This document shows positions 1 through 64,000 of a stretch of DNA of 64,000 nt, piece after piece. The stretch is from contig NZ_CP059735.1 of the NCBI RefSeq assembly GCF_000948975.2, positions 806,001-870,000 of the forward strand, read 5' to 3'. A model generated the notes under the pieces. That model searched no databases. It worked only from the letters and a program-made list of their open reading frames with translations, and was not told the origin of the DNA. Numbering within the stretch: the stretch's first letter is position 1; every line of letters starts with the position of its first letter. A program made the translations under genes and the position numbers. Origin of the DNA: Thalassomonas actiniarum. GTDB lineage: Bacteria > Pseudomonadota > Gammaproteobacteria > Enterobacterales > Alteromonadaceae.

Positions 1-2
1 GC

Positions 3-881
3 ATGAAGCATTGCGCGATATTAACAATGGACAGCCTGGAAAATTTTGAGGCTTATGATCATTTACTGGAGCAACCCCTAAAAGCCTTGGGTTGGCAAAC
101 TCATATGGTGTCATGGCGGGATCAGGAGGTTAACTGGGATGATTATCAAGTGGTGATCATTCGTACCCCCTGGGATTACCAGGATGATGCCCCTTTGTTT
201 TTACAGGTGCTGGAAAAAATTGAAGCGTCAAATGCGGTGTTGGAAAACAGTTTGGATATAGTGCGCTGGAATATCGATAAAAATTACCTCAGGCAACTGG
301 AAACGAAAGGGGTCACCATAGTGCCGACCTTGTGGCCGCAAGCCTTCGATTATGATGATGTCCTGGCGGCATTTAAGCATTTTTCCTGTGAAAAAATCGT
401 GTTAAAACCCCGTATCAGCGCCAATGCCGACAATACCTTTTTATTGACCCGGGAACAGCTTGAGGCGAAGCGGCAGTTGCTGGCGGATACCTTTGCAAGC
501 CGGGCTTTTATGGTGCAGCCATTTATGGAAAATATTTGCAGTGAAGGGGAGTATTCCTGCTTTTATTTTGACGGTCAATACAGCCACAGCATCTTAAAAA
601 CACCAAAAGATAAAGATTTCAGGGTGCAGGAAGAACATGGCGGCCGTTTAACCAGCATTGACGCGGAAGATAAATTGTTGGAGCAGGCGACAGTGGCCTT
701 AAAAGCCATCAATGAGCTGCCGTTATATGCCCGGGTGGATTTTGTCCGTTACGGACAGGGGTTTGCCTTGATGGAAGCCGAGCTGATTGAGCCTTCTCTG
801 TATTTTAATATGGATGATAACTCGGCAGCGCGCTTTGCCAGAGCTTTTGTTGAGCGTATGGCAAGGCTACACCAGCTCTAA
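3..881 (+). CDS. ATP-grasp ligase-like protein
   Basis: A 292-residue cytoplasmic protein that resembles the RimK/glutathione-synthetase-like ATP-grasp enzymes, which join a carboxylate to an amine through an acyl-phosphate. The N-terminal half has the pre-ATP-grasp alpha/beta pattern ('WNIDKNYLRQL' near 88-98). The C-terminal half has the strand 'SEGEYSCFYFDG' and the probable Mg/ATP motif 'ALMEAELIEPSLYF' (about 256-269). No signal peptide or membrane segment is seen. It resembles the proteins often annotated as DcsG-like or simply 'ATP-grasp domain protein'. The substrate cannot be read from the sequence. The ATG lies two bases inside the window, so the ribosome-binding site is not visible, but the N-terminus 'MKHCAILTMDSLENF' is typical of the family. 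No operon partner follows: the next gene begins 253 bp downstream. Confidence 0.75.
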   Translation: MKHCAILTMDSLENFEAYDHLLEQPLKALGWQTHMVSWRDQEVNWDDYQVVIIRTPWDYQDDAPLFLQVLEKIEASNAVLENSLDIVRWNIDKNYLRQLETKGVTIVPTLWPQAFDYDDVLAAFKHFSCEKIVLKPRISANADNTFLLTREQLEAKRQLLADTFASRAFMVQPFMENICSEGEYSCFYFDGQYSHSILKTPKDKDFRVQEEHGGRLTSIDAEDKLLEQATVALKAINELPLYARVDFVRYGQGFALMEAELIEPSLYFNMDDNSAARFARAFVERMARLHQL

Positions 882-1134
882 ATATATATGGCCGGGCCTG
901 GTGAGTTAGCGGATGTATTATTCGCCAGCCACCAGGCGTGTGCAATCCGCCTCTTTGGAACATCTGACTTTTTCAATCTAAGATATAAAGGTATTCTTGT
1001 GATTTATCAGGAAATATCCTGTGCCGGGGCACATTACGGAAAATCTGATAAGGGATAGTGCGCTTTTTTGCGGAAAATCCACCTGCCGGCACGGTTAAGG
1101 TTTTAGTGAATGCTTTCCCTGAGGTGCCCGGCAT

Positions 1135-2829
1135 ATGCTGCAAAAGGTTTTATGGTTTTTTTTACTTGTGAAACCTTTGTTGTTCCCCCTGGCTTTTGCC
1201 GAAGAGCAGGCAAAAGTTTTATTACTCAACTCTTACCATCCTCAATATCGCTGGACCGCCGAACTGACTCGCGGGGTTCGGGATAAGTTGGCACCAGCAG
1301 TGCCGGTGGAAAATCTTTATATTGAATATATGGATGCCAGACGCTTTGCAGATGATCTTGTTTATCAGAAAAAATTGACTGAACTGCTGCATTATAAATA
1401 CAGCCGCTATCAACCGGATATCATCATTACCAGTGATGATGCCGCCTATTATTTCATGCTCGAACATGGAGCCGGTATTTTTCCCGGGGTTGCAGTGGTT
1501 TTTTGTGGGGTGAATGTTTTTTATCCCGAGTTGTTATCAGGTAAAGACAAGATTACCGGTATCAAGGAAGGTATGGATATTTCAGGAAACCTCGCATTGA
1601 TCCGTCGCCTGCAGCCAAATATCAAACGCATTATTTTACTGGGGGACACCACAGGGCTTGGGCTGCGCATGACCGAGCGGGCGAAAGAGATCCGCGCCGG
1701 CTGGTTAACGTCGCCGGTAACACGCGACATTATGCTGGAGATATGGGATGACTTCTCCCTTGAGGAGTTATATCAGCAAGCGGCCAGGCAGGAGCCGGGA
1801 ACGGCGTTTCTGGTGCTGGCAATACATAAAGACCGGTTTGGTCATTACTTTTCCTATGAGCATGATCTGCCTTTATTGACCCAATACAGCAAGGTACCGG
1901 TTTATGGTATGTGGGGCACATTGATGATAGGCAATGGTGCGCTTGGCGGCATGATGAATGATCCTTATCAGCACGGCACTGAAGCCGCCGCAATGGCATT
2001 AACCATCTTAAGTGGTGTGCGGGTCTCTACAGTAAAAATCAAAGAAAAAGCCAGCTATTCCCCGGTTTTTGATTATCACCAGTTAAAGCGCTTTGATATC
2101 AACCTGGATTTATTACCGCAAAGCAGCCTGGTGATTAATCTGCCGGTCAGCCTTTATAAAAAGCATCGGCTGGAAATTAACAGTATTGTTGCCATTGTCA
2201 TGTTTTTAATCCTGATCATTTCGATATTGTTTTTAAATAATCAGGAGCTGGAGTTGGTGGTTAAGCAGAGAACCCGGGATCTGGATCTTCGTAATAAAGC
2301 ACTGGAAGCCAATTCTAATTTTATGAAGCATCAGGCCAATACCGATGTGCTCACCAACCTGGCCAATCGCCGGGCGGGGCTGGAGGAAATTAACGCTTAT
2401 ATCAGCAGGTTTAATCGGGATAACAAAACATTTGCCCTGGCTATTGTCGATATCGACTTTTTTAAAAATATCAATGACAGCTATGGCCATGATGTCGGTG
2501 ATAAGGTTTTGCAGGTGCTGGGGGCGTGTTTAAAAAGACTGACCCGCCCGGGTGATCATGTCTACCGCTGGGGCGGGGAGGAGTTCTTAATTGCCTTGCC
2601 TTATGCCGATGTACAAGCTTGCCTGGTGATTTGCCAGCGCCTCAGGGAAAAAGTCAGTGAACTGGTGATTAACCGCCATGATGATAAAATCAACATCACC
2701 GTCAGTATCGGCGTGACAAATTTTGTCTGCGGGGACAATTTTGAACGCTTATTCGCCAGGGCCGATAAAGCCCTCTATGATGCCAAACGAAACGGCAGGA
2801 ACCGGGTCGAAGCGGCCCCTGTGGATTAA
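1135..2829 (+). CDS. Periplasmic-sensor diguanylate cyclase (ABC substrate-binding-like sensor + GGDEF)
   Basis: Predicted inner-membrane enzyme making cyclic di-GMP from two GTP. Residues 1-22 form a signal peptide ending 'LAFA'. Residues about 25-330 form a periplasmic domain of the ABC-transporter substrate-binding type (PF04392-like, 'LLLNSYHPQYRWT' near its start). A single membrane helix at about 348-368 leads through a short coiled coil into a GGDEF domain from about 403. The active-site loop is GGEEF at 480-484, and an RxxD product-inhibition site (R471, D474) sits exactly five residues before it, so the domain should be active and feedback-inhibited. The ATG is preceded by GAGGTG eight bases upstream. 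The gene ends convergently with the nitroreductase, overlapping it by 4 bp. The ligand is unknown. Confidence 0.9.
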   Translation: MLQKVLWFFLLVKPLLFPLAFAEEQAKVLLLNSYHPQYRWTAELTRGVRDKLAPAVPVENLYIEYMDARRFADDLVYQKKLTELLHYKYSRYQPDIIITSDDAAYYFMLEHGAGIFPGVAVVFCGVNVFYPELLSGKDKITGIKEGMDISGNLALIRRLQPNIKRIILLGDTTGLGLRMTERAKEIRAGWLTSPVTRDIMLEIWDDFSLEELYQQAARQEPGTAFLVLAIHKDRFGHYFSYEHDLPLLTQYSKVPVYGMWGTLMIGNGALGGMMNDPYQHGTEAAAMALTILSGVRVSTVKIKEKASYSPVFDYHQLKRFDINLDLLPQSSLVINLPVSLYKKHRLEINSIVAIVMFLILIISILFLNNQELELVVKQRTRDLDLRNKALEANSNFMKHQANTDVLTNLANRRAGLEEINAYISRFNRDNKTFALAIVDIDFFKNINDSYGHDVGDKVLQVLGACLKRLTRPGDHVYRWGGEEFLIALPYADVQACLVICQRLREKVSELVINRHDDKINITVSIGVTNFVCGDNFERLFARADKALYDAKRNGRNRVEAAPVD

Positions 2830-3428
2830 AAGTGATTTTCCCACAGCACTTCGTTTAACGGCAGCTGGCCGCCGCGCGGATGAGCCGGTGTTTTTGCTTT
2901 GCCTATGGCTATCATCATGCCAATGACATGTCCCTGGGGTAAGCGAATCAAACGGGCCAGGGCTTCCCGGTCAAAGCCTATCATAGGGCAGGTATCGTAC
3001 CCCAGGCCTTTGGCTGCCAGCATCAGGGTCTGCGCCGCCATACCGCACGAGCGCATGGTTTCATCCCGCTGCAGCTGCTCTTTGTTGCTGTAAAAGGCTG
3101 ATATCATAGGCAATAACATGTCCTGGGTTTCCTTGGGACTGTTGGCGACATAACGCTGTGGCCTGTCGTTCCAGGCATTGATATCGGCGCATAAAATAAT
3201 GAGCTCAGACGCCTCGCTTACCTGGTCCTGCCCCCAGGCTGCCGCTTTGATCTTCTCTCTGTGCGCCTTATCTGTTACCCGGATAAAACGCCAGTGCTGA
3301 ATATTATAAGAGGTCGGCGACAGCAACACCGCCGACATTAATTGTGTAAAGTCTTGCTCCGGCATCTCAATATCGGATTGATAATGTCTCACGGCCCGGC
3401 GTTGTTCAATTGCCTGAAAAACTTTCAT
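2826..3428 (-). CDS. Nitroreductase family protein
   Basis: A 200-residue FMN-dependent NAD(P)H oxidoreductase of the nitroreductase superfamily. These are normally cytoplasmic homodimers reducing nitro compounds, quinones or enals. The N-terminal 'IEQRRAVRHY' is the usual FMN-phosphate-binding start of the family, 'SPTSYNIQHWRFI' is the characteristic flavin-contact segment, and 'GLGYDTCPMIGFD' near 142-154 is the conserved C-terminal-half motif. Length is normal. It is transcribed divergently from the LysR regulator starting about 105 bp away, the classic arrangement for a regulator and its target. That regulatory link is an inference. The physiological substrate cannot be assigned. Confidence 0.88.
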   Translation of the reverse strand: MKVFQAIEQRRAVRHYQSDIEMPEQDFTQLMSAVLLSPTSYNIQHWRFIRVTDKAHREKIKAAAWGQDQVSEASELIILCADINAWNDRPQRYVANSPKETQDMLLPMISAFYSNKEQLQRDETMRSCGMAAQTLMLAAKGLGYDTCPMIGFDREALARLIRLPQGHVIGMMIAIGKAKTPAHPRGGQLPLNEVLWENHF

Positions 3429-3533
3429 GGTATTTCCTTAATCTCTTTCGCTTTAGTGGAAAATACTTTAATTGTTTTTTAATTGACTGATAAGCCGGGT
3501 TAGGAGAAACTAATTGTTGAGTTTAAGTTGACA

Positions 3534-4460
3534 ATGGTGAAGGTGATGGAAACTTTTTCGGCAATTCCCGTCTTTGTTGCTGTGGTGGAAAATGGCAGTT
3601 TTTCCCGGGCGGCGCTGCGCCTGGGCACAAGTAAATCTGCGGTCAGCAAACGTATCCGAGAGCTCGAGCATAAGCTCGGGGTACAACTGCTGCACAGGAC
3701 TACTCGGCAGTTGAGCTTAACCGAAGCGGGGGAGCGTTATTTCGAATACGCCGTTAAGGCGGTGACGGCTGCCTCAGAAGGAATCGATTCCGTGACCCAG
3801 TTGCAGGGCAACCCTAAAGGGGAGTTGAAGATCAATACCCCGATGTCATTCGGGCGTTTGCATATTGCCCCGCTGGTGGCGGACTTTCTAAGCCGCTATC
3901 CCGATATCGGCTTGAACATGGTGATGGAAGACAGGGTAGTGGACCTGGTGGAAGGGGGTTATGATCTTGCCATCCGCGGGGGAAACCTGCAGGACTCTAC
4001 TCTGATTGCCCGGCGTCTTGCTCCCTGTCGCAGCGTGATTTGTGCAACGCCCGATTATCTGGAGCAATACGGTACACCTGCTATACCGGAAGACTTGCCC
4101 GGCTTTAACTGTATCAACTTTTCTTATTTCAGCGGCGGCAATGACTGGACTTTTCATGGCGAAAACGGACCGGTGAAAGTGAAAGTCAGCGGCAACTACC
4201 AGGTCAATAATAGTGAAGCCCTGTTGCAGGCGGCTTTGGCCGGTTTGGGGATCGCTAAGATTCCGACCTTTGTTGTCGGCGATGATATTGCTGCCGGACG
4301 CCTGGTGCCCTTGCTTAAGGATTATAAGCTGCCGATGCAAACTTTCTATGCCGTGTTTCCTCAGCGGCGTCATTTACCGGCCAAGGTACGGGTATTCCTG
4401 GACTTTATTATCGAACGCCTCGGCGGTGATCAGCCTTATTGGGATAAGGTGATAAGTTAA
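3534..4460 (+). CDS. LysR-family transcriptional regulator
   Basis: A DNA-binding activator/repressor of about 308 residues. The N-terminal winged helix-turn-helix is clear ('GSFSRAALRLGTSKSAVSKRIRELE', given here in pieces: 'GSFSRAALRLGTSKSA' then 'VSKRIRELE'), followed by the linker helix and a periplasmic-binding-like effector domain ('LKINTPMSFGRLHIAPLV' onward). It belongs to the subgroup with 'TTRQLSLTEAGERYFEYA', common in AaeR/DmlR-like regulators. The start is uncertain: ATG 3534, ATG 3546 and TTG 3528 are all possible, and none has a well-placed ribosome site. ATG 3546 would give the shorter, family-typical N-terminus. It lies divergent from the nitroreductase, which is its likely target. 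A palindromic terminator follows the stop codon. Confidence 0.88.
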   Translation: MVKVMETFSAIPVFVAVVENGSFSRAALRLGTSKSAVSKRIRELEHKLGVQLLHRTTRQLSLTEAGERYFEYAVKAVTAASEGIDSVTQLQGNPKGELKINTPMSFGRLHIAPLVADFLSRYPDIGLNMVMEDRVVDLVEGGYDLAIRGGNLQDSTLIARRLAPCRSVICATPDYLEQYGTPAIPEDLPGFNCINFSYFSGGNDWTFHGENGPVKVKVSGNYQVNNSEALLQAALAGLGIAKIPTFVVGDDIAAGRLVPLLKDYKLPMQTFYAVFPQRRHLPAKVRVFLDFIIERLGGDQPYWDKVIS

Positions 4461-4473
4461 TATTTTAAAGTGG

Positions 4474-4508
4474 TGTCATATCGACATCGATGTCGATATG
4501 ACATTTTT
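4474..4508. terminator. 30-bp perfect palindrome with T-run, probable terminator
   Basis: Bases 4474-4503 are a perfect inverted repeat (15-nt arms, tgtcatatcgacatc and its complement) followed on the plus strand by ATTTTT. It sits between the convergent ends of the LysR gene and the flavin reductase gene, so it best fits a rho-independent terminator for the LysR transcript and may also stop the opposite one. The absence of any loop-forming spacer is unusual for a terminator. Confidence 0.7.
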
Positions 4509-4547
4509 CTGTTCCCATATCGGGGACGGGTACAGCAAGAGCATAGA

Positions 4548-5609
4548 TCAATATAACTCAACATTTACTCCCAGCCGCTGATGGGCTATAGGGCTGGTGG
4601 TGGTGTAGAGTAAAGGCACGCGCTTGCCGTCGCTCAGGGAGGATTTTATCGCAAAGGCCGCCAGCGCCGCTTCATGGAAACCGCTTAAGATCAGCTTTTG
4701 TTTGCCCGGATACCAGTTGATGTCGCCAACGGCATAGATGCCCGGCAGGGAAGTTTCAAAGCTGTCTGTGCTGACTTTTATCTGGTTCTGGTGCAGTTCC
4801 AGTCCCCAGTTTTTCAGCAGGGATAACTTGGGAGACAAACCAAAGAATACCAGCAGTTGATCCAGCTCGATCCGTCGGGTTACCCCATCTTTGCCCGTCA
4901 CCCTTAATTGTTTTAGCTCGTTGTTTTCTGTGATCAACTCGCTTACTTGCCCGGTAAGCAGCTGCATTTTTAGTTTGCTGCACAGGTTTTCTACCAGCTG
5001 TACCGAATTCTCCGCCGCCCTGTACCTGGCCGATCTGTGGATCAGGGTCACACTGTTGGCAACCTTTTGTAATTCCAGTGCCCAGTCAAAGGCGGAGTCG
5101 CCGCCGCCGAGGATCACCAGGTCTTTATCCTGGTGCTGCTTTAAGTCACTCACCCGGTAGAAAACCTGTTTGTCTATCAGCGGCTCGACCCCGGGGATTT
5201 TCAGTTTTACCGGTTCAAAGGAGCCGCCGCCGGCGGCGATGATCACTGCCTTTGCCCGGATATGCCTGCCTTTGTCTGTGGTCAGTAAAAATTTATGCTC
5301 TAGTTCCAGGCGATTGATATCAATCACCCGGTTATCCAGCAGGTACTCGGGATTAAAGGGGGATGCCTGCTGCGCTAAATTGTCGATAAGTTCCAGGGCG
5401 TTGATTTGCGGCAGCGCCGGGATATCAAAAATAGGCTTTTGCGGATAAAGCTCACGGCACTGGCCGCCGATATGGGGCAGGCTGTCGATAACGATCGCTT
5501 TTATGCCTTGCAGCCCCAGCTCAAACACCTGGAATAACCCCACGGGCCCGGCACCTATGATCACGACATCGGTTTCGTTGCCGGAAAAATGCTTGTTAGT
5601 ATCACTCAT
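4548..5609 (-). CDS. Thioredoxin-reductase-like ferredoxin/flavodoxin-NADP+ reductase
   Basis: A 353-residue flavoprotein of the TrxB-like ferredoxin-NADP reductase group (YumC type). It should carry electrons between NADPH and ferredoxin or flavodoxin in the cytoplasm. The FAD-binding motif 'VVIIGAGPVGLFQVFELG' lies at about 15-32, the second nucleotide motif 'LVILGGGDSAFDWALEL' in the middle, and the C-terminal FAD motif 'GIYAVGDINWYPGKQKLI' near 289-306. The CxxC redox pair of true thioredoxin reductases is not seen, which supports the reductase call. It starts 27 bp after the MetR-like gene on the same strand, so the two are probably co-transcribed. The acceptor protein is not determined. 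Confidence 0.85.
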   Translation of the reverse strand: MSDTNKHFSGNETDVVIIGAGPVGLFQVFELGLQGIKAIVIDSLPHIGGQCRELYPQKPIFDIPALPQINALELIDNLAQQASPFNPEYLLDNRVIDINRLELEHKFLLTTDKGRHIRAKAVIIAAGGGSFEPVKLKIPGVEPLIDKQVFYRVSDLKQHQDKDLVILGGGDSAFDWALELQKVANSVTLIHRSARYRAAENSVQLVENLCSKLKMQLLTGQVSELITENNELKQLRVTGKDGVTRRIELDQLLVFFGLSPKLSLLKNWGLELHQNQIKVSTDSFETSLPGIYAVGDINWYPGKQKLILSGFHEAALAAFAIKSSLSDGKRVPLLYTTTSPIAHQRLGVNVELY

Positions 5610-5636
5610 AATAATCCCCTTAGTCAGGATAATAAT

Positions 5637-6551
5637 TTAATGCAGGCTGCCGGCGTTTGAGAACTCACTGAACTGACGCCTGGCTATCGGCACAAAATGC
5701 TCTGCCCATTTGGCTTGATCGGGGCGGTATGCGGCATACAGTTTACGGGAAATGCCATGCCGCCCTATGCTTTTGCTTTTGAGTTTTCCCTGTCGTATTT
5801 GCGGCGCCGCCAGCCAGTCGGGAATAGCACTTACCCCCAGCCCTGCCTCCACCATTTGCAGGATCACATCCGAGTTTTCCACCTGACGCAGCCGGGCGGG
5901 CTGGCAGCTGGCCGGTTGCAGGAATAAGTTAAAGATATCCTGCTGCTCCGGCGATAGCGGATAGGTGATCAGGGTTTTATCGGTTAAATCATCGGCCTGG
6001 ATATAGGCCTTGTCCGCCAGCGGATCCTCTTTTGACAGCGCCAATATCAGCTCAAAGGTACCGATATCCTGGTAGATAAACTCCTGATGGTTGGCTTTTT
6101 TATCGGTTAGCAGGATATTGAAATCCGGTAAATCGCTGTCGGGGTTAAGGCTAAAAACACTTTTTTCTATCAGATCCACCTCTAAGGCGGGCTGCTGGCC
6201 GCTGAAGGTCTTGATCGCCGGTAATAACCATTGAAAGCCGGAGTGGCACTGCATGGCAAAATTAAACGGCATGCGTTGCACTTTTGTCGCTTTTCTGGCG
6301 GATAGCTGAATTTCAGCCTGTTCCACCTTAGGTAAAACTTCTTTGGCCAGCGCCAGCAGGACTTTGCCCTGGGGGGTAAAAACCAGAGGGCTGCTCCTGC
6401 GGATAAAAAGTTTATGGTTAAGTCTGTGTTCGAGCGTCTTTAGCTGGTGGGAAAGCGCCGACTGTGTGGTAAAAAGCAATTCAGCCGCCTTATTCAGACA
6501 ATGGCTCTGCTCTAATGTAACCAGGGTTTTTAAATGTTTAAGTTCCAGCAT
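5637..6551 (-). CDS. MetR-like LysR-family regulator
   Basis: A 304-residue LysR regulator that resembles MetR along its whole length. The helix-turn-helix contains 'LFTTQSALSHQLKTLE', then 'PLVFTPQGKVLLALAKEVLP'. The effector domain keeps MetR-like segments such as 'MQCHSGFQWLLPAI', 'LITYPLSPEQQDIFNLFLQP' and 'ILQMVEAGLGVSAIPDWL'. MetR responds to homocysteine and controls methionine-synthesis genes in enterobacteria. No met gene is present here, so the regulon is unknown and the name is by similarity only. The reductase gene follows 27 bp downstream, suggesting an operon. Because flavodoxin reductase reactivates cobalamin-dependent methionine synthase in some bacteria, a methionine link is plausible but inferred. 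Confidence 0.82.
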   Translation of the reverse strand: MLELKHLKTLVTLEQSHCLNKAAELLFTTQSALSHQLKTLEHRLNHKLFIRRSSPLVFTPQGKVLLALAKEVLPKVEQAEIQLSARKATKVQRMPFNFAMQCHSGFQWLLPAIKTFSGQQPALEVDLIEKSVFSLNPDSDLPDFNILLTDKKANHQEFIYQDIGTFELILALSKEDPLADKAYIQADDLTDKTLITYPLSPEQQDIFNLFLQPASCQPARLRQVENSDVILQMVEAGLGVSAIPDWLAAPQIRQGKLKSKSIGRHGISRKLYAAYRPDQAKWAEHFVPIARRQFSEFSNAGSLH

Positions 6552-6698
6552 AACCGTTCCCTTCGTGATGACTTGATAATCAGGTAAAGCAGGGAATATG
6601 CCAAATTCTTAAGTTGCTGAAATGTAGTTGTTTTCTGTTTTTTGGAAGGTGTTCTTTTTGTACATGGCTGTTAAAATGACATCCGATAAAAGATGGAA

Positions 6699-6739
6699 AG
6701 GCAATAACGTATACGCAATACCGGTACGCATTATTGCCT
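6699..6739 (-). terminator. Inverted repeat downstream of the cohesin-like gene
   Basis: Nine-base arms (6699-6707 aggcaataa; 6731-6739 ttattgcct) enclose a 23-base centre that itself contains short palindromes. It lies about 28 bp after the stop of the PEP-CTERM gene. On the minus strand the second arm runs into TTTCC, a weak T-run, so termination is plausible but not certain. Confidence 0.4.
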
Positions 6740-6766
6740 GGATTGGCATAAACGCCTTAAGTTCAG

Positions 6767-7351
6767 TTAGGCTTTTTTACGTAAGCTGATCAAGGCAACT
6801 GTGGCCAATAACATCAGTAAAAAGGCACTTGGCTCAGGTACTTCGCTGCCGCCAGTTACGCTGATAGCTGTGGTGGCATTGCTATGGCCGACAGGCAGGA
6901 AAAATGAATTGTAAAAACCTTCATTAAAATCACCTAAGGTGCTGCTGGTAAACAAGTCGGTGCTACCTAAGCCTATGGCGGTAAAGTTTAAGGTGGCTAA
7001 CAGGATATCGCCGCCGCTGACAGCATCCTGACCGAATGGCACTAAACCGCCAAGGCCGTCACCGTCAGTGTTGGTTGGCATGAAAGAAGGGCCAACTAAC
7101 AGGCTGTCCAGGGATAAAATGCTGCTGTCAAAGTTCAGATCTAAACCCCAGGCAGAAATTACTTCATTGTTAATGTCTTCATCGGTTGATGCCATCAGGC
7201 TGACACTGAAGGCATCGCCGAGATTGAGATCGTTTGAGTCCAGATCAAAAGATACCATTAAAGTGGCACTGGCAGAAAAACTGCTCAGGGCAAAACTAAG
7301 CATCAAGAAGATAGCGGCAAAAAATTTATTGGGGGTTTTAAAGTTGTTCAT
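6767..7351 (-). CDS. PEP-CTERM protein with cohesin-like domain
   Basis: A 194-residue exported protein. Residues 1-29 form a signal peptide ('FALSSFSASA'). The body (about 30-160) has the pattern of a cohesin-type beta-sandwich: 'LGDAFSVSLMAS', 'WGLDLNFDSSILSLDSL' and 'GDILLATLNFTAIGLGSTDL'. The C-terminus is a PEP-CTERM sorting tail: the motif 'VPEPSAFLL', a hydrophobic stretch, and the basic end 'LRKKA'. In known systems this tail is cut by an exosortase; none is visible in this window. The gene follows the giant nuclease by 69 bp on the same strand. That nuclease ends in a dockerin, the natural partner of a cohesin, so this protein may hold the nuclease at the cell surface. Binding is an inference. 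Confidence 0.78.
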   Translation of the reverse strand: MNNFKTPNKFFAAIFLMLSFALSSFSASATLMVSFDLDSNDLNLGDAFSVSLMASTDEDINNEVISAWGLDLNFDSSILSLDSLLVGPSFMPTNTDGDGLGGLVPFGQDAVSGGDILLATLNFTAIGLGSTDLFTSSTLGDFNEGFYNSFFLPVGHSNATTAISVTGGSEVPEPSAFLLMLLATVALISLRKKA

Positions 7352-7420
7352 GATTTTCTCTAATTTATCGGTAGTAAATGTTTATGGCGCCCGATATTGG
7401 TTCGGACGCCGTCAACAAAG

Positions 7421-10400
7421 TTAAGGGTTAGCGTAAATTTGTTGCCACAGGCCCATATCTGCAAAAGTGATCTGGCCGTCGGCATCTAAATCGGCTGCTT
7501 CATCGAAGTTGGCACTGCCCGCTGTGCTGCCTAACATGCCGTAAATCAACATATAGTCAGCAAAGTCCAGAGTACCGTCGCCGTTAACGTCGCCGCTTTG
7601 CGCCGCTTTTTCCAGCTTGAAACTGATCACTACCGGATCATGGTCAGAAAAGCGGTAAGGATCTTCAGCGTAGAAGTCTGCCAGCTGCTGCTCAGATTTA
7701 TTTTCCGTGTTGTAATCCAGTACCAAAGGTTCATCGGCATTGATATGCCAGTCTGTGGTATCTACGGTTTTCGCCAGTAAAGAATCGCTCGCCAGGGCGT
7801 GATCCAGGTAACCGGCAGCGCCGCCGTAAGTGTAGGAATAGGCGTAAGTACCGTTGAAGTGTTTGATCAGGTTGGTATAACCCTGGTCAGTAAACTTCAC
7901 AATAGGATCTTCCATGGCATAAGCATTTAAGTCACCCATCACCAGGACGTCTTTTTGCGTGCTCAGTACGCTGTCGCCGGCAATCCAGTCGATAAGCGCC
8001 TGGGCCTGCAGCTGACGTTTGGCGTTGTAGCAGCTTTGGCCGTCATCCTGATCTTTATCGAGATCGGTGGCGCTGGTACAAAGTTTTGCCTTGAAGTGGT
8101 TGGCGATAATAGTGATCTGCTCGCCGTTTTCATTGAGGCTGAAGGTTTGCGCCAGTGGCGGACGGTTAAAGATTTCATCATTATTTACCTGGGCATCGCT
8201 GGCGGTAGAAACCGTGCCCGGCTTGTATAACAAGGCCACGGCGATTTCATCTGTACCAATCGGACCGCCGGTATTGACAAAGGCGTAGCTGTTGTCACCG
8301 GCAACGGCGTTTAAGCGGCTTACCAGGTCAACCAGGGTACTGTTGGCATCGACACCGTCGTTTTCAACTTCCATTAAACCGATAATATCGGCGTCCATGG
8401 TGATTATCGCAGCAACGGTTTTGGCAATCTGGCGCTCGTACTCGGCTAAGTTGTCGGCACCGCGCGAGGTTGGGAAACCGCCGCCCTGGCCGTCACCGTT
8501 AAACAGGTTGAGCACATTCATGCTGGCAACCGTGAGGTTACCCTTGATTAACTCAGGTGCAGCCGTTCTGCTATTTACTGCAGCAATATCAGGTGCCTGG
8601 CTTGGGATGATGCGGTACTTGCTGTAGCTGTAATCCATGATCCCGGTTAAGGCCGTTACCTGGTCGCCTGCACGCAGGGTATTGCTTGCCGACAAGTTGC
8701 CGCCCGGGTAGATAACGGTTTCCGGGTTAGTGCCGTTTTGTCCGTCATCCAGGGTGATCTGGTTTAAGGCATTGCTTGCTGCCAGGGCTATTGCTTCGCT
8801 TGTGCCCGGACGATAGATGTTGGTCGGGGTAAAGATACGGCCGTTAGACAGGGTTACTTCACCGTATTTGCCTAAGTCATAGTTGTTGGATACGGTTAAC
8901 GGGCTGTCGATGGTAACCAGCATACCTTCAAGGGCTTCCGGTGCATCGGCTGAAGAAAATGGCAGGCTGAGGCTGGTGGCGCTGACGGCGGCGGTGCCGC
9001 ACTCAAGCAGGTCTTCACCGGCGTTTAACTGGGTTCTGCCGTAGCTTTCTGATACTTCACCGAAAACACGCACCACAGTACCCACTGCCGGAGTGATGGT
9101 ATTGGCGTTGTTGGCAACAAAAATACCTTCAGAAGTTTGGGCATCGCCGTCTTGATCGGCCAACTCTTCCTGGACAAAGAAGCCGTTAAGGCTGGCTGAA
9201 ATCGAGGTTACCACCCCTTCAATGACATGTTTTTGTCCCTGGGTGCTGGTGATGTTATCAATGCCCTGGATGGAGCTGATCAGGCTTGCTTCATCGGCAC
9301 AGATACCGATAGTGCTGGCGTCGGTGCCGTCGGAAACATCCGGGCCTGTGCCCGGGGTACCGAAGTCACCGCTACCAAAGCTTTTGCTGGTTTCTTCAAA
9401 CCAGTTGCTGCCGACATTATTGTCAAGGGAAGCACTGGTTAAGGTCATGGACTTACCGTTGGGATCCGGCCACTGTGAGCCGCCGTCCCAAGCGATGTAA
9501 TCGGCAATAGTGCCATCACTCATTTCCAGTACCAGTTCATCGCTGCCGTTGCTTAAATACATGCCGGAGAATTGATATATCGCTTCAACACCGCCGTTGC
9601 TTGAACTGTCGCTGTTGTTGGCGAAGATTGAGTAGGCGCCTGCCGGTAAAATAACATCTTCGGTGATTTGATGGCTGTCGTTGTCATCATCACGTAAGGT
9701 CCAGCCATTGATATTCACGGCAATGGCCCCTTTGTTTAACACTTCAAACCATTCACCGGCACTGTCAGAAACCTTGCTCGGGTTTTGCAGGACTTCGGTG
9801 ATCACTAAGTCAAAGGTGGCATCACCCGTGCCCGGGGTTCCAAAGTTGCCGTCGGTATAGCTGTTGCTGCTTTCTGTGGTCCAGTTGCCGCCAACGCTGT
9901 TGTCTGTGGTGGCGCTGATCAGGGTCATGGAAGCGCCGTTTGGATCCGGCCACTCGTTGCCGTTATCGTAGGCTATGCTGTCAACCACTTCCCCTTCAGG
10001 AGAAACCAGCAGAATTTCATCCGAGCTGTTGGATAAATACATGCCGTCGCCGTAGCCGTAAACGACATTGATGCCGCCATTAATGGAGGTATCTGTGGTT
10101 TTGCCTAAAATGGCATAGTTGCCCATAGGAATGATGACATCTTCAGTAATAGTAAAGCTGTCGCTATCTTCATCTTTGATGGTCCAGCCGTTAAGGTTGA
10201 TGTCGCCGGTGCCGGTATTTAAGATTTCAAACCATTCGGCGTCGTTATCGCTCAGGCCGCTTGGATTCTGCATCACTTCGGTGATGGTCAGCTGGCCATT
10301 GGTGCTGATATTGCCGGTGCCGCCGCCGGTGCCGCCGCCATCAGTACCGCCGCCGTCAGTGCCTCCGCCATCGGTGCCGCCGCCGTCAGTGCCGCCGCCT

Positions 10401-11341
10401 GTGGTATCATCCACACAAGTATCGGCGCTATAGAGCAGGTCGACCCATTCGCTGTGGTCAATAAAGGGGTTGCGGTTGCCCTGGTATTCATAGATGCGGT
10501 CATTACGGTTTTGCTCGGTGGCATCTACCGGATCTGCAGCGTGCCATTCAAGCAAGCGGCATAAACGGCCAAGGGCCGGTTCGCTGGTGGAAGTTAAACG
10601 GTCAACAACCGTTAAGTCCGGGGTGAAGGTATCCAGGCCTTCGTAGCGGATATCCATATAAAGCACCATACGGGCAACGTCACCTTTTACCTCATCGCGC
10701 GGCTCAAACGAGTTGCTGTCGATGCGGGTATTGGGTGACTCGCTTAGCGTGTCCATGCTGTTATCAAAGTCGAGGTTGCCGCGGGAGGAGTTGACGGAAA
10801 TGTCTGTGGGTCTTAGGTGGTGGATATCGGTATAGGCTTCGTTTGAAGAACTTGAGAAACCATGGCTTTTTGCCCAAACATGTTCCCGGTTCCAGTTATC
10901 CGGATTGCTGCTTTGTGAGCCGCTGCCGTTGGATAATTTTGCCAGGGAAGTACCCTTGTATAATAAGATAACGTTATCCGGATTGGCGGGATCTTCGTCG
11001 GTCTCGGTTAGTGCTGTCCAAACCTCAGAATAGGTCAGGACTTTATGGCCGGCGCTGATAATGGTATTAATTGCCGATTTAATTTCTGCCGCGCTATAGT
11101 TGTTGTTTACGGCATTGATGGCATCGGCATAATACACCGCGTCGTCAAAGGTGCTGGCATCGGCTATTTTCGCCAAATCGGGACAGTTATAACAAACCCC
11201 TTCGAGTGAAGCACTGGTTTCGCTGGTAATGCTAGTGCCGGTTGAAAGCTGATTGCCGGTAACCGCATTAAGCACGAGTTCGCTTGCTTGGGTTACAGGT
11301 ACACAAAAAAATGCCAGCAGAGCTGGTATTTTTAATTTCAT
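7421..11341 (-). CDS. Giant secreted nuclease: Endonuclease I + two lamin-tail + EEP nuclease + dockerin
   Basis: A 1306-residue exported nuclease. Signal peptide at 1-19 ('CVPVTQA'). Residues about 55-305 are an Endonuclease I domain with 'NREHVWAKSHGF' (151-162) and 'DIHHLRPTD' (172-180). A Gly/Thr/Asp linker (313-345) leads to two lamin-tail domains (about 350-500 and 510-665), an OB-like domain (about 690-790, 'HVIEGVVTSISASLNGFFVQ') and an ExeM/NucH-type exonuclease-endonuclease-phosphatase domain (about 880-1235, 'TVASMNVLNLF', 'ADIIGLMEVEND', 'VLVMGDLNAYA', 'FSDHDPVV'). The end (about 1249-1306) is a type I dockerin with two calcium loops ('DVNGDGTLDFAD' and 'DLDADGQITFAD'). The likely role is digestion of extracellular DNA for nutrition or biofilm turnover. 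AGGAAAAG precedes the ATG. It is the first gene of a pair with the cohesin-like protein. Confidence 0.88.
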   Translation of the reverse strand: MKLKIPALLAFFCVPVTQASELVLNAVTGNQLSTGTSITSETSASLEGVCYNCPDLAKIADASTFDDAVYYADAINAVNNNYSAAEIKSAINTIISAGHKVLTYSEVWTALTETDEDPANPDNVILLYKGTSLAKLSNGSGSQSSNPDNWNREHVWAKSHGFSSSSNEAYTDIHHLRPTDISVNSSRGNLDFDNSMDTLSESPNTRIDSNSFEPRDEVKGDVARMVLYMDIRYEGLDTFTPDLTVVDRLTSTSEPALGRLCRLLEWHAADPVDATEQNRNDRIYEYQGNRNPFIDHSEWVDLLYSADTCVDDTTGGGTDGGGTDGGGTDGGGTDGGGTGGGTGNISTNGQLTITEVMQNPSGLSDNDAEWFEILNTGTGDINLNGWTIKDEDSDSFTITEDVIIPMGNYAILGKTTDTSINGGINVVYGYGDGMYLSNSSDEILLVSPEGEVVDSIAYDNGNEWPDPNGASMTLISATTDNSVGGNWTTESSNSYTDGNFGTPGTGDATFDLVITEVLQNPSKVSDSAGEWFEVLNKGAIAVNINGWTLRDDDNDSHQITEDVILPAGAYSIFANNSDSSSNGGVEAIYQFSGMYLSNGSDELVLEMSDGTIADYIAWDGGSQWPDPNGKSMTLTSASLDNNVGSNWFEETSKSFGSGDFGTPGTGPDVSDGTDASTIGICADEASLISSIQGIDNITSTQGQKHVIEGVVTSISASLNGFFVQEELADQDGDAQTSEGIFVANNANTITPAVGTVVRVFGEVSESYGRTQLNAGEDLLECGTAAVSATSLSLPFSSADAPEALEGMLVTIDSPLTVSNNYDLGKYGEVTLSNGRIFTPTNIYRPGTSEAIALAASNALNQITLDDGQNGTNPETVIYPGGNLSASNTLRAGDQVTALTGIMDYSYSKYRIIPSQAPDIAAVNSRTAAPELIKGNLTVASMNVLNLFNGDGQGGGFPTSRGADNLAEYERQIAKTVAAIITMDADIIGLMEVENDGVDANSTLVDLVSRLNAVAGDNSYAFVNTGGPIGTDEIAVALLYKPGTVSTASDAQVNNDEIFNRPPLAQTFSLNENGEQITIIANHFKAKLCTSATDLDKDQDDGQSCYNAKRQLQAQALIDWIAGDSVLSTQKDVLVMGDLNAYAMEDPIVKFTDQGYTNLIKHFNGTYAYSYTYGGAAGYLDHALASDSLLAKTVDTTDWHINADEPLVLDYNTENKSEQQLADFYAEDPYRFSDHDPVVISFKLEKAAQSGDVNGDGTLDFADYMLIYGMLGSTAGSANFDEAADLDADGQITFADMGLWQQIYANP
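10318..10402 (-). repeat. 15-bp tandem repeat encoding a Gly-Gly-Gly-Thr-Asp linker
   Basis: About five copies of a 15-bp unit within the nuclease gene encode repeated GGGTD. This is a flexible linker between the Endonuclease I domain and the first lamin-tail domain. Such runs can gain or lose units by slippage without breaking the frame. Confidence 0.85.
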
Positions 11342-11943
11342 GACTTTTCCTCAATGTAAGTTGTTGCCATTTCATGGCTTATTATTTTGGGCGTGCAAAA
11401 TCATAAAATTGGAGTATGACATTGGCGTGACAGCGTCATAAAAAATCCGTGTAATCCAAAGGTAAAAATGCAGGCCGGGCGAATTGTGAATATTTCTTGA
11501 ACAATTTTTACTATTGTTATTGAAATACGACATTCATGTTAAATTTAACACAAATTGACCACCCGGTCATATTTTTTATATGAATACTTGTCAATAGTGT
11601 CAACCAATAAAAATCAGCCAGATTTTCTTCTTGGGACTAATTATTACGGGTATGCGTCCGCTTTTCACACTATTTATTTTGGTGATAACCGTGATTTTGC
11701 TGTCTAAAAATTGACTAATTGGTTATGTTTTTTCTTGAGGTTGTTGCCGGTATGAAATCGATCCCTTGAAAGGAAGCAGAGAAAACCGGGTCTTCTATTT
11801 GCCCGGACGGGAAAGTGACGGGAAGGTTTTAGTGTTTGGGAAGGCTGTTAAAGCCGGCGGCATTTTGACAAAATGTGACGCCTAAATGCCGCTGGAAATT
11901 ACGCTTTGCCGTTATGATAGTGCAAAGGTGGTCGCTAACTGTT
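11342..11943. other. Non-coding stretch upstream of the nuclease gene
   Basis: No convincing gene is seen. This must hold the nuclease promoter. Two short dyads are visible: a 14-bp perfect palindrome TGTTAAATTTAACA at 11537-11550 and, just downstream, TGACCACCCGGTCA at about 11556-11569. Either could be an operator; no regulator can be named. The half nearer 11940 is the 3' flank of the small gene that follows. Confidence 0.5.
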
Positions 11944-12180
11944 TTACCAGGCAAGTTTATTTGGCGGCCCTCCCAATGCAGCATCCGCGCTGTCTTTACT
12001 GTTGACAGGTACGGTTCCCTTGACGAATAACTCACCATTTTGATCTATCAGGTTAAGTTTGTGGAATTTGAGGGCAAAGGACATTGCCTGCAGCAGGCTT
12101 TGTTTTTCTCCTTCAACAACGGCGTAGTCTTTATTGCAAGATTTTATCTGGCGTACTGCTTGTGGGGTGTTTAGTTCCAT
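11944..12180 (-). CDS. Small hypothetical protein (78 aa)
   Basis: A short frame that reads like a real soluble protein ('VRQIKSCNKDYAVVEGEKQS', 'FALKFHKLNLIDQNGELFVKG'). I do not recognise a family. Two in-frame ATGs exist, at 12186 and 12180. GGAA lies immediately before the first and about eight bases before the second, so 12180 is preferred. No signal peptide or membrane segment is present. It stands alone between the nuclease promoter region and the end of the HD-GYP operon. It could be spurious, although its composition is more protein-like than that of the antisense frames nearby. Confidence 0.45.
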   Translation of the reverse strand: MELNTPQAVRQIKSCNKDYAVVEGEKQSLLQAMSFALKFHKLNLIDQNGELFVKGTVPVNSKDSADAALGGPPNKLAW

Positions 12181-12399
12181 ATTCATTTCCAGCTAAGTTC
12201 TTTAAAGGCATTACTAAGCCTAGAACAGCTGGTTGGGAAAGCGTGGCGAAAAAAAGCACGGCTTGGAGGGCGGGAGAAATAAAGTTCTAAGTCGATGATA
12301 TTTTTGCTGATCATTATTTCAAACCCGGAAATAAATCAGCAATGGCTTACAGGGCGAGGTGGCGATTTCTCCGGTGATGATATTTTTATCTCGTGGCTT

Positions 12400-14001
12400 T
12401 CAGCCTTTTTGGCGTGTTTTTATTGCCGCTGCCAGGCCCTTTCTCTGCTTTGGCGGCAGATATCCGGGAATGGTATTGATATCAAAGTCGTCTATCTGCT
12501 CCGGTTTAAGGGCGCTTCGGGCAAAATCCAGGTAAACCTGTTTATCGATAAACACATCAAAAATATCCGGGTCGATATGATGGTCGAGTTTCATGCGCCC
12601 TAAAATGGTCAAAGACTCCGACAGGGTTTTCGCCACTTTATAGGGTCTGTCTGCTGCGGTGAGCGCCTCGAAGATATCGGCGATGGCCATCATCCTTGCC
12701 GGTACCGACATCTGATCCCGGGTCAGTCCCTTGGGGTAACCGCTGCCATCCATTTTTTCATGGTGGCCGCAGGCATATTCGGGCACATTTTGCAGGTGTT
12801 TGGGGAACTTGGTAGATTCGAGCATTTCTACCGTGATATCCATATGTTCGTTGATGATTTGCCGCTCCTGGGCGGTTAAGGTACCGCGCTGGGTGATCAG
12901 GTGATGCACCTCGTTATCGCTGAGGATCGTTTGCTTTTCTGAGGCGATGATCACTTGATAGTGTTGGCTGATCTGCCGTACCCGGTCGATCTTTTCCTGG
13001 TTAAAAAACTCACTGCCGATATTGGCCTGGCGGATAAATTCCCGGTCGCTTTCCAGCTGGGTGAGTTTTTGCTGTCGGCTTATCGGTGATAACTCGGGAT
13101 GATGTTCAAGGTCACGCCGGGCAATTTCAAACCTGGCATCGACCAGGGCAATGCGGTCAAAAATCCCTTCGAGTTTGGTGGCCTTGTCCATGATATGGGC
13201 GGGGGTGGCTACTTTGCCGCAGTCGTGCAGCCAGGCGGCAACGGAGATTTCATGAAAGTCTTCCAGGGTTAAGGTGAAATCTTTTAGCGGTCCGGAGTCG
13301 GTTTCATGGCAGGCGCGGGCCAGCAACAGGGTGATTTCCGGTACCCGGCGGCAGTGTCCCCCGGTATAGGGAGATTTTTTATCTATGGCTTCGGCGATGA
13401 GTTTGGAGAAGGTGGTGAACAGGGTTTCCATATCGTCGATAAGTTGTTTATTGGTGAGCACTACTGCGGCCAGGGAGGCCAGGGCACGTACCTGGAGTTG
13501 ATTTTCCTGGTTAAAGGGCACCACTTCGCCGCTTTCATCGGTGGCATTGAGCAGCTGTAATACCCCGTTTAATTCCCCGAGATGATCTTTCATCGGCAGG
13601 GTCAATACCGACTGGGTACGGTAACCTGTCTGGCTGTCCATTTGCCGGGCGGCGCTGGTATCGTAATGCTTGTCATGATAGGCATCTTTGATATTGATGA
13701 TATCACCGGTAGCGGCAGCCACGGCAACCATGGCCTTGGTATTGATTTTGTCATTGATGTAAATGGGGATATCGGCGAAGGTGATTTTGTGCTCTGTGGT
13801 GCCGCCCAAATGCAGCTTTAAGGATTTATTGATAATGGTTTCAAATTTAAGGGTGTGTTCCTCTGTGACTGAGTAAATGGTACCGCCGTCGGCACGGGTT
13901 AAAATAATGGCATTAAGCAGGATTTTTTCCAGCAACAGGCGATGGTCTTTTTCTGTGGATAAGGCGATGCCGATTTCGGTAAAAAGCTCTACGTTGTTCA
14001 T
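12400..14001 (-). CDS. GAF-HD-GYP cyclic-di-GMP phosphodiesterase
   Basis: A 533-residue cytoplasmic protein. A GAF domain occupies about 5-175 ('LFTEIGIALSTEKDHRLLLE' at the start). It is followed by a HD-GYP domain with the metal-binding 'HDCGK' at 259-263 and the signature 'HHEKMDGSGYP' at 413-423, both intact. It should hydrolyse cyclic di-GMP or a related cyclic dinucleotide under control of whatever the GAF domain binds. The stretch between the HD and GYP motifs is about 100 residues longer than in compact HD-GYP proteins and looks helical. ATG 14001 was chosen because upstream codons overlap the cyclase gene and have no other usable start. It is the last gene of a six-gene operon, 43 bp after the adenylate cyclase. 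Confidence 0.88.
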   Translation of the reverse strand: MNNVELFTEIGIALSTEKDHRLLLEKILLNAIILTRADGGTIYSVTEEHTLKFETIINKSLKLHLGGTTEHKITFADIPIYINDKINTKAMVAVAAATGDIINIKDAYHDKHYDTSAARQMDSQTGYRTQSVLTLPMKDHLGELNGVLQLLNATDESGEVVPFNQENQLQVRALASLAAVVLTNKQLIDDMETLFTTFSKLIAEAIDKKSPYTGGHCRRVPEITLLLARACHETDSGPLKDFTLTLEDFHEISVAAWLHDCGKVATPAHIMDKATKLEGIFDRIALVDARFEIARRDLEHHPELSPISRQQKLTQLESDREFIRQANIGSEFFNQEKIDRVRQISQHYQVIIASEKQTILSDNEVHHLITQRGTLTAQERQIINEHMDITVEMLESTKFPKHLQNVPEYACGHHEKMDGSGYPKGLTRDQMSVPARMMAIADIFEALTAADRPYKVAKTLSESLTILGRMKLDHHIDPDIFDVFIDKQVYLDFARSALKPEQIDDFDINTIPGYLPPKQRKGLAAAIKTRQKG

Positions 14002-14044
14002 CTTGAGGTCCGTGTCAACTTTGTTACTATTTGATTCATTTGGC

Positions 14045-16237
14045 TTATTTACTTGTATGAGTATAGGCGCCGTCCCAGTTTTCGCCCGGCGGATGGTTAA
14101 GAAAATACTTGAGCCGCTGGCGGTAGATGTCATGAAGTACCTTGTCGTCATAAACCCGGATAATTTCATCTAAAGCCGTGAGTGCCTGGTCAAAGGCTTG
14201 ATGCCGGTACAGGGAAAAGACCCGGTTGAAGGCCTCAAGCTGGTTGATGATGCCGGGTTCGCTGTCCGGGGGAAACGGGCGGTAGATGGTGATGGCGTGT
14301 TCTTTTCCCTTCACCCTGACCTTGTCGATGATCTGATAGTGATATTGCGGCGCCGCGGCTTTGGTGAATTCGCTTACCAGGAGGTTGAGGCCGTAATACT
14401 TGGTCAGGCCTTCGAGTCGGGAGCCGAGGTTAACCGCATCTCCCAACACGGTATAGGCCCGGCGAAAACTCGATCCCATGTCGCCGACATTCATTTCACC
14501 GCTGTTTAGTCCTATGCCGATATTGATCTCTGGCCAGCCTTTGGCGGCAAACGCTTTCGATAAGGTTTCCGTGACTTTGAGCATGGCAAAGGCGGCATCG
14601 AGTGCGTGCCGGCTATGCTCTTCGTCGCTCAGGGGGGCGCCCCAAAAAGCCATCACCATATCCCCGACGTACTTGTCTATGGTGCCCTGGTGCTGGAAAA
14701 TCTGTTCGGTGACCGGCGAGAAGTAGGCATTGAGCAGTTTTTTCAGTTCATTGGCGCTGAGGCTTTCCGACAAGCGGGTAAAATCGCGGATATCGGCAAA
14801 CAGCACCGTGAGCTCTTTTCTTTCTCCTGCCATAGCATCGGCATCGCTTTCTTCAAGCAAGCGGTTGATATGCGCCGGCGGCACATATTGATCAAAAATG
14901 GCTTTGACCTGGCGGCGCTGGATATTTTCCCGGTAAAAACCCCGGGCGATAGCCAGCAGCGACAAAGTGACCACCAGCAGCAACACCGGGATCACCGGCA
15001 GGTGAATGCCAAAATAATACCAAAGGCCGATATTAAATGAGGCGGCGAGGGCAAAGATCAAGGCAGCGGATAAGGCCATCAGCGCCGGGGAGATCTCCAG
15101 CAGCAATACGGTCAGCAACAAGCTACAGAGCAGCAGTTGCAGCATATTGGCCCCCAGCCACCAGTGGGGCTGGACCACTTGCTGCCGGGGCTGGGTCAGG
15201 GCGTCAAACACGCTGGCATGAATTTCTATACCCGGATAAACCAGGGATACCGGGGTGCTGCGCAAATCCGCCATGCCGACGGAGGAAGTGCCGACAAAGA
15301 CCACGGCGCCGTCGAAGCGTTGATCGTCGATCCTGCCCTTGATGATATCGCTGGCGGAGCTGTAGGGGTAGCTTTTTACCGGGCCTTTGTAGGGGATCAG
15401 CAGCTGACCTCTGTTGTCTGTGGCCAGGACATCCTGGCCCAGTTTGACGCCCGACAGGAATAACTGCTCCTGCTCCCGGTGCCAGATCGGCGCTATGGTT
15501 TCGGCAAAGCTGTAAACCCTGAAGGTTTCCAGCGCCAGCGACGGATATAACCGGCCGCGGTATTCAGTTAACAGTGCGGCTTTGCGTATGATGCCGTCAA
15601 CGTCCAGGATGGCATTGATAAAGCCCTGTCCCTGCGCCGCCGTATTTAACTTTTTGATGCTGGCGTTAAAACCGGAAAACTGGTGCAGTTCGTGTCCTCC
15701 AGGCGTTTGCAGCTGCTGTACCCGCGGGAGCAGGATCTGTCCCTGTGCCAGGTTTGGGTCATGCTGGAACAGGCAGGCAAGCACAACATCGTTAGTGGCA
15801 ATTTGTACGGCAAAGCGGCTGTCATCATCCACCAGGGGCTGAATTTGTGCCAGGCGTAAATTCAGTGCTTTATCTTGCGCTGTGAGTAAGGGCCGGATAA
15901 GCTCGACCGGGTTTTGCTGGGGTTCGGAGAAGATCATATCAAAGCTGATCACTATCGCGCCGTATGCGGTGAGCTGCTCAATTAACGCCGCCAGGTGTTT
16001 TCTCGGCCAGGGCCAGCGGCCGATCTCATGTAAGCTTTTTTCGTCGATATCGACAATCTGGATATTGGCGGGGGAAGCGGGCCTTGGCGGGGTAAAGTGT
16101 AACAGCTTGATATCATAGGCGATGCCTTCGAGGCGTTCGAGCCAGGGGGGCTGCTGCCACTGCAACAGCATTACCGCGACGGTAACGGCCAGGGTCAGCA
16201 GCAGATCCCGAAAAAAACGCCGCCGACCTTTACCCAT
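14045..16237 (-). CDS. CHASE2-domain adenylate cyclase (class III)
   Basis: A 730-residue inner-membrane enzyme making cAMP. An N-terminal helix is followed by a periplasmic CHASE2 sensor (about 35-330, 'NIQIVDIDEKSLHEIGRWPWP'), two to three membrane helices (about 340-430) and a cytoplasmic class III cyclase domain. Metal-binding aspartates are in 'LFADIRDFT' (about 477-485). The adenine-selecting Lys ('DKYVGDMVMAFWG') and the conserved Asp and transition-state residues ('LGDAVNLGSRLE') are present, so the domain should be active on ATP. ATG 16237 gives an 8-nt overlap with the stop of the preceding metallo-hydrolase gene, indicating translational coupling. The ligand of CHASE2 is unknown. 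Confidence 0.9.
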   Translation of the reverse strand: MGKGRRRFFRDLLLTLAVTVAVMLLQWQQPPWLERLEGIAYDIKLLHFTPPRPASPANIQIVDIDEKSLHEIGRWPWPRKHLAALIEQLTAYGAIVISFDMIFSEPQQNPVELIRPLLTAQDKALNLRLAQIQPLVDDDSRFAVQIATNDVVLACLFQHDPNLAQGQILLPRVQQLQTPGGHELHQFSGFNASIKKLNTAAQGQGFINAILDVDGIIRKAALLTEYRGRLYPSLALETFRVYSFAETIAPIWHREQEQLFLSGVKLGQDVLATDNRGQLLIPYKGPVKSYPYSSASDIIKGRIDDQRFDGAVVFVGTSSVGMADLRSTPVSLVYPGIEIHASVFDALTQPRQQVVQPHWWLGANMLQLLLCSLLLTVLLLEISPALMALSAALIFALAASFNIGLWYYFGIHLPVIPVLLLVVTLSLLAIARGFYRENIQRRQVKAIFDQYVPPAHINRLLEESDADAMAGERKELTVLFADIRDFTRLSESLSANELKKLLNAYFSPVTEQIFQHQGTIDKYVGDMVMAFWGAPLSDEEHSRHALDAAFAMLKVTETLSKAFAAKGWPEINIGIGLNSGEMNVGDMGSSFRRAYTVLGDAVNLGSRLEGLTKYYGLNLLVSEFTKAAAPQYHYQIIDKVRVKGKEHAITIYRPFPPDSEPGIINQLEAFNRVFSLYRHQAFDQALTALDEIIRVYDDKVLHDIYRQRLKYFLNHPPGENWDGAYTHTSK

Positions 16238-17081
16238 GTTTACCCAGGATAAAACTGTTTTGCTCGCGGGCGGCAAAGGCCTCAAGGGGGGCTTTTTGCC
16301 GTCGGATCTCGCTGCTGACCCGGGCCAGCATCTGTTCTATTTCATCATCGCTTCTGCGGTGGTCATGGCTGAACAGGCATAAATGCCTGACCCCGGCGGC
16401 AATGGCCAGCTCGATCACCGATTCGTAGCAGGTATGGCCCCAGCCGGATTTTGCCGGGAAATCGTCGGGAAAATACTGGGCGTCGTGGATCAACAAATCC
16501 AGCTCCCGGGTGAACTCCTGCCATTGCTCTAAGCTGGTGTTGACGGGGCCGGGGGGAAAGAGTTCGTTATCGGTAATATAGGCAAAACGATGCTGTTGGT
16601 TATCGATAAGATAGGCGCTGCCGCCGCCGGGATGGTTGAGTATCCTGCGGGTGATGGTGAGCTCCCCTATGGATATCGGGATGTGGGGAGCAGGACTGGC
16701 CATTACTTTGATATCGGCACCCAGCTGCCCGGACGGCACCGGGAATAAGCTGCCGGTCATCTGGTTTAAGATTGCCCGGGGCTGCATCGGCCGGGTTAAT
16801 CCCGGCAAAATATGGATTTGCCGGTTTTTCTGGTAGGCGGGTTTAAAAAAAGGAAAACCCTGGATGTGGTCCCAGTGGTTATGGCTCAGCAGCAGGTAGA
16901 TAGGTTTGTGATCTTTTACCAGCTGCTCGCCCAGCTCGATGATACCTGTGCCTGAGTCCAGCACCAGGTGAAAGTCTGCTCCCGTGTCCAGGTGGATACA
17001 GGGAGTATTGCCGCCGTATTTTACCGTGTGACTGCCGGGGGCGGGCACTGACCCTCTGACGCCGTAAAAGGTGAGTATCAT
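16230..17081 (-). CDS. MBL-fold metallohydrolase
   Basis: A 283-residue hydrolase of the metallo-beta-lactamase fold. The zinc motif 'HNHWDH' lies at 67-72, with further conserved elements 'LDSGTGIIELG', 'LLIHDAQYFPDDF' and 'HLCLFSHDHRRSDDEI'. The start 'MILTFYGVRGSVPAPG' is characteristic of this subgroup. No signal peptide is seen, so it is cytoplasmic. It begins one base after the stop of the giant lipoprotein gene and overlaps the adenylate cyclase by 8 nt. Some enzymes of this fold are cyclic-nucleotide phosphodiesterases, and the position beside a cyclase suggests degradation of cAMP. That substrate is inferred from context only. Confidence 0.85.
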   Translation of the reverse strand: MILTFYGVRGSVPAPGSHTVKYGGNTPCIHLDTGADFHLVLDSGTGIIELGEQLVKDHKPIYLLLSHNHWDHIQGFPFFKPAYQKNRQIHILPGLTRPMQPRAILNQMTGSLFPVPSGQLGADIKVMASPAPHIPISIGELTITRRILNHPGGGSAYLIDNQQHRFAYITDNELFPPGPVNTSLEQWQEFTRELDLLIHDAQYFPDDFPAKSGWGHTCYESVIELAIAAGVRHLCLFSHDHRRSDDEIEQMLARVSSEIRRQKAPLEAFAAREQNSFILGKHG

Positions 17082-17082
17082 A

Positions 17083-20000
17083 TCAGAAGTGATCCTGTCC
17101 CCGGATAAAGCTGCCTTTGTCGCCGACCGCATAAATTTCATCATTATTTATGGTAACATCGTTGAGGTTTTCCCCTGAACCGGCGAAGGCGGAAATCCAG
17201 GTGACACCGTCGGCGCTGGTATAGGTGGCGCCGAGATCTCCCAAGGTGATATAGTTGCCGTTGTTATAAGTGACGGTATTGAGGTTATCGCTAAAGCCGG
17301 TGCTGAGCTGGTTAAAGCTGGCGGAGGTGCTGCCGGTAACGATAACGCCGTTATCGCCGACGATGATTGCTTTACTGCCATCAAAGTCGAGATCATTTAA
17401 CTGACCAAAGCCGGTGTTGGCATGGTTATCGCTCCAGGTGGCGCCTCCCGGTGTGGCGGTATTGTCCCGGTGCAGGATTTTGCCGTTCTGACCGACAGCA
17501 ACAAAGGCATTGTCATCATGGCTGATGCCGTAGAGGTGCTCCGTGGGGGCAGTACCGCCGCTCAGGGTTTCTACTACCCAGCTGACGCCGTCGCTGCTGG
17601 TCATCATCAAACCGTTTTCTCCGACAATGACATAGAGGGAAAAGGGGTTACTGCTGGTATCCAGCCCCTGATACCAGAAAACATCCTGTAAATTCTCGCC
17701 GGTAGGTACGCTTAAGGTTGACCATACCGAACCTGTGCTGCTGGTCATTACCAGGCCGTTATCGCCGACGGCAATAAATTCATTATTGAAAAACTCCACC
17801 TGGTTAATAATACCGGGCAAGGTAGTGGTGCTTGAACTCCAGTTCATGGCGTCGCTGCTCAGCCAGAAAACGCTGTCGCTGCCGGCGCGGATCACAGTGC
17901 CGTTGCCGTAGGCGATACCGTTAAAGTTACTGTGATCGCCGGTATCTACCTGGTTAAAGGTACTGGCATCGCTGGAGCCCAGTAGCTGAGTGTTGTTGCC
18001 GGCGACGATAAACTTGCCGCCGTCCCAGATCACATCATTGAGGGCGTCGCTGCCTAGGCTGGATAATAACGACCAGTTGATACCGTCGTTGCTGGTGATC
18101 ACTGTGCCGGTATCGCCTACCGCCATATAAAGGCCGTTGCCGTACTCTACCGCATATAAATTGGCGGAGGTGGTGCTGGTGACCGGCAGCCATGAAAGGC
18201 CGTCGCTGCTGTTAAGCACTGTGCCGTTGCCTCCGACCGCGACCAGTAAATCTGTGCCGTTGCCTGTGATATCGTATAGATGTTCGCTGGTAGTGCTGCT
18301 GCTTATGGTCCAGCTGATGCCGTCGCTGCTGGTTTCTATGGTGCCGTTTTCGCCGACGATCACCAGGGTGTCAAGGTCAAAGTTGACACCATGAAAAACT
18401 TCCGCTGAATTGGGGACTGAGGGGATCCAGTTCACGCCGTCAAGGGAGAACATGACTTTTTGCAGTCCGGCGGCGACAAACTCGCTGCCGGTGAAAATAA
18501 TGTCCTGCATGGCGACATCGACACTGATCTGCCGTTCGACCCAGACACCGTCATTTGAAGCGCTGGCGCTGCTTTCCTGGTTGATAAAAACAGCGCCGGC
18601 CTTACCGACGGCGACGCGCGTGGTGACTCCGGGGCTTAACAGGGTATTGCCGGCGGTGGCGGCGGTTAAACTGGTGAACTGTTCATGGTAGGCATGCTCC
18701 CAGTTGGTGGCATCGGTACTGGTGAAGGTGTTGTGATCCGCCAGCAAATAATAATGACTGCCGTCAAAACTGAGATGGTTGAAATCCAGTGGCGGCAGGT
18801 TGGGTAGGCTATGATCCCCCCACCAGCCTATTTCTTCCACCGACAAAGTAGCCAGGGCACGGCTCTGTACCCCGAGACTGTCTTTAATCAAATATAAAAA
18901 ACTGTCGGTACCGGAAAAGTCCGTATCCGGGGTATAGCTAAAGGAGGAGTCGTTGTTTATCGTCAATAGGCCCTTTTCTACCCCGGCTTCCACTCCCTCA
19001 TAGGTAATGGCGTCGCCGTCGATATCGCTGTCGTTGGCCAAAGGGATCGGCCAGCTGGTATCATCAACGGTGATGCTGGTGTTGGGGCGCAGGTGGTAAT
19101 CGTCGGGTTTGGCCTCTGGTTGATTATTGGCTAACACAGAAATCACCACGCTGGCGCTGTCGGTATTGCCATTGCCGTCGGAGATCTGGTATTCGAAGCC
19201 GTCGCTGCCGATGAAGCCTGAATTTGGGGTATAGGTAAAACTGCCGTCACTGCCCAGAGCTAGGCTACCGTTACTGACATTGCTCAGCGGCGTTGTCAGC
19301 ACAGTTAAAGCATCATTGTCGGGATCACTGTCATTGCTGAGCAGGCCGGGAATGTTGCTGTTATCTGCGGCTAAAATGGTGTCCTGGGCCAGAATGAAGC
19401 TGTCATTGCCGGCGACCGGCGGCAAGTTGATGCCGCTGATGTTAATGGTCACCTGGGCCGTGTCGATGCCGCCGTTGCCGTCGGTAATTTCATAGCTGAA
19501 ACTATCCTGGACTTCGTTGGCGGCCGGCACATAGTTTAAGGTATTGTCTGCTAATATGGTGACGCTGCCGCTGCCGGTAGTTACGGCGCTGATAGTCAGG
19601 TCATCGTTTTCTATATCGCTGTCGTTGCTCAGTACATTTAAAGTGCTGCTGCTCCCGGTATCTAAGGTAAAACTGTCATCTTCGGCTACCGGGGCATCGT
19701 TGACCGCCTTGATGGTCAGGGTCACTATGGCACTGACGCTATCATTGTGGCCGTCATCAACAAAGTAGCTGAAGCTGTCGATGCCGTTAAAGTCCGGATC
19801 CGGCGTATAGCTGAGCATATTATCCGCCAGACTGACTTCTCCGTGATCGGTTTGCAGGCTGTTGAGGCTGACGGTTAAGGTGTCGCCGTCTTCGTCGCTG
19901 TCATTGGCCAGGACATCAATGATAACGGTTTCATCTTCATCCAGGGCGGCGTCATCATCCAGGGCCAGTGGAGGAAAATTGACTTCGGTGACGGTAAGCT

Positions 20001-22293
20001 GCACGTTGGCCTGTGCCATGCCGCCACGGCCATCTTCAACGGCATAAATAAAGGAGTCGTTGCCGAAGAAATGTTCATCCGGGGTGTAGGTAAAGAAACC
20101 ATCTTCTGCCAGAGTCAGGCTGCCGTTTTCCACATCTTTAATCACCCCCGAGACCCTGAGGGAGTCGTTTTCGGCATCTGTGTCATTCTCCAGCACCCCG
20201 GGCAAGGCATTGCCGTCAACAATCAGCGGGCTGTTTTCGGGCGTTTGATAACTGTCATCGACGGCAACGGGGTCTGTGTTGATAACTTCTATTGCCAGGG
20301 TGACACTTGCCTGTGCCGTGCCTCCCTGGCCATCGCTGATGGCATAAACAAAGGTATCTATACCGGAGAAATCATCGTCCGGGATATAGGTAAAAAAGCC
20401 GTCGGCAGTGATGCTAAGCTCACCATGGGCGACATCTTCTATCAGAGGAAGTAGCACCACCAGGGTATCGTTATCGCCGTCGAGATCGTTTGCCAGTACA
20501 CCGTTGACTTCATTGCCGTCGGCGACTAACGGGGTATTCCTGTCTGTGGCGTAATTGTCGCTAATGGCAAGGGGAGGACTGTTGGCCGCCCCGACGCTAA
20601 TGGTGACGCTGGCTTGTGCCGTGCCGCCGCGGCCATCTTCAATGGCATAAATGAAGGAGTCGGTGCCGACAAAATTGCCGTTGGGAATATAGGTAAAAAA
20701 GCCGTCGCCGGCTATGGTCAGGGTGCCGTTGTCGACATTGTCTATCAGGCTTTGTTGTAGCTGGAGGGGATCGCCGTCAGCGTCGCTGTCGTTGGCCAGT
20801 ATCCCGGGCAAATCACTGCCGTCAACCACTAAACTGGTATTGGCCGGGGTGGCGTAACTGTCGTTGACCGCCAACGGGGCGCTATTGTCGCCGGCGACAA
20901 TAATGGTAACTAAAGCCGTGCTGACCTCACCCTGGGGATCCGATATCTGATAGCGAAAACTGTCCTCGCCGGTAAAATCCTCATTTGGGTTATAGCTGAA
21001 GCTGCCGTCGGTGTTTAAGATCAGCGTGCCAAAGTCGGGAGCCGTGACCGGGCTGGAGTCCAGGGTTAAGGTCTCGCTGTCGATATCGCTGTCGTTGCGC
21101 AGTACTCCCGGGGCGGGAACAGATAACTGCTGATTTTTAGCGATACTATAGCTGTCGGCAAGCGGCTGCGGCGCATCATTGACCGGCAGCAAGGCCAGGG
21201 TGACCTCGGCCTGGGCAAAACCTCCCTGGCCATCCTGGACCTGGTAGACAAAACTGTCGCTGCCGTTAAAGTTTTCCGGGGGATGGTAGCTGAAGGTACC
21301 ATTGGTGAACAGTTCAAGGTCGCCAAAAAAAGGCGGCCGCACCGGCAGCAGTGATAAGGTGAGCGGGTTTTGTTCATTGTCTACGTCGTTGACCAGCAAA
21401 TTGCCGCGGATCTCGTTATCTTCATTTTCCTCAAAACTGTCGTTCTGAGGCTCTGGCGGGGTATTATCTTCGCCGGTCGGCGGATCCAGGCGGATCTCGC
21501 TGCTAAAGGCGCTTTCCCCGCTGCTGTCGATGCCGGTGACCAGCAGGTAATAGCTGGTCTCGCTGTCCAGGTTGCCGAAGGTTTGCGGCGGAGCGGTGAC
21601 GGCCAGCAGGGCCTGGCCCTGGTTTAAGTCGGTAAAGTTTTCCCGGCTGACACCGGATTCGGCGGCCAGATAAAGGTTGTACCTGAGCAAATTGTCACTG
21701 GCTTGCCAGTTGGCGTTAATGCTGGTTCCCGGTGTCGCACGTTCGGCGTTGACTTCTTCCAGCTGCCGCCTTTGCCAGTTGACTGTGACACTGTCCACCT
21801 GTAGCTGGTTGCCGTCTATGTCTTTGCTCCATAAGCCTAAGGTTACCGGGCCGGAGAACAGGCCGAAGTCCGCGGGATTGATGTTGGTCTCGGTGTGATG
21901 AAAAGGGGCGCCGCTGCAGCTGGCCTGGGTCTGGCAAAGGTATAGCAGCTCCTGCTGCTGGTTAAAGCTGATGGCGACCGAGGCCAGGCCGTCGGGATCT
22001 TCTACATCCACCGAAAGCAACAGGTTGCCGTCGAAGCTTTCATTATTTACCGGATGGCTGAACTTGCCGCTGGCATTGATAGTGGCGCTATTTACCACGG
22101 CTTTGGCGGCGGCTGATTCATTATTCTGGCCGCTGCGGTTAAAGCTTGGGGTGATCACAGGGTCAGCAACCGGTGTTATCACCGGCTCCTGATCCGGCTG
22201 TGCTTCTTTGTCAGAGCCGCTGTTACAACCGCTTAATACCGCAAAGACAAGGAACAGCAGGTTTAACTTTACTAAAAAGGTGTTGCTGAGCAT
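17083..22293 (-). CDS. Giant lipoprotein: nine cadherin-like repeats plus Ycf48-like propeller
   Basis: A 1736-residue exported lipoprotein with lipobox 'LSGC' followed by Asn, not the Asp inner-membrane retention signal, so the outer membrane is expected. After an N-terminal low-complexity part and a fibronectin-III-like domain (about 180-270) come nine tandem cadherin-like (Big_9/tandem-95 type) repeats, each opening with a variant of 'PLAVNDSYATPAN' and containing 'LANDSDADGD' and 'DSFIYAIEDGRGG'. The calcium-binding-like aspartates suggest Ca-stiffened rods. The last 530 residues are a series of blades of the pattern 'VGxxGTVxxSSDGxxW', a Ycf48/BNR-like beta-propeller. The likely role is adhesion or binding of a surface ligand. 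GGAAAG precedes the ATG. It is third in the operon, 15 nt after the FecR gene. Confidence 0.83.
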   Translation of the reverse strand: MLSNTFLVKLNLLFLVFAVLSGCNSGSDKEAQPDQEPVITPVADPVITPSFNRSGQNNESAAAKAVVNSATINASGKFSHPVNNESFDGNLLLSVDVEDPDGLASVAISFNQQQELLYLCQTQASCSGAPFHHTETNINPADFGLFSGPVTLGLWSKDIDGNQLQVDSVTVNWQRRQLEEVNAERATPGTSINANWQASDNLLRYNLYLAAESGVSRENFTDLNQGQALLAVTAPPQTFGNLDSETSYYLLVTGIDSSGESAFSSEIRLDPPTGEDNTPPEPQNDSFEENEDNEIRGNLLVNDVDNEQNPLTLSLLPVRPPFFGDLELFTNGTFSYHPPENFNGSDSFVYQVQDGQGGFAQAEVTLALLPVNDAPQPLADSYSIAKNQQLSVPAPGVLRNDSDIDSETLTLDSSPVTAPDFGTLILNTDGSFSYNPNEDFTGEDSFRYQISDPQGEVSTALVTIIVAGDNSAPLAVNDSYATPANTSLVVDGSDLPGILANDSDADGDPLQLQQSLIDNVDNGTLTIAGDGFFTYIPNGNFVGTDSFIYAIEDGRGGTAQASVTISVGAANSPPLAISDNYATDRNTPLVADGNEVNGVLANDLDGDNDTLVVLLPLIEDVAHGELSITADGFFTYIPDDDFSGIDTFVYAISDGQGGTAQASVTLAIEVINTDPVAVDDSYQTPENSPLIVDGNALPGVLENDTDAENDSLRVSGVIKDVENGSLTLAEDGFFTYTPDEHFFGNDSFIYAVEDGRGGMAQANVQLTVTEVNFPPLALDDDAALDEDETVIIDVLANDSDEDGDTLTVSLNSLQTDHGEVSLADNMLSYTPDPDFNGIDSFSYFVDDGHNDSVSAIVTLTIKAVNDAPVAEDDSFTLDTGSSSTLNVLSNDSDIENDDLTISAVTTGSGSVTILADNTLNYVPAANEVQDSFSYEITDGNGGIDTAQVTINISGINLPPVAGNDSFILAQDTILAADNSNIPGLLSNDSDPDNDALTVLTTPLSNVSNGSLALGSDGSFTYTPNSGFIGSDGFEYQISDGNGNTDSASVVISVLANNQPEAKPDDYHLRPNTSITVDDTSWPIPLANDSDIDGDAITYEGVEAGVEKGLLTINNDSSFSYTPDTDFSGTDSFLYLIKDSLGVQSRALATLSVEEIGWWGDHSLPNLPPLDFNHLSFDGSHYYLLADHNTFTSTDATNWEHAYHEQFTSLTAATAGNTLLSPGVTTRVAVGKAGAVFINQESSASASNDGVWVERQISVDVAMQDIIFTGSEFVAAGLQKVMFSLDGVNWIPSVPNSAEVFHGVNFDLDTLVIVGENGTIETSSDGISWTISSSTTSEHLYDITGNGTDLLVAVGGNGTVLNSSDGLSWLPVTSTTSANLYAVEYGNGLYMAVGDTGTVITSNDGINWSLLSSLGSDALNDVIWDGGKFIVAGNNTQLLGSSDASTFNQVDTGDHSNFNGIAYGNGTVIRAGSDSVFWLSSDAMNWSSSTTTLPGIINQVEFFNNEFIAVGDNGLVMTSSTGSVWSTLSVPTGENLQDVFWYQGLDTSSNPFSLYVIVGENGLMMTSSDGVSWVVETLSGGTAPTEHLYGISHDDNAFVAVGQNGKILHRDNTATPGGATWSDNHANTGFGQLNDLDFDGSKAIIVGDNGVIVTGSTSASFNQLSTGFSDNLNTVTYNNGNYITLGDLGATYTSADGVTWISAFAGSGENLNDVTINNDEIYAVGDKGSFIRGQDHF

Positions 22294-22308
22294 AAGTACT
22301 TTCCGGTG

Positions 22309-23703
22309 TTAAGGGGTTTCTGACAATAAATAGCTGCCGGCGGCATTTACCGTGCTGTTTTCCTGCTCTGCCAGGGAAAAATCGCCGATAATTTCACTGG
22401 CATTGTTTAACAGTAAACCGTTGATTTCTCCCTCGGCCAGGGCATTGCCGTGACTGGCAAAGTTGACCTTCATTTCCAGCTCTTGTGTGCCGATAATGCC
22501 GTTAAAGGCCGCAAACCATTCGCCGCCGTTATCGCTAAAGGACAGCTGTCCCTGTGTCACCCGGGCGGTATCAAAGTTTATCGACATCGACAGGTTTAAG
22601 TCGCTGAACTCTCCGGCGGATCCGGTGAGGTTAAATTCGCTGAGCTGGTTAAATTCCACCTGCCCGCTGCGGGAAGCGATCACTTCGGGAGAGGTGGGCT
22701 CAAGCGAGCCCCAGGTTTCATCATTATCCACCCAGCTTTCGCCGGAGAGATCAAATTCCGGATCGATATCGCTGCCGTAGGATGCTTCGGGGGCACCCGT
22801 ATCCAGGGGGTCGCTGACCCCCAGAGCCAACTCCTGGGTTTGTTCCTGGCTTTGTGCCGGGGGAGCGCTACTTGCCGCAGCCCCCTGGTTGTCACTTTCT
22901 CCTGTGCCACTTGCCGGACTTGTGCCTGTGCTTGCTGTTTGTTCCTGCTTGTCTGTACCTTGTGCTGTTTGGGCTTGCTCACTCTGATTTTCTTCTGCCG
23001 GGGCTTCTTCCTGGCTTTCTTCTTCGTTGGCCGCGGCTGCGGGAATGGCTTTACTGTGCCCCCGGGTAAAAACCTTAGGCACTTCCAGGGTAAAATTAAC
23101 GGCACCGTCCGGCAGAACCTGAGCAAAGGCATTGGCTTCGTCATGACCCAGGCTAAAGCTTTGCGGCTGCGAGCCCGTGGTCACCTGGACATCGATATTG
23201 CCTTGCCACACCGCAAGAAACAGCGAGCCCTTGTTCATTTCGACTTCATAGTGGGTGCCGCGCACTCCTATGCTGGCCACAGGCGTTTTCATCTTATATT
23301 GCTTGCTGCTGCTTTTCAGCGCCCCGGTGACGGTGCGCAGCCCGCCTTTAAGTAGCTCTATGCTGACACTGTCTGCCTTGTTTTTCTGGTTAACCTGGTA
23401 ATCTAAAATCGCTACCTGGGTATGGGGCTGCAATGACAGCAGGCCGCCGTCGGCCATGCGGATCTGGGTATTGCTTAAGGCGCCGGTGCTCACGGTATCC
23501 TGTACATAGACAGGGGAGCGCCTTTTCAGGGGGCGTTCCCGGGCATTCTGCCTGGCAATCACCCGTCCCCGGGCCACTATGGTTTTACCGGCATTGACCT
23601 GGGGCTCGGCAGAATGAGCCACTTGTGTTGCCACTTGCAGCGGAAGTAATAAGGCACAGGCGGGCAGGGAAAATAAAACAGCATAGGTCTTGGTGAGTTT
23701 CAT
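22309..23703 (-). CDS. FecR-domain protein with acidic linker and C-terminal beta domain
   Basis: A 464-residue exported protein. Signal peptide about 1-32 ('LPLQVATQVAHSA'). A FecR domain follows (about 45-200: 'VQDTVSTGALSNTQIRMADG', 'TPVASIGVRGTHYEVE'). Next is a Gln/Glu/Ala/Ser-rich stretch (about 220-300) and a C-terminal beta-rich domain whose last strands, 'INGLLLNNASEIIGDFSL', resemble the barrel of transferrin-binding-protein-like surface lipoproteins. No sigma factor lies nearby, so it is unlikely to be a FecR anti-sigma sensor. This stand-alone periplasmic FecR type often travels with TPR and CHASE2 proteins. ATG 23703 has AAGGAAAAG seven bases upstream. It is second in the operon. 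Confidence 0.8.
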   Translation of the reverse strand: MKLTKTYAVLFSLPACALLLPLQVATQVAHSAEPQVNAGKTIVARGRVIARQNARERPLKRRSPVYVQDTVSTGALSNTQIRMADGGLLSLQPHTQVAILDYQVNQKNKADSVSIELLKGGLRTVTGALKSSSKQYKMKTPVASIGVRGTHYEVEMNKGSLFLAVWQGNIDVQVTTGSQPQSFSLGHDEANAFAQVLPDGAVNFTLEVPKVFTRGHSKAIPAAAANEEESQEEAPAEENQSEQAQTAQGTDKQEQTASTGTSPASGTGESDNQGAAASSAPPAQSQEQTQELALGVSDPLDTGAPEASYGSDIDPEFDLSGESWVDNDETWGSLEPTSPEVIASRSGQVEFNQLSEFNLTGSAGEFSDLNLSMSINFDTARVTQGQLSFSDNGGEWFAAFNGIIGTQELEMKVNFASHGNALAEGEINGLLLNNASEIIGDFSLAEQENSTVNAAGSYLLSETP

Positions 23704-23716
23704 CGACTTTTCCTTT

Positions 23717-25033
23717 TCAGAAGTCATAGCGAATGGCGCTGGAAACAACCGTTCTGTCGTATTGGTATAAAACGAAATTACTTTCGTTATCTAAATAGTT
23801 GGCTTTTAGCAGCCAGCGCCAGCGCTCGGCAAAAAGCTGCTGGTAGCTGAGTTCGGCAGACCATAAGGTATCATCCCGGACATCATTAAACAGCGGATGT
23901 ATGCCCTGGTATTCTGAGCGGATATAATTGATTTTTGCCGTCAAGCTGATACTGGTGCCGAAATAGGCCCGGGCCTGGTAACCTATACCCCATAAGTCCC
24001 GGCCGAGATAATCAAAGGCGGAATTGTCTGATTCTTCTTTACCTAAGGTCAGCGTCAGACGGTCGCTCACCCCCAGCACCGAAATCTGGTACCAGAGATT
24101 GATCAGCGCCTGTTTTTTATCAAGATCTTCCTGTTCAAAGGTTTGCTGCGCCAGGATCAGTGAAGCCCCTAATTCATGTTTATTGAGCTGATAGCTGACG
24201 CTGGTCGAAGCGCCAAGATAATCCAGGTAATGGCTGTGATCCAGCCAGAAGGGGCGGTAAAACAGATTCAGGTTGGTTTTTATCCGGCGAAATTTTCCCT
24301 GCCAGCCGCCGGAGACATCGCCGTATAAACGGGTCATTTGTGGGTTGTCCTGGTAATCGGCGTAGCTGAATTTAGTGAGGCCATAGAAGCTATGCTGTTT
24401 ATTGAGGGGTTTAGTGTAGCTGACCTGGGCCTGGGTCCGGATAAAGGTATCTTCCTGGGCCAGACTGGTGTCGAACAGTTGTATCTGGCCCAGGGACGGA
24501 ATATCGACAAATTCGTCGTTAATGCCGCTGTTGGCATTATCGTCATAACCTATGCCCAGCTGGATCTGGCTGTGCCAGCTGCCGCCGGTGTTTTGCTGAC
24601 GTTTTTTGATCAGGGTAAGAAATTTGGCAATATCCGGGTATTTGCTCTTTTTATCCTGGGTGGCCAGCTGTTCGAATTCTGTTTTGGCCGCCGCCAGGTT
24701 GCCGCTGGCGAAATAACTGCCCGCCAGGGCATAGCGGGCCTCCAGCCATTGGGGATAGTCATATAATACCCGTTCCAGGGCGAAGATGGCCCTGTGATGC
24801 TCGCGCATGCTCTGGGCGGCCAGGGCAAAGGCAAAATCAAAGTTGGTTTCTCCTTCGTGGATATCCTGGTGCCTTAACGCCAGCTGGTAGGCTTGCTGGT
24901 TTTTCTTTTGTTTAAGCAGGGCCAGTATTTTATCTGCGGCAGGGGGCTGCTGTGCGGAGAGTTGGCCGCAGACGAGGCAAAAAAAGACAAACAGCAAGAT
25001 ATGCCCGAGGTTAAGGTCTTTTCTATCTTCCAT
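23717..25033 (-). CDS. Slam-like TPR plus outer-membrane beta-barrel protein
   Basis: A 438-residue outer-membrane protein. Signal peptide about 1-27. TPR-like helices fill about 30-150 ('AFALAAQSMREHHRAIFALE', 'RYALAGSYFASGNLAAAKTE'). The rest is a beta barrel starting 'SQIQLGIGYDDNANSG' and ending 'SSAIRYDF' with the terminal Phe expected of BAM substrates. The last strands contain 'NESNFVLYQYDR', close to the conserved end of DUF560/Slam surface lipoprotein assembly modifiers. Slam proteins move lipoproteins to the cell surface, and a giant lipoprotein is encoded two genes downstream, so that role is plausible. It is inferred from architecture and context. First gene of the six-gene minus-strand operon. 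Confidence 0.72.
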   Translation of the reverse strand: MEDRKDLNLGHILLFVFFCLVCGQLSAQQPPAADKILALLKQKKNQQAYQLALRHQDIHEGETNFDFAFALAAQSMREHHRAIFALERVLYDYPQWLEARYALAGSYFASGNLAAAKTEFEQLATQDKKSKYPDIAKFLTLIKKRQQNTGGSWHSQIQLGIGYDDNANSGINDEFVDIPSLGQIQLFDTSLAQEDTFIRTQAQVSYTKPLNKQHSFYGLTKFSYADYQDNPQMTRLYGDVSGGWQGKFRRIKTNLNLFYRPFWLDHSHYLDYLGASTSVSYQLNKHELGASLILAQQTFEQEDLDKKQALINLWYQISVLGVSDRLTLTLGKEESDNSAFDYLGRDLWGIGYQARAYFGTSISLTAKINYIRSEYQGIHPLFNDVRDDTLWSAELSYQQLFAERWRWLLKANYLDNESNFVLYQYDRTVVSSAIRYDF

Positions 25034-25218
25034 GTTAACGGGGAAACAATTGTTATTGTTAATAAGCGTTTAGCGCTAAGTATAGTCAGGGGGAAAAATT
25101 TCGCCCGGGCAATGGCGGGAAATAATTAACGGAAATGTTAATTGTTCGCGGGCAATTCAGCTTGCGTTCAGTTTGGTTGCGGTTAAATAGGCTTAAGTTG
25201 ATAAATCAGGAAGAAAAA

Positions 25219-26013
25219 ATGACCGATATAAAAAAGATGCGCACGAAAAAGTCTATATTCTCCGGCTACCTTTGGTTTTTTGTTTACCTGCTTGTTGCCC
25301 TGGCCAGTATTAACCTGGTTTTTGCCATGCAGGCGGTGGCGGCAGAAACGGCAAGCCAGGAAAAGAGCCGGGTATCTTATAGCAGCGGTAAGATGCTGGC
25401 CGCCGAGATCAATGCCGACAGCAAAGTGCTTAAAGGCAAAAATACCGCCACCAACAAGCTCAGGGGGACGAAAGGGGCAAGTACAGAATTAACGGCGCTG
25501 AACTTGAATATTTTTCTGCATGACTTTGCCATTTTTGATGCCAGCACCGAACTGGCGCGGGATATCGACGAGGACGGCTATTTCAGGGAGTTTACCCTGG
25601 TCTTTGATGCCGATGTAGACTCCGGGGTTGCCGAGGTCTATGCCGAAATTTACCTGAGCCGGGATGGCGGTCCCTGGTTGCACCATTTCACCACAGACGT
25701 ATTTACGATTGTCGGTGACAGCAGTGAAGATCAGTACGAGGTTAACTCCAGTCTGGTGGAAGGTTTCCCCAGTGATCATTATGATATTTTGATCGACCTT
25801 TACGAGCCCGGGTTTGATGAAGTCGTGGCCACATATAGCTCGGATGACAACAATGCCTTATATGCCCTGCCGCTGGAAGATGCCACTTATGATGCCGTTG
25901 AAGTGATAGTGGTGTATGACGATGACCATGGCGGGAGTTTTTCATGGGGATTATTGTTCGCCGGTGCCGTGCTGTTGGCGGTGCGCCGTAAAATGTCGGC
26001 AAGGCGGGGTTAG
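25219..26013 (+). CDS. Choice-of-anchor H family protein with GlyGly-CTERM tail
   Basis: A 264-residue exported protein. An N-terminal hydrophobic helix (about 16-40, 'FFVYLLVALASINLVFAMQA') acts as a signal. The core 'DIDEDGYFREFTLVFDADVD', 'VYAEIYLSRDGGPW' and 'YDILIDLYEPG' matches the choice-of-anchor H family. The C-terminus has Asp residues, Gly-Gly ('HGGSFSW'), a hydrophobic segment and 'RRKMSARRG', which fits a GlyGly-CTERM (rhombosortase) sorting signal. The family has no known function. ATG 25219 was chosen over an upstream frame extension because AGGAAG sits six to seven bases before it. It is divergent from the Slam-like operon, sharing a 185-bp intergenic region. Confidence 0.75.
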   Translation: MTDIKKMRTKKSIFSGYLWFFVYLLVALASINLVFAMQAVAAETASQEKSRVSYSSGKMLAAEINADSKVLKGKNTATNKLRGTKGASTELTALNLNIFLHDFAIFDASTELARDIDEDGYFREFTLVFDADVDSGVAEVYAEIYLSRDGGPWLHHFTTDVFTIVGDSSEDQYEVNSSLVEGFPSDHYDILIDLYEPGFDEVVATYSSDDNNALYALPLEDATYDAVEVIVVYDDDHGGSFSWGLLFAGAVLLAVRRKMSARRG

Positions 26014-26175
26014 TCATAGCGGTAGCCGGGAGGCTGGCAACCTGCTTACTGTTGTCAGCCGTATCGCCGGGGGAGCGTCTGGCCTTCCTTTGATTTCGTT
26101 AGTTAAAGCGTTCGATTAGTTTATAAATTTTGTTTTAATCGCTTGTTTTTTATCCGGCTTTTCATGATAATAAAT

Positions 26176-26194
26176 GCAAATCATTATCATTAGC
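26176..26194 (+). promoter_or_regulatory. Putative Fur box upstream of the PepSY operon
   Basis: The sequence gcaaatcattatcattagc is close to the classical GATAAT/ATTATC Fur pattern. It sits 20 bp before the first start codon of the three-gene membrane operon, where Fur binding would block transcription when iron is plentiful. Confidence 0.75.
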
Positions 26195-26213
26195 GTAATT
26201 GCCGGAGCCAGCT

Positions 26214-26573
26214 ATGTCTTTATTGAGTATTTCTCTGTTGTGGCTGGGATGTCTGTTTCCCTACCTTGCTTCCCCCAAACAACAGTTGATCGCTAACCCT
26301 GTGCCGAAAACCCTCGGCTGGGCCGGCTTCGTGCTGACGCTGGTATGGGTTTTAGTTCAGCAGGCTCAGCAACAGGGCTACCTGGTGGCGTCTATTGTTA
26401 TTTTAACTGCCGTGATGTGTATGTGGACCATATTGATTTTGCTTTCCTCCCATATAGCCAAACGCCTTGCCCTGGTTTCATCTTATCTTGAAAGACGCTT
26501 ACTCTTGGTGTCCTCCCTGGGCATCGCTTTTTTTTCATTGATTGCCATCACGGGCTCGTATCATGTGGTTTAA
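26214..26573 (+). CDS. DUF3325-like small membrane protein
   Basis: A 119-residue inner-membrane protein with three predicted helices (about 1-20, 30-50 and 58-80) and a fourth at the C-terminus (about 95-115). The pattern 'LASPKQQ' followed by 'LGWAGFVLTLVWVLVQQ' resembles DUF3325, a family found beside PepSY-type iron-uptake membrane proteins. ATG 26214 has GGAG six bases upstream. The gene overlaps the next by 11 nt. A Fur box precedes it, so iron-repressed expression is expected. Molecular function is unknown; family assignment rests on gene order and hydropathy more than on strong motifs. Confidence 0.65.
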   Translation: MSLLSISLLWLGCLFPYLASPKQQLIANPVPKTLGWAGFVLTLVWVLVQQAQQQGYLVASIVILTAVMCMWTILILLSSHIAKRLALVSSYLERRLLLVSSLGIAFFSLIAITGSYHVV

Positions 26574-26817
26574 ATCGTTTGCCGCGATGATTCTGGGATT
26601 GCTCCTGTCCGTCAGTTTTATGTTGAACCTCAATTATTTGCTGCCGGTCGCGGTAGATATCCGGCTGTTTGTCAGTCTGGTGTCGGCGTTTTGTTTTTGG
26701 CTGGCGGTCATGGTGTACTGTTATAGCCGCAACAGCGCCAGGGCAGCGGTTTTCGGTTGCGGTCAAAGCTTACTGGTATCGGGCACGGTGAATGTTTATT
26801 TCTTTATGGCAGGTTAA
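26563..26817 (+). CDS. DUF3649-like small membrane protein
   Basis: An 84-residue inner-membrane protein with two to three helices. The segment 'FCFWLAVMVYCYSRNSARAA' matches the usual DUF3649 pattern. It begins inside the end of the preceding gene (11-nt overlap) and ends two bases before the PepSY gene, so the three are translated as a unit. DUF3649 proteins are annotated as iron-uptake accessory proteins because of this repeated gene neighbourhood. No catalytic residue can be proposed. Confidence 0.65.
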   Translation: MWFKSFAAMILGLLLSVSFMLNLNYLLPVAVDIRLFVSLVSAFCFWLAVMVYCYSRNSARAAVFGCGQSLLVSGTVNVYFFMAG

Positions 26818-26819
26818 GT

Positions 26820-28442
26820 GTGACGGCAACGAATAAAAAAAAACAAGGTAAGCAACAAAAACACAAGGTCGTTAAAAATCTCACCCTGGCCCACAGTTGG
26901 CTGGGAGTTATTATTTCTTTGGTATTATTCATTGTTTTCTGGACCGGTTCGGTCACTATGTTCAAAGAAGAAATCAAGCAATGGTCGCTGGTGCCTTATT
27001 ACCCGGTTGATAAATCTTTGCCGGATAAGCCGCTGCAGCAGATTATTGAACAAAAGCTTAGCGAATATCCGGTGGATATCAGCAAGCGGGTATTGATATT
27101 TATGCCCAATGAATATTATCCCTATTATCTCTTATATATTTATGTGTTTGGCGATGAGCAGGAAGCCGGGCAAACAAGCGAACTGCTCCGTTTGGTGATA
27201 AACCCTAAAACGGGAGAAAGCCCGGGAGATTACCAGCAATTTTATCTGGCGGATTTTCTTTATCAACTGCATTACGGGCTTAATTTGCCGGGGGGCAAGT
27301 ACCTGGTGGGACTGATCACCCTGTTGTTCTTTTTTGCCCTGGTCTCGGGGATTTTTATCCAGGGGAAAAAACTCTTTAAAAACTTCTTCCAGTATCGCAG
27401 CGATAGCCGGCGTAAAGACAAACTGCTGGATATGCACAATGTGATGGGGGTGATCAGCCTGCCGTATACCCTGATGTTTGCCATCAGCGGTTTGATCTTC
27501 AATCTCGCACTTATCTACCAGGCATCTGCTGTGTTCTTCCTTTATCAGGGGGATAAAAGTGCGCTGTTAAGCGATGCCGGCTATAGCAGTTATAGTGAAA
27601 AAGCGGCGCAGCAACCGCTGGATATGACCTCAGCTTATGCCTTGATAGCGCAAAACAAGCATCTGCCGCACCAGGATCTGGTCAGGGTCAGTTTTTACCA
27701 TTATGGCGATCTCAATGCTGCCCTGCAGCTCAATAGCCAGGACAGGCGTTACTTTGCCCAGCGTAATGAAAGCTTTTACCGGGTGAATAACCATAAGCTG
27801 ATCAGCCAAAACGATATTGAAAACTACAATGTGTTTAGAAGCGGCAAGGATGTTATTGCCCGTTTGCATTTCGGTAATTTTGCCGGGGTGGATTTACGTA
27901 TTCTGTATTTTATTCTCGGTATTGGCGTGTGTGCCATGATAGTAACCGGCAATATGATGTGGCTGGATAAGGCGCGCCGCAAGCAGCTGGTGTCTGAGCG
28001 CGCACTTGCCTTCACCTCGAAAATAACCGTCGGTATTTTTGTCGGCAGCGTGGTGGCAACCGCCGCAGCCTTTCTGGCGGAGCGACTCTTGCCCGTGTCC
28101 CTGGCAGGGCGAGGCGGTTATCTTGTGAATATCTTTTTATTGGTGATGGCCCTTGTGACGGTACAGGCATTTTTTACTGCCGACAACAGGCGTTTTATCG
28201 GCGGCTTATTGCAACTCACGGCTGGTATTTCATTAACTGTGGTGTTGGCGGACTGGTGGATTTTCGGCTTTGGTTTATTGGCTTTGTGGCACAGTTACCA
28301 GGCCATTTTCGGGGTGCAGACAGGATTGGTGGTGTTTGCCCTGGTTTGTCTTTTAGCCGCGAATCACCTGCTTTTAAGCCGTAAAACGAAAAAACAAGAC
28401 CCGGGAAAAAAACCGGCAGCGGCAATAGAAGTGGGTAATTAA
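26820..28442 (+). CDS. PepSY-associated membrane protein, putative ferrisiderophore reductase
   Basis: A 540-residue inner-membrane protein of the PepSY-TM family (PiuB/FoxB-like). The first helix 'VIISLVLFIVFWTGSVTMF' is preceded by 'LTLAHSWLGV', whose His is the typical family haem-ligand candidate. A periplasmic PepSY-containing region follows, then further helices with 'DMHNVMGVISLPYTLMFAISG' and 'LHFGNFAGVDLRILYFILGI', and four C-terminal helices. FoxB-type relatives reduce ferric siderophores at the inner membrane to release iron. The start is GTG 26820, two bases after the preceding stop; an upstream TTG extension would overlap that gene. Fur-box control from 26176 and the siderophore locus next door support an iron role. 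Reductase activity is inferred. Confidence 0.8.
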   Translation: MTATNKKKQGKQQKHKVVKNLTLAHSWLGVIISLVLFIVFWTGSVTMFKEEIKQWSLVPYYPVDKSLPDKPLQQIIEQKLSEYPVDISKRVLIFMPNEYYPYYLLYIYVFGDEQEAGQTSELLRLVINPKTGESPGDYQQFYLADFLYQLHYGLNLPGGKYLVGLITLLFFFALVSGIFIQGKKLFKNFFQYRSDSRRKDKLLDMHNVMGVISLPYTLMFAISGLIFNLALIYQASAVFFLYQGDKSALLSDAGYSSYSEKAAQQPLDMTSAYALIAQNKHLPHQDLVRVSFYHYGDLNAALQLNSQDRRYFAQRNESFYRVNNHKLISQNDIENYNVFRSGKDVIARLHFGNFAGVDLRILYFILGIGVCAMIVTGNMMWLDKARRKQLVSERALAFTSKITVGIFVGSVVATAAAFLAERLLPVSLAGRGGYLVNIFLLVMALVTVQAFFTADNRRFIGGLLQLTAGISLTVVLADWWIFGFGLLALWHSYQAIFGVQTGLVVFALVCLLAANHLLLSRKTKKQDPGKKPAAAIEVGN

Positions 28443-28474
28443 GCTTAGGACAAGCCCTGAGCACTTTTAAGTGA

Positions 28475-28520
28475 TATTTCCCTGTGATGCCTTGCCATAA
28501 GGGCACAGGGGAAATTATTT
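28475..28520 (+). terminator. Probable terminator after the PepSY gene
   Basis: An imperfect inverted repeat (atttccctgtg around 28476-28486 and cacaggggaaat at 28504-28515) is followed by TATTTT. It would end the DUF3325-DUF3649-PepSY transcript before the siderophore promoter. Confidence 0.55.
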
Positions 28521-28859
28521 TGCGCTGTAACCAGTCACTCACTTCCCGTTATTATCATGGTTTTACTGGCATTTTTTGCCATTACTTCACCTCAGTCGTT
28601 GTACAGCGCGGCCCCCTTATCAAGCTGTGGCGCGATACTAATACCTGCCTTTATGTCGATAGCGTTTTAGCTAAAAGCTGCACGCTAGTAATCATCATTG
28701 CCACTTTTTTGGCTCAAAAGTGGCTTTTCCCATCGGACAAGTTTGTTACCAAAGACCAGAAAATAATTAAAAGCAGGCTTTTATATCGCCGAAACCAGAC
28801 GGCTGTGATCATTTATTCAGCAGTTAAGGCTTGATTTATCAATTTATTTTAATTTGATG

Positions 28860-28882
28860 CAAATGAGACTTGATCTCATTTG
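28860..28882 (+). promoter_or_regulatory. Fur box upstream of sbnA
   Basis: Nine-base perfect arms, caaatgaga and tctcatttg, flank a five-base centre. This is the AAATGA...TCATTT arrangement of gammaproteobacterial Fur sites. It lies 58 bp before the sbnA start and should make the siderophore operon iron-repressed. Confidence 0.78.
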
Positions 28883-28940
28883 TATTCGTATTTAGTATTC
28901 ACCTACTATTTACATAAACAGCCAATTTGGACAGATTAGG

Positions 28941-29930
28941 ATGAACGACAATATTGTTTCCTGTGTTGGGAATACCCCAATAGTGAGTCTCTCGAGACTT
29001 TTTAACCACAGCAAAGTTGAAGTTTTGGCAAAGATGGAGTTAATGAATCCCGGTGGCAGCATTAAAGATCGCCCGGCGAAATATATGTTAGAGCAGGGGA
29101 TGAAATCTGGAAAAATCAATAAAAACAGTCATATCATCGAAAGCTCATCGGGTAATCTGGCGATAGCGCTGGCTATGCACTGCAAATTACACGGCCTGAG
29201 ATTCACCGCTGTTGTTGATCCCAAAATCTCTCCCACTAATTTAAAAATGATCAAACTGTATGGCGCCAATGTCGTTCAGGTTACAGAGAAAGATGAAAAC
29301 GACGGTTATTTACTGACCCGTATCAATACCGTTAAACACCTGGTTGAGACCACGCCAAATGCGGTTTGGGTTAACCAGTATGCCAACCCCCATAACTGGC
29401 AAAGCCATTTTTACGGCGAAGCAGAAGAAATAATTAATCAGGTTGAAGGCTCGATAGATTATCTGGTGATCGGCGCCAGTACTTCCGGCACCTTAATGGG
29501 GGTGTCCCGCCGCCTGAAACAAGCCTACCCGGATATGCAGGTTGTCGCCGTGGATATCAGCGGTTCTGTATTGTTCGGCGGTCCATCCGGCCCCAGGGAA
29601 ATTCCCGGTATCGGCGCAAGCCGGGTACCTGAGTTACTAGAGCCGAGTGAAGTTGACCAAGTGATTTATGTTGACGATTACGAGTCGGCATTAGCCTGTT
29701 ACAAGCTGCTTGAGCATGAAGGTATTTTTGCCGGAGGCTCAAGCGGTTCTTCCATTGCCGCCATTGAAAAGCTGCTGCCAAACATCGCCAAAGGCAGCCG
29801 GGTATTAACCCTGTTCCCGGATCGCGGCGACCGCTACCTTGACCTTATTTATGATGATAACTGGCTGGAAATGGTGCGCCAGCGTCACTTAAATTCATCA
29901 GCCAATACCAATAACAGAAAAATAGCTTAA
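28941..29930 (+). CDS. sbnA: Staphyloferrin B biosynthesis protein SbnA (ACEGA synthase)
   Basis: A 329-residue PLP enzyme of the cysteine-synthase fold. In Staphylococcus aureus SbnA condenses O-phospho-L-serine with L-glutamate to N-(1-amino-1-carboxyl-2-ethyl)-glutamate. The PLP lysine is K42 in 'MNPGGSIKDRPAKY'. The phosphate-binding 'ESSSGNLAIALAM', the strand 'VVDPKISPTNLKMIKLYGAN' and the end 'LFPDRGDRYLDLIYDDNWLE' are near-identical in pattern to SbnA and differ from ordinary CysK. It is the first gene of the siderophore operon, 58 bp after a Fur box. The sbnB start is 17 bp downstream. Confidence is high because neighbours on the same strand follow the exact sbn order. Confidence 0.93.
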   Translation: MNDNIVSCVGNTPIVSLSRLFNHSKVEVLAKMELMNPGGSIKDRPAKYMLEQGMKSGKINKNSHIIESSSGNLAIALAMHCKLHGLRFTAVVDPKISPTNLKMIKLYGANVVQVTEKDENDGYLLTRINTVKHLVETTPNAVWVNQYANPHNWQSHFYGEAEEIINQVEGSIDYLVIGASTSGTLMGVSRRLKQAYPDMQVVAVDISGSVLFGGPSGPREIPGIGASRVPELLEPSEVDQVIYVDDYESALACYKLLEHEGIFAGGSSGSSIAAIEKLLPNIAKGSRVLTLFPDRGDRYLDLIYDDNWLEMVRQRHLNSSANTNNRKIA

Positions 29931-29947
29931 CTTATCAGGAAAAATTT

Positions 29948-30961
29948 ATGACCACGAATACCCATTTACGTTACTTAAGCCAGTCGGACTTGCGCCAATT
30001 GGGAGCCGACCACAGTAATGCCTTTATTGAAGCGATAGAACAGGGCTTAAAACTCCATGCCGAAGGGGAGTTTGTCCAGCCGTTAAAGCCTTACCTGCGC
30101 TGGCAGGGAGCCGACCATATTGCCGACCGCATTATTGCCATGCCGTGTTATTTAGGGGGAGATAACCCTATGGCCGGGATCAAATGGATAGGTTCTCGTC
30201 AGCATAACCCCGGCAAGTTTGACTTACCCCGGGCGAGCGCCTTAATTATTCTTAACGACGCCGACACTAACTACCCGGTAGCAGTACTCGAAGGCAGCTT
30301 GATCAGTGCCATGCGCACCGCGGCAATTACCGGGGTGGCGACCGGCTATCTCGCCCGCGAAAACTTCACCGATGTCACTCTGCTCGGCTGCGGTCCCATC
30401 GGCCAGATGCAGGCGAAAACCTTGCTTGAACAGTATCCGCAAATAAAAACCGTGCATTTGTATGATCTTAATCCTGCTGCCGCTGACAAGCTGATCAGCA
30501 TGTTTGCCGGTGATTATCAGGAAATAGAATTTGTTATCCACCAGGAAGCGAAATCCGCCGTTGCCCAGGCAGATGTATTAGTCACCTGTACGGTTTCAGA
30601 TAAGCCTTATATCCCTTTCGACTGGATTAAAAAAGGCTGCTTTATTTCCAATATCTCCATTATGGATATCGAAAAAGACGTGTTCCTAAAAGCTGACAAG
30701 GTCATCGTAGATGACTGGGATCAGTCTAACCGTGAAAAGAAAGTGATCAACCAACTGGTGGAAGAAGGTTTATTCAGCCGTGAGCAACTGCATGCGGAAT
30801 TAGGAGAAATCATCCTCAAGCAGATACCGGGACGCGAAAACGAAGATGAGATTATTTTGCTTAATCCTATGGGCATGGCCATCGACGATATCGTTTGCGC
30901 CCGCTGGTTCTATCAGGCGGCTGAAAGCAAGAATATCGGCACCCGCTTACCTTTGTTTTAG
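29948..30961 (+). CDS. sbnB: 2,3-diaminopropionate biosynthesis protein SbnB
   Basis: A 337-residue NAD-dependent enzyme of the ornithine cyclodeaminase/mu-crystallin family. SbnB oxidatively hydrolyses the SbnA product to L-2,3-diaminopropionate plus 2-oxoglutarate, both building blocks of staphyloferrin B. Visible signs are 'IKWIGSRQHNPGKFDLPRAS', the core 'EGSLISAMRTAAITGVATGY', the dinucleotide motif 'VTLLGCGPIGQMQAKTLLE' and 'LLNPMGMAIDDIVCARWFY' at the end. The length is close to that of staphylococcal SbnB. A ribosome site (CAGGAAAAA) precedes ATG 29948. It is followed after 9 bp by the first siderophore synthetase gene. Confidence 0.93.
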   Translation: MTTNTHLRYLSQSDLRQLGADHSNAFIEAIEQGLKLHAEGEFVQPLKPYLRWQGADHIADRIIAMPCYLGGDNPMAGIKWIGSRQHNPGKFDLPRASALIILNDADTNYPVAVLEGSLISAMRTAAITGVATGYLARENFTDVTLLGCGPIGQMQAKTLLEQYPQIKTVHLYDLNPAAADKLISMFAGDYQEIEFVIHQEAKSAVAQADVLVTCTVSDKPYIPFDWIKKGCFISNISIMDIEKDVFLKADKVIVDDWDQSNREKKVINQLVEEGLFSREQLHAELGEIILKQIPGRENEDEIILLNPMGMAIDDIVCARWFYQAAESKNIGTRLPLF

Positions 30962-30970
30962 GAGATAAAG

Positions 30971-32731
30971 ATGTTACGGCAATTTCACCTTAACCAGCTA
31001 CAAAAACTGATGGATGCATTATACATGGAAGATTTCAGTGGATATTGCCGGCATCTGAGTTTTTCCCAAGCAAACCTGCTGGTTACACTCGATGAGCATA
31101 GCCAGTTGAGTTTCTCCTGTATCAAGCAGGCCGGGCTTAGTCCGTACCGCTTACAAAGCGATACCGTCTATTTTATCGATCAACGGGTGGGATCCCGGAC
31201 CAGGATCCCACCACAAGAGATCATGACATATTTCACCCGGGCCAGTTGGTGGCCCGGTGATACTCAGCAAATGGAAAAACAGCAAAGAGCAGACCTTTGG
31301 TGGCGCCAGTGTTTTAATTTTATCGAACAGCTGAGCGCACAAATTCCCGGCTGGCAAAAGCTATCGCTGGCGTCTTTGCCTTTAAGTGAATGTTATGCCA
31401 TTGCCGCCGACCGTCCCTTTCATCCTTTTGCCCATGCCAAGGAAGAGCTTGCCAGCCTGATTGGCTCCGAAAAGCTGTCTAGGGTAAAGGTTTATTGGTG
31501 GGGCTTTCGCCGCGACAATATCATTAGCCGCAACAAGCAGGCCACAGATAAAACGCCGGCGAGCTTTCTGCTTTCCCGGGAGCAAAAATTGGCACTTGAT
31601 AGCAAAATGGCGGAAAAAATCTCCCCGGCTGCGACAAATGCCGACTATATTGCGCTGCCGCTGTTAGCGACACAAGATTTGGCCTTAGGGTCACAGGCTG
31701 AAGATCTCGGGGCGGTTGATCTTGGCTTCACCACAGAGCTGGGGTTACCGACATCTTCCCTTCGCACCCTGATGAGCGATAACAATAACCTGCATGTGAA
31801 ACTGTCCACCTATGCCCGCACGCTCGGGGCAATGCGTTCTATGCCGCCAAGATACCTGGTAAATGGCGATCACGCTTTCCGGTTATTGCTCGATATCAGT
31901 GCCAAAGATCCGCTCTTAAGCCAAACCCTGGCCTTGAGTGATGAACAGCTGTGGTGGGTGGCGGGCAAACCGGAAGAGTTAATCACTAATCCGGGCCATT
32001 ATGCCTGCCAGCTGAGATTTTTACCCGAAGCGACAGCGGGCACTGAATACCTGGCCATGTCGGCATTAACTTACCAGGGGGAAAGTGTCTGGCAACTTGC
32101 CCTGGGGCAGGAGCTTGATGAATGGCAGGCGGTACGGGAACTGAGCCAGTTATTTATCCGGACATTTTTATCTTTATGGTGCCAGGGGGTTATGCCTGAA
32201 TGTCACGGCCAGAATGTGATCGCTTGCTACGAACAGGGCAGGCTGAGCGGTTTTATCCTCAGGGATCACGATACCCTGAGAATTTGTCCTGCGCGGTTGA
32301 AGCAGCAAGGATTGAATATTCCCGATTACCAGATCAACTGGTCGACACCAAACACCCTGGTTTTGGCAACGGATGCCGAGCTGCTGGCCTACTTTACCAC
32401 CTTGGGCTTGCAGGTGAATCTCTTTCCCATCGCCTTGGCGGTTATCGGCCGCAGCGAGCATACGGAAAGTGAATTCTGGCACTGGACCCGGCAGTGTATT
32501 TCAGACTTTATCAATCAATTAATCGATACCTCCCTGGCAGATACCCTGCGCCAGGAGTTGCTATACGCACAAAAGTGGCCTTTTAAACAAGTATTAACCC
32601 CGCTATTACAGCGACAGGAGTTATCCACCAGTATGCCCAGCAGCATGGGAGAAATAACCAATCCGCTGCCCGGCAACCAATCGCAATCATCAAATCAAGA
32701 AGTTTATGAAACAGTCAGCGTACCAGCTTAA
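30971..32731 (+). CDS. sbnC: NRPS-independent siderophore synthetase SbnC
   Basis: A 586-residue IucA/IucC-family synthetase. In staphyloferrin B assembly SbnC is the type B enzyme that joins 2-oxoglutarate to the last amine. The ATP-binding region contains 'AADRPFHPFAHAKEEL' (about 137-152), a looser version of the usual GHPxHPxxKxRxG motif that keeps the His-Pro and Lys. The segment 'LRTLMSDNNNLHVKLSTYAR' is strongly typical, and the FhuF-like C-terminal domain has 'FILRDHDTLRI'. GGAGATAA lies just before ATG 30971. The end overlaps the transporter gene by 26 bp. Position between sbnB and the MFS gene matches sbnC in Staphylococcus; the substrate assignment follows from that order. Confidence 0.88.
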   Translation: MLRQFHLNQLQKLMDALYMEDFSGYCRHLSFSQANLLVTLDEHSQLSFSCIKQAGLSPYRLQSDTVYFIDQRVGSRTRIPPQEIMTYFTRASWWPGDTQQMEKQQRADLWWRQCFNFIEQLSAQIPGWQKLSLASLPLSECYAIAADRPFHPFAHAKEELASLIGSEKLSRVKVYWWGFRRDNIISRNKQATDKTPASFLLSREQKLALDSKMAEKISPAATNADYIALPLLATQDLALGSQAEDLGAVDLGFTTELGLPTSSLRTLMSDNNNLHVKLSTYARTLGAMRSMPPRYLVNGDHAFRLLLDISAKDPLLSQTLALSDEQLWWVAGKPEELITNPGHYACQLRFLPEATAGTEYLAMSALTYQGESVWQLALGQELDEWQAVRELSQLFIRTFLSLWCQGVMPECHGQNVIACYEQGRLSGFILRDHDTLRICPARLKQQGLNIPDYQINWSTPNTLVLATDAELLAYFTTLGLQVNLFPIALAVIGRSEHTESEFWHWTRQCISDFINQLIDTSLADTLRQELLYAQKWPFKQVLTPLLQRQELSTSMPSSMGEITNPLPGNQSQSSNQEVYETVSVPA

Positions 32732-33926
32732 ACTGCTGCTTTTTTGCCAGTTTCTCGCCACCTTTGGCTTAATGGTGCTGATCCCCGTGATGCCCTTGTA
32801 TTTAACTAAACTTACGGCGTCCAATAGTTCGGCGACCCTGTGGGCGAGTTTTGCCTTAGCAGCCCCCGCGATAGGTAGTCTGCTTACCGCCCCGCTGATC
32901 GGTCGCCTGGCCGATAGCTGGGGCCATCGCCGGGTATTATTTTTATCCTTATCCGCCTTTGGCTGCTCATTGCTGATGATGTCCTATGCCTCCTCTATGA
33001 TGGTTTTTATTGCCGCCAGGGTGTTATTAGGTTTTTCCGGGATTTCGGTGGCCATCACGAGTTACACCATGCACACCGTCAGCGCATCCGCCCGAGGGCA
33101 GGCGCTGGGAAAACAACAAAGCGCCGTGGCAGCCGCCTGTCTCAGCGGCCCTCTGCTGGGTGGGATCTTTATGGATAAGTGGGGCATGGAATTGTTGCTG
33201 AATTTAACAGCAGCCCTGACCTGTATCACCCTCTTGGTTGCCGCTTTGTTGTTACGCCATGTGCCTGAGCATGCGGTGTCCGGGAGCCGCCAACCCTTGC
33301 CGTCAAAATGGTACCTGCGCCGCGATAACCTGGCCTGGTTGGGGGCAGGTATTTTGGCGCAAGCGGGGGCCTTTTCTCTGGTTACCTGTTTTGCCCTGTA
33401 TATCAGCGAACAGCAATCCCTGGCGTTGCCGGTAGCCACGACCACCGGCATGTTACATGCGTTGGCCTGGACCGGCACTTTTCTCGCCGGCGCCTACTGG
33501 GGCAAACGAAATGATCTGGGTAAGGCCGGTATTAACTTTATTCTGGCTTCGGCTGTCTGTGGCATTGCCATCGGGCTGCTGATCTGGGCTGATGTCCTGT
33601 GGCAGTTTGCATTGCTGAGGTTGTTACAAGGCTTGTGTTTTGCAGCCTTGATCCCGTCGGTCATGTACAGCCTTTGTCAGTCCTGCCCTGATCATCCGGG
33701 GCAGGTGACCGGCACCGCCAAAAGCGCATTGGTACTCGGCCAGCTGGCCGGTCCGTTGGCCGTTGCCGCCATCTATCCTTTTTGGGGGGCCAACGGCGCC
33801 TTATTAATGACTGCCGGTTTGTTTATCGGCGGCAGCTTGCTACTAATCATCAATAAATACTTAGCTCTAGCGCTTAAACCTCAAGCGTCCGGGTCAAAAA
33901 CACAGCTTTCAAAGGTAATTGAATAA
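32706..33926 (+). CDS. sbnD: MFS siderophore exporter SbnD-like
   Basis: A 406-residue major-facilitator membrane protein with twelve predicted helices, starting 'LLLFCQFLATFGLMVLIPVM'. The loop motif 'GRLADSWGHRRVL' between helices 2 and 3 is the MFS signature of drug/H+ antiporters. SbnD is the proposed staphyloferrin B exporter in S. aureus, and this gene occupies the same place between sbnC and sbnE. It overlaps sbnC by 26 bp, and its stop shares one base with the next start. Export of the siderophore precursor across the inner membrane is inferred. An outer-membrane partner is not encoded here. Confidence 0.85.
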   Translation: MKQSAYQLKLLLFCQFLATFGLMVLIPVMPLYLTKLTASNSSATLWASFALAAPAIGSLLTAPLIGRLADSWGHRRVLFLSLSAFGCSLLMMSYASSMMVFIAARVLLGFSGISVAITSYTMHTVSASARGQALGKQQSAVAAACLSGPLLGGIFMDKWGMELLLNLTAALTCITLLVAALLLRHVPEHAVSGSRQPLPSKWYLRRDNLAWLGAGILAQAGAFSLVTCFALYISEQQSLALPVATTTGMLHALAWTGTFLAGAYWGKRNDLGKAGINFILASAVCGIAIGLLIWADVLWQFALLRLLQGLCFAALIPSVMYSLCQSCPDHPGQVTGTAKSALVLGQLAGPLAVAAIYPFWGANGALLMTAGLFIGGSLLLIINKYLALALKPQASGSKTQLSKVIE

Positions 33927-36900
33927 TGAGCACAAACTCCACCAGCCGCTGGCACAATAAATTAACCGAGCAGTATCTCAATACGTTTTTTCGGGAAACC
34001 CAGGTTGATATTAACCAGTGCATCAAGCAGGCTTCCACCCTGACAGAAGATCAGCACAGTCCCTTATCCGCCTCCCTGTTGACCACAAACCAGGGGGTAA
34101 GCATGTTTTGTTACCGCTTTAGTGCGTCTGACACTTATTTATGGGGGGGAGTCAAGCACTTATCCCTGACCGGTTATCATGAATATGCGGAAAATTTTTA
34201 CCTGGTAAAAACAGGCAATGAAGTCTGTGAATTAACCGATCTGCGAGATTTATTACAATTGATCAGCGCTCAGTTAACGGCTGACGCCGGTAATGGCAAG
34301 CAGGAGATAAATGCCGGCGCCCTGTTAAATGAAAACATGAACAACAGCGTCAACAAGTCGGAATTCTTTTTACTTAACCGGAAACAGCAGCAGTGCAAAA
34401 ATGCTGTGGTGGAAGATTTCATCGCCGCCGAGCAAGGCATGGTATTGGGGCACCCTTTTCATGTAACTTCTAAAGCCAGCATAGGGTTTAGTCAGGATGA
34501 TATGAAGCGTTACAGCCCTGAGCTGGGGGTTTCTTTTAAATTGCATTATTTTGCGGTGTGTCCCGGGCGACTCAGAGCCAGTGATATCGGGGAAGACTTA
34601 ACGGCCCTGAGCGATAAAGAAGCTCAGCAGCAGGCGCAGCAGCTGTTAACCGCTGATCATAAACATTATACCTTATTACCTTGCCATCCATGGCAGGCTA
34701 ATTATTTGCTGGACAATCAGCAAGTACAGCAAGCCCTGGCAGATGAGAGCATGATATCTCTGGGGCCACTGGGACAAGTGGTGTGGCCTACTTCTTCGGT
34801 ACGCACCGTATGGCTGCCTGAAAACAAAATTTTCCTTAAACTGGCGTTGGATGTCAGGCTGACGAATTTTGTCCGCAATAATCCCGATGAGCAGGTGATG
34901 CGCGCCATAGATGCCAGCCGTTTGATCCGCAAGATCCCGGCAGAGCTTAGCGACAATCGTTTATTATTGTTGCCTGAGCTGGCCTCACAAACCCTGCATT
35001 TTGAACAAGCCCCCGAATTGTCCGCTTCGTTCGCCAGTATTTATCGTGCCGGCCTTGATGAAACGTCCCTGGGACAAACCCGGATCCTCGGCAGCCTGGT
35101 GGAAGAAAACCTCGATGGCGAAGATCTGCCCCTGTGGCAATATATCAAACAAGCCGCCGAGCTTGCCGACACACCCCTAAGCAGTGATTTTATCGAACAC
35201 TGGTGGCAGGCCTATATCCAGGCTTCATTGCTGCCGGCTTTAAGCCTGTATGCCAATACCGGTATCAGTTTGGAGGCCCATCTGCAAAACAGCCTGATGA
35301 GGTTTGAGCAGGGAATGCCGGTACAGCTGGTGGTGCGGGATATGGAAGGAGTCAGTATTTCCCGAAATTCCGTGCTGGCGGATGCCTGTCCGCAAGTCAG
35401 CGCAAACAGTTCGGTCTGGTATACGCCGGAGCAAACCTGGTTCAGGTTTAAGTATTACATGGTGGTTAATCATATTGCCCATGTGATTGCCGCCATTGCC
35501 AGGGTGTCACTGGTAAGCGAAAGCCGCTTATGGCTCGTTACCCGTCAATGTCTGGCAGCAGAGGAAATGACCCCGGCAACCCGGATTTGGGCACAGCGCC
35601 TGTTGGAGGCCAAAGATTTACCCGCCAAGGCCAATATGCTCAGTTCTTTTAAACAATCGGGTGAGGCCCCTACCTGGGTTGATATTGCCAACCCTTTATA
35701 TTTTTTGCCACAAGGACAAGACATGACGTTAATCACTACTTCGGATCACAACCAAAATAATGCCGCCTTTGCCGCTGCCCATCAGCAGGCTGAGTTGAGG
35801 GTAAACCAACAGCTGTTCGAAGCCTTGATTTTTGAAGGTGTGGCAGTGGTAAGCAGGCATGAAAACAATGAAATAACACTTAAGGTTTCTGAGGTCTTAA
35901 CATACCGCTGTCAGGGGATAACCAGCGACAGCTTTGAACGCATTCGCCTGGTGCCGGGCTCCCTGATGCGCGAAGAACAAATCACGGGACAAAACCGGAT
36001 CAGCCGTCCATCACTGCAGCAATTAATGACGGACCTGGCACCCCTGGTTAAAGCGGAGCCGCAGAAATGGCAACAATTTCATGATGAGCTGACCTTAACT
36101 AGGGTTAAACACGCCCAAACCCTGCACCAGTTACCGGCAAAACCGCTCAGGGACATGAGTTATGAGTTCCAGGAAGCCAGGGTCAATAACGGTCATTTGT
36201 ACCATCCCAGCTTTAAATCCAGGATCGGTTTTGATCTTGCTGAAAACCAGCTATACGGTCCCGAGTTATCCCAGGGTTACCATGTTATCTGGTTGGCGGT
36301 GCACCAGGATTATGTCCATGCCTGTGTCGGCAACAGCACTTCGTTAGAGCAAATTTATGGCCAACACTTTACCCCGCAAGAGTTACAGGCCATAAACAGC
36401 CAGGTGGAAGATGCAGGTGCAGATCTTGAAAACATGCGCTTATTACCGGTACACCCCTGGCAGTGGCATAAGATCATCAGCCTGTATTATCAGGATCTGC
36501 TGACCTCAGGCATGATCATTAAATTAGCGGTATCCGGCCCTAAGTACCTGCCGCAACAATCCATCCGCACCCTGTCAAATATGGATGATGTTAAACAGGC
36601 ATCGATTAAACTGGCGATGAACCTGGTTAATACCTCAACCTCAAGGGTGCTGGCGCCCCATACGGTGCAAAATGCCGCCGCCATCAGCGATTGGTTATGG
36701 CAATTGGTTGATGAGGATCCCTTGTTATCCCCGGCTCATAAACCGGTTATATTGCGGGAAATCGCAGCTATCGGGGTGACCGTCCCGTCGGCCTTGCCGG
36801 TACAATACGGGGCTCTGGCCTGTATCTGGCGCGAGAGTGTTCACCCCTATCTGGAGCAAGGTCAACAGGCTTCTCCTATGACTATGCTGATGCAGCTCGA

Positions 36901-37552
36901 TAATGACCAGAAGCCGGTGATAGATGCCTGGATCCGCCAGCACGGCGTAAAAACCTGGCTTACCGCCCTGGTGACCCATGCCTATCTGCCGGTGATGCAT
37001 ATGCTCTGGTACCATGGCACGGCGCTGGAATCCCATGCCCAGAATATGTTGCTGATCCATGAATCCGGGTTGCCGGTGAAGGTGGCGCTGAAAGACTTTC
37101 ATGACGGGGTAAGGTATAGCAGAGCTTTATTAAGGGATGTTACCCGGTTACCCGAGTTAACGGATGCCCCGGATGTACATGCCAAGGTCAATCCAAATTC
37201 TTTCCTTGAAACCGATAATGCCGATGAACTGCGTGACTTCACCCAGGATGCTTTATGTTTTGTTAATCTCGGCGAACTGGCCTGGTTCTTACAAGTTCAT
37301 TATCAACTGCCGGAGCAGGAATTTTGGTCGGTAACGGCCAAAGTGATGCATGAATACCAGGCAGCACACCCCCAGCTGACCGGGCGTTTTAAATTATTCG
37401 ATTTCTTTGCCGCTAATATCGAAGTTGAACAATTGGCCAGCCGCCGTTTCCTGCCGGAAGTGAGATTACGGGTAATGTCGGTGGAAAACCCTTTGGCAAA
37501 AGCGGATCAGACAATTACGCAATCTACTCAAGCAGTAGCACAAGCGGTGTAA
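33926..37552 (+). CDS. SbnE-SbnF fusion: two siderophore synthetases in one protein
   Basis: A 1208-residue protein made of two complete IucA/IucC synthetases. The N-terminal half (about 1-597) has 'LGHPFHVTSKASIGF' near 174-188 and the C-domain motif 'QLVVRDMEGVSISRN'. The second half (about 600-1208) has 'NGHLYHPSFKSRIGF' near 754-768 and 'VALKDFHDGVRYSRALL'. By order these correspond to SbnE (type A, citrate plus first diaminopropionate) and SbnF (type C, second diaminopropionate), which are separate genes in Staphylococcus. At the junction an internal ATG (35723, residue 600) is preceded by AAGGA eight bases upstream, like the relic start of a once separate sbnF. No frameshift is seen. 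One-base overlap with sbnD; sbnG starts one base after the stop. Confidence 0.9.
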   Translation: MSTNSTSRWHNKLTEQYLNTFFRETQVDINQCIKQASTLTEDQHSPLSASLLTTNQGVSMFCYRFSASDTYLWGGVKHLSLTGYHEYAENFYLVKTGNEVCELTDLRDLLQLISAQLTADAGNGKQEINAGALLNENMNNSVNKSEFFLLNRKQQQCKNAVVEDFIAAEQGMVLGHPFHVTSKASIGFSQDDMKRYSPELGVSFKLHYFAVCPGRLRASDIGEDLTALSDKEAQQQAQQLLTADHKHYTLLPCHPWQANYLLDNQQVQQALADESMISLGPLGQVVWPTSSVRTVWLPENKIFLKLALDVRLTNFVRNNPDEQVMRAIDASRLIRKIPAELSDNRLLLLPELASQTLHFEQAPELSASFASIYRAGLDETSLGQTRILGSLVEENLDGEDLPLWQYIKQAAELADTPLSSDFIEHWWQAYIQASLLPALSLYANTGISLEAHLQNSLMRFEQGMPVQLVVRDMEGVSISRNSVLADACPQVSANSSVWYTPEQTWFRFKYYMVVNHIAHVIAAIARVSLVSESRLWLVTRQCLAAEEMTPATRIWAQRLLEAKDLPAKANMLSSFKQSGEAPTWVDIANPLYFLPQGQDMTLITTSDHNQNNAAFAAAHQQAELRVNQQLFEALIFEGVAVVSRHENNEITLKVSEVLTYRCQGITSDSFERIRLVPGSLMREEQITGQNRISRPSLQQLMTDLAPLVKAEPQKWQQFHDELTLTRVKHAQTLHQLPAKPLRDMSYEFQEARVNNGHLYHPSFKSRIGFDLAENQLYGPELSQGYHVIWLAVHQDYVHACVGNSTSLEQIYGQHFTPQELQAINSQVEDAGADLENMRLLPVHPWQWHKIISLYYQDLLTSGMIIKLAVSGPKYLPQQSIRTLSNMDDVKQASIKLAMNLVNTSTSRVLAPHTVQNAAAISDWLWQLVDEDPLLSPAHKPVILREIAAIGVTVPSALPVQYGALACIWRESVHPYLEQGQQASPMTMLMQLDNDQKPVIDAWIRQHGVKTWLTALVTHAYLPVMHMLWYHGTALESHAQNMLLIHESGLPVKVALKDFHDGVRYSRALLRDVTRLPELTDAPDVHAKVNPNSFLETDNADELRDFTQDALCFVNLGELAWFLQVHYQLPEQEFWSVTAKVMHEYQAAHPQLTGRFKLFDFFAANIEVEQLASRRFLPEVRLRVMSVENPLAKADQTITQSTQAVAQAV

Positions 37553-37553
37553 C

Positions 37554-38315
37554 ATGAAGCCATCAACACTGAAAAAACGTATCGCTAATAACACAGAAGT
37601 CTTTGGTTTATTTTGCTCTATCCCCTCTGCGGTAGCCTTAGAGCAAATTGCCGCAGCCGGTTATGATTTTGCCATTATCGATTTAGAGCATACCCTGATC
37701 GGCAAGGAACAGTTGGAAGTACTGATATTAGCGGCCCGCGCCAGCGCCCTGGAGCTGTTGGTCAGGGTACCGCCGGGGGCTTTACATCTGGTGGTGCAGC
37801 TATTGGATGCCGGTGTCGCCGGTATTGTTTTTGCGCGTATCGATGATGCCATGCAGGCACAACAAGCAGTTGCCGCTTGCCATTATGCCCCCCTGGGTAC
37901 CCGGGGACTGAACTCCACCCGGGACAGCCGTTATGGTCTCGACGGCCTGGTGGACTATATTGAGCAGGCAAAACAAAACACCTTAGTGGTGGTGATGATA
38001 GAAAGCCGCCAGGGGCTGGCAAATATTGACGCCATCGCGGCGACCCCGGGAGTCGATGTCATTTTGGAAGGGGCTGCGGATTTATCACAATCTTTTGAGC
38101 TGCCCTGGCAAACCCGCCATGACTCGGTTAGCGAAGCAATCGCCCATATCCACCGGCAAACCCGGATTGCCGGGAAAGTCTTTTGTGCTTTACCCAGGGA
38201 GCCCGAGGAAATTAAGGCCTGGCGTGAGGAGTCGGTGTCGGTTTTTGTCGTTGGCGATGACCGCGGCATTATGCGCCGGGCACATCAAAGCCATTTGGCG
38301 GCCTATAAAGAATAA
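37554..38315 (+). CDS. sbnG: SbnG-type citrate synthase (HpcH/HpaI fold)
   Basis: A 253-residue protein of the HpcH/HpaI aldolase fold. SbnG of S. aureus makes citrate from oxaloacetate and acetyl-CoA, supplying the siderophore backbone independently of the TCA cycle. Candidate active-site residues are visible: His46 in 'IDLEHTLIG', Arg71 in 'LLVRVPPGA', the metal ligands Glu150 ('VVMIESRQG') and Asp176 ('EGAADLSQS'). It starts one base after the synthetase fusion gene and is therefore co-transcribed. Ordinary 2-keto-3-deoxy-sugar aldolases share the fold, so the specific activity rests on the gene cluster. Confidence 0.88.
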   Translation: MKPSTLKKRIANNTEVFGLFCSIPSAVALEQIAAAGYDFAIIDLEHTLIGKEQLEVLILAARASALELLVRVPPGALHLVVQLLDAGVAGIVFARIDDAMQAQQAVAACHYAPLGTRGLNSTRDSRYGLDGLVDYIEQAKQNTLVVVMIESRQGLANIDAIAATPGVDVILEGAADLSQSFELPWQTRHDSVSEAIAHIHRQTRIAGKVFCALPREPEEIKAWREESVSVFVVGDDRGIMRRAHQSHLAAYKE

Positions 38316-38332
38316 GCAAGATAAAGATGAGT

Positions 38333-38367
38333 ATGCCCGGCCCAGTTAACTATGCTGCGCCGGGCAT
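38333..38367 (+). other. Hairpin between sbnG and sbnH
   Basis: A perfect 9-bp stem (atgcccggc / gccgggcat) with a 17-base loop lies in the 93-bp gap, the only sizeable gap inside the operon. The sequence after it is A-rich, not a T-run, so it is more likely an mRNA stability or processing element than a terminator. Confidence 0.4.
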
Positions 38368-38408
38368 GTAAAAATATTTAATAATTTAACCGCATACAAG
38401 GAATAACT

Positions 38409-39638
38409 ATGTCGGTAGCATTTTCCCTACACCCTTTACAAGAATACATAACGCAGCAAACCGATCCCGTTTGTGCCTATTATTATGATCTGGATTATTT
38501 AAGCCAGCGTATCCAATGGATCAGTGAAAACTTACCCGATAAGGTGAATTTTTATTATGCGATCAAGGCCAACTCGGATCAGCCGGTACTTGAAACCTTG
38601 TCCCCATATATCCATGGGTTTGAGGTAGCCTCCCTGGGAGAGATCCATAAAGCCCGGCAGGCAGATAGCCATCGGCCGATCGCTTTTGGCGGGCCGGGAA
38701 AAACCCGGGTAGAACTCCAGGGAGCCCTGGATGCCGGTGTTGAGCTGTACCATATCGAAAGTGTGTTACAGCTGGACCGGTTAAATGAACTGGCAGCCAA
38801 GGCCGGGCAAAAAGTCAAAGTACTGCTGCGGGTGAATCCCAGGTTTGAATTGCCCGATGCGACCTTGCAAATGGCGGGAAAAGCGACTCAGTTCGGTATA
38901 GACCAGGCACAAATCCCCGAAGTATTAGCTTCTTTAGCCAGCTATCCCCAGTTGGAATGTGTCGGTTTTCATTTTCATGCCATTTCCAATAATCTTGATG
39001 CCGACAGTCACTTATTATTGGTAAAAACCTATATCGAAGTCGCCAGGGGCTGGCAGCAAAGCCATGGCCTTAACATGGAATTGTTAAATATCGGCGGCGG
39101 TATCGGCATCAATTACCAGGATAGCGATCAGCAATTTGCCTGGCAGCACTATTGCCAGGAACTCAATAAGCTGATCCAGGAAGCGGATATTGCTTTTTCT
39201 CTGGCTATGGAGTGCGGCCGTTTTGTTAGTGCCACCTGCGGCTGTTATGTGGCGGAAGTCACGGACATTAAATCGAACCATGATCAGTATTTTGCGGTCT
39301 TGCGCGGCGGCAATCATCAGTTCCGTTTGCCTTCGTCCTGGCAACATAACCATCCTTTTCAGGTGATTAGTGTCGATCACTGGCCCTGGTCCTACCCGCG
39401 TCCGGGCATTTTAGGAGAGAAGATCACCTTATGTGGCGAGTTATGTACGCCAAAAGACGTATTAGCCAGCCGGGTTGAGATAGAGCAGCTTAATGTCGGC
39501 GATCTGATCTTGTTTGAACAAACAGGGGCTTATGGCTGGCATATTTCTCACCATAACTTTTTAAGCCATGCGCACCCGGATCGTATTTATCACTCAAACT
39601 CACAGTTATTATTTATTAAGGAAGATGCATCATGTTAG
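38409..39638 (+). CDS. sbnH: SbnH-type PLP-dependent decarboxylase
   Basis: A 409-residue fold III PLP decarboxylase related to diaminopimelate and ornithine decarboxylases. SbnH removes CO2 from the citryl-diaminopropionate intermediate, giving a citryl-diaminoethane unit. The PLP lysine is K53 in 'VNFYYAIKANSDQP'. 'GFHFHAISNN', 'LNIGGGIGINY' and 'LAMECGRFVSATCG' are family landmarks, and 'GDLILFEQTGAYGWHISHHNF' supplies the C-terminal substrate loop (quoted here: 'FEQTGAYGWHISHHNF'). ATG 38409 is preceded by AAGGAATA. The end overlaps sbnI by 7 nt. It acts between the E-type and F-type steps that are fused in the upstream gene. Confidence 0.9.
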   Translation: MSVAFSLHPLQEYITQQTDPVCAYYYDLDYLSQRIQWISENLPDKVNFYYAIKANSDQPVLETLSPYIHGFEVASLGEIHKARQADSHRPIAFGGPGKTRVELQGALDAGVELYHIESVLQLDRLNELAAKAGQKVKVLLRVNPRFELPDATLQMAGKATQFGIDQAQIPEVLASLASYPQLECVGFHFHAISNNLDADSHLLLVKTYIEVARGWQQSHGLNMELLNIGGGIGINYQDSDQQFAWQHYCQELNKLIQEADIAFSLAMECGRFVSATCGCYVAEVTDIKSNHDQYFAVLRGGNHQFRLPSSWQHNHPFQVISVDHWPWSYPRPGILGEKITLCGELCTPKDVLASRVEIEQLNVGDLILFEQTGAYGWHISHHNFLSHAHPDRIYHSNSQLLFIKEDASC

Positions 39639-40054
39639 GCGCCAAATCGATTGTTTTTGTTGAAACCGGAAAAATCTTACCCAATGAGCAAGTATATTCA
39701 GAGCGGGTTAACTGGCTGGTGGATAAAATTCAGTCGGAAGGGTTATGGCGGGTGCCGGTTACCCTGGACAAGTCAAGTTATGCCGTGATGGACGGACATC
39801 ACCGGCTGGAAGCCGCCAGGCGATTAAAGCTCCCCTGTGTGCCTTGTCTTTTGCTTGATTACTCGGAGGTAAGCTTTGTCAGCACCCATGAATCTTTGGC
39901 TATCACTCCGAAAATGGTCGGTGAATATGCTAAGGCCGGCACCTTGTTCCCGCCGAAAAGTACCCGACATATATTCAGCAATCCTTTGCCGACTTGTAAC
40001 ATTTCTTTGACTATAATCAAAAACACAAATGATAATGGTTTGCATTTGAGTTAA
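39632..40054 (+). CDS. sbnI: Short SbnI-like ParB/Srx-fold protein, putative free-serine kinase
   Basis: A 140-residue protein with the ParB/sulfiredoxin-like fold. Staphylococcal SbnI phosphorylates free L-serine to the O-phosphoserine used by SbnA, and its haem-responsive region regulates the locus. Visible here are the N-terminal strand 'VFVETGKILPNEQV' and the nucleotide-binding motif 'AVMDGHHRLEAARRL' (about 49-63), then 'FPPKSTRHIF' near 110-119. The protein is little more than half the length of S. aureus SbnI: the central part is missing, so haem regulation is probably absent. AAGGAAG precedes ATG 39632. The last 15 codons run through the promoter and Fur box of the receptor gene. Confidence 0.75.
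   Translation: MLGAKSIVFVETGKILPNEQVYSERVNWLVDKIQSEGLWRVPVTLDKSSYAVMDGHHRLEAARRLKLPCVPCLLLDYSEVSFVSTHESLAITPKMVGEYAKAGTLFPPKSTRHIFSNPLPTCNISLTIIKNTNDNGLHLS
40007..40047 (+). promoter_or_regulatory. Promoter and Fur box of the TonB receptor gene
   Basis: TTGACT (40007-40012) and GATAAT (40031-40036), 18 bases apart, form a good sigma-70 promoter. The -10 element lies inside a Fur-like site, aaatgataatggtttgcattt (40027-40047; the run is 21 bases, quoted in halves as aaatgataat and ggtttgcattt). The whole element lies inside the end of the sbnI coding sequence. TATAAT at 40012-40017 is an alternative -10. Confidence 0.65.
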
Positions 40055-40095
40055 ATGCCTCTATAATAAGTTACTCTCTTAATAAAAGTAACTTG

Positions 40096-42240
40096 ATGAT
40101 TAATCATAGTATTATGAATATAAATAAATCTTATATCGCTGTTCTTGTTTCGTCTTTTTTATCTGTTTCCACATTTAATGCCGTCGCTGAGGACATTGAA
40201 CGTGTTGAAATTTTTGCCGAACGCATGTCGTCGGACCTTGAGTCCATCTCACGCCAGGTGACGGTAATAGATAACGAGGTATTAACTACTGAGTTTGCCA
40301 GTGCGCAGAATTTAGCCGAGGTTTTGGCTAAGGTAGTGCCGGGCATGGCGCCTCCTACCCCGGCATTGACGAATTTTGGAACAACGATACGTGGACGTAA
40401 TGCCCTGGTGTTGATTGATGGCGTGCCGTTAAACACCAATCGTAATATTTCCAGGGATCTGCATAATATCCACCCAAGCCAGGTGGCCCGGGTGGAAGTC
40501 TTCCGCGGTGGTAATGCGATTTACGGCAGCGGTGCAACCGGCGGAGTTATTTATATTCATACCAAATCTGGCGAGGGTGAAAATAAACTTGTCAGTTCTA
40601 TTTCCACGCAAATAAGCCTGACGGAGCGCACAAGCGACTCCATGACCTCTCAGATTTATCAGGAAGTAAGCGGTTCATATCAGCAGTGGAGTTATTTACT
40701 GGCGGGTTCTTTTGAAAAAACTGCCGGAGCCTACGATGCCGATGGCGATCGCATTGCCCCCGAGCCAAGCCAGGGGGATAGCATAGACAGCGACATTTTC
40801 AGCATCAACGGCAAAATTAAATACCAGTGGCAAGATCAGTCATTGGAATTTTCTGCATTGAGTTACCAGTTGGAACAAGATACGGATTATGCTTCAGATC
40901 CTTCGGCAAAAGAATTACCTTACCTGTCCAAGGCCCAGTCAATAAAGGGGTTGGAACTTGATAAGCAAAATGAGATCAGCAACCAGGTATTCGACCTGAG
41001 CTATAAAAACCGTATCAATGATGACCACAGGTTAACGGCCCAACTTTATTACCGGGACTATGAATCACGTTTCTCCCCGTTTGATGGCCGCCCGTACGGC
41101 ACCTGGAACCACCTGGCACAAACCTACCTTGAAAGCACTAACTTAGGGCTGCGCTTAACGGTGAACTCATCCCTGAGCGAGCAGTTAGACCTTGACTGGG
41201 GACTGGATAGCAGCGAAGAAAAAAGCGAGATGCCGGTAACCACCTATGACGGTGATATTTACGATGAAAGCAATGGCCTGGTATTTCAGGAGCTTGGCGA
41301 CAAAGCCTTTGTGCCTGAACTGACCCATAGCAGCCGGGCCGCCTTTGCCCAGGCCAGATACCAGCTAAATGACGCCATCAGCCTGGAAGCTGGCCTTCGT
41401 TATGAAGAAATAGAAGCCAGCTTCGATGACTTTACCACCTTAGGGCAGGCGGTTGATATTCAGGGCAGCGATTATGATTACGACTCTTTCGTGTCTAACT
41501 TTGCCGCCACCTACCAGGTAAATGATGATCATACGGTTTATCTGGCTGCTAACGAAGGATACGAACTGCCGGATATCGGTTTAAGGATCCGTTATGCCAA
41601 TGAACAGTTCGACTTGAGTCAGTCCAAGCTTAAGCCGGTGGAAACCCAGGATTACGAATTCGGCTGGCGCGGGAACTTCGAGCAGGTTGCTATGAGTCTT
41701 GCCCTGTTTCACTCTTCGTCTGATTTAGGCAATGTGAAAAGTGAGAATATGGGGCTGAGTTTAAGCCGCAACAAGGTTGAAATCAAAGGCATAGAGGTTA
41801 CCCTGGATTTAGACATTAATGATTACCTGGCGCTGGACTTAAGCTACAGCTATGCCGAAGGCAAAGAAAAAGCCGAAGGGGCGGATGAATACATTAAAAT
41901 GAATGGTTTTGCCATTCCGCCGAATAAACTCTCCGCCGCCTTGGTTTATGATAATTTACAGGGCTGGACCAGCCAGCTGAGATTGTTGGCGGTAAGCGGC
42001 GAAGACTACCGTATCGACGGTAATAATGCTTTTGGCCGCCGGGACGTGGAAAGCTACCGCGTAGTGGATTGGTCAAACCAGGTAGAATTGCCTAAGGGAA
42101 CTTTGACTGTTGGCATTGAAAACCTGTTCAACAAGCAATATTACTCGGTTTACAGCCAGTTACAGCGTAACGGTAATAACACCAGCTCTATCCCGGGGCG
42201 CGGCCGGTTACTTTCCGTGAATTACCAGCTTACCTGGTAA
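40096..42240 (+). CDS. TonB-dependent ferric-siderophore receptor
   Basis: A 714-residue outer-membrane receptor. Signal peptide ends near 'FNAVA'. The plug domain (about 45-160) contains 'VLIDGVPLNTNR', 'VARVEVFRGGNAIYGSGATG' and 'GVIYIHTKSG'. The rest is a 22-strand-type barrel ending 'LSVNYQLTW'. It sits directly after the sbn biosynthesis genes with its own Fur-box promoter, so ferric staphyloferrin B or a close analogue is the likely cargo, as for AleB in Cupriavidus metallidurans. Ligand identity is inferred. ATG 40096 is preferred; TTG 40093 and ATG 40114 are alternatives, all giving a usable signal peptide. Staphylococcus instead uses the SirABC lipoprotein transporter. Confidence 0.9.
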   Translation: MINHSIMNINKSYIAVLVSSFLSVSTFNAVAEDIERVEIFAERMSSDLESISRQVTVIDNEVLTTEFASAQNLAEVLAKVVPGMAPPTPALTNFGTTIRGRNALVLIDGVPLNTNRNISRDLHNIHPSQVARVEVFRGGNAIYGSGATGGVIYIHTKSGEGENKLVSSISTQISLTERTSDSMTSQIYQEVSGSYQQWSYLLAGSFEKTAGAYDADGDRIAPEPSQGDSIDSDIFSINGKIKYQWQDQSLEFSALSYQLEQDTDYASDPSAKELPYLSKAQSIKGLELDKQNEISNQVFDLSYKNRINDDHRLTAQLYYRDYESRFSPFDGRPYGTWNHLAQTYLESTNLGLRLTVNSSLSEQLDLDWGLDSSEEKSEMPVTTYDGDIYDESNGLVFQELGDKAFVPELTHSSRAAFAQARYQLNDAISLEAGLRYEEIEASFDDFTTLGQAVDIQGSDYDYDSFVSNFAATYQVNDDHTVYLAANEGYELPDIGLRIRYANEQFDLSQSKLKPVETQDYEFGWRGNFEQVAMSLALFHSSSDLGNVKSENMGLSLSRNKVEIKGIEVTLDLDINDYLALDLSYSYAEGKEKAEGADEYIKMNGFAIPPNKLSAALVYDNLQGWTSQLRLLAVSGEDYRIDGNNAFGRRDVESYRVVDWSNQVELPKGTLTVGIENLFNKQYYSVYSQLQRNGNNTSSIPGRGRLLSVNYQLTW

Positions 42241-42276
42241 AGCGTTTACAAGACCCGGGTCATGGCCGGAAATAAC

Positions 42277-42310
42277 AAAAGCAGCAAGCCTGATGGTTTG
42301 CTGCTTTTTT
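42277..42310 (+). terminator. Rho-independent terminator of the receptor gene
   Basis: Eleven-base perfect arms (aaaagcagcaa / ttgctgctttt) with a ten-base loop and a following T-run lie 37 bp after the receptor stop codon. It closes the siderophore locus. Confidence 0.88.
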
Positions 42311-42494
42311 CATTTTTGGCACTGGCTTAAGGTATTGATGAATATGAACTAAGCTTATATTAACCTTAGTCATTGTGAATTTTGGTAATTTAACTGGGCT
42401 TGTTGTGGTTGATCCTTATAGGGAGCTTGCTGTTTTATTGTTGTTAAGGTTATCAATGGAATAATTTTTATCTTATTGCTTAGCTGAAACACCA

Positions 42495-42971
42495 ATGGGG
42501 GATGCTTTGTCTGCCATCAAAGTTAAAAAAGTGCCCAGCTTCAAGGCTTATGAAATCATTAGCCGCCTGAGCCTGTTTAGCGATCTGCTACCCGATGAAA
42601 TTCGTATTTTATCGGATAACCAGCAAATTTTTTATCAAATACCCGCCGGTGAGATTTTTATCCGTCAGGGGGAAGTGGAAAATAATTTTTACCTGTTGCT
42701 CAGCGGCAGTGCCAAAGTGGTGCGGGACAGAAAAGAGTTTGATCAGTTATGCGCCGGTGATGTTATCGGGGTTTGCGGCCTGGTCAGGGACGCTCCGCGT
42801 ACCGCGTCTGTGGTGGCAGAGAGCAATATTTTTGCCATGAGGATGTCGCGCAAGCAGTTTCGGCGGCTGCCGGGAAAAATGCGTGAGTTGATCAAAGATC
42901 ATATGATGGAAGAGCTGGTCAGGCGTATCGACAGCTTGAATGAACAGTTGTATTTCTGTCAACAGCAATAA
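42495..42971 (+). CDS. Stand-alone cyclic-nucleotide-binding-fold protein
   Basis: A 158-residue cytoplasmic protein consisting of one cNMP-binding domain (about 22-135) and a short helical tail. It begins 'LSLFSDLLPDEIRILSDN', continues 'IPAGEIFIRQGEVENNFYLL' and keeps 'DAPRTASVVAES' of the phosphate-binding cassette. There is no helix-turn-helix, so it is not a Crp-type regulator. The Glu that normally contacts the ribose 2'-OH ('GELA' in the cassette) is replaced: here the cassette reads 'GDVIGVCGLV'. Binding of cAMP or cGMP is therefore uncertain. It is a lone gene between the siderophore receptor and a phosphorelay, and may be an adaptor protein. Confidence 0.78.
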   Translation: MGDALSAIKVKKVPSFKAYEIISRLSLFSDLLPDEIRILSDNQQIFYQIPAGEIFIRQGEVENNFYLLLSGSAKVVRDRKEFDQLCAGDVIGVCGLVRDAPRTASVVAESNIFAMRMSRKQFRRLPGKMRELIKDHMMEELVRRIDSLNEQLYFCQQQ

Positions 42972-43014
42972 GGGCTCAGGCTTGAGCCTTTTGGCCGGGC
43001 ACTGAAATAATGGT

Positions 43015-43344
43015 TTAACCCGGGTATTGGAAGACTTGTTGCAGCGCCGAGGTTAAGGTTTGCAGCTGGTTGCTGTCGGGGATATTGTCTGTGTTATCGT
43101 AGGATTTTAGTAACTGCTCGGCTTTAGCGGCGCTGACGCTCAGCTCAGGGTAACCGAACGAAGCCGCCGAGCCTGAAATACGGTGAAGGCAAGTACAAAG
43201 TGCCGTCAGGCTTTGCCTTGACCAGTTCATGGTGATTTTTTGCCATAAATCCCTTATTTCTGACAATCTTTCCGGTAATTCCTGCTGATAGCTGGCTTTT
43301 AACTCTTGCAGCTGCTGTTTCAGTAATTCTTCTTTCTTGTCCAT
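43015..43344 (-). CDS. Hpt histidine phosphotransfer protein
   Basis: A 109-residue helical protein with the Hpt phosphorylation motif 'CLHRISGSAASFGYPEL' (His about 54). It would accept phosphate from the neighbouring receiver domain and pass it on. It lies 26 bp downstream of the single-domain receiver, whose gene in turn overlaps that of the histidine kinase, so the three form a phosphorelay operon. No output regulator is encoded beside it. Confidence 0.85.
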   Translation of the reverse strand: MDKKEELLKQQLQELKASYQQELPERLSEIRDLWQKITMNWSRQSLTALCTCLHRISGSAASFGYPELSVSAAKAEQLLKSYDNTDNIPDSNQLQTLTSALQQVFQYPG

Positions 43345-43370
43345 AGCGATCCCAAATGGCCATGATTGGA

Positions 43371-43739
43371 TTAACCCGCTTTAAATCGGGTGATAAACTC
43401 CGTCACCTGATCTTCAAACGTAACTTCAATAGGTTTAGGGATAAAATGATCGCAGCCGATATTGATGGCTTTATTGGTTTCTTCTGACATTACCGATGCG
43501 GTAACCGCAATAATCAGTCCCTGATAACCCTGCTTCCGGAGGACTTTTGTGGCCTCATGGCCGTCCATTACCGGCATATGCATATCCATTAATATAGCAT
43601 CATATAGGCAGGTACTGGCTTTTTCTACCCCTTGCTCCCCGTTTACTGCAGTATCCACTTCAAATCCGCGAAGCTGCAGGCGTATGCTGATCATTTTCCT
43701 GATCACTTGGTCATCTTCAACCAGTAGAATTGAGCTCAT
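43371..43739 (-). CDS. Single-domain response regulator (receiver)
   Basis: A 122-residue CheY-like receiver. The acidic pocket is in 'LLVEDDQVIRKM', the phospho-acceptor Asp in 'ILMDMHMPVMDG', the switch Thr in 'IIAVTASV', and the conserved Lys in 'HFIPKPIEV'. It has no output domain. It overlaps the end of the histidine kinase gene by 23 bp and precedes the Hpt gene, so it is the middle step of a kinase-receiver-Hpt relay. This split arrangement corresponds to the domains of a hybrid kinase encoded as separate proteins. Confidence 0.9.
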   Translation of the reverse strand: MSSILLVEDDQVIRKMISIRLQLRGFEVDTAVNGEQGVEKASTCLYDAILMDMHMPVMDGHEATKVLRKQGYQGLIIAVTASVMSEETNKAINIGCDHFIPKPIEVTFEDQVTEFITRFKAG

Positions 43740-45906
43740 GGTTTGCTTCCAATATGTTATTGATTGAGAAGGTGAATGTAGTCCCTACACCTAGTTGGCT
43801 GGCGACGCTGATGCTGCCGCCATGCAATTCGATCAGCCGCTTGCTGATTGCCAGCCCTAAACCTGTGCCTCTGACTTCACGCGTACTGCTGCTGTCTACT
43901 TGATAAAATTTGTCAAAGAGCAAAGGCAAGACGTTGTTATCTATGCCGCAGCCGGTATCCTCAACTTCAAAGATAATATTCTTTTCGCTTTGTTCACCGC
44001 GTACGGTAATGGCCCCCTGATCGGTAAATTTGATGGCATTGCTAAGCAAATTGATGAAGATCTGCTTGAGCCGGGTGGGATCCGAAAAGATTCTTAAGTC
44101 AGGCACCTGATTGATTAATTTTAGGTTTTTATGTTGCGCGCTTTTTTCCAGCGTCTGCAGGCACTCTTCTACCAGGTTATGGCTGTTTTGCCATTGGCGT
44201 TTTATTTCCAGTTTGCCGGCTTCTATCTTGGAAATATCTAAAATGTCATTGATAAGTACCAACAAATGCTCCCCAGAGTCTTTCATTTCATTGGCTATTT
44301 CTGTAATGATTCCGGGAAGCGGTAGTTTGTTTCTGTCGGTAAGCAGGGGCAGATAGCCGAGGATGACGGTTAAAGGTGTTCTCAGTTCATGGCTCATCAT
44401 GCTGAGAAACTCACTTTTCGCCCGGGAGTGCATTTCTGCTTTCTCTTTGGCACCTACCAATATTTTTTCGTTTTCTTTTTGTTGGGATAAATCGACGATA
44501 ACCCCGACAAAAATAACGGTATCCTCCAGGCTCGCCTTGTCTACCGAGAGAAACATCGGGAAGGTGGAGCCATCTTTCTTCAATCCCATGACTTCCCGGC
44601 CGCTGCCTATGATATGACCGACATTGGTCGTCAGGTAGTTGTTAAGATATTCATCATGTTGCTGGGCATAAGGGGGAGGCATTAACATCTTGATATTATT
44701 GTTTAACAGTTCGGTTTCCTGGTAACCGAATAATTTTTGCCCGGCGGGATTGCATGACTGGATAAGGCCACTGGCATTGATGGTAATGATGGCGTTGAGT
44801 GTGGTATCGAGTATCGCCTGGCTGCGGCGCTGCTCCAGCTGTAATTGTCTGGTTCTGTGCTCAACCAGCAGCCGGACTTCCCGTTCCCGGCCAATCAGCA
44901 GATAGAGAAATGAAATCACCAGTAAGGTAAAGGCCATGCCGGAAATAAAGACTATTTGCGCTCTGTTGCTTTGAAATTGCCTGATAAACTGCGGGCTTGG
45001 ATGCAGGGTCATGCGCCAGGTCCGCCCTAGTCGTTTGGTGGTAATGGTTTGCCGGTAGCGGATGGCTTCCCGATCCGGCTCTTTATTATAGGTTTTAAAC
45101 AGTGAGACCGGCGAGGCGGCTTCGCTGATATCTTCCATATGCACTAAGACCTCGCTGTTATATAAACCGGTTGAATTTAAGGAAGATAAAAAAAGCGGTT
45201 GGATGCGAAAGACCCCTAAGGCAAATCCCTGGAAATTTTCCAGCCGGGCCTGGCGCAGTGTTCTGTCGCCGCGGTAAATCGGCTCCATAAACAGATAGGC
45301 GGCTGCTTTTTGCTGATCCTGTACCAGTTGGATCGGTGATGTTGCCAGGGTTTCTCCCGAATTCATGCTGGCAATAATGGTTTTTTTCCGTGCCGGGCTG
45401 GAGGAAAGATCATAACCTAAGGCTTTTTCATTGCCTTGAAGGGGTTCTACATAAAAAACCGGATAATAAAAGGCTTTATTGCGCTCTACCACTATCATAT
45501 TACCCCGGGGATCGTTTTGGGTGATGTTGAAGTCGGTTAAGCCGTCATCGCGGGCTTTTTTGATGTAAAGGTCTATCTCGGTTAGCGGCACCCTGGGGAT
45601 CCATTCCAGGGCTTTGATCGCCGGTATTTTTTCTATGGTTTCAACGGTAAATTGCTGAAATTCTTCCCGGGTTACCTGGTTGGAGGACTGATAGAATTTC
45701 CTGACGTCTTTTAATATTTCAATGTTTAATTCCAGCTCGCGGACAAAAGCTGTCTGGTAGAGGAGTTTAATGGTATTTAATTCGTGGCTTATTTCCTTGT
45801 TTTCCTGCTTCAAGGTGAACTGATACCCGAGGTGAGATAACAGCAGACCCAGTACGAAACTGGTGATAACGCTGGGTTTTAAGAGAAAACTGTCTGTTAT
45901 TATCAC
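43717..45906 (-). CDS. CHASE-PAS sensor histidine kinase with FixL-type haem residues
   Basis: A 729-residue inner-membrane kinase. A membrane helix (about 12-30) is followed by a periplasmic CHASE domain (about 60-300), a second helix (about 310-335), a PAS domain (about 365-480), HisKA ('MMSHELRTPLTVILGY') and HATPase ('GTGLGLAISKRLIELHGG'). The PAS closely follows rhizobial FixL. His417 in 'QQHDEYLNNY', His431 and Arg437 in 'GHIIGSGREV' have the same spacing (14 and 20) as FixL His200, His214 and Arg220, the haem ligand and oxygen-switch residues. Haem-based gas sensing is therefore plausible but inferred. The start is GTG 45906 with no strong ribosome site. It is followed by overlapping receiver and Hpt genes. 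Confidence 0.88.
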   Translation of the reverse strand: MIITDSFLLKPSVITSFVLGLLLSHLGYQFTLKQENKEISHELNTIKLLYQTAFVRELELNIEILKDVRKFYQSSNQVTREEFQQFTVETIEKIPAIKALEWIPRVPLTEIDLYIKKARDDGLTDFNITQNDPRGNMIVVERNKAFYYPVFYVEPLQGNEKALGYDLSSSPARKKTIIASMNSGETLATSPIQLVQDQQKAAAYLFMEPIYRGDRTLRQARLENFQGFALGVFRIQPLFLSSLNSTGLYNSEVLVHMEDISEAASPVSLFKTYNKEPDREAIRYRQTITTKRLGRTWRMTLHPSPQFIRQFQSNRAQIVFISGMAFTLLVISFLYLLIGREREVRLLVEHRTRQLQLEQRRSQAILDTTLNAIITINASGLIQSCNPAGQKLFGYQETELLNNNIKMLMPPPYAQQHDEYLNNYLTTNVGHIIGSGREVMGLKKDGSTFPMFLSVDKASLEDTVIFVGVIVDLSQQKENEKILVGAKEKAEMHSRAKSEFLSMMSHELRTPLTVILGYLPLLTDRNKLPLPGIITEIANEMKDSGEHLLVLINDILDISKIEAGKLEIKRQWQNSHNLVEECLQTLEKSAQHKNLKLINQVPDLRIFSDPTRLKQIFINLLSNAIKFTDQGAITVRGEQSEKNIIFEVEDTGCGIDNNVLPLLFDKFYQVDSSSTREVRGTGLGLAISKRLIELHGGSISVASQLGVGTTFTFSINNILEANHELNSTG

Positions 45907-46271
45907 GGGGGCTCATCCACAAATAATTGATAACTAGCTTAGTTCATCCCGATAACACACGCAAAAATATAAAATCACTCCCTGGCGACGGAAAAATGAA
46001 GTGACTGTTGCTATTTATCGCTATTTTGAAGGGCGGGACTGATTTAAGCCTGCTCCGGGGAAATTATGCTCTGTATCAACTATCTTTTTTCGAAAATCCT
46101 TTCTATAACATTCTATAACGGTTTGCTGATTTTATAATAAGCTAACCGATCTTGCTGATAATCAAAAGAATATCAGCTCATAACTAGCGTAAAGTTAATG
46201 TCCTGGGTTATGAAAATCCAGTTTCAGCTTTTTATGATTTATTACCATTACTACCAGGGACAAGTGGTGTT
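45907..46271. other. Divergent intergenic region of two signalling genes
   Basis: No gene is seen. The 365 bp separate the histidine kinase (minus) and the receiver/pseudokinase gene (plus) and should contain both promoters. AT-rich stretches with TATAATAAG near 46133-46141 could be a -10 region. No clear operator is visible. Confidence 0.45.
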
Positions 46272-47525
46272 ATGTCACAAAACAACCAGGCGGTAAATGA
46301 AGTGCAGCATACAATTTTACTGGTCGATGATGATCCGCATATCCTTAATCTGTTGGACTTGATCCTGAGCCAGCATTACCAGGTCTTATGTGCCAATAAC
46401 GGGCAAGAGGCACTTAATATTGTGGTGGAGCATCGCCAGGGGCAGGGCATACACCTGGTGTTGACGGATCAGCGCATGCCGCAGATGTCAGGGACGGAGT
46501 TTTTGGCAAAAGTTCGCAGCCAGTTGCCTAAAGCAAAACGTATGTTAATGACGGCATATCAGGATATCTCCGTGGTGATGGCCGCCATCAATGAGCTTGA
46601 CGTCTATCAGGTGATATTAAAGCCGTTCGAACAAAATGAATTACTGCTGAAAGTGCGGCGTGCGCTGGAATGTTTTGTCGCCGAACGCCAGCAGGAAAAA
46701 TTGATAGACGATCTGTATGCGGCGAACCAGGCACTGGCCCTAAGCCAGAATAACCTGCATCAGATGCTGCAGCACCAGAGCAATACCGAGATGCTGGCGT
46801 CTTTAGGTACCCTGGTGGCGGATATGTCGTATGAAATCGATACGCCTTTGGGTCTGAGTATCACCACGGCATCAAGCCTGGAAGAGAAAACACAGGAATT
46901 GATGTTGCGGGCAAAAGAGATGAACCTATCAAAAGAATTTATGAGCAATTATCAGGTGCTTGCCTACGAGTCTTGCCGTCTTATTTCCCGAAATCTGGAA
47001 AAAGCGGTGGAGTTGCTGCATGCCTTTAAAGAGTTTTCCATTGACTTAACCGGTAATGAACGCCGCCACTTTAATTTAAAGCAATATATTGAGGATATCC
47101 TGCTGACGTTAATGCCGAGGTTAAAGCACAGCAAACACAGTATCAAGATTCATTGCCCCGATAATATCGTGCTGGAGAGTTACCCGGGTGCGATCACAAA
47201 AATTATCACCAGTTTGATCAGTTATGCCCTTAATAACAGTTATGGCGAGAACAAGGTCGGCACTATGGTGCTGGATATCAAGCGCGAAGACCATGCCGTG
47301 TGCATGGTGTTTGAGGATCACGGCAAGTTTGTCAATAAAGAAACCTTAGAGTCATTATTTCAGCCGCTATATGGTGCTGAGCATGCCGCTTCGGGCAAGT
47401 GGCTGGGCTTAAATGCCGTGAACCATATTGTGCATGATACCCTCAAAGGTCGCCTGGACTGTGAAAGCAGCGAAGAGCATGGCACCAGGTTCACCATAAC
47501 CTTACCCGTTCCCAACACTCATTAA
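46272..47525 (+). CDS. Receiver domain fused to a degenerate histidine kinase
   Basis: A 417-residue cytoplasmic protein. The N-terminal receiver is intact: 'LLVDDDPHILNLL', phospho-acceptor Asp in 'LVLTDQRMPQMSG', 'MLMTAYQD', and Lys in 'VILKPFEQ'. A coiled linker (about 130-180) leads to a kinase-like region in which key residues are missing. The H-box reads 'VADMSYEIDTPLG' with Tyr187 where His is expected. The N-box 'SLISYALNNS' has Ser314 and Tyr318 instead of Asn. The G1 box is 'EDHGKFV' in place of DNGxGI. The fold seems kept, but autophosphorylation is unlikely, so it may act as a phospho-controlled binding protein. ATG 46272 was chosen as the first Met before the receiver. Confidence 0.85.
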   Translation: MSQNNQAVNEVQHTILLVDDDPHILNLLDLILSQHYQVLCANNGQEALNIVVEHRQGQGIHLVLTDQRMPQMSGTEFLAKVRSQLPKAKRMLMTAYQDISVVMAAINELDVYQVILKPFEQNELLLKVRRALECFVAERQQEKLIDDLYAANQALALSQNNLHQMLQHQSNTEMLASLGTLVADMSYEIDTPLGLSITTASSLEEKTQELMLRAKEMNLSKEFMSNYQVLAYESCRLISRNLEKAVELLHAFKEFSIDLTGNERRHFNLKQYIEDILLTLMPRLKHSKHSIKIHCPDNIVLESYPGAITKIITSLISYALNNSYGENKVGTMVLDIKREDHAVCMVFEDHGKFVNKETLESLFQPLYGAEHAASGKWLGLNAVNHIVHDTLKGRLDCESSEEHGTRFTITLPVPNTH

Positions 47526-47616
47526 GTTGAGTGTCTGTTGCGGGTATTGTCACCGGCTTTTTATACGGGGTATGATGTTTTATTGTGATTTTCCTGTGGC
47601 CAGCTTTATATTGAAC

Positions 47617-48204
47617 ATGAATGAATTGGAACGGCTTAAGCAAGAGATACGCCGCTGCAGCTTGTGTGAGCCTGAACTCCCCCTGGGGGCAAACCCCGTG
47701 ATCCGGGGGAATCAAAGTGCAAAAATCCTGGTGGCAGGGCAAGCGCCCGGTATTAAGGTGCATAAAACCTCGATCCCCTTTAACGATGCCAGCGGTGTTC
47801 GCCTGCGGCAATGGCTGGGGATAAACGAAACGGTTTTTTATGATGAAGACCAAGTAGCCATAGTGCCCATGGGATTTTGTTATCCCGGCACGGGCAAAAG
47901 CGGAGACTTGCCGCCCAGGGCCGAATGCGTAAAAACCTGGCACCGGCAGCTGCTTGCTTTGTTGCCTGATATTGAATTGATCCTGGTGATAGGCCAGTAC
48001 GCACAAAACTACCATCTTAAAAACCGGCAAAAAAAGAACCTGACCGAAACCGTCAGGGCCTGGCAGGAATACGCCCCCGGTATCATACCTTTACCACACC
48101 CCAGTCCGCGCAATAATATCTGGCTGCGACGTAATCCCTGGTTTGAACAGCAAGTGCTGCCCTATATCAGGGGTCGGGTAAATGAGCTCGTCAGCCGTCC
48201 CTGA
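47617..48204 (+). CDS. Uracil-DNA glycosylase family protein (4Fe-4S type)
   Basis: A 195-residue protein of the UDG superfamily (COG1573-like), which removes uracil or damaged bases from DNA. Motif A is 'VAGQAPGIKVHKTSIPFND' and the C-terminal motif is 'LPHPSPRNN'. Four cysteines, C14 and C17 ('CSLC'), C88 ('GFCYPG') and C104 ('AECVKTW'), have the spacing of the iron-sulfur ligands in family 4 enzymes. ATG 47617 gives the family-typical start 'MNELERLKQEIRRCSLC'; upstream Met codons at 47572 and 47575 would add an unusual extension. It is convergent with the chemoreceptor gene. Enzyme specificity cannot be read from the sequence. Confidence 0.82.
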   Translation: MNELERLKQEIRRCSLCEPELPLGANPVIRGNQSAKILVAGQAPGIKVHKTSIPFNDASGVRLRQWLGINETVFYDEDQVAIVPMGFCYPGTGKSGDLPPRAECVKTWHRQLLALLPDIELILVIGQYAQNYHLKNRQKKNLTETVRAWQEYAPGIIPLPHPSPRNNIWLRRNPWFEQQVLPYIRGRVNELVSRP

Positions 48205-48342
48205 AGCCGCGGCGATTTGTATCCCGGTACTTGACGGCCATATATGGTCCATTGCGACGCACCAGGAAGAGCTGGCGGGTGATGAAGTTGCCCGAAGAAG
48301 TGAGCAATGGCCGGCGGATATCTCATCAGACAGCGAAAAGGC

Positions 48343-48377
48343 ATAAAAGCGGGGGCCAGAACAGCCTTTCCCCGCTT
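48343..48377 (-). terminator. Terminator of the chemoreceptor gene
   Basis: Eight-base arms (aagcgggg at 48347-48354 and ccccgctt at 48370-48377) lie in the convergent gap. Read on the minus strand the hairpin runs into TTTTA, placing a probable rho-independent terminator just after the chemoreceptor stop codon. Confidence 0.6.
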
Positions 48378-48392
48378 ACGCGACAACAAACC

Positions 48393-50372
48393 TTAACTGA
48401 CTTTAAATTTCAGGCTCAGTTGATTCAAGGTGGAGGAAATGGTGCTGATTTCTTCACTGGCGGCGGAGACCTGGCCGGCACTGGCAGCATTTTCATAAGC
48501 CACCTGGCTGATGGTGCTGATATTCTGGCTGATTTCGGTGGAGACAGAGGATTGCTGCTCAACGGCGCTGGCAATGGCTTCGGCCATTTCGGTAATAGTG
48601 CCCATTTCGTCATTCATTTTATCCACCGAGCGGGCGGCGAGATCCGTGTTGCCTATGGTTTGCTCGGCAATGGCGTGACTGGTGGCAATGGCATTGACCG
48701 CTTCTGAAGCCGCACTTTGCAATTTAGAGATCATCGACTCGATATTTTGCGTGGACTCCTGGGTTTTTGAGGCCAGAGTACGTACTTCATCGGCAACCAC
48801 GGCAAAACCGCGGCCCTGCTCTCCGGCCCTTGCCGCTTCTATGGCGGCATTAAGCGCCAGTAAATTGGTTTGTTCGGCAATACCGCGGATCACTTCCAAC
48901 ACTAAACCTATTTCCACGGAATTATCCGCCAGCCCCTGAATGACGGCACTGGTTTGAATAATTTCATTATCCAGGTGATTTAAATCCCGGATGGCCTGGT
49001 TCAGTTTTTCCGACGCTTCCCCCGACTGACTCCGGGCACTTGCGGTTGAAGTGGCAACCGATGAGGTATTGCCGGCAACATCATGGATACTCATCGCCAT
49101 TTGCTCTATGGCGGTGGCGATTTGCTCTATGCTGCCTTGTTGTTCCTGTAAGGACTCGGTTGACTGCAGGCTTGAGGCACTGGTTTGCTGCGACAGGCTG
49201 GCCAGGTTAATGCTGTTATGGACAATTTCACCGACCATATGTTTTAACTCCAGGGTCATTTTTTTCATCGCACCATAGACACTGGCGTTTTCCCTGTTTT
49301 GCTCAAATGCTATCGTTAAATCGCCGCCTGAGATGGTTTCTGCTATATGTCGCATTTCCTTGGGTTCGGCCGCCAGCGGGCGTAAAATGGACTTTGACAT
49401 CACCAGGGCCAGGGCAATGATGGCGATAATGGCGCTTAGCACGACAAAAAACAGGGTCCAGTAAAGCCGGTAAACCGGGGCAAAGGCTTCGGTAACATCA
49501 ATTTCCGATAAAATTGCCCAGCGGGCGCCATAAATGTCCAGCGGGCTGTACGCCGACAGCACGGGATTACCGTTATAGTCGGTAATGATGTTATTGCCGG
49601 TTTCACCCTTGATGGCCAGTTGTGCTGCCCGGGTGTCTACGCCGTTGTTTTGGATGTCGCCGGCGAAAGAGGCGGAGACCGAGTGGCCGTTTGGATCCAG
49701 GTAGGAGTCAGAGCGCATTAATAAATCACTGCCCACTAAGTAACTTTCGCCGCTTTCTCCCATGCCTTCGCGTTGTTGCATTACCCGGTTGATACTGTCG
49801 ATGGATAACTGCAGCGCCACCACCAGTGTTTGTCCCGGGGCGGTGGTAAAGGGCAAGGCGATAAAACCTGCCGGTGCGTTATTGCTGGGGGCATAGCGGC
49901 TAAAGTCGGCCATGGCAAATTGTTTTGTGCTGCTTACCTGTTTAAACAGCCGCCCCAGCCCTGAGTCTTTATAAGCCCCCGAAACCAGGTTGGTCTGGTA
50001 GTCGGCTTCCCGGGTAACGGTATAGAAGATCTCACCGGTGTGATCGATTAAAAACAGATCATAGTAGCCATAGGTGTTGATAAAATTTTCGAAGTAACCG
50101 TGATGCTCATGAGCGGAGTTGATCTGGGTTGAAGGGGATGTGCTGTCCAGCATTCTGTCAATGGCACCGGGCAGCATCTCAATATTATTTTTGCGCTCGG
50201 CAAAGTAGCTGGATATTTGTGACTTCTTAATCTCCCGTACCGAAACTAGCTGGGAAAATGCCTGGGCCGTCAGGGCTGAGCTGGCGGTATAGCAACTGAT
50301 GATACCCAGGGCTAAGGTTGGAATTAAGGCGATTAATAAAAAGGTGCTGGTTAACTTCTTTTTTAATTTCAT
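48393..50372 (-). CDS. Methyl-accepting chemotaxis protein
   Basis: A 659-residue transmembrane chemoreceptor. An N-terminal helix (about 8-30), a long periplasmic double-Cache-type sensor (about 35-300, with '[19 protein letters not shown]' and '[17 protein letters not shown]'), a second helix (about 305-330), a HAMP domain and the signalling domain follow in order. The kinase-contact hairpin is '[20 protein letters not shown]' then '[17 protein letters not shown]'. There is no C-terminal CheR-tethering pentapeptide. ATG 50372 was chosen because it starts the basic N-terminus 'MKLKKKL' before the first helix; an upstream extension has no support. The ligand is unknown; dCache domains often bind amino acids or organic acids. 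Confidence 0.93.
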
Positions 50373-51028
50373 TCTCTGATTGTATCCTTGACCCCAAGAT
50401 ATTGATTCATAAGCCAAAGCCAATTTGTTTGTTATACTTTTTCGGCGGTCGTTAATCGCCGCAGGTCAAGCCGGCGTTTAATGGCCGAACTTATCGCTTA
50501 TGTGGCGTTAACAGTGAATTTGGCCTGTTACCTTAGGGGAGTGAGTGAGGTCTTATTTTAATTGTTGAACTTTATCTTAAACCTTCCCTGGTAAAGCAGC
50601 GCCGAATTCTATGTGGTAGCAGAGAAAAGTCAACCGTTTGCTGCATCGGGAGTACAGGTAAATGAACATAAAGGATCTGGAACCGCGGGATAAACCGCTC
50701 GGCTAAAGGGGAGGGACTGCAAAGTAATCTTATATTTTTCAGAGGCTTGGCTGAGTTTTATTCGTTTGTTGCTATTACCTGGGCTTGTATAAGTTAGAAT
50801 CTTCTGGTCTAAGAGACTGTTGCTTTTTTAAGTTTATTTTACAACGACTTAACATCTTTTATGTCAGGTTGGTGCTTCACTGTGTTGCCTTGATCCTGAA
50901 TGTACAGGCTAAGGGCAGAAATAACCGTATTCGTTGCGTATGCCGGAGTTTAGGGTTATTTCTGCAGCCTGAATTTTGTGCCGGAATTTTTTACCGAAAC
51001 CAGTCGCCGGGGTAAAAGGGGATGAGCG
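50373..51028. other. Non-coding region upstream of the chemoreceptor
   Basis: About 650 bp with no convincing gene. A 76-codon frame at 50785-51015 lacks a ribosome site and protein-like composition. The part next to 50372 must carry the chemoreceptor promoter. I see no clear structured RNA, repeat or operator. Confidence 0.5.
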
Positions 51029-51223
51029 CTAATCGGCTTTGACGACGCTTAAGCTGTCAAATCTCTGGTGCTTGCCGCAATGATAAATGTCCTGGCCATG
51101 GCTGCCCTTATTGCGTTCGATATAGGTGACCAGGTATTTTCTTTCTTTATTAATTGTCAGGGAATAGGGACTTATGGTTATCCTTGCATGATAAATATGA
51201 TCTCCGATATTAATTGCATTCAT
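51029..51223 (-). CDS. Small hypothetical protein (64 aa)
   Basis: A 64-residue soluble protein with alternating beta-like segments ('GDHIYHARITISPYSLTI', 'RKYLVTYIERN'). I do not recognise a family. The coding case is good because AAAGGAG lies about eight bases before the ATG, a stronger ribosome site than most in the window. It has no signal peptide or membrane helix and contains one Cys and several His ('IYHCGKHQRF'), which could bind metal. It is transcribed divergently from the following solute-binding protein gene and has no operon partner. Confidence 0.6.
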   Translation of the reverse strand: MNAINIGDHIYHARITISPYSLTINKERKYLVTYIERNKGSHGQDIYHCGKHQRFDSLSVVKAD

Positions 51224-51346
51224 TTCAGACTCCTTTTATTTTTCTCTGACGCAAATAATTGAAATAATGTGATCATCACTAATCAGGCGCCGAGCATAAC
51301 AGCAAGCTGGTTAACAGAACATTACCGGCGATTACAGCAGCAGATT

Positions 51347-51369
51347 TTTTCTCCTGAGCAAGGAGAAAA
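51347..51369. other. Short hairpin before the solute-binding protein gene
   Basis: Perfect eight-base arms, ttttctcc and ggagaaaa, with a seven-base loop. It lies 66 bp upstream of the ATG. There is no T-run to make it a clear terminator, so it could be a leader hairpin or an operator. Confidence 0.35.
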
Positions 51370-51434
51370 GTACCCTCAGGCTCAGAGCCGGACCTATAAT
51401 TCATACCGGGTGATTTACTCGTGAGGTCAAAACG

Positions 51435-52112
51435 ATGAGACTTTTCCCTGTATTGTTCTTAAGCCTGATGTTGGGCTTCCCCCTTGCCGGCAAAGAGTTG
51501 CTGATCGGTGTTGAAAATATCAATTATTACCCTATTTCCGCGATGCGCCATGGTCAATATGCGGGGTTTTCCCGGGATGTGCTGGATGCCTTTGCCGAAC
51601 GTTATGGCCATAACATTATTTATAAAGCGTATCCGGTGAAAAGCCTGTTTGGCGCTTATCTGGCAGGCCAGGTGGATTTTAAATTTCCCGATAATAGTGG
51701 CTGGGCCCAGGAGAGCAAACATAAAAGGATCATTACCTATAGCCAGGCGGTACTGGAGTCGATTGATGGCGTGATGGTTTACCCCCATGCCCAGGGGCGC
51801 GGTTTAGGAGCCCTGAAAAGACTGGGCACCATAGTCGGTTTTACCCGCTTTGCCTACCTGGATGCGATAGCGGCCGGCAAGGTGAAGCGGCATGAGCATG
51901 AAAGTTTGGATGGTTTGATGAAACTGGTGAAGTCTAATTATGTTGACGGGGTTTATAGCAATATTTTCGTGACCCGCTATTTCCTGAAGAACTCATCTTA
52001 TGGCAGCCAGTATATTGTTTTTGACAAGACCCTGCCTTATGAAATGACCGGCTATGCTTTGTCCAGCTTTAAGTCTCCGGAGCGGCTTAAACCAATTTTA
52101 TTAAATATCTAA
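51435..52112 (+). CDS. Periplasmic solute-binding protein (SBP_bac_3 type), C-terminally short
   Basis: A 225-residue exported protein with a signal peptide (about 1-18) and the two-lobed amino-acid-binding fold. 'YAGFSRDVLDAFAERYGHNI' and 'GQVDFKFPDNSGW' form lobe 1, 'LGTIVGFTRFAYLDAI' opens lobe 2, and 'LKSNYVDGVYSN'-like text (here 'VKSNYVDGVYSN') follows. It stops after 'SSFKSPERLKPILLNI', lacking roughly the last 25 residues that relatives have, including the helix present in the second such protein of this window. The ending may be a natural variant or a truncated gene. GAGG lies eight bases before the ATG. No transporter genes are beside it, so it may feed a sensor. Confidence 0.72.
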   Translation: MRLFPVLFLSLMLGFPLAGKELLIGVENINYYPISAMRHGQYAGFSRDVLDAFAERYGHNIIYKAYPVKSLFGAYLAGQVDFKFPDNSGWAQESKHKRIITYSQAVLESIDGVMVYPHAQGRGLGALKRLGTIVGFTRFAYLDAIAAGKVKRHEHESLDGLMKLVKSNYVDGVYSNIFVTRYFLKNSSYGSQYIVFDKTLPYEMTGYALSSFKSPERLKPILLNI

Positions 52113-52127
52113 CCATCTTCGGATGGT
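52112..52127 (+). terminator. UUCG-tetraloop hairpin at the end of the short solute-binding gene
   Basis: Six-base arms accatc and gatggt enclose TTCG, an exceptionally stable RNA tetraloop. The stem starts at the stop codon. No T-run follows, so it could be a weak terminator or 3'-end protection. Confidence 0.4.
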
Positions 52128-52291
52128 CTAAATCTCCAGGTCCTGCGTTGTTTTCAATCACAATCGCTTGCTATTGCTCAATCAAACGCCCCGCCTGCAT
52201 GCAGGTGCTTAGCTTTAGTCTGGAACGATAAAGGGGTTTCTTGAAAATTTATCCTCACCGAATTTTGGCCATCTACTTAATGCAATTGGTA

Positions 52292-53359
52292 TTATTTATT
52301 CAGTATCTGGTTGTATTCTATGATAGTAACCGGGATATCAAGCTGGCGCTTCTGGCGATAGACCTTAAACATCAAACTGGTGTTGGGTTTGGTTTCCGCA
52401 ACTATATCCAGGGCATGGGTAATACTGTTGATTTGCTGTTCCCCTATCTGGTAGACGATATCGCCCGGCAATAACCCGGCTTTATAGGCCGGACTGCCCG
52501 GGGTGACCTGGTCTATAATAAAACCTTTAAATTCATTGATGTAACGATTGGCAACCACCCCTAACCAGCCGCGGGTTACCCGGCCGTGAGAAATTATTTT
52601 CTCCATCACTTTTTTGGCCAGCTGATAGGGCACGGCAAAAAAGATCCCCTGGATATTGAGCTGGGGGTTGGAGAACTGACGGGAGTTGATGCCCACCAGG
52701 TCGCCGTTGCTGTTGATTAACGCGCCGCCGGAGTTGCCTTCATTGATCGCGGCATCCATCTGCAAAAATTCCAGGTAGCTGGTATTGCTCAGGCCGTTAC
52801 GGCCGGTAGCGCTGATAATGCCCTGGGTAACCGTTTGCCCCAAGTTTAACGGATTGCCTATGGCCAGGACGACATCGCCGGCAAAGGATTTTAAATCTGT
52901 CTTTTGCGGGATCACCGGCAGGTTGACCGCTTCTACTTTTAATACCGCCAAATCGGTATAGATATCATAACCGATAAGTTCGGCGGCAAATTGCTGGCCG
53001 TTTTGCAGCCAGACGGAAATTAAATTCGCATTTTGCACCACATGGAAGTTGGTCAGGATATAACCCTGGCTGTCCATGATCACCCCGGAGCCCAAACGGA
53101 CATTACTGGTGGGGTACTCGCCATAATTCGGGGCGCTCTGAATATCCCGGGTGTAAATGTTTACTACCGCCGGACCGGCCAGACTCACGGCTTTTGCATA
53201 GGAAAGTGCCGCCGGCTGATTGTTTGGTTCTGGAATGATTTTCCATAACGCCAGGGTATTGTTCCTCAGTTCAGGAATCAGCAGCAACAGGACAACGGCA
53301 AGCATGACACCATAACTTGCAGAGCGGATGACATATTGTAAAAAAGCGATGATTTGCAA
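52292..53359 (-). CDS. degS: DegS-type membrane-anchored serine protease
   Basis: A 355-residue periplasmic protease held by an N-terminal helix (about 12-33, 'ASYGVMLAVVLLLLIPEL'). DegS senses misfolded outer-membrane proteins through its PDZ domain and makes the first cut in RseA, releasing sigma E. The trypsin-like triad is visible: His in 'TNFHVVQNA', Asp in 'YTDLAVLKV', Ser in 'NEGNSGGALI'. A single PDZ domain follows (about 255-340, 'GFIIDQVTPGSPAYKAGLLP'). It begins with TTG at 53359; no in-frame ATG occurs before the membrane anchor. It is third on the minus strand after degQ, but a solute-binding protein gene lies between them, which is not the usual order. Confidence 0.9.
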   Translation of the reverse strand: MQIIAFLQYVIRSASYGVMLAVVLLLLIPELRNNTLALWKIIPEPNNQPAALSYAKAVSLAGPAVVNIYTRDIQSAPNYGEYPTSNVRLGSGVIMDSQGYILTNFHVVQNANLISVWLQNGQQFAAELIGYDIYTDLAVLKVEAVNLPVIPQKTDLKSFAGDVVLAIGNPLNLGQTVTQGIISATGRNGLSNTSYLEFLQMDAAINEGNSGGALINSNGDLVGINSRQFSNPQLNIQGIFFAVPYQLAKKVMEKIISHGRVTRGWLGVVANRYINEFKGFIIDQVTPGSPAYKAGLLPGDIVYQIGEQQINSITHALDIVAETKPNTSLMFKVYRQKRQLDIPVTIIEYNQILNK

Positions 53360-53479
53360 AAGGGTTAGGTTAATTGGCTATTTTTCATAAGCCTACCACA
53401 GTTTAGTCTTGTCGATAAAGTTTACCGGGAGATTGCGGGTAATTATTATGCCATCAGGAATGTGTTGGCGCCGGGGCGA

Positions 53480-54283
53480 TCAGGGTAAAGGTGCTTTTAC
53501 TACACTGTGCTTGTTTAATACCTCTTTGATAATACGGTCAATTTCTCCATTTTTCTTCATTTCTTCCAATACCCGGTTGAACTCCCTGAGGTGTTTTGTC
53601 AATCCGGATGCCTTGGATAAAGCGAAATAACCTAAGGTTCCCTCGAAGTAGAAGGGGGATTTTTTGATGTATTGGCTAAGGTTGTTTTGTAACAGGTAGT
53701 AGTCTGAATAGACATCAACACTCAGGAAAGCATCGATCCTTTTTTTCATCAGTAGCCCCGACAGCTGGGCGGTATTAACGGCTGCAAACTTTGAAATTTT
53801 CGTATCCTGGTCAAATCTTGGGTTGTTTTTATGCCCTAAGGTGACCCCTATGGTGTATTGCCGTAAATCCTGATATTTCTCAATGGTGAAAGGGGTTGCC
53901 TTTAATGTGTAAAAGGCCTTGTTGGCGGCATAATAGCTGGGTTCTATATAGTGCATATACAGTTGCCGGTCCCGGTTTTTTTGTAAAGAACCCAGCATAT
54001 CGAGTTCGCCGTTTTCCATCATGCGCAGGCAACGTTTAAAGGGGCATGGTACCAACTTTAACTCCAGTTTTAATGTGTTTGCAATGACACGGATCACTTC
54101 TATATCGATACCGCTGATGCTGCCTGCTTTCACTATGGTGAAGGGGGGCCAGGAGTCAATCCCGAAATGGAGTGTTTTGTCGTCTGCTTTTGAGGTAAAT
54201 GCGCTTACGGTTAATGGCAGGGCAACGAGCAGCAGGTTCCAGGGGGGAGTGCTGAATGTTCGAACAAGCAAAGAATACATCAT
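53480..54283 (-). CDS. Periplasmic solute-binding protein (SBP_bac_3 type)
   Basis: A 267-residue exported protein with a signal peptide ('LLLVALPLTVSAFTSKA' region). Lobe 1 shows 'LHFGIDSWPPFTIVKAGSIS' and 'GIDIEVIRVIANTLKLELKL'; lobe 2 has 'YTIGVTLGHKNNP' and 'LLMKKRIDAFLSVDVYSDYY'. The C-terminal helix 'FNRVLEEMKKNGEIDRIIKE' is intact. Related proteins bind amino acids, but no permease is encoded nearby. The gene sits on the same strand between degQ and degS, separated from degQ by a terminator, so it has its own transcript. It looks like an insertion into an otherwise conserved pair. Confidence 0.8.
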   Translation of the reverse strand: MMYSLLVRTFSTPPWNLLLVALPLTVSAFTSKADDKTLHFGIDSWPPFTIVKAGSISGIDIEVIRVIANTLKLELKLVPCPFKRCLRMMENGELDMLGSLQKNRDRQLYMHYIEPSYYAANKAFYTLKATPFTIEKYQDLRQYTIGVTLGHKNNPRFDQDTKISKFAAVNTAQLSGLLMKKRIDAFLSVDVYSDYYLLQNNLSQYIKKSPFYFEGTLGYFALSKASGLTKHLREFNRVLEEMKKNGEIDRIIKEVLNKHSVVKAPLP

Positions 54284-54520
54284 ACTACTCGCTAAAGCTT
54301 TTGTTGTTATCGCGGGGGCTGCCTATCGGCTGTGCCAAAGGTTTATGGGATACTTTTAATGGCATTAAAAGAAAACCGCTTTTGAAAGTATAGACTGTTC
54401 AAGGACATTGCCTGTTTTGACGGGAGAAGTGAAATACAGGAAACGGTAACTTTGGTTTTTTTGCCGCCAGAGTCTCATGTTAACTCGGTTGTGGACGATA
54501 TTGTTGACTGGTGTTAAAGG

Positions 54521-54540
54521 AAAGGCCCTTTCGGGCCTTT
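54521..54540 (-). terminator. Terminator after degQ
   Basis: A perfect eight-base stem (aaaggccc / gggccttt) with a four-base loop lies 27 bp beyond the degQ stop on the minus strand. The following CCTTT is only a partial T-run. Confidence 0.65.
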
Positions 54541-54566
54541 CATCTGTTAAGGGGGCAAAGTGAAAT

Positions 54567-55922
54567 CTAGCGTATCATCAGGTATAGCTGGCTGTTACCG
54601 CGAATCACATTCAGTGCCATCACCCCTTTCGGGTTTTTCAGGTAATTGCGCAGTTCGGCAATATTTTTGATGCGTTTACGGTTAATGCCGTTAATAATAT
54701 CGCCGGATTTTAAACCGATGATCTGCGCCGGGCTGTTCTCGGCGAGATCTTTTACCAGGACACCGTTACCTTCATTGTTGTTCTCCAGCTCGGCACCCTC
54801 TAGCATTCTATGGATGCTGGCAGCTTCAACATTGGCGGTATCCGATTTTTTCAGTTTAACGGTAAAGTCTTTTTCATCACCGTCACCGCGGATCACGGTA
54901 ATTTCTACCTCTTTACCGGCGCCGATGGAGCCGATTTTAGCTTTTAATTCCTGGAAGGTTTTCACTTTCTTGCCGTTGACCTTAGTGATGACATCACCCG
55001 CCATAATGCCGGCTTCTTCGGCGGCAGAGCCTGAAACTACCTGCTCAACAAAGCCCCCCTGGTTGGTTTCCAGCTCCATGGCCTTGGCGATGTCGCCGTT
55101 GACGCTACGGCCGGTTACTCCCAGGATGCCGCGGCGCACTTCGCCAAACTCAATGATTTGTTTGGCAAGGTTATTCATCATATTGCTGGGAATGGCAAAG
55201 CCGATGCCGACATTACCGCCGTTCGGGCCTATGATGGCGGTATTGATACCGATCAGTTCGCCCCTGAGGTTGACCAGGGCGCCGCCTGAATTACCGCTGT
55301 TGATGGCGGCATCGGTTTGAATAAAATCTTCGTAATTTTCGATATTCAAGCCGCTGCGCCCCAGGGCACTGACGATACCTGAGGTCACGGTTTGTCCTAA
55401 GCCAAAGGGGTTGCCGATAGCCACGGTAAAATCACCGATACGCAGAGCGTCGGAGTCTGCCAGTTTGATATCGGTGAGATCTTCGGCCTCAATTTGTAAA
55501 ATGGCAATATCGCTTGCCTTGTCTGAGCCTAGTTTTTTTGCTTCTATCTGGCGGCCGTCTTTCAGTGTCACTACGATCTCATCGGCTTCATCCACCACAT
55601 GGTTGTTGGTGACGACATAACCCTTATCTGAGTCAATAATAACCCCCGAGCCCAAAGCCCTGAACGGGCGCTCTTGCGGCTGGCTCCGGCGCGGATTGCC
55701 GAAGAAAAATTTAAAGGCGTCGGGTACTCTTTGCTCGACCTCATGGGTCCCTTTGACTGAAATGCTAACGACTGCGGGGGTTGCCTGCTCCAGCATCGGG
55801 GCGAGAGAAGGCATGGTTTGACCGCCGACGGCTAAAGGTAAATTGGCATAAGCAGGTGCGCTTGAAAGGGCAAGGGTGCCTGAAAATAATGCTGCGCTGA
55901 CTAAAATTGACAGTTTTTTCAT
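54567..55922 (-). CDS. degQ: DegQ/DegP-type periplasmic serine protease (Do family)
   Basis: A 451-residue periplasmic protease/chaperone. Signal peptide ends at 'SSAPAYA' (about 26). The trypsin-like domain has His in 'VTNNHVVDEAD', Asp in 'DKASDIAILQI' and Ser in 'NSGNSGGALVN'. Two PDZ domains follow (about 260-345 and 365-450, 'EQVVSGSAAEEAGIMAGDVI' and 'ENSPAQIIGLKSGDIINGI'). Two PDZ domains and the position next to zapG fit DegQ, although DegP cannot be excluded on sequence alone. It degrades or refolds damaged envelope proteins. In many gammaproteobacteria degS follows directly; here another gene intervenes. Confidence 0.92.
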   Translation of the reverse strand: MKKLSILVSAALFSGTLALSSAPAYANLPLAVGGQTMPSLAPMLEQATPAVVSISVKGTHEVEQRVPDAFKFFFGNPRRSQPQERPFRALGSGVIIDSDKGYVVTNNHVVDEADEIVVTLKDGRQIEAKKLGSDKASDIAILQIEAEDLTDIKLADSDALRIGDFTVAIGNPFGLGQTVTSGIVSALGRSGLNIENYEDFIQTDAAINSGNSGGALVNLRGELIGINTAIIGPNGGNVGIGFAIPSNMMNNLAKQIIEFGEVRRGILGVTGRSVNGDIAKAMELETNQGGFVEQVVSGSAAEEAGIMAGDVITKVNGKKVKTFQELKAKIGSIGAGKEVEITVIRGDGDEKDFTVKLKKSDTANVEAASIHRMLEGAELENNNEGNGVLVKDLAENSPAQIIGLKSGDIINGINRKRIKNIAELRNYLKNPKGVMALNVIRGNSQLYLMIR

Positions 55923-56019
55923 ACTTAAGATCTATCCTTCAAAGAATTTAACATTTTTTAACTCATCAAATGAGTGACCCAATTATTGACCGAGCATAAA
56001 AGCGTTAGTTCGAAATTCC

Positions 56020-56475
56020 CTAGTCGGCATTTGTAACACTTTGTTTCTTGTCGTCAAAAAGACCGCTTGGGTTGCCGGAATAATCCAGCGGGGCTTCGGT
56101 AATGACTGCTTCGGCTTTGTCTTCCCTTTTTTGATGACGCAGGTTTGCGGTTTGCGCCAGTTGCTCCTGGGTTTCTTTGGAGAAAAAGGGCATGGCTTCT
56201 TTTTCCGTCGGGGTTGCCTGCTGCAGCAATTTTGTGCTTTCCGCCATTTGCTTCATGGCCGTCTGGCACGTGGCATGCATTTGTTCCAGCAATTTGCTGG
56301 AATTGTCCAGATGTTCGGCGACATCGTTTTTATATTGGGTCAATGCTTCTTCATTTTGATTTACCTGCTGGGCAAGTTTTTGATTTTCTTTGTTGGACTT
56401 TGAAAAAGTTTTACCGATAAAAAAACCGCCTAAAGCGCCGACCAAAAGTGAGATCAATCCTGTTATTAGAGTCAT
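56020..56475 (-). CDS. zapG: YhcB/ZapG family envelope protein
   Basis: A 151-residue inner-membrane protein of the DUF1043 family. One N-terminal helix with the glycine-rich 'LISLLVGALGGFFIGKTF' is followed by a long coiled coil (about 28-100) and an acidic, disordered tail. ZapG/YhcB is linked to cell-envelope growth and division in enterobacteria. Its gene commonly precedes degQ and lies divergent from zapE, as it does here, which supports the call. It is 97 bp from degQ. Confidence 0.88.
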   Translation of the reverse strand: MTLITGLISLLVGALGGFFIGKTFSKSNKENQKLAQQVNQNEEALTQYKNDVAEHLDNSSKLLEQMHATCQTAMKQMAESTKLLQQATPTEKEAMPFFSKETQEQLAQTANLRHQKREDKAEAVITEAPLDYSGNPSGLFDDKKQSVTNAD

Positions 56476-56613
56476 ACTGTATTACCTTCGATTGTATTCG
56501 TGGAGAAAATTGGTGAAAATATAAGTTCAATATACCGCTTCTACGTTAGCTATAAAACTGAATATGCTCTTAAATTTTATTTTTTCAAGCCGATGCCGCC
56601 AGAGGGTGGTGAA

Positions 56614-57729
56614 ATGACCGGCCTTTCACCGTTAGAAAAGTATCAAAGGGATCTGCAGCGGGATGACTTTCAATATGACGCCGCCCAGGAAAATGCCGTC
56701 AAACATCTGCAGCGTTTATATGAAGATCTGCAAAACAGGCCGCTGCCGGTAAAAGGCTTTAAAAAGGTGCTTAACCGCTGGAAGAAAATCTACGGTAAAC
56801 AGGATAACACCCAGATCAAAGGCTTGTATTTTTGGGGGGGCGTCGGCCGGGGCAAAACCTACCTGGTGGATACCTTCTATGATTGCCTGCCGTTTGAAAA
56901 TAAAATGCGGGTGCATTTTCACCGTTTTATGCACAGGGTACATCAGGAATTAAAGCAGCACACCGGGCAGTCGGATCCGCTGAAAATCATTGCTGACCGT
57001 TTTGCCAGTGAAGTGTGCATTATCTGTTTCGATGAATTTTTTGTCTCCGATATTACCGATGCCATGATCCTCGGGGCGTTATTTGAAGAGCTGTTTGCCC
57101 GTAAGGTCACCCTGGTGGCGACCTCGAATATTATCCCGGATGAGCTTTATCGCAACGGCCTGCAGCGGGCGCGTTTTTTACCTGCCATTGCCCTGATCAA
57201 CCAGCATACCGAAGTGGTGAACGTCGACAGTGGGGTGGATTATCGCTTAAGGACCCTGGAGCAGGCGGAAATCTATCATTTCCCGCTTGATAATCAGGCC
57301 GGGGAAAACTTAAACCGCTACTTTGAGCAGCTTTCCTGCGAGCCGGGCGAAAAAGGGGCGGCAATAGAAGTGAATAACCGCTTACTGGAGACGGTACAGG
57401 CTTCCGATGGCGTGGTGCACTTTGAATTTTCCCAGTTATGCGAAACCGCCCGCAGTCAGACGGATTACATGGAAATCAGCCGTATGTACCATACCGTGCT
57501 GCTGGGCAATGTCACGCAAATGGGGCCGGAACATGATGACAGCGCCCGGCGTTTTATTGCCCTGGTGGATGAGTTTTATGAGCGTAATGTTAAACTTATC
57601 ATGTCGGGGCAAGTGGCGCTGGAAAACCTGTATCGCGACGGACGCCTGAGTTTTGAATTTAAACGCTGCCTGAGCCGTTTGCAGGAAATGCAGTCCCATG
57701 ATTACCTGGCAAAAGAGCATTTGCCTTAA
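56614..57729 (+). CDS. zapE: ZapE (AFG1-like) cell-division ATPase
   Basis: A 371-residue cytoplasmic P-loop ATPase of the AFG1/ZapE family, which associates with the Z-ring in Escherichia coli. Walker A is 'YFWGGVGRGKTYLVD'; Walker B is 'IICFDEFFVSDI'. The family-specific 'HFHRFMHRVHQEL' and 'TLVATSNIIPDELYRNGLQR' are present, and the end 'RDGRLSFEFKRCLSRLQEMQ' is conserved. ATG 56614 was chosen because AGAGGGTGG lies just upstream and the protein then starts like other ZapE; longer extensions back to 56500 have no support. It is divergent from zapG. Confidence 0.92.
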   Translation: MTGLSPLEKYQRDLQRDDFQYDAAQENAVKHLQRLYEDLQNRPLPVKGFKKVLNRWKKIYGKQDNTQIKGLYFWGGVGRGKTYLVDTFYDCLPFENKMRVHFHRFMHRVHQELKQHTGQSDPLKIIADRFASEVCIICFDEFFVSDITDAMILGALFEELFARKVTLVATSNIIPDELYRNGLQRARFLPAIALINQHTEVVNVDSGVDYRLRTLEQAEIYHFPLDNQAGENLNRYFEQLSCEPGEKGAAIEVNNRLLETVQASDGVVHFEFSQLCETARSQTDYMEISRMYHTVLLGNVTQMGPEHDDSARRFIALVDEFYERNVKLIMSGQVALENLYRDGRLSFEFKRCLSRLQEMQSHDYLAKEHLP

Positions 57730-57845
57730 GGGCAAACCGCGCCCCTTCGCGGTATGATTTTTATTCAAATGTCGCGTTTTTTAGTTATTTTATAAAAAAT
57801 GCCATTTGAATGAAAATTATACGTGATCTTTTACCTCATCTCCTT

Positions 57846-57986
57846 TATAATCCTGCGCCTCCCTACGTTACAATTACCTGAAAAGGTAACAGACCGAGGC
57901 TACTCGAAGGGGTAACACCGGGTCTAACTGAACCGATGATCTATGGATTGTCATTGATGTAACATTTTAATATTGGGTTTTTTTTA
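57846..57986 (+). promoter_or_regulatory. Promoter and 5' leader of rplM-rpsI
   Basis: A TATAAT (57846-57851) with only a weak -35 (near gtgatc, 57823) gives a leader of about 130 bases. It contains repeated GGTAAC and complementary AGACC (57891-57895) and GGTCT (57921-57925) that can pair. The rplM start lacks a ribosome site. L13 controls its own operon in other bacteria, so this may be its binding leader; that is inferred. Confidence 0.5.
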
Positions 57987-58415
57987 ATGAAAACTTTTGT
58001 AGCAAAACCAGAAAGCGTACAACGCGAATGGTTTGTAGTGGACGCCGAAGGTAAAACTTTAGGTCGTATCGCTACTGAAATTGCAAGCCGTTTACGTGGT
58101 AAGCATAAGCCAGAATACACTCCTCATGTTGATACCGGCGACTACGTTGTTGTTGTTAATGCTGAGAAAGTAAAAGTAACTGGTAACAAAGCGAAAGGTA
58201 AAATTTACTACTCGCACACTGAATTCCCAGGTGGTCTTAAGCAAATCAGCTTTGAAAAGCTGATTGAAAAAGCCCCTGAGCGTGCTCTTGAGTTCGCTGT
58301 TAAAGGCATGTTACCTAAAGGTCCTTTAGGCCGTGACATGTACCGTAAACTAAAAGTGTATGCTGGTCCTGAGCACAAGCATGCTGCACAACAACCACAA
58401 GTTTGGGAGCTGTAA
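57987..58415 (+). CDS. rplM: 50S ribosomal protein L13
   Basis: A 142-residue ribosomal protein of exactly the usual bacterial length. It begins '[20 protein letters not shown]' and contains '[20 protein letters not shown]', '[18 protein letters not shown]' and '[19 protein letters not shown]', all hallmark L13 segments. It assembles early into the large subunit. Codon use here is visibly different from the accessory genes, as expected for a highly expressed gene. rpsI starts three bases after its stop, and the pair form the conserved L13-S9 operon. Confidence 0.98.
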
Positions 58416-58418
58416 GCA

Positions 58419-58811
58419 ATGGCTGATAATCAATATTACGGTACTGGTCGTCGCAAGAGCTCAACTGCTCGTGTGTTCATGAAAGCTGGTAACGGTACCA
58501 TCACTATTAACAAGCGTGACATTTCTGAGTACTTCGGTCGTGAAACTGCTCGTATGGTTGTTCGTCAGCCATTAGAGTTAGTTGAAATGTTAGAGAAATT
58601 CAACTTCAACATCACAGTATCTGGTGGTGGTATTTCCGGTCAAGCCGGTGCTATCCGTCACGGTATCACTCGTGCATTGATGGAGTACGACGAGTCTTTC
58701 CGCAGCGATCTGCGTAAAGCCGGTTTCGTTACCCGTGATGCTCGTAAAGTTGAACGTAAGAAGGTTGGTTTACACAAAGCACGTAAACGTCCACAATTCT
58801 CAAAACGTTAA
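58419..58811 (+). CDS. rpsI: 30S ribosomal protein S9
   Basis: A 130-residue small-subunit ribosomal protein of normal length. It starts '[20 protein letters not shown]', has '[20 protein letters not shown]' in the centre, and ends with the basic tail '[11 protein letters not shown]' that reaches the tRNA anticodon stem in the P site. It is the second gene of the L13-S9 operon and is followed by a strong terminator. Confidence 0.98.
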
Positions 58812-58830
58812 TATTTACGTTATGTATTGC

Positions 58831-58857
58831 AAAAAGCCGGCTTATGCCGGCTTTTTT
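58831..58857 (+). terminator. Rho-independent terminator of rplM-rpsI
   Basis: Eleven-base perfect arms (aaaaagccggc / gccggcttttt) with a TTAT loop and a seven-T tail, 20 bp after the rpsI stop. Confidence 0.95.
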
Positions 58858-58860
58858 TAT

Positions 58861-58980
58861 ACATGGAAGTATTTATCCTGCGGCTGCACGGATGCACTAG
58901 AGCAGGGTTTATACATGGAAGTATTTATCCTGCGGCTGCACGGATGCACTAGAGCAGGGTTTATGCATGGAAGTATTTCA
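58861..58980. repeat. 52-bp direct tandem repeat
   Basis: Two identical copies (58861-58912 and 58913-58964) are followed by a third start, catggaagtattt, that breaks off after about 13 bases. Each copy contains the small dyad tgcacggatgca. A diverged fourth relative appears near 59029-59070 (cctgcgg, catggatg, agagcagggttta). It lies immediately after the rpsI terminator and has no believable coding function. Confidence 0.88.
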
Positions 58981-59466
58981 GCTTCATTGTTCCGGACAAA
59001 AGCTAAATATCTACTTCCATATTAGGCAATCCTGCGGTTTCATGGATGAAAAAGAGCAGGGTTTATGTTCAGGAAGAAGAGTATGACATGAGCGCATGGC
59101 TGCGAAACGGCGGCTAAAAAATGTCCTGTTGGCTTATATTTGTCATGATGGTTTTGCTTTGATCTGCAGCAATAAAACAGGCATTTAGTGCAGATTTTTT
59201 AGAAATTCAGCTAAATCCTTAAGCAGCTAAAAACATTAATCCATCGTGTTTTTCTTAATCAATCCCCCCTCAGTAACATTTCTACATAAATTTTCATATT
59301 AACGCCTTTCTGAGGCGGAATTACCTTGTAAAAAATGGGTCATTTCTTTATGATCGTAAAAATTTTTTTGTCGCGAGTTTTTCAGGCAATATCAAGGAGT
59401 TTCTGTTCATAAACTGAGCAATGATTCCCGGTGCTGTCTGGATATTATTTTAAGTGGAGATTTTGA
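58981..59466. other. Intergenic region upstream of petA
   Basis: No gene is seen in this stretch. It holds a diverged remnant of the upstream 52-bp repeat, then AT-rich sequence that must include the petABC promoter. GTGGAGA just before ATG 59467 is the petA ribosome site. Confidence 0.55.
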
Positions 59467-60057
59467 ATGAGCAATGCGCCTGTGAATAACGGCCGTCGAC
59501 GCTTTTTAACCGCTGCTACTTCGGTAGTCGGTGGTGTCGGCGCTGTCGGTGTGGCTGTGCCTTTCATTGCTTCCTGGAACCCCAGCGCCAAGGCGAAAGC
59601 TGCCGGTGCTCCAGTAGAAGTGAATGTTGGTAAGATAGAACCCGGTCAGCTGATCCGTGCTGAGTGGCGTGGTAAGCCGGTTTATGTTGTCCGTCGTACC
59701 GAAAAGACTGTCAGCGAACTGAGCAATCACGAAGACCAATTACGTGATCCTTCGTCAGAAGAGCCGCAACAGCCTGCATATGCAACCAATACGCACCGTT
59801 CAATCAAGCCGGAATTTTTGGTGGCTTTAGGTGTTTGTACTCACTTAGGTTGTGCTCCAACTTACCACAAAGGCGACTTTGGCGAGCAGGTTGAAGGGGT
59901 TAGCGACGGTTTCTTCTGTCCTTGTCACGGTTCTAAATTTGATATGGCCGGCCGGGTTTTCCAGGGCGTTCCTGCACCGCTTAACTTAGTGGTTCCTGAG
60001 CACTCATTTATTGATGACGATACCTTGCTAGTAGGTGTTGGACAAGGAGAAGCCTAA
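59467..60057 (+). CDS. petA: Ubiquinol-cytochrome c reductase, Rieske iron-sulfur subunit
   Basis: A 196-residue subunit of the cytochrome bc1 complex in the inner membrane. The N-terminal 'NNGRRRFLTAATSVVGG' combines a twin-arginine motif with the membrane anchor, so folded export by Tat is expected. The 2Fe-2S cluster is bound by 'CTHLGC' (Cys and His) and 'CPCHG' in the C-terminal domain. It accepts an electron from ubiquinol and hands it to cytochrome c1. GTGGAGA precedes the ATG. Its stop overlaps the petB start by one base. Confidence 0.97.
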   Translation: MSNAPVNNGRRRFLTAATSVVGGVGAVGVAVPFIASWNPSAKAKAAGAPVEVNVGKIEPGQLIRAEWRGKPVYVVRRTEKTVSELSNHEDQLRDPSSEEPQQPAYATNTHRSIKPEFLVALGVCTHLGCAPTYHKGDFGEQVEGVSDGFFCPCHGSKFDMAGRVFQGVPAPLNLVVPEHSFIDDDTLLVGVGQGEA

Positions 60058-61322
60058 TGTTTGCAAATTTCATGGCTTGGATTGACAAGCGTTTGCCTTT
60101 GACTGACGCAATGAACAAGCATGCGGCTCAGTATCCGGCGCCGAAAAACTTTAACTTCTGGTATGTGTTCGGTATTTTAGCCAGTGTTGTTTTAGTAAAC
60201 CAGTTGTTAACCGGTATCTGGTTAACCATGAACTACGAGCCGTCCGGCGACGGCGCTTTTGCTTCCATCGAATACATTATGCGTGATGTCGATTACGGCT
60301 GGTTGCTGCGTTATATGCATTCCACCGGGGCCTCGGCCTTCTTTGTTGTGGTTTATCTGCATATGTTCCGCGGTATGATGTACGGCTCTTACCAGAAACC
60401 ACGCGAATTGCTGTGGATTTTCGGTATGCTGATCTTCCTGGTGCTGATGGCCGAAGCTTTCATGGGCTACCTGCTTCCTTGGGGTAACATGTCTTACTGG
60501 GGCGCACAGGTTATCATCTCCCTGTTTGGTGCCATTCCGGTGATTGGTGAAGATCTGACTATCTGGATCAAGGGTGACTATGTTATCTCTGGTGCTACCC
60601 TGAACCGTTTCTTCGCCCTGCACGTTATTGCCCTGCCTCTGGTACTGGTAGTACTGGTATTCTTACACATTCTTGCCTTGCATGAAGTGGGCTCTAACAA
60701 CCCTGAAGGTACTGATATCAAGAAACCGAAAGGCAGCGTTAAGCCGGAAGATCAAAGCAAATTCAAGTTCCACGAGCAATACACCAAGAAATACGACATC
60801 GTCGATGCGATTCCTTTCCACCCTTATTACACGGTGAAAGATTTAGTGGCGGTAGTGGTCTTTTTGATCCTCTTCTGTTGGGTGATGTTCTTTGCCCCGG
60901 AAGGCGGCGGTTACTTTATTGAAGCGCCAAACTTCGAACCGGCCAACGGTTTGAAAACGCCTGAGCATATTGCCCCGGTTTGGTACTTTGGTCCTTTCTA
61001 CACCATCTTACGTGTGGTTCCGGATAAGTTATTCGGTATGATTGCCATGTTTGCCGCCATTTTCATGTTATTCATGTTACCTTGGTTCGACCGCGGCACG
61101 GTGAAATCGATTAAATACCGTTGCACAGCCCACACCCTTAACCTGCTTCAGTTCGCTGTTTGCTTTATCGTACTGGGTATTTTGGGAACCATGCCGGCGT
61201 CTGAGACGGCAAACTTAATCGGCCGTATCGCCAGTTTAGGTTATTTCGGTTTCTTTATTGCCCTGTGGTTCTACAGCAATAACGAGAAAACTAAGCCGGT
61301 TCCAGAGAGGGTATCAGGATAA
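60057..61322 (+). CDS. petB: Ubiquinol-cytochrome c reductase, cytochrome b
   Basis: A 421-residue integral membrane subunit with eight helices. Haem ligands are paired His residues in 'LRYMHSTGASAFFVVVYLHM' and in 'RFFALHVIALPL' with 'LVFLHILALHEVG'. 'WGAQVIISLFGAIP' and 'GPFYTILRVVPDK' (the variant of PEWY is not clear here) are in the quinol-site region. It oxidises ubiquinol on the periplasmic side and returns an electron through two b haems. It is a full-length fused cytochrome b, as in other proteobacteria. One-base overlaps with petA and petC show an operon. Confidence 0.97.
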   Translation: MFANFMAWIDKRLPLTDAMNKHAAQYPAPKNFNFWYVFGILASVVLVNQLLTGIWLTMNYEPSGDGAFASIEYIMRDVDYGWLLRYMHSTGASAFFVVVYLHMFRGMMYGSYQKPRELLWIFGMLIFLVLMAEAFMGYLLPWGNMSYWGAQVIISLFGAIPVIGEDLTIWIKGDYVISGATLNRFFALHVIALPLVLVVLVFLHILALHEVGSNNPEGTDIKKPKGSVKPEDQSKFKFHEQYTKKYDIVDAIPFHPYYTVKDLVAVVVFLILFCWVMFFAPEGGGYFIEAPNFEPANGLKTPEHIAPVWYFGPFYTILRVVPDKLFGMIAMFAAIFMLFMLPWFDRGTVKSIKYRCTAHTLNLLQFAVCFIVLGILGTMPASETANLIGRIASLGYFGFFIALWFYSNNEKTKPVPERVSG

Positions 61323-62020
61323 TGAAAAAGTTTATTTTAGTACTATTGGCAGCATTGCCGGGTCTGGCGCTAGCGGCAGGTCCCAGCATTCCTTTAGACA
61401 AAGCCGGTAACGATTTAACCGATAAAGAATCGCTTAAGCGTGGTTTTGAAACCTATGTTAACTACTGCTTAGGCTGTCACCAGCTGCAATATCAGCGTTA
61501 TAACCGTACTTTCGCCGATCTGGGGATCGATGAAAAAGAAGGTATCGCCAAATATATGTATACCGGTGAAAAAGTCGGTGATCATATTACCAATACCATG
61601 CCGGCTAAAGATGCCGCCAAATGGTTTGGTAGCGCGCCACCGGATTTGACTTTGGAAGCCCGTTTAAGAAGTCCTGACTGGATTTATACTTATTTACGTT
61701 CTTTCTACGCAGATCCGAATCGTCCGTTTGGCGTGAACAACACAGTATTTAAAGATGTCGGTATGCCGCACGTATTGCAGGGCTTACAAGGCGTAAGTAC
61801 TTTAGATGAAAATGGCAATCTTGGTGAAGCTAGCGGTGGTTCTTTAACCGCTGAAGAATATGATACCTTAGTGCGTGATTTGACCAACTTCCTGGAATAT
61901 GTCGGCGAGCCGAATAAACTGGAACGTAAAAATCTCGGTTACTGGGTCATTGGCTTCTTATTCATTTTACTTATATTCTCTTATTTACTTAAGCGGGAAT
62001 ATTGGAAAGATGTGCACTAA
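61322..62020 (+). CDS. petC: Ubiquinol-cytochrome c reductase, cytochrome c1
   Basis: A 232-residue periplasmic cytochrome with a signal peptide ('LAALPGLALAA') and a C-terminal membrane anchor (about 205-224, 'YWVIGFLFILLIFSYLL'). Haem c is attached at 'YCLGCHQLQYQRY', and the axial Met is probably in 'DVGMPHVLQ'. It passes electrons from the Rieske centre to soluble cytochrome c. The length is typical of gammaproteobacterial c1. It is the last gene of petABC and is followed by a terminator. Confidence 0.97.
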   Translation: MKKFILVLLAALPGLALAAGPSIPLDKAGNDLTDKESLKRGFETYVNYCLGCHQLQYQRYNRTFADLGIDEKEGIAKYMYTGEKVGDHITNTMPAKDAAKWFGSAPPDLTLEARLRSPDWIYTYLRSFYADPNRPFGVNNTVFKDVGMPHVLQGLQGVSTLDENGNLGEASGGSLTAEEYDTLVRDLTNFLEYVGEPNKLERKNLGYWVIGFLFILLIFSYLLKREYWKDVH

Positions 62021-62059
62021 TTGTTAGTGTAAAAACAAGAATAACCTAGATCTTATCCT

Positions 62060-62090
62060 TGGGGGCTTAATGCCCCCATTGTTAGTTTTT
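62060..62090 (+). terminator. Terminator between petC and sspA
   Basis: A seven-base stem (tgggggc / gccccca) with loop TTAAT is followed by TTGTTAGTTTTT. It closes petABC; sspAB starts shortly after. Confidence 0.8.
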
Positions 62091-62117
62091 AATTATAAAG
62101 AAAATTGGAGGCATTAT

Positions 62118-62759
62118 ATGGCCATAGCTGCGAACAAACGCTCTGTTATGACGTTATATTCACATGCAGATGATATGTACAGTCATCAATCACGTATTGT
62201 ATTGGCAGAAAAAGGCGTAGGTGTCGATATTCATCTGGTGGAACCAGGCAACTTACCTGAAGATTTAATCGATTTAAATCCTTACGGTACCGTACCGACC
62301 CTAATCGATCGTGAGCTGGCTTTATACGAAGCGAAAATTATTATCGAATACCTGGATGAGCGTTTCCCGCATCCGCCATTAATGCCGGTTTACCCTGTCT
62401 CTCGCGGCCGCAGCCGTTTAATGATGCACCGCATTGAAAGTGACTGGTACAGCCTGGCAAAAATTATCCTGAGCGGTCCTGCCGATAAAGCGGCAAAAGC
62501 CCGTCAGGAATTAAAAGAAAGCCTGTTAAGCATAGCGCCGGTATTAAATGAAACGCCGTACTTTATGAGCGAAGAATTCAGCCTGGTTGACTGTTACCTG
62601 GCACCGCTATTATGGCGTTTACCTGTATTCGGTATCGAGTTGGCCGGTCAGGGCGCTAAAGAGCTGAAAACCTATATGTTAAGATTATTTGAACGTGAAT
62701 CTTTCCAGGCGTCGTTAACCGAAGCCGAGCGTGAATTGCGTTTTGGTCACCCTGCATAA
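62118..62759 (+). CDS. sspA: Stringent starvation protein A
   Basis: A 213-residue protein of the glutathione-S-transferase fold that binds RNA polymerase and changes transcription under starvation and acid stress in enterobacteria. Landmarks are 'VMTLYSHADDMYSHQSRIVL', 'NLPEDLIDLNPYGTVPTLID' and 'YEAKIIIEYLDERFPHPPLM'. ATG 62118 follows GGAGG by six to seven bases; an upstream extension to 62070 runs through the petC terminator and is rejected. It overlaps sspB by one base. Confidence 0.96.
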   Translation: MAIAANKRSVMTLYSHADDMYSHQSRIVLAEKGVGVDIHLVEPGNLPEDLIDLNPYGTVPTLIDRELALYEAKIIIEYLDERFPHPPLMPVYPVSRGRSRLMMHRIESDWYSLAKIILSGPADKAAKARQELKESLLSIAPVLNETPYFMSEEFSLVDCYLAPLLWRLPVFGIELAGQGAKELKTYMLRLFERESFQASLTEAERELRFGHPA

Positions 62760-63247
62760 TGCCTGCTTCAATGACTTCCAATAAGCCTTATATTGTTAAG
62801 GCTTTTTATGACTGGATTTCTGATAACCAGCTGACACCCTATATCGTCGTGGACGTCAGTGTTTATGGGGTGCTGGTGCCTATGTCATATGTCAATGACG
62901 GCCAGATAGTACTCAATGTTTCCGGTTCGGCTGTCGGTTCTATTGCCCTGGGCGACGAGGCGATTGAATTCAGTGCCCGCTTTGGCGGTAAGCTGGAGCA
63001 TCTATGTGTGCCCTATGGCGCCATAGCGGCAATATATGCCAAAGAAAACGGCGCCGGTACCTCATTGCCTATTGAGCACCCGGAAGCGGCAGAAGAAAGC
63101 CTTGCTGCGGCAGATAAGCCTGCAGCCAGTCAGGGTAATGAAGAGCCCGGGCTAAGTGCGGTTAGCTCTGCTGACGACCATCAGGTAGAGCAGAGCAAAC
63201 CTGCCTCTGCTGCCAAAGGCAAACCCAGCCTGAAGGTTGTGAAGTAA
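62759..63247 (+). CDS. sspB: Stringent starvation protein B (ClpXP adaptor)
   Basis: A 162-residue adaptor that tethers SsrA-tagged proteins to ClpXP. The substrate-binding domain is clear ('YIVKAFYDWISDNQLTPYIV', 'DGQIVLNVSGSAVG', 'FSARFGGKLEHLCVPYGAIA', 'IYAKENGAGT'), then a disordered acidic/Ala-rich linker and a basic C-terminal ClpX-binding tail ('KPSLKVVK'). The start shares a base with the sspA stop; ATG 62771 is an alternative. A strong bidirectional terminator follows. Confidence 0.96.
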   Translation: MPASMTSNKPYIVKAFYDWISDNQLTPYIVVDVSVYGVLVPMSYVNDGQIVLNVSGSAVGSIALGDEAIEFSARFGGKLEHLCVPYGAIAAIYAKENGAGTSLPIEHPEAAEESLAAADKPAASQGNEEPGLSAVSSADDHQVEQSKPASAAKGKPSLKVVK

Positions 63248-63259
63248 TTGCTTCATTAA

Positions 63260-63302
63260 CAGACATAAAAAAAGCAAGCCTGGCTTGCTTTTTTTATGTC
63301 TG
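63260..63302. terminator. Bidirectional terminator between sspB and dolP
   Basis: A 21-base inverted repeat with a single central base. Its core is gcaagcc/ggcttgc flanked by A7 and T7 runs, so it works as a rho-independent terminator on either strand. It serves both convergent genes. Confidence 0.96.
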
Positions 63303-63355
63303 TTTTCAGGCGGCAGTTGAGCCAGAAAGCCCTTTACATCCCGGCTTGAATCACC

Positions 63356-63925
63356 TTACTGGTATTCAAATGCCTTGAGTACCCGGTTAACGCCACCTAT
63401 GTTACGGGCAATTTCTACCGCCATATTGGCCTGAGACTGGCTGACCAGTCCCATGAGGAAGACCTCGGCATTTTCCGTGACTACCTTGATATTGCCGGAC
63501 TTGACCTTTTCATCGGCAAAAAGTGCGGTTTTTACCTTAGAGGTCAGCCAGAGGTCATTGGTACGGGTGGTAATGGAAGTAACATTACCGATACGGATCT
63601 GGTTATGGACTTTGACCACGCCATCTATGTTATTTAAGGTCTTAATGGCCAAATCCCTGAGGTAGGTATTCGGGGTTTGGCCGACGATCAACACCGAACC
63701 GTTGACACTCACCACCTGCAGGTTGGTGTTTTCGGTTAATCCATCTTGTTCTTTGAACTTGGCATAGGCATCGAGCTCGATCACCTGATCATCAATCTGG
63801 TTGCCGATAGAGCGTTTATCATTGGCTACCGTAGCGCCGCCGGCAACGCCGACCACGGCCGCGGCAACACAGCCCTGCAGCAGGGCGGCGGCAATCACAA
63901 CAAGGGTTAAACGTTTAAAGGCCAT
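63356..63925 (-). CDS. dolP: BON-domain outer-membrane lipoprotein DolP
   Basis: A 189-residue lipoprotein with lipobox 'LLQGC' (Cys about 19) followed by Val, allowing outer-membrane sorting. Two BON domains follow (about 45-115 with 'VVSVNGSVLIVGQTPN', and about 118-189 with 'DLWLTSKVKTALFADEKV' and 'NAEVFLMGLVSQSQANMAVE'). DolP (YraP) supports outer-membrane integrity and BAM function in E. coli. GGAG before its ATG overlaps the stop codon of the upstream diaA remnant, as in the usual diaA-dolP order. Confidence 0.94.
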   Translation of the reverse strand: MAFKRLTLVVIAAALLQGCVAAAVVGVAGGATVANDKRSIGNQIDDQVIELDAYAKFKEQDGLTENTNLQVVSVNGSVLIVGQTPNTYLRDLAIKTLNNIDGVVKVHNQIRIGNVTSITTRTNDLWLTSKVKTALFADEKVKSGNIKVVTENAEVFLMGLVSQSQANMAVEIARNIGGVNRVLKAFEYQ

Positions 63926-63934
63926 TCATAGCTC

Positions 63935-64000
63935 CTATTGGGGAAATAAGGTGGTATCGATAATTTCACATAAGCAGTGGATCACTAGTAAGTGTACTTC
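63935..64000 (-). CDS. diaA: DiaA, C-terminal end only (cut by window edge)
   Basis: The last 21 codons of a gene entering from beyond the window: 'EVHLLVIHCLCEIIDTTLFP' then Gln and stop. This matches the C-terminus of DiaA, the SIS-domain protein that helps DnaA initiate replication. The stop lies ten bases before the dolP start, the normal gene order. Only the end is visible, so nothing can be said of the rest. Confidence 0.82.
   Translation of the reverse strand, partial: EVHLLVIHCLCEIIDTTLFPQ

Follow-up and report, generated by a model that had tools for sequence, protein, structure and literature searches.

Does Thalassomonas actiniarum make SbnE and SbnF, two synthetases of the staphyloferrin B pathway, as a single protein, and, if so, how did the gene arise and does it still yield a free SbnF? 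We analysed a stretch of 64,000 nucleotides (the window; contig NZ_CP059735.1, positions 806,001 to 870,000). An earlier note, made from the sequence alone, had read in it a fusion of sbnE and sbnF into one synthetase of 1208 residues, with a relic internal start at the junction.

The sbn cluster of the window

The genes are arranged in the order sbnA-B-C-D-(EF)-G-H-I, followed by a TonB receptor, and the fused gene is the fifth (Table 1). SbnA and SbnB pass curated cut-offs; the names of C, D, G, H and I rest on gene order and weaker matches. The gene set of the staphyloferrin B pathway (sbnA, B, C, D, E, F, G and H) is present, with C, D, G and H recognised by similarity or synteny rather than by equivalog cut-offs, and the order A-B-C-D-E-F-G-H is identical in 10 clusters in which sbnE and sbnF are split. 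An sbnI-like frame was found in 16 of the 23 mapped loci, in ORFs of 147-288 aa if the most upstream possible start is taken; the match spans ~100-135 of the 140 residues of the window protein. A search for a Fur box across the window, using a 19-base consensus, gave a best match of 14/19, no better than in 20 mononucleotide shuffles (best 13-15).

Table 1. Position of the sbn genes and of the parts of the fused gene in the window, with the basis of each assignment.
Feature	Position	Strand	Basis
sbnA	28941..29930	+	TIGR03945 above cut-off
sbnB	29948..30961	+	TIGR03944 above cut-off
sbnC-like, third NIS synthetase	30971..32731	+	NF033583 251 bits, below strict cut-off of 700; same place in sister clusters
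sbnD-like MFS exporter	32706..33926	+	similarity and synteny; stop overlaps start of fused gene by 1 base
Fused sbnE-sbnF gene	33926..37552	+	single ORF, ATG start, 1208 aa; two IucA_IucC/FhuF pairs; fused orthologues
SbnE-like half (residues 1-591)	33926..35698	+	NIS synthetase resembling type A (AcsD, IucA)
Junction (residues 592-618)	35699..35779	+	native E tail and F leader, no added domain; alignment of 8 fused proteins and comparison with separate E and F ends
AAGGA and in-frame ATG	35712-35716 (AAGGA), 35723-35725 (ATG)	+	possible relic or active internal start
SbnF-like half (~residues 619-1208)	35780..37552	+	NIS synthetase resembling type C (AsbB, IucC, DesD); NF033586 on 620-1191
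sbnG-like, HpcH/HpaI aldolase family	37554..38315	+	HpcH_HpaI match; synteny
sbnH-like PLP decarboxylase	38409..39638	+	decarboxylase families; synteny
Short sbnI-like ParB/SerK-domain protein (140 aa)	39632..40054	+	NF053625 52.6 bits and ParB_N 20.1 bits, both below cut-off; similar frames here in other clusters
TonB-dependent siderophore receptor	40093..42240	+	TIGR01783 above cut-off

Both halves of the fused protein are complete synthetases

The ORF listing and a reading of the DNA agree on a frame of 1208 codons without an internal stop. Pfam places two IucA_IucC and two FhuF-like domains on the protein, which makes each half a NIS synthetase of the IucA/IucC family. The NCBIfam model for SbnF (NF033586, a model of the 'exception' type) scores 562 bits on the whole protein, in two matched stretches, against a cut-off of 900; its best stretch is residues 620-1191, and SbnF is still the top NCBIfam match of the C-terminal half.

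The solved structures nearest to the N-terminal half are AcsD (2w02) and IucA (5jm7), which we take to be type A synthetases. Those nearest to the C-terminal half are AsbB (3to3, E=4e-111), IucC and DesD; we take the last two to be type C, and DesD is called 'Type C' in one PDB title. By resemblance to these proteins, the N-terminal half would have type A activity and the C-terminal half type C activity. Identity to separate SbnE proteins is 40-43% for the N-terminal half (10 of the 15 loci of the named-genome scan), and identity to separate SbnF proteins is 44-47% for the C-terminal half (Collimonas, Nitrosospira, Nitrosomonas, Methylobacter and others). The tree of N-terminal halves puts the window protein among the genes in the E position, whose name SbnE rests on position and literature, and gene order agrees.

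The conserved residues of the ATP/carboxylate site are kept in both halves: H176, H179, K183, S291, R293, K305, R317, H452, Q454, N455 and D472 in the N-terminal half, and H757, H760, K764, S879, R881, K895, R907, H1037, Q1039, N1040 and D1057 in the C-terminal half. The roles of these residues, that of the counterpart of AcsD R305 apart, are presumed by us. Over the aligned positions, the N-terminal half is identical to separate SbnE at 21/22 (Collimonas), 21/22 (Methylobacter) and 22/22 (Paenibacillus), and the C-terminal half to separate SbnF at 21/22, 20/22 and 21/22 respectively; the mismatches are the position after GH and, in the Methylobacter SbnF, the G of GH. Counting positions in the alignment with AcsD matches its R305 and H444 to R317 and H452 of the window; AcsD R305 is described as important in the available text of PMC3323832. 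One frame, two domain pairs and the catalytic residues thus confirm the fusion that the earlier note had proposed: SbnE and SbnF are two complete NIS-synthetase halves of a single protein. In the SbnC-like enzyme, as aligned, the GHP..H...K region and HPWQ differ from the other synthetases, and the SxRT, K, R, HxQN and D positions are kept.

Fused and split relatives

The named-genome scan yielded 15 loci. The halves share one frame in two (Aliiroseovarius and Zobellella) and form a pair of neighbouring genes, with the cluster order unchanged, in 10 (Collimonas x2, Nitrosospira x2, Nitrosovibrio x2, Nitrosomonas, Methylobacter, Nitrotoga and a MAG); the three Paenibacillus loci have an E-like gene apart and two F-like genes. 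In the gammaproteobacterial MAG (L029, 4921-9797), two ORFs share the sbnC match and the end of the sbnE frame is out of register, probably through assembly errors. The Aliiroseovarius cluster (L015, 5353-16234) contains the fused gene, sbnA-, sbnB- (weak, 25%), sbnH- and sbnI-like genes and an extra SbnF-like gene; no match to sbnC, sbnD or sbnG was found in it, and it possibly makes a different siderophore.

Both halves were found in one frame in the window genome only, among 59 genomes (E up to 0.001). With E up to 1e-60, they were found in one frame in the window genome and G319 among 398 genomes of the phylum, in the window genome and G695 among 394 of the order and among 147 of the family, and in the window genome only among 369 of the class; these sets and that of the genus of G319 overlap in part. 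In the latter, which is probably Methylobacterium judging from the available text of PMC9301485, 30 of 99 genomes were matched (E up to 1e-60), 12 with both halves in one frame and all the others with the C-terminal half only. Some of the C-half matches of this genus (L058-L064) lie in frames of 1050-1061 aa, which by length may be fusions of the MllBC type described in PMC11317620. Matches were present in 1831 plasmid records, all below 60% identity, and a single place covered at least 80% of the query in 22. By their labels, the 40 matched rows that were listed show two IucA/IucC genes in 12 cases, a single gene beneath a ~1.7 kb span (one synthetase) in 19, no listed gene in eight and no annotation in one; the unlabelled rows could include fusions.

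A single-base slip in sequencing or assembly could join two genes arranged as in Collimonas, and the earlier note had named such an error as a danger to its claim. The probability of this is negligible. The genome is assembled in two contigs, and orthologues ~49-60% identical to the window protein are fused in Zobellella, Aliiroseovarius and G695, the last being of the same family as the window genome. With independent fused relatives at hand, an assembly error was rejected as the source of the fusion. Relatives with only separate genes would also have spoken against the note; instead, the fused state runs through a whole clade and recurs in a second lineage.

Number and age of the fusions

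Trees were computed for the N halves with SbnE (23 rows), the C halves with SbnF (25 rows) and both joined (21 rows); the tree program flags long branches and uneven composition. The proteins of the window, Zobellella, Aliiroseovarius and G695 group as a single clade, supported at 100/100 by the joined tree, at 100/100 by that of the C halves and at 92/84 by that of the N halves. Beside it sits a clade of split beta- and gammaproteobacterial genes (100/100 joined). The state 'fused' changes twice on all three trees, and a single clade of all eight fused proteins is disfavoured (p-AU 0.027), which points either to two fusions or to one fusion followed by re-splitting. The latter is possible; no split relative was found inside the four-member clade among the genomes searched. 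Because fusion marks the whole clade and a second lineage too, loss of the stop would most simply be old, rather than recent in the window genome.

The junction and the internal ATG

As the earlier note had it, the junction holds an ATG (35723) with AAGGA upstream; the spacer is 6 bases. A Shine-Dalgarno match of 5 bases precedes three of the 257 in-frame internal ATGs of the 30 mechanical window ORFs of at least 250 aa, ATG 35723 included, and no other ATG inside the fused gene has one. The signal is uncommon, not unique. A hand comparison of the printed junctions shows that ATG 35723 coincides, within ~1 codon, with the start of free SbnF proteins.

None of the seven other fused genes examined has an ATG at this column (CTC in Zobellella, CTG in Aliiroseovarius, CAA in G695), and none has a Shine-Dalgarno match of at least 4 bases before an in-frame ATG, GTG or TTG within ~25 codons; in the fused gene of L075, an ATG without such a match stands one codon earlier. 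The distance between E stop and F start in the split loci is +3 in Collimonas (x2), +4 in Methylobacter, Nitrotoga and one Nitrosospira, -4 in the other Nitrosospira and Nitrosomonas, and -20 in Nitrosovibrio (x2). In two of nine readable split loci, both of Collimonas, F continues the frame of E and only one stop, two codons ahead of the F ATG, parts them (the tenth, the MAG, has an E frame ending elsewhere and was left out of this count). The origin by loss of an upstream stop that the earlier note suggested thus has a model in Collimonas, but in 2/9 split loci only.

Counted from the shared NPL motif, the Collimonas F start is codon 8, where Zobellella (CTC) and Aliiroseovarius (CTG) have Leu, and the Met of ATG 35723 is codon 9 in the window. 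Since these positions nearly coincide, we favour ATG 35723 as the former start of a free SbnF. The opposite reading, with Leu ancestral in the fused clade and ATG 35723 new, is possible. The view that this ATG is a relic therefore agrees with its place near the SbnF start of split loci, but the signal is absent from 7/7 other fused genes examined.

The same observations bear on whether translation of the gene gives a free SbnF, begun at ATG 35723, besides the full protein. We consider this unlikely: the position of the site and the rarity of 5-base matches speak for it, and the lack of any such ATG or signal in the other fused genes speaks against it. On a related and likewise doubtful reading, the gene might stand between split and fused, having kept the old SbnF start signal and giving a two-headed synthetase plus extra free SbnF; if so, the ratio of SbnE to SbnF activity would be set by one internal ribosome site. 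A recent fusion private to the window genome, independent of the sister lineages, is improbable. It would fit with the window being the only one of eight fused genes examined to keep an ATG and SD-like site at the junction, but the window protein is nested with three fused ones in a clade supported at 100/100, and a single event is simpler.

Probable exchange of the locus within the genus

The fused protein had no match in three genomes of the same genus (G001-G003), in which the flanking genes are present (sensor kinase, 83-94%; a gene that looks PepSY-type, 63-64%). Between these conserved flanks, the window has the sbn cluster (28443-42494) where the three genomes (L095, L096, L097 and L098) have an acyl-NRPS cluster. 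Beside the kinase, G003 has a fatty acyl-AMP ligase with a carrier domain, an NRPS and a TauD-type dioxygenase; on the left side it has two ORFs of ~1250-1290 aa, a cyclic-peptide exporter and a TonB siderophore-type receptor (below the model cut-off). On the right side, G001 and G002 have ORFs of similar size and start in the same order as G003. The reading covered both ends of the interval in G003 and the right side in G001 and G002. The ligase of G003 is 86-91% identical to those of G001 and G002, and its nearest match in the window genome is only 35% identical. The simplest reading is that siderophore-type clusters, sbn and acyl-NRPS, were exchanged at this site; the product of the NRPS is probably a siderophore. 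The variable interval of G003 also holds a protein of the retron St85-type effector family (L096, 6780-7790; NF038232, 251 bits against a cut-off of 100).

Discussion

The fused gene very probably encodes a working bifunctional synthetase of a staphyloferrin-B-type pathway that arose by loss of a stop in an ancestor and arrived in a mobile cluster. The N-terminal half would join 2,3-diaminopropionate to citrate by an amide bond, SbnH would act on the product in trans, as a free decarboxylating enzyme, and the C-terminal half would add a second diaminopropionate; this follows the roles given in the available text of PMC3179956, where only the SbnH step comes between those of SbnE and SbnF. The stop between adjacent sbnE and sbnF genes of the same frame would have been lost in the ancestor of the Zobellella, Aliiroseovarius, G695 and window group, and the fused gene would have entered the window genome within the mobile cluster. 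As a single polypeptide, it should supply both activities at 1:1, unless the internal start is used. Some observations weigh against this account: the NCBIfam scores of SbnC and SbnF are below the strict cut-offs, E and F share a frame in so few of the split loci, and the fusion also occurs in Aliiroseovarius with its extra SbnF-like gene and without sbnC, D or G matches. Given the composition of that cluster, the fusion alone does not fix the product, which in the window is predicted to be staphyloferrin B.

The earlier note had also proposed that the fusion serves to hand the intermediate from the SbnE half through SbnH to the SbnF half in one complex. The succession of steps fits this speculation, which we nevertheless consider very improbable: the junction looks like two native tails joined, and no SbnH docking element was noticed in reading the sequence. 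An AlphaFold2 model of residues 1-1196, made with three fused rows, reached a pLDDT of 44.6 and a pTM of 0.29, too low for a structural reading.

The sbnE-sbnF fusion is already in print for Methylobacterium aquaticum 22A. The available text of PMC9301485 describes a fused SbnE-SbnF, named SbnF, that is likewise one protein inside an sbn cluster; deletion of its gene gave CAS-negative cells, and the siderophore structure was still to be determined. That fusion belongs to a distant lineage, apart from the window (the disfavoured single clade of eight), and its cluster is described there without sbnI, whereas I-like frames of 71-80 bits were found here in four genomes of the genus of G319. Staphylococcus aureus has the same two synthetases and sbn pathway genes as the window (available text of PMC3179956; NF033586), but as separate SbnE and SbnF genes; it is likened to the window through the family model and that paper. 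In Collimonas, Nitrosospira, Nitrosomonas, Methylobacter and others the gene order is that of the window, but sbnE and sbnF are two genes, adjoining or overlapping. For Cupriavidus metallidurans, three separate staphyloferrin B biosynthesis genes are given in the available text of PMC2864759. MllBC and MllDE (asb-type, methylolanthanin synthesis) are likewise fusions of neighbouring siderophore-pathway genes, but MllBC joins a NIS synthetase to an adenylation domain, in place of the second NIS synthetase of the window (available text of PMC11317620). Of the papers cited here, PMC9301485 alone reports an sbnE-sbnF fusion, and no paper on one in the group of the window was found in a search of largely non-subscription literature.

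The fusion of the window is a modest variation on a known pathway, common to several relatives. It means that SbnE and SbnF are joined in two distant lineages, and that a single step could lead there from split clusters in which an in-frame stop closely precedes the next start. The split genes, the fused gene with an internal start signal and the fused genes without one form a natural set for asking whether joined NIS synthetases change flux.
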